Positions 1 to 7,192 of a stretch of DNA of 7,192 nt are shown here, in pieces. Position 1 is the stretch's first letter. Each line of letters opens with the position of its first letter. The notes beneath the pieces are model-generated. The model was not told the DNA's origin. It saw only the letters and a list, made by a program, of their open reading frames with translations, and made no database searches. Origin of the DNA: Candidatus Altarchaeota archaeon (GTDB lineage Archaea > SpSt-1190); assembly GCA_030590165.1 (NCBI GenBank), contig JAUUZA010000033.1, forward strand, positions 1-7,192, given 5' to 3'. Both the position numbers and the translations under genes were made by a program.

Positions 1-1
1 A

Positions 2-917
2 AAGAAATTTAAGGAATTTACTGAAGAAATAGGTAAGGTTTTAGTGGGATATGAAAGGGTTTCAGAAAGTTTGTTTACGGCACTTCTTTGTAATGGGCAC
101 ATTTTATTGGAAGGCCCCCCCTGGGGTTGCAAAAACAAAATTAGCTAAAACCTTTTCAGAGCTTGTTAGTGTTGGTTTTAAAAGAATACAATTTACGCCA
201 GATTTACTGCCAACAGATATTGTTGGAACTATGATGTTTGACCCCAAGAAAGGAGAATTTAAGATAAGAAAGGGACCGATTTTTACAAATATGGTTTTGG
301 CTGATGAAATAAATAGAGCAAGTCCAAAGACTCAAAGTGCCCTTCTTGAAGCGATGGAAGAAAAGCAAGTAACTATTGAAGGAACAACTTACAAATTAGA
401 TGCACCTTTTCTTGTTATGGCAACTCAAAATCCAATTGAACAAGAAGGAACATATCCATTACCTGAAGCTCAGCTTGATAGATTTTTGTTTAAAGTGAAT
501 GTAGCTTATCCAAATAAAAGTGACGAGGAAAAGATTGTTAAAAAAATAGTTGAAAAAGCAGGAGTTAATTTAAAGGCCCTTTTTGAGAAATCAGATATTT
601 TGAGCTTAAGAAAAAATATTGAAAAGATTTTTGTGTCTGAAGAGATTATTAAATATATTACTCAGATTGTAACTAAATTAAGGGAAAGCCCTGTTGTTGC
701 GTGGGGGCCGAGTCCGAGGGCGTCAATTGCGTTGATGAATGTGGGGAGGGCTTCTGCATTTCTTGGTGAACGCAATTTTGTTTCACCTTTAGATGTAAAT
801 AAATTTGCAATTGAAATTTTGAATCACAGGATTGGTATAAAACCAGAGAATGAAATTGAAGGAGTTACAACAAAAAGTGTAGTTTCAGATGTGTTATCTC
901 AGGTGGACACAATATGA
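2..917 (+). CDS. MoxR-family AAA+ ATPase, 5'-partial, frameshifted in Walker A
   Basis: The product is a MoxR-type AAA+ ATPase, a family thought to act as a chaperone that uses ATP to remodel or activate vWA/DUF58 partner proteins. Reading begins in the frame of base 2 ([16 protein letters not shown], then GHILLEG), which matches the family N-terminus, so only a few codons lie outside the window. At the seven-C run 115-121 the family match jumps by one base to the frame ending at 917, giving PPGVAKT of Walker A. The methionine at 51 opens a shifted, meaningless N-terminus and is not the real start. Later motifs are intact: Walker B LADE (297-308), sensor 1 ATQNP (420-434), the arginine-finger LDRF (474-485) and sensor 2 GPSPRA (705-722). 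The stop overlaps the next start as ATGA (914-917). Taken literally, the gene is broken; a one-base sequencing or assembly error is the simpler reading. Family assignment is firm, the biological target unknown. Confidence 0.9.
115..121 (+). other. C7 homopolymer at the MoxR frameshift
   Basis: Seven consecutive Cs lie between the codons for Glu-Gly and the TGGGG that completes Pro-Pro-Gly of Walker A. Six Cs would give an uninterrupted EGPPGVAKT. With seven, the upstream frame reads on into a TAA at 146-148. Such a long C run is unusual in this AT-rich sequence, and homopolymers are the classic site of both indel sequencing errors and true slippage mutations. Confidence 0.85.
901..906 (+). 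promoter_or_regulatory. Shine-Dalgarno site of the DUF58 gene
   Basis: AGGTGG ends 7 nt before the ATG at 914 and matches the archaeal anti-SD complement GGAGGTGAT over AGGTG. It lies inside the last codons of the MoxR gene, consistent with translational coupling. Confidence 0.65.
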
Positions 918-2545
918 AAAAACTTTCTAAGGAATTATTAAAAAAATTTTTTATAGGGACACTCCTTTTTTTGTTTTCATTTCTACCTCTTAGAGAGACC
1001 TTATTAAAACTTAGTTTTACTAATAGCACTTTTGATTTCTTTTTTGTTCTTTTTGCAATAGCTTTTCCTCACATTATTCGTTCAATTGCTATAGCAATTA
1101 TAGTTAGTGTTATTTTCTTTTCTTTAAAGTCAGTTGCTTTACCTAGGGGAGTTATTGAAAAAGAAATTTATAAACTCAAAAAAAGACGTTTTTTCAAGAA
1201 TTTATTTTATGGTACAATTTTAATTGGTCCGTTAATTTTTCCTTTTAGGTCAGGAATAATTATATTTAATATACTTTCAAATTTAGTTTCGTTTTCTCCT
1301 TATTTTAGTTTTCTAAGTTTTTTACTTTTACCTTTCAGTTTTATGGACCTTACTTTATTTTTAGAAGCACTTTTAATTTCCTTCTTTTTACTTCACTTAT
1401 TAAAAATTATTAGTGTGAAATTTGGGACAGTAATAATTAAAACAAAAAATAAAGTAATTGAAGAAGGAAAAGAAAGTGAATTTATTGTTACTGCTGAATC
1501 ACGTATCCCTTTATTTTGTTTTTTTATGCCACCTTTTAAAATGAAAGTTAGAGTTAATAAGGCAAATTTTATTAAAACAAAATATGAATTAATATTGAAA
1601 AAGAAATTTCCGATTGGATATTATCGTTTAGATATTCTTCAATTTAGAATTGCGACCTTTCCTTTCTTTTTTTCAACAGTTTTTAAAACAGTTTCAAATT
1701 CAGTGGAATTAACAGTTCTCCCAAAAATAAAGATGAAAAATGTACTTTATTCTAAAAATCCTTTTGCTGCGCGTGAAACTGGAGATTTGGTTAAACGGGT
1801 AAGTGGTGGTTCTTTAGAATTTTCAGGAATAAAAGAATTTTCTCCGGGAGACCCAGTTTCAAAAATTTGGTGGAAAGGTCTTGCAAAAGGCGGGAAATTA
1901 CTTAAAAAAGATTTTTTCAGTTTAGCTGAAGATAGGTGGATTTTGATGGTTGACTTGTCCAATCCAAATATGTCAAGAAAAGATGAAGAGACTCTTCTTA
2001 CTTTTTCGCGAGCATTTGTGGAAACATTCACCAGAAAGGATATTGAAATTGGAATTCACATAATTTCTCCAAATGCGTCGACAATAAAATATTCAACAAA
2101 GAAAAGAGAGTTGATGTCCTTTTTGATTAAACATTGGCACGATTTTAAACATTTGAGTTATAAGGGGTCTAAACTAATTTTAAAGGATGCAGTTGGGAAT
2201 ATTGAAAATATTGAAAAAAGATGTAAGGCAAGTGGGATTTCTTTGTCTTCATTTGTATATTATGCAGGTTTAATTAAGAAACCTAAGAAAACATTTTATT
2301 GGGGAAGAACAAAAATATTTAAGAAAAATTTAAAATCATTTACTACCACTTTAAAAAAGAGTGGAAAAATGTTAGTGGTTACTGCAGGAATGCCTGAGGA
2401 TTTAGTTGACGAAATTAAAAAAGTAGCAAGAGTGAAAAAATGTCCAGTTCTTTTTGCGAGCCTTCAAAAAGTTCCAAAGGCACGAACTTTTATTATTCCA
2501 AAACAACACCCAGAAAAAATGATATGGAGGTTAATGTATGCTTAA
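914..2545 (+). CDS. Membrane-anchored DUF58 (vWA-like) protein
   Basis: This 543-residue protein has a strongly hydrophobic N-terminal third, with at least four membrane segments near residues 10-26, 42-72, 96-124 and 131-165. A likely beta-rich domain follows at about 170-270. The DUF58 signature then appears: [16 protein letters not shown] at 299-314, followed by [10 protein letters not shown] (the family form is roughly I-x-W-K-x-x-A), then a KLLKKDFF strand. The predicted vWA-like fold starts at MVDLSNP with Asp347 and Ser349. A true MIDAS would read DxSxS, and here the last position is Pro351, so metal binding is doubtful. The last vWA-like strand is [12 protein letters not shown] near the C-terminus. 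DUF58 proteins are the usual genomic partners of MoxR ATPases, and the 4-nt overlap with that gene fits a shared complex at the membrane. The start is supported by AGGTGG 7 nt upstream. The molecular role of the family is poorly defined, and none is assigned here. Confidence 0.88.
2526..2531 (+). promoter_or_regulatory. Shine-Dalgarno site of the mini membrane protein
   Basis: A perfect GGAGGT lies 6 nt before the ATG at 2538, inside the final codons of the DUF58 gene. It is the strongest ribosome site in the window and argues that the short downstream frame is really translated. Confidence 0.75.
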
Positions 2546-2720
2546 TTTATTAAAAAGAGTAGTTGGAGAATTGTTTATTTTATCTATTTTAATTGAAATT
2601 GTTTATTTTTTGCTTCTTGGTCTTGAGCCTCTTTCTTTTCATCAAAGATTGACAGTTATTTCGTTTATTTTAATTATTTTAGCTTATTTTATTACACGCT
2701 TTCACAAACAAAAAAGGTGA
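2538..2720 (+). CDS. Small two-helix membrane protein of the MoxR-DUF58 operon
   Basis: This is a 60-residue hypothetical protein of no recognised family. It has two hydrophobic helices, about residues 11-29 (containing ILIEIVYFLLLG) and 38-54 (containing ISFILIILAYFI), joined by a short loop EPLSFHQR. Basic residues occur at both ends (K6, R7, and C-terminal RFHKQKR), so the positive-inside rule predicts a hairpin with both termini in the cytoplasm. A glutamate (E20) sits within the first helix, an unusual place that could serve packing or contact with a partner helix. The gene overlaps the end of the DUF58 gene by 8 nt and has a perfect GGAGGT 6 nt before its ATG, so it is very probably expressed and coupled to it. 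A role as a small subunit or stabiliser of the DUF58 membrane module is inference from position alone. Confidence 0.72.
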   Translation: MLNLLKRVVGELFILSILIEIVYFLLLGLEPLSFHQRLTVISFILIILAYFITRFHKQKR

Positions 2721-2721
2721 T

Positions 2722-2729
2722 TTTATAAA
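2722..2729 (+). promoter_or_regulatory. TATA box for the HMG-CoA synthase gene
   Basis: TTTATAAA is a near-ideal archaeal TATA box, preceded by a purine-rich stretch (AAAAAAGG, 2710-2717) that could serve as the TFB recognition element. Its centre lies about 24-25 nt before the GTG at 2750. Transcription would therefore start at or within a few bases of the start codon, giving a leaderless mRNA. Confidence 0.65.
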
Positions 2730-2749
2730 ATTCGGTAAATTTTAACTAA

Positions 2750-4033
2750 GTGTTAGGCATTGAAGATATGTATGTTTATTTGACTGAATTAAAATTAACT
2801 GCTGAAAAGTTTTCAAAACTTACCGGTGAAGATGTTAATAAACTCAAAAAAGGATTAGGGATAAAAGAAAAATCACTAAATGAATCTTCTCAAGATACGA
2901 TTGCACTTTCAATGAATAGTGTTGAAGGATTGGAAAAATATGTTAATTTAAAAGATGTTGAATCAATTTTTGTTGGGACAGAAAGTCAAATGAATTTATC
3001 CCAACCAATTGCAACTTATTTAACACAATTCACTGGAAATAACGTTCAAGTTATGGATGGTATTTTTGCTTGTTTATCTGGATTAAATTTTGTAGATATG
3101 AGTATTCATCTTGGAAAAAGTTTAGTTGTAACTTCAGATATTGCAAAATATGGAACAACTGGAAAACGTAATTCTCCTTCAGCTGATTTTACTGGAGGTG
3201 CAGGTTCAGTTGCAATAAAAATAGGTGAACCAAAATTACTTGAAATTTTTGATGAAAAAGGAGTTTATTCTTCAAAAAACCCAGATTTTCATAAGCCAAT
3301 TAAAATTAAAGGCGACAAACTTGAGTCTTGGCTTTCTCCTGTTGTTGATGGACAATATTCATTCACTTCTTATTTATATCATATTGGAAAAGCTTACAAA
3401 AATTTAAAGGAAAAAATTGATATTTCTCTCAATGATTTTAGTTCAATTGTCTTTCATGTTCCTTTTCCCAAAATTACAAAGTATGTGCTTTCATATTTGA
3501 ATGTGATAGATAAGGTTGAAGAAGGCCATTTTGAAACTTTAATTGAGGAACTTAAACAATCTTTTGAGAGTAAAGAAATTTTAGAAAATTATGATGGTTT
3601 GTTGCGAAATAAAGTTTCAATCTTGAAGGAACAATTGAATAATTTTTATGATGAAAAACAATTTAATGAGAAGGTTGCTCCATCTTTAGTTTATCCTTCA
3701 AAGATTGGGAATATTTACACGGGTTCAGTATTTTTATCCTTAGCGAGTTGTCTAAAAAATAAAAAACACAAGCCAGATGATTTAATTCTTGTTTTAGGTT
3801 ATGGGAGTGGGTCTGGTTCACTTGTGAAGGTAATGAAGACAACAACAGAAACTCAAAAGATTGTTGATGGTTGGGATATTGATGAACGATTAAAAAGACG
3901 AAAAGAAGTTTCTGTTAAAGATTATGTGAAGTTGAGAGAAAAAGGAATTGTTCCTGGTGAAAAGACTTCTGATGGATGGTATTTAAAAAGTATTTCAGAA
4001 ATTGATAAACGCAGAGAATATGTGAGAGTTTAA
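2750..4033 (+). CDS. Hydroxymethylglutaryl-CoA synthase, long type
   Basis: This enzyme condenses acetyl-CoA with acetoacetyl-CoA to HMG-CoA, the committed entry to the mevalonate pathway that supplies archaeal lipids. The N-terminal LGIEDMYVYL aligns with the GIDKINFYVP start of bacterial MvaS. The catalytic triad of the family is visible: Glu78 in GTES, Cys108 in FAC, and His236 in FHVPFPK. Other family marks are the DIAKYG segment, GNIYTGS at 320-326 and YGSGSGS from 351. At 427 residues it exceeds the roughly 350 of most archaeal MvaS proteins, and the His236-Gly320 spacing resembles the eukaryotic enzyme. The start must be GTG 2750, because a TAA lies directly upstream in frame and the family N-terminus begins there. 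It has no SD, a TATA box close by, and neither the thiolase nor the DUF35 gene found beside it in many archaea is in the window. Residues around the catalytic Cys are unusual (FACLSGL instead of EACY-type). Confidence 0.93.
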   Translation: MLGIEDMYVYLTELKLTAEKFSKLTGEDVNKLKKGLGIKEKSLNESSQDTIALSMNSVEGLEKYVNLKDVESIFVGTESQMNLSQPIATYLTQFTGNNVQVMDGIFACLSGLNFVDMSIHLGKSLVVTSDIAKYGTTGKRNSPSADFTGGAGSVAIKIGEPKLLEIFDEKGVYSSKNPDFHKPIKIKGDKLESWLSPVVDGQYSFTSYLYHIGKAYKNLKEKIDISLNDFSSIVFHVPFPKITKYVLSYLNVIDKVEEGHFETLIEELKQSFESKEILENYDGLLRNKVSILKEQLNNFYDEKQFNEKVAPSLVYPSKIGNIYTGSVFLSLASCLKNKKHKPDDLILVLGYGSGSGSLVKVMKTTTETQKIVDGWDIDERLKRRKEVSVKDYVKLREKGIVPGEKTSDGWYLKSISEIDKRREYVRV

Positions 4034-4043
4034 TAAAATTAAA

Positions 4044-4050
4044 TTTTTTT
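4044..4050 (+). terminator. T-run terminator after HMG-CoA synthase
   Basis: Seven Ts occur 10 nt after the HMG-CoA synthase stop, with no hairpin before them. This is the usual form of archaeal intrinsic termination. It lies just before the convergent tRNA, where stopping transcription would be useful. Confidence 0.55.
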
Positions 4051-4069
4051 GAATTTAGGTAAAGTAAAA

Positions 4070-4143
4070 TGCGGCTGCCGGGATTTGAACCCGGGTCACT
4101 AGCTTGGAAGGCTAGGGTCCTAGCCAGACTGAACGACAACCGC
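4070..4143 (-). tRNA. tRNA-Gly (anticodon TCC)
   Basis: The minus strand folds into a full 74-nt cloverleaf. The acceptor stem is GCGGTTG with CAGCCGC (one G-T pair). The D stem is GTTC with GGAC around a 10-nt loop, and the anticodon stem CTAGC with GCTAG frames the loop CTTCCAA, so the anticodon is TCC and it reads GGA (and possibly GGG). A 4-nt variable loop TGAC follows, then the T arm CCGGG-TTCAAAT-CCCGG. The discriminator base is A, as in archaeal and eukaryotic tRNA-Gly, where bacteria normally have U. There is no intron, and CCA is not encoded: the next bases on this strand are TTTTAC, a weak T-rich end. It is convergent with the HMG-CoA synthase gene. Confidence 0.96.
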
Positions 4144-4171
4144 GTCGCCAATAAATCTTTGAAATGTCCTA

Positions 4172-4179
4172 CTTTTAAA
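4172..4179 (-). promoter_or_regulatory. TATA box for tRNA-Gly
   Basis: On the minus strand this reads TTTAAAAG, centred about 32 nt before the mature tRNA 5' end. With initiation 26-27 nt after the box, the transcript would begin a few bases before the tRNA, leaving a short 5' leader for RNase P. The TTTAAA core is nearly symmetric, so it could also direct weak plus-strand initiation near 4201, ahead of the ATPase gene. Confidence 0.55.
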
Positions 4180-4218
4180 GTCTTTGTCGTTTTTTATTGC
4201 GTAAGGCTTTTCTACCAT

Positions 4219-4227
4219 CATATATAT
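4219..4227 (+). promoter_or_regulatory. Possible TATA-like element before the ATPase gene
   Basis: CATATATAT is the most TATA-like sequence ahead of the ATPase gene. However, initiation 26 nt after its centre would fall near 4249, inside the assigned coding region and at no start codon. Either the true promoter lies farther upstream (TTTTTTATTG near 4190-4199 is another candidate) or the start is misplaced. Weak call. Confidence 0.25.
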
Positions 4228-4234
4228 CTCTACT

Positions 4235-6772
4235 GTGGTCTTTGAGACAGATTTTGAACGGGGTTTGACTGAGAATGAGGCAGAATTACGATTAAAGAAA
4301 TATGGCCTTAATGAAATAATTGAAAGAGAGAAGGTTACTGCTTTTAAAATTCTTTTTAGTCAATTTGAAGACCCAATTGTTTTGATTTTTGTAGCAGCTG
4401 CAGCGATGTCTGCCTTTTTAGGTGAGATTATTGATTTTGCGGTGATTGGTGCCATAACTCTTTTCATTGTTTTATTGGGTTTTGTTCAAGAGTTTAAGGC
4501 GGAAGAAGCATTAGAAAAACTAAAGGAACTGACAGTACCTATTGTTAAAGTTTTAAGGAGTGGGAAATTAAGGGAGATTCATATTGAAAATCTTGTTGTT
4601 GGGGATATTGTTGTTTTAGCTTCTGGTGATATGGTTACTGCTGATTGTAAATTAATTAAAGCAAATAATTTATTTGTTGATGAATCAATGCTCACAGGTG
4701 AATCCAAGCCCATTCACAAAAAGAATGGTGAAGAAGTTTATAGGGGAACAATTGTTGTTAGGGGAAATGCAAAGGTTGAAGTAATTGCAACAGGGGCAAG
4801 AACGAAATTTGGAAAAATTGCCGCACTCTTAGAAGAACGAAGTGAAAGTGCTATTCAAAAAAAATCACAGGAGATTGCATCAGTTATTACAAAATTAGTA
4901 ATTTATGCTTGTGTTCTTATTGCAGTCATTGGATTAATTAAAGGAGCTTCAATTGTTGAAATAATTTCAGTTGCAATTGCTACTGCTATCGCAGGAATTC
5001 CTGAGGCTTTACCACTAACGACAACCATAGTTTTGGCTTTAGGTGTTTTTAAGATGGTAAAAAAGAAGGCTATTGTGCGACGTTTATCTGCTGTTGAAGA
5101 ATTGGGAATGATTACAGTAATTTGTACTGATAAAACAGGAACACTCACTAAAAATGAAATGACTGTTGAAAAAATTTATACAGGTGGAAAAGAATTCACT
5201 GTTACTGGTAAGGGTTATGGAGTTAATGGTTCAATTCTTTATGGTACAAAGGAAGTTTCAGATAAAACTTTGGAAAAGTTTTTTGTGTCAGCTACACTTT
5301 GTAATAATGCGGACTTAGTTGAAATGGGTGAGGACTTAAAAACAGTTGGTGACCCAATTGAAATTGCTCTTTTAGTTGCTTCAAGAAAATATGGATTGAA
5401 TGAAGATATAATTAGAAATCGTTATCCTCGAACTGCTGAAGAACCATTTTCATCAGATAAAAAATATATGATTACGGAACATAGGGATGGAAAAAGATTT
5501 AGAATAATTAAAGGCGCTTCAGAAGTCGTATTTAGTAGAACTAATCGAATAATGATTGGCGGAAAGGAAGAAAAATTCACTGAAGAATGGAAGAAAAAAC
5601 TTGAGTCTAAGGTTGATGAATTTGCTTCACAAGGATTAAGAGTGATTGCTTTAGCTGTTTCAAGTAAGTTGAATTGGACGCTTCTTGGAATTGTAGGAAT
5701 GGAAGATCCACCTCGCGAAGGTGTTGATAAAGCAGTTGAATCAGCTCACAAAGCAGGAATTAAAGTTTATATGGTTACTGGTGATAATCCAATAACCGCC
5801 GCATCAATTGGAAAAAAAGTAGGAATAGAGGGGAAAGTTGTAGTGGGAAAAGACATTCAAAAACTTAGTGATGAAAAACTTTTAGAATTATTAAAAGAGG
5901 TTAGGATTTTGGCAAGGATAGACCCTGAAGATAAACTTCGTATTGTTAAACTTTTGAAAGAAAAAGGTGAAGTTGTTGCAATGACTGGAGATGGAGTGAA
6001 TGATGCTCCTGCAATGAAAGCCGCTGATGTTGGTGTTGCTATGGGTGGAAGAGGAACTGAAGTTGCAAAAGGCGCATCAGATATAGTTTTAGCTGATGAT
6101 AATTTTGTAACAATAGTGAATGCAATTGGGATGGGTAGGGGAATTTATGAAAATATAAGAAAATTCACTGCATTTTTACTTAGTTGGAATGTTGGTGTTA
6201 CTGCAATGATATTACTTGGTGTTGCTTTTTTTGGAATGAAAGACTTAATTCTTTTACCACTTCAAATTTTATTACTTAATGTAATTTTAGAAGATTTACC
6301 TGCAATAGCCTTAGGTCTCGACCCAGTTTCAGAGGATATTATGAATTTACCTCCTCGTAATCCAAAAGAAAAATTTATTTCAAAAAATCTCTGGACAATT
6401 ATAATTGGATTAGGGATGTATATGGCATTAATAAGTATGGCAATTTTCATATTTTATGCTGTTGATTTAACTTTAGCAAGAACAATGGCATTCTTATCTT
6501 TTTCTGGGTTTGTAATTTTTAATGCATTTAATTTTAGGTCACTTCAAAATTCTTTGTTTAAAACTTTATTTAAGAAAAATTGGACCTTGGTTATGGCTAT
6601 TTTAGCATCTCTTATAATAACTTTAGTTGCAATGTATACTTCTGCAGGAATTACTGTGTTTAAATTTGCAGCCACTGATTTAATACATTGGGGAGTAGCT
6701 TTAGGGATGGCTGCAACCATTTTAATTGTTGGAGAAGTCTTAAAACTCAGTGTTTTTACCAGAAAAGCATAA
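4235..6772 (+). CDS. P2-type cation-transporting ATPase (Ca2+-ATPase-like)
   Basis: This is an ATP-driven membrane cation pump of the P2 (SERCA/PMR1-like) group. All cytoplasmic motifs are present: TGES at 154-157 (actuator domain), the phosphorylated Asp299 in DKTGTLT, nucleotide-site Phe405 (FSSDKK) and Lys426 (KGASE), DPPR from 491, TGDN from 515 and TGDGVND at 584-590. Ten membrane helices can be placed: M1-M2 at 47-84, M3-M4 at 218-270, M5-M6 near 645-693, and four more to the C-terminus. M4 carries IPEALP with the ion-ligand Glu257. M6 has Asn682 then LED (685-687), where SERCA has Asn-Leu-Val-Thr-Asp, and the M5 position of SERCA Glu771 is Val655. A one-ion, site-II pump is thus likely, for Ca2+ or Mn2+, but the ion is not certain. 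GTG 4235 is the best in-frame start, with no SD. The N-terminus is short by about 15-20 residues compared with most relatives; the frame is open only back to 4205. Confidence 0.93.
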   Translation: MVFETDFERGLTENEAELRLKKYGLNEIIEREKVTAFKILFSQFEDPIVLIFVAAAAMSAFLGEIIDFAVIGAITLFIVLLGFVQEFKAEEALEKLKELTVPIVKVLRSGKLREIHIENLVVGDIVVLASGDMVTADCKLIKANNLFVDESMLTGESKPIHKKNGEEVYRGTIVVRGNAKVEVIATGARTKFGKIAALLEERSESAIQKKSQEIASVITKLVIYACVLIAVIGLIKGASIVEIISVAIATAIAGIPEALPLTTTIVLALGVFKMVKKKAIVRRLSAVEELGMITVICTDKTGTLTKNEMTVEKIYTGGKEFTVTGKGYGVNGSILYGTKEVSDKTLEKFFVSATLCNNADLVEMGEDLKTVGDPIEIALLVASRKYGLNEDIIRNRYPRTAEEPFSSDKKYMITEHRDGKRFRIIKGASEVVFSRTNRIMIGGKEEKFTEEWKKKLESKVDEFASQGLRVIALAVSSKLNWTLLGIVGMEDPPREGVDKAVESAHKAGIKVYMVTGDNPITAASIGKKVGIEGKVVVGKDIQKLSDEKLLELLKEVRILARIDPEDKLRIVKLLKEKGEVVAMTGDGVNDAPAMKAADVGVAMGGRGTEVAKGASDIVLADDNFVTIVNAIGMGRGIYENIRKFTAFLLSWNVGVTAMILLGVAFFGMKDLILLPLQILLLNVILEDLPAIALGLDPVSEDIMNLPPRNPKEKFISKNLWTIIIGLGMYMALISMAIFIFYAVDLTLARTMAFLSFSGFVIFNAFNFRSLQNSLFKTLFKKNWTLVMAILASLIITLVAMYTSAGITVFKFAATDLIHWGVALGMAATILIVGEVLKLSVFTRKA

Positions 6773-6774
6773 TT

Positions 6775-6793
6775 ATTCAGAATGAGCCTGAAT
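6775..6793 (+). repeat. Short inverted repeat before the exported-protein gene
   Basis: ATTCAG and CTGAAT form a perfect 6-bp inverted repeat around a 7-nt centre (AATGAGC), in the 25-nt gap between the ATPase stop and the next ATG. It could be an operator or a small hairpin near the ribosome site. No T-run follows, so it does not look like a terminator. It may also be chance. Confidence 0.35.
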
Positions 6794-6797
6794 TAGT

Positions 6798-7192
6798 ATG
6801 AAACTTCAAGTTTTTCTGGCAATTTTGCTAGTGTTTTTTTCTGCTTTTGCTCAAGTAGATATGGATGGGGATTTTAGTAGTGGGGACGAAGGTATAGTTT
6901 TAGGGAATGAAACAGTAACAGCTGTTTTATTTGATGGGGAAGTGACATTGACTACAACGAATGCAGGTGAATCAGAGTTACCTGATGATGATTGGATTTC
7001 GAGTGATCCAGATTACGATTCAGATATTCTGATTGGTGTTGAATCCGAACTAATTTTTTTAGAAGAACCAACACAATATGGTGAATGTAATTTTGAGAAG
7101 TTTGATGAAGGTGAAAAAATCAGAGTGAAGGTTTTGTGTGATATTAGATTGCCAACGCCTTGTCATAGAATAAGTTATGGTTGGCTTCCTGG
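6798..7192 (+). CDS. Exported acidic protein, 3'-partial, no recognised family
   Basis: An open frame from ATG 6798 runs off the window after 131 codons. The first 18 residues are a textbook signal peptide: Lys2, a hydrophobic core, and a SAFA end suggesting signal-peptidase cleavage before Gln19. The mature part is rich in Asp and Glu. It opens with a DMDGDFSSGDE segment (21-31) that resembles the acidic start of a Ca2+-binding loop, though the EF-hand glycine is misplaced. An Asp run follows at 63-65. Three cysteines (97, 114, 122) appear in the visible part, the last two as CDIRLPTPC, compatible with disulfides outside the cell. It begins 25 nt after the ATPase stop with no SD. An AT-rich CATAATTATT (6768-6777) about 25 nt upstream could be a TATA-like element giving a leaderless start. 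Function unknown; a cell-surface or secreted role is inferred from the signal peptide. Confidence 0.75.
   Translation, partial: MKLQVFLAILLVFFSAFAQVDMDGDFSSGDEGIVLGNETVTAVLFDGEVTLTTTNAGESELPDDDWISSDPDYDSDILIGVESELIFLEEPTQYGECNFEKFDEGEKIRVKVLCDIRLPTPCHRISYGWLP

Follow-up and report, generated by a model that had tools for sequence, protein, structure and literature searches.

With vWA proteins as partners, MoxR ATPases remodel the complexes they target or bring them to maturity, as described for NorQ/NorD (PMC9976466) and RavA/ViaA (PMC10585395), and the best-worked precedent for such a pair is NorQ/NorD, in which the MoxR ring receives the vWA domain as a plug (PMC9976466). In the Bat (Bacteroides aerotolerance) operon MoxR is found with DUF58 and vWA proteins (PMC5700661), and the PFNA operon of bifidobacteria (pkb2, fn3, aaa-atp/MoxR, duf58, tgm) encodes a secreted FN3 protein along with MoxR and DUF58 (PMC8430577). 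How does the archaeal locus analysed here compare with these systems? Like NorQ/NorD and RavA/ViaA it pairs MoxR with a vWA protein, and maturation or remodelling of a membrane complex is proposed for it as well; unlike in these two systems, its vWA protein has an N-terminal membrane region of its own and is accompanied by four further membrane or exported partners. With the Bat operon it shares the combination of MoxR with DUF58 and vWA, and BatA/BatB/BatD-type genes were not detected in the cassette by Pfam, a search behind which remote relatives may remain. The PFNA operon resembles it in gene content, as a beta-sandwich protein that is secreted and has a transmembrane segment occurs there beside MoxR and DUF58 (PMC8430577); the cassette has genes 2, 3 and 6 as extras, and its proteins gave no Pfam match to a transglutaminase or a Ser/Thr kinase. 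No description of this six-gene cassette was found in the literature searched.

The window, that is the whole stretch of 7,192 nucleotides that was analysed, belongs to a 0.72 Mb archaeal genome of SpSt-1190, a DPANN phylum with the alias Candidatus Altiarchaeota (PMC10936187). It makes up the whole of contig C63, whose first bases already lie within the MoxR gene. An earlier examination of these letters alone (the sequence-only reading) proposed a minimal three-gene membrane module of MoxR, DUF58 and a small hairpin protein; further partners were not seen in the window because the contig starts inside MoxR. The last 21 bases of C14, another contig of the same genome, are exactly the first 21 of the window, indicating an assembly break, and at the end of C14, upstream of MoxR, lie three more cassette genes. 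As three tightly packed genes also precede MoxR in all relatives with sequence there, the idea of a three-gene module has to be given up. The real unit consists of six tightly packed genes with the hairpin gene last, and it is found in small (DPANN-type) archaea. In order, the genes encode a surface protein with an anchor, a membrane protein of 145 aa, a helical protein that is exported, MoxR, a vWA/DUF58-like protein anchored in the membrane, and the hairpin (Table 1), and overlaps of 4, 8 and 50 nt occur inside the cassette. The overlap of genes 2 and 3 measures exactly 50 nt, out of frame, in the tabulated family genomes and in the Aenigmatarchaeota genome G501 and so spans two phyla; it is located at 10278-10327 of L051 in the window's own genome and at the same place in L019, L020, L021, L023 and L044. 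In the relatives no common gene lies 3' of the hairpin gene, hence the unit ends with it, as the sequence-only reading had supposed. The new promoter which that reading placed directly behind the hairpin gene is a weaker case: TTTATAAA is compatible with a promoter and may mark the likely end of the unit, at a frequency in the window little above expectation. Further downstream, a tRNA-Gly gene (tcc; 4070-4143, minus strand) is located between the genes for HMG-CoA synthase and a P-type ATPase.

Table 1. Features of the MoxR, DUF58-like and hairpin genes in the window.
Feature	Position	Strand	Remarks
MoxR AAA+ ATPase (gene 4 of 6)	1..917	+	PF07726 8e-63, AAA lid PF17863; 5' end on C14
DUF58-like protein (gene 5 of 6)	914..2545	+	543 aa, divergent; AlphaFold model, vWA match, sub-threshold Pfam
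Shine-Dalgarno-like GGAGGT	2526..2531	+	6 nt before ATG; doubles as W-R codons of the DUF58 C-terminus
Hairpin gene (gene 6 of 6)	2538..2720	+	ATG to TGA, 60 aa, two-helix membrane protein; 8-nt overlap with gene 5
TTTATAAA, candidate archaeal TATA box for the next gene (HMG-CoA synthase)	2722..2729	+	2 in window vs 1.1 expected

The cassette was found in six of seven family genomes, in 3 of 156 Aenigmatarchaeota genomes and in one further lineage, where the contig end cuts it short. Gene 3 and this DUF58 subfamily occur together, namely in the same three of the 156 Aenigmatarchaeota and in the same six of ten genomes of the window's own phylum, while in G002 neither of the two was found. Among 394 sampled archaeal genomes this DUF58 type was detected only in the window's family, and gene 3 there and in G227. 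This last genome represents a third archaeal lineage (L065, G227:C109) that carries genes 1-4 and the first part of gene 5; it stands outside the hairpin counts given below, as its contig ends within the DUF58 gene before the hairpin slot is reached.

MoxR is assigned well above the Pfam cut-offs (AAA_3, PF07726, 210.6 bits versus 27; lid, 60.1 versus 22.7). In the window its frame is broken by a run of seven C near position 115 (window 100-140), within the P-loop codons, and the open reading frame is called only from position 51. The frame is intact in the orthologues of the relatives, and the break could be a homopolymer error of assembly or sequencing near the contig end or a real frameshift. 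The product of gene 5 is called DUF58-like because its PF01882 score is below the gathering cut-off (12.5 bits versus 23.4; 22.7 for the best homologue). The sequence-only reading's assignment to DUF58 is thus borderline by Pfam and agrees with the modelled vWA fold. An AlphaFold model of modest confidence (pLDDT 62.9 overall) shows a helical membrane region at about residues 1-170, a beta domain at 172-269 and a vWA domain at about 335-543. Residues 335-543 of the model superpose on a vWA structure with a Z score of 14.5 (145 residues aligned, 2.7 Å; Foldseek E 1e-4) and on BatB (3ibs) with a Z score of 12.5 (151 residues, 3.2 Å), and as modelled the C-terminal domain is a vWA domain behind N-terminal membrane helices. 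Its MIDAS motif DxSxS is incomplete, reading DLSNP in the window and D-x-(S/T)-x-(P/E) in the homologues. Profile searches with the DUF58-like protein and with gene 1 against PDB sequences yielded nothing useful.

The proteins of genes 1 and 3 both have an N-terminal hydrophobic segment of the export type and a C-terminal hydrophobic anchor. The 525-residue product of gene 1 has conserved cysteines and a C-terminal helix with RKWL behind it; its ectodomain looks beta-rich, the term Ig-like being a reading of the alignment, and two gene 1 orthologues gave no Pfam match. In the Aenigmatarchaeota gene 1 is PLD-like, with two PLDc_2 stretches (1.6e-31 in G501), in both genomes with sequence at this place. 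There is thus an exchange of payload, in which gene 1 changes while the core of the cassette stays constant. The PLD-like form is encoded in L044 (6675-7907, minus strand) and L043, the Ig-like cysteine-bearing form in L051 (8322-9899), and gene 1 of G227 again has an Ig-like look. Gene 2 encodes an N-terminal helix with a soluble tail; a resemblance to DUF4129 seen by eye was unsupported by Pfam. The 332-residue protein of gene 3 has a mostly helical ectodomain, and as its model is poor (pLDDT 52.5, too low for a structure search), any role given to it is a guess. Genes 2, 3 and 6 match no Pfam family at the curated cut-off.

Is the small frame behind the DUF58-like gene a gene at all? The frame itself, its overlap with the DUF58 stop codon at 2545, the GGAGGT with its spacing, the two helices and the basic ends are all found where the sequence-only reading had placed them, positions 2526-2537 being leader. 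The hydrophobic segments comprise residues 13-29 and 38-54, as called by a simple Kyte-Doolittle scan rather than a trained topology predictor. Sixty residues are a short frame, and the TGG-AGG of the DUF58 C-terminus yields GGAGG unaided, both of which would fit a frame that is open by chance or that comes with the DUF58 3' end as a by-product. The ribosome site emphasised in the sequence-only reading is present, and as a motif it is not rare (three GGAGGT in the window versus 1.8 expected); GGAGG is retained before the frame in all four hairpin loci of the SpSt-1190 family, in which the arginine of the conserved DUF58 'WR' is written AGG, a codon used for only 10-21% of the arginines there. 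Whole-genome searches with the 60-aa protein gave matches in G005 (E 1.8e-7), G001 (2.1e-5) and G004 (0.003), each immediately 3' of the DUF58-like gene, which it overlaps by 8, 4 and 8 nt, respectively; archaeal MAG records exist for four family relatives (JAAOXU01, JAAOXW01, DSCG01 'SpSt-1190' and WAMX01). All six pairwise alignments of the family hairpins score z 6.8-10.1 against 1000 shuffled sequences of unchanged hydropathy pattern, and identity at codon positions 1, 2 and 3 is 0.40, 0.69 and 0.34, a pattern which, judged from the sequences, is that expected of a coding frame under constraint at the protein level. Invariant in the four family hairpins are L2, K6, R7, G10, Y23, L26 and S33. 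The buried glutamate E20, for which conservation had been expected, is not among them and aligns with Q, Y and Q in the other members. A chance frame is refuted by the protein-level conservation, the coding codon pattern and a length and position that are kept over divergent genomes, and practically no weight is left for it. The hairpin frame is a genuine gene that belongs with the MoxR and DUF58-like genes.

The linkage extends beyond the family. A scan of named genomes with an alignment of the DUF58-like proteins revealed a relative of 32% identity in an Aenigmatarchaeota MAG (JAGMCY010000121.1), and a search of 156 genomes of this phylum added two more. In all three a two-helix frame of 62-68 aa follows +3 to +26 nt behind DUF58. 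Short two-helix frames directly behind DUF58 genes of related archaea, which the sequence-only reading had proposed to look for, were thus found at seven of seven loci of this subfamily with an intact DUF58 3' end, four in the SpSt-1190 family and three in Aenigmatarchaeota, with two hydrophobic segments in each and lengths of 57-68 aa; absence or decay of the frame in relatives with the MoxR-DUF58 pair was not observed at any of them. The contigs of G003 and G006 end inside DUF58, and both genomes are left out of this count. Could the hairpin nevertheless be a mere neighbour, such as a membrane peptide of toxin-like or stress type that is independent of MoxR and DUF58? Toxins are known among two-helix peptides of such length. 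The three Aenigmatarchaeota hairpins are strongly alike (z 12.5-14), and between them and the hairpins of the window's family no significant sequence similarity was found (z about 0; hhalign E 0.13, probability 0.4%), so that no relationship is detectable between the two sets of frames, as independence would allow. Against it stand the linkage at all seven loci and the lack of a convincing copy outside the cassette in 156 Aenigmatarchaeota genomes, in which a profile of the Aenigmatarchaeota hairpins gave strong scores (about 1e-33) for none but the three copies in the cassettes, the remaining matches, in eight other genomes, being marginal (E 0.001-0.01) and taken as noise. An independent peptide is therefore considered improbable. 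Across both phyla the slot, the size and the two-helix build are conserved, and common descent of the hairpins is likely from synteny and position alone, without support from the sequences. Searches with the hairpin against PDB sequences found nothing (best E 1.4). A match to the TM0026 family membrane protein (NF050182; 20.5 bits, E 5e-4) was rejected against the NCBIfam cut-off of 100 bits and is absent for the hairpin orthologue L020:7012-7188.

For comparison, 12 loci with generic archaeal DUF58 genes were inspected, Pfam-positive for the ten that were scanned. At nine of them (L007-L011, L015-L018), which come from five genomes and are thus not nine independent cases, the next gene starts with a 4-nt overlap and encodes a nearly all-hydrophobic protein of 136-273 aa with 5-6 segments and without Pfam family; none of these nine is a two-helix protein. 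This 5-6-helix protein is apparently a general, unnamed partner of archaeal DUF58. Generic operons and the cassette therefore agree in that DUF58 is followed immediately by a Pfam-less membrane protein whose start overlaps or abuts it (for the hairpin an 8- or 4-nt overlap in the family and the short spacing in Aenigmatarchaeota). They differ in that the cassette partner has 2 segments and 57-68 aa in place of 5-6 segments and 136-273 aa, and in that the generic DUF58 passes Pfam and has about two N-terminal helices, whereas the cassette DUF58-like protein is divergent and has a larger membrane region. A membrane partner behind DUF58 is ordinary, and the variant found here pairs a two-helix partner with a DUF58-like protein of larger membrane region; one may speculate that helices were redistributed between DUF58 and its partner.

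What could the hairpin do? It is probably the final subunit of a membrane machine encoded by six genes, a small two-helix subunit of the DUF58 membrane part. It would occupy the slot held by the 5-6-helix protein in other archaeal DUF58 operons, would be made beside DUF58 through translational coupling and may lie packed on the membrane helices of DUF58, as a subunit that serves stability or insertion; gene 2 would, like the hairpin, provide a membrane subunit of the machine. Alternatively, the hairpin could be a small regulator, such as an inhibitor or stability factor of DUF58 or of MoxR turnover. Regulation of larger membrane complexes is a frequent task of small two-helix proteins, and the very small size, fast divergence and last position of the hairpin would suit such a role. 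The hairpin is present in every intact locus, translational coupling is predicted in the window's family, both of which fit a stoichiometric subunit better, and a larger membrane protein holds the same slot behind other archaeal DUF58 genes; a regulator is accordingly held to be a minority possibility. For the hairpin as a subunit, the contact with DUF58, the use of ATP and a role at the surface are argued by analogy: on the cytoplasmic side the MoxR ring would dock on the vWA domain in the manner of NorQ on NorD, and MoxR may spend ATP on the assembly, gating or maturation of the surface proteins that genes 1 and 3 encode. The extracellular target would then vary with gene 1, Ig-like and cysteine-bearing in the window's family and two-domain PLD-like in Aenigmatarchaeota.

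MoxR-vWA pairs are widespread and their membrane clients are known in only few cases. The cassette offers candidate clients in genes 1 and 3 and, in the hairpin, the smallest membrane partner, within a strictly linked six-gene set that has a constant core and a surface protein varying from Ig-like to PLD-like. A bolder and, in our judgement, unlikely reading would see in it an undescribed ATP-driven machine for surface display or assembly in symbiont-type archaea, in which genes 2-6 (MoxR, the membrane vWA protein, the hairpin and two membrane adaptors) would form the core, gene 1 would be an exchangeable payload for cell-cell contact, be it an Ig-like adhesin or a PLD-type enzyme, and the hairpin would be the smallest dedicated membrane subunit.
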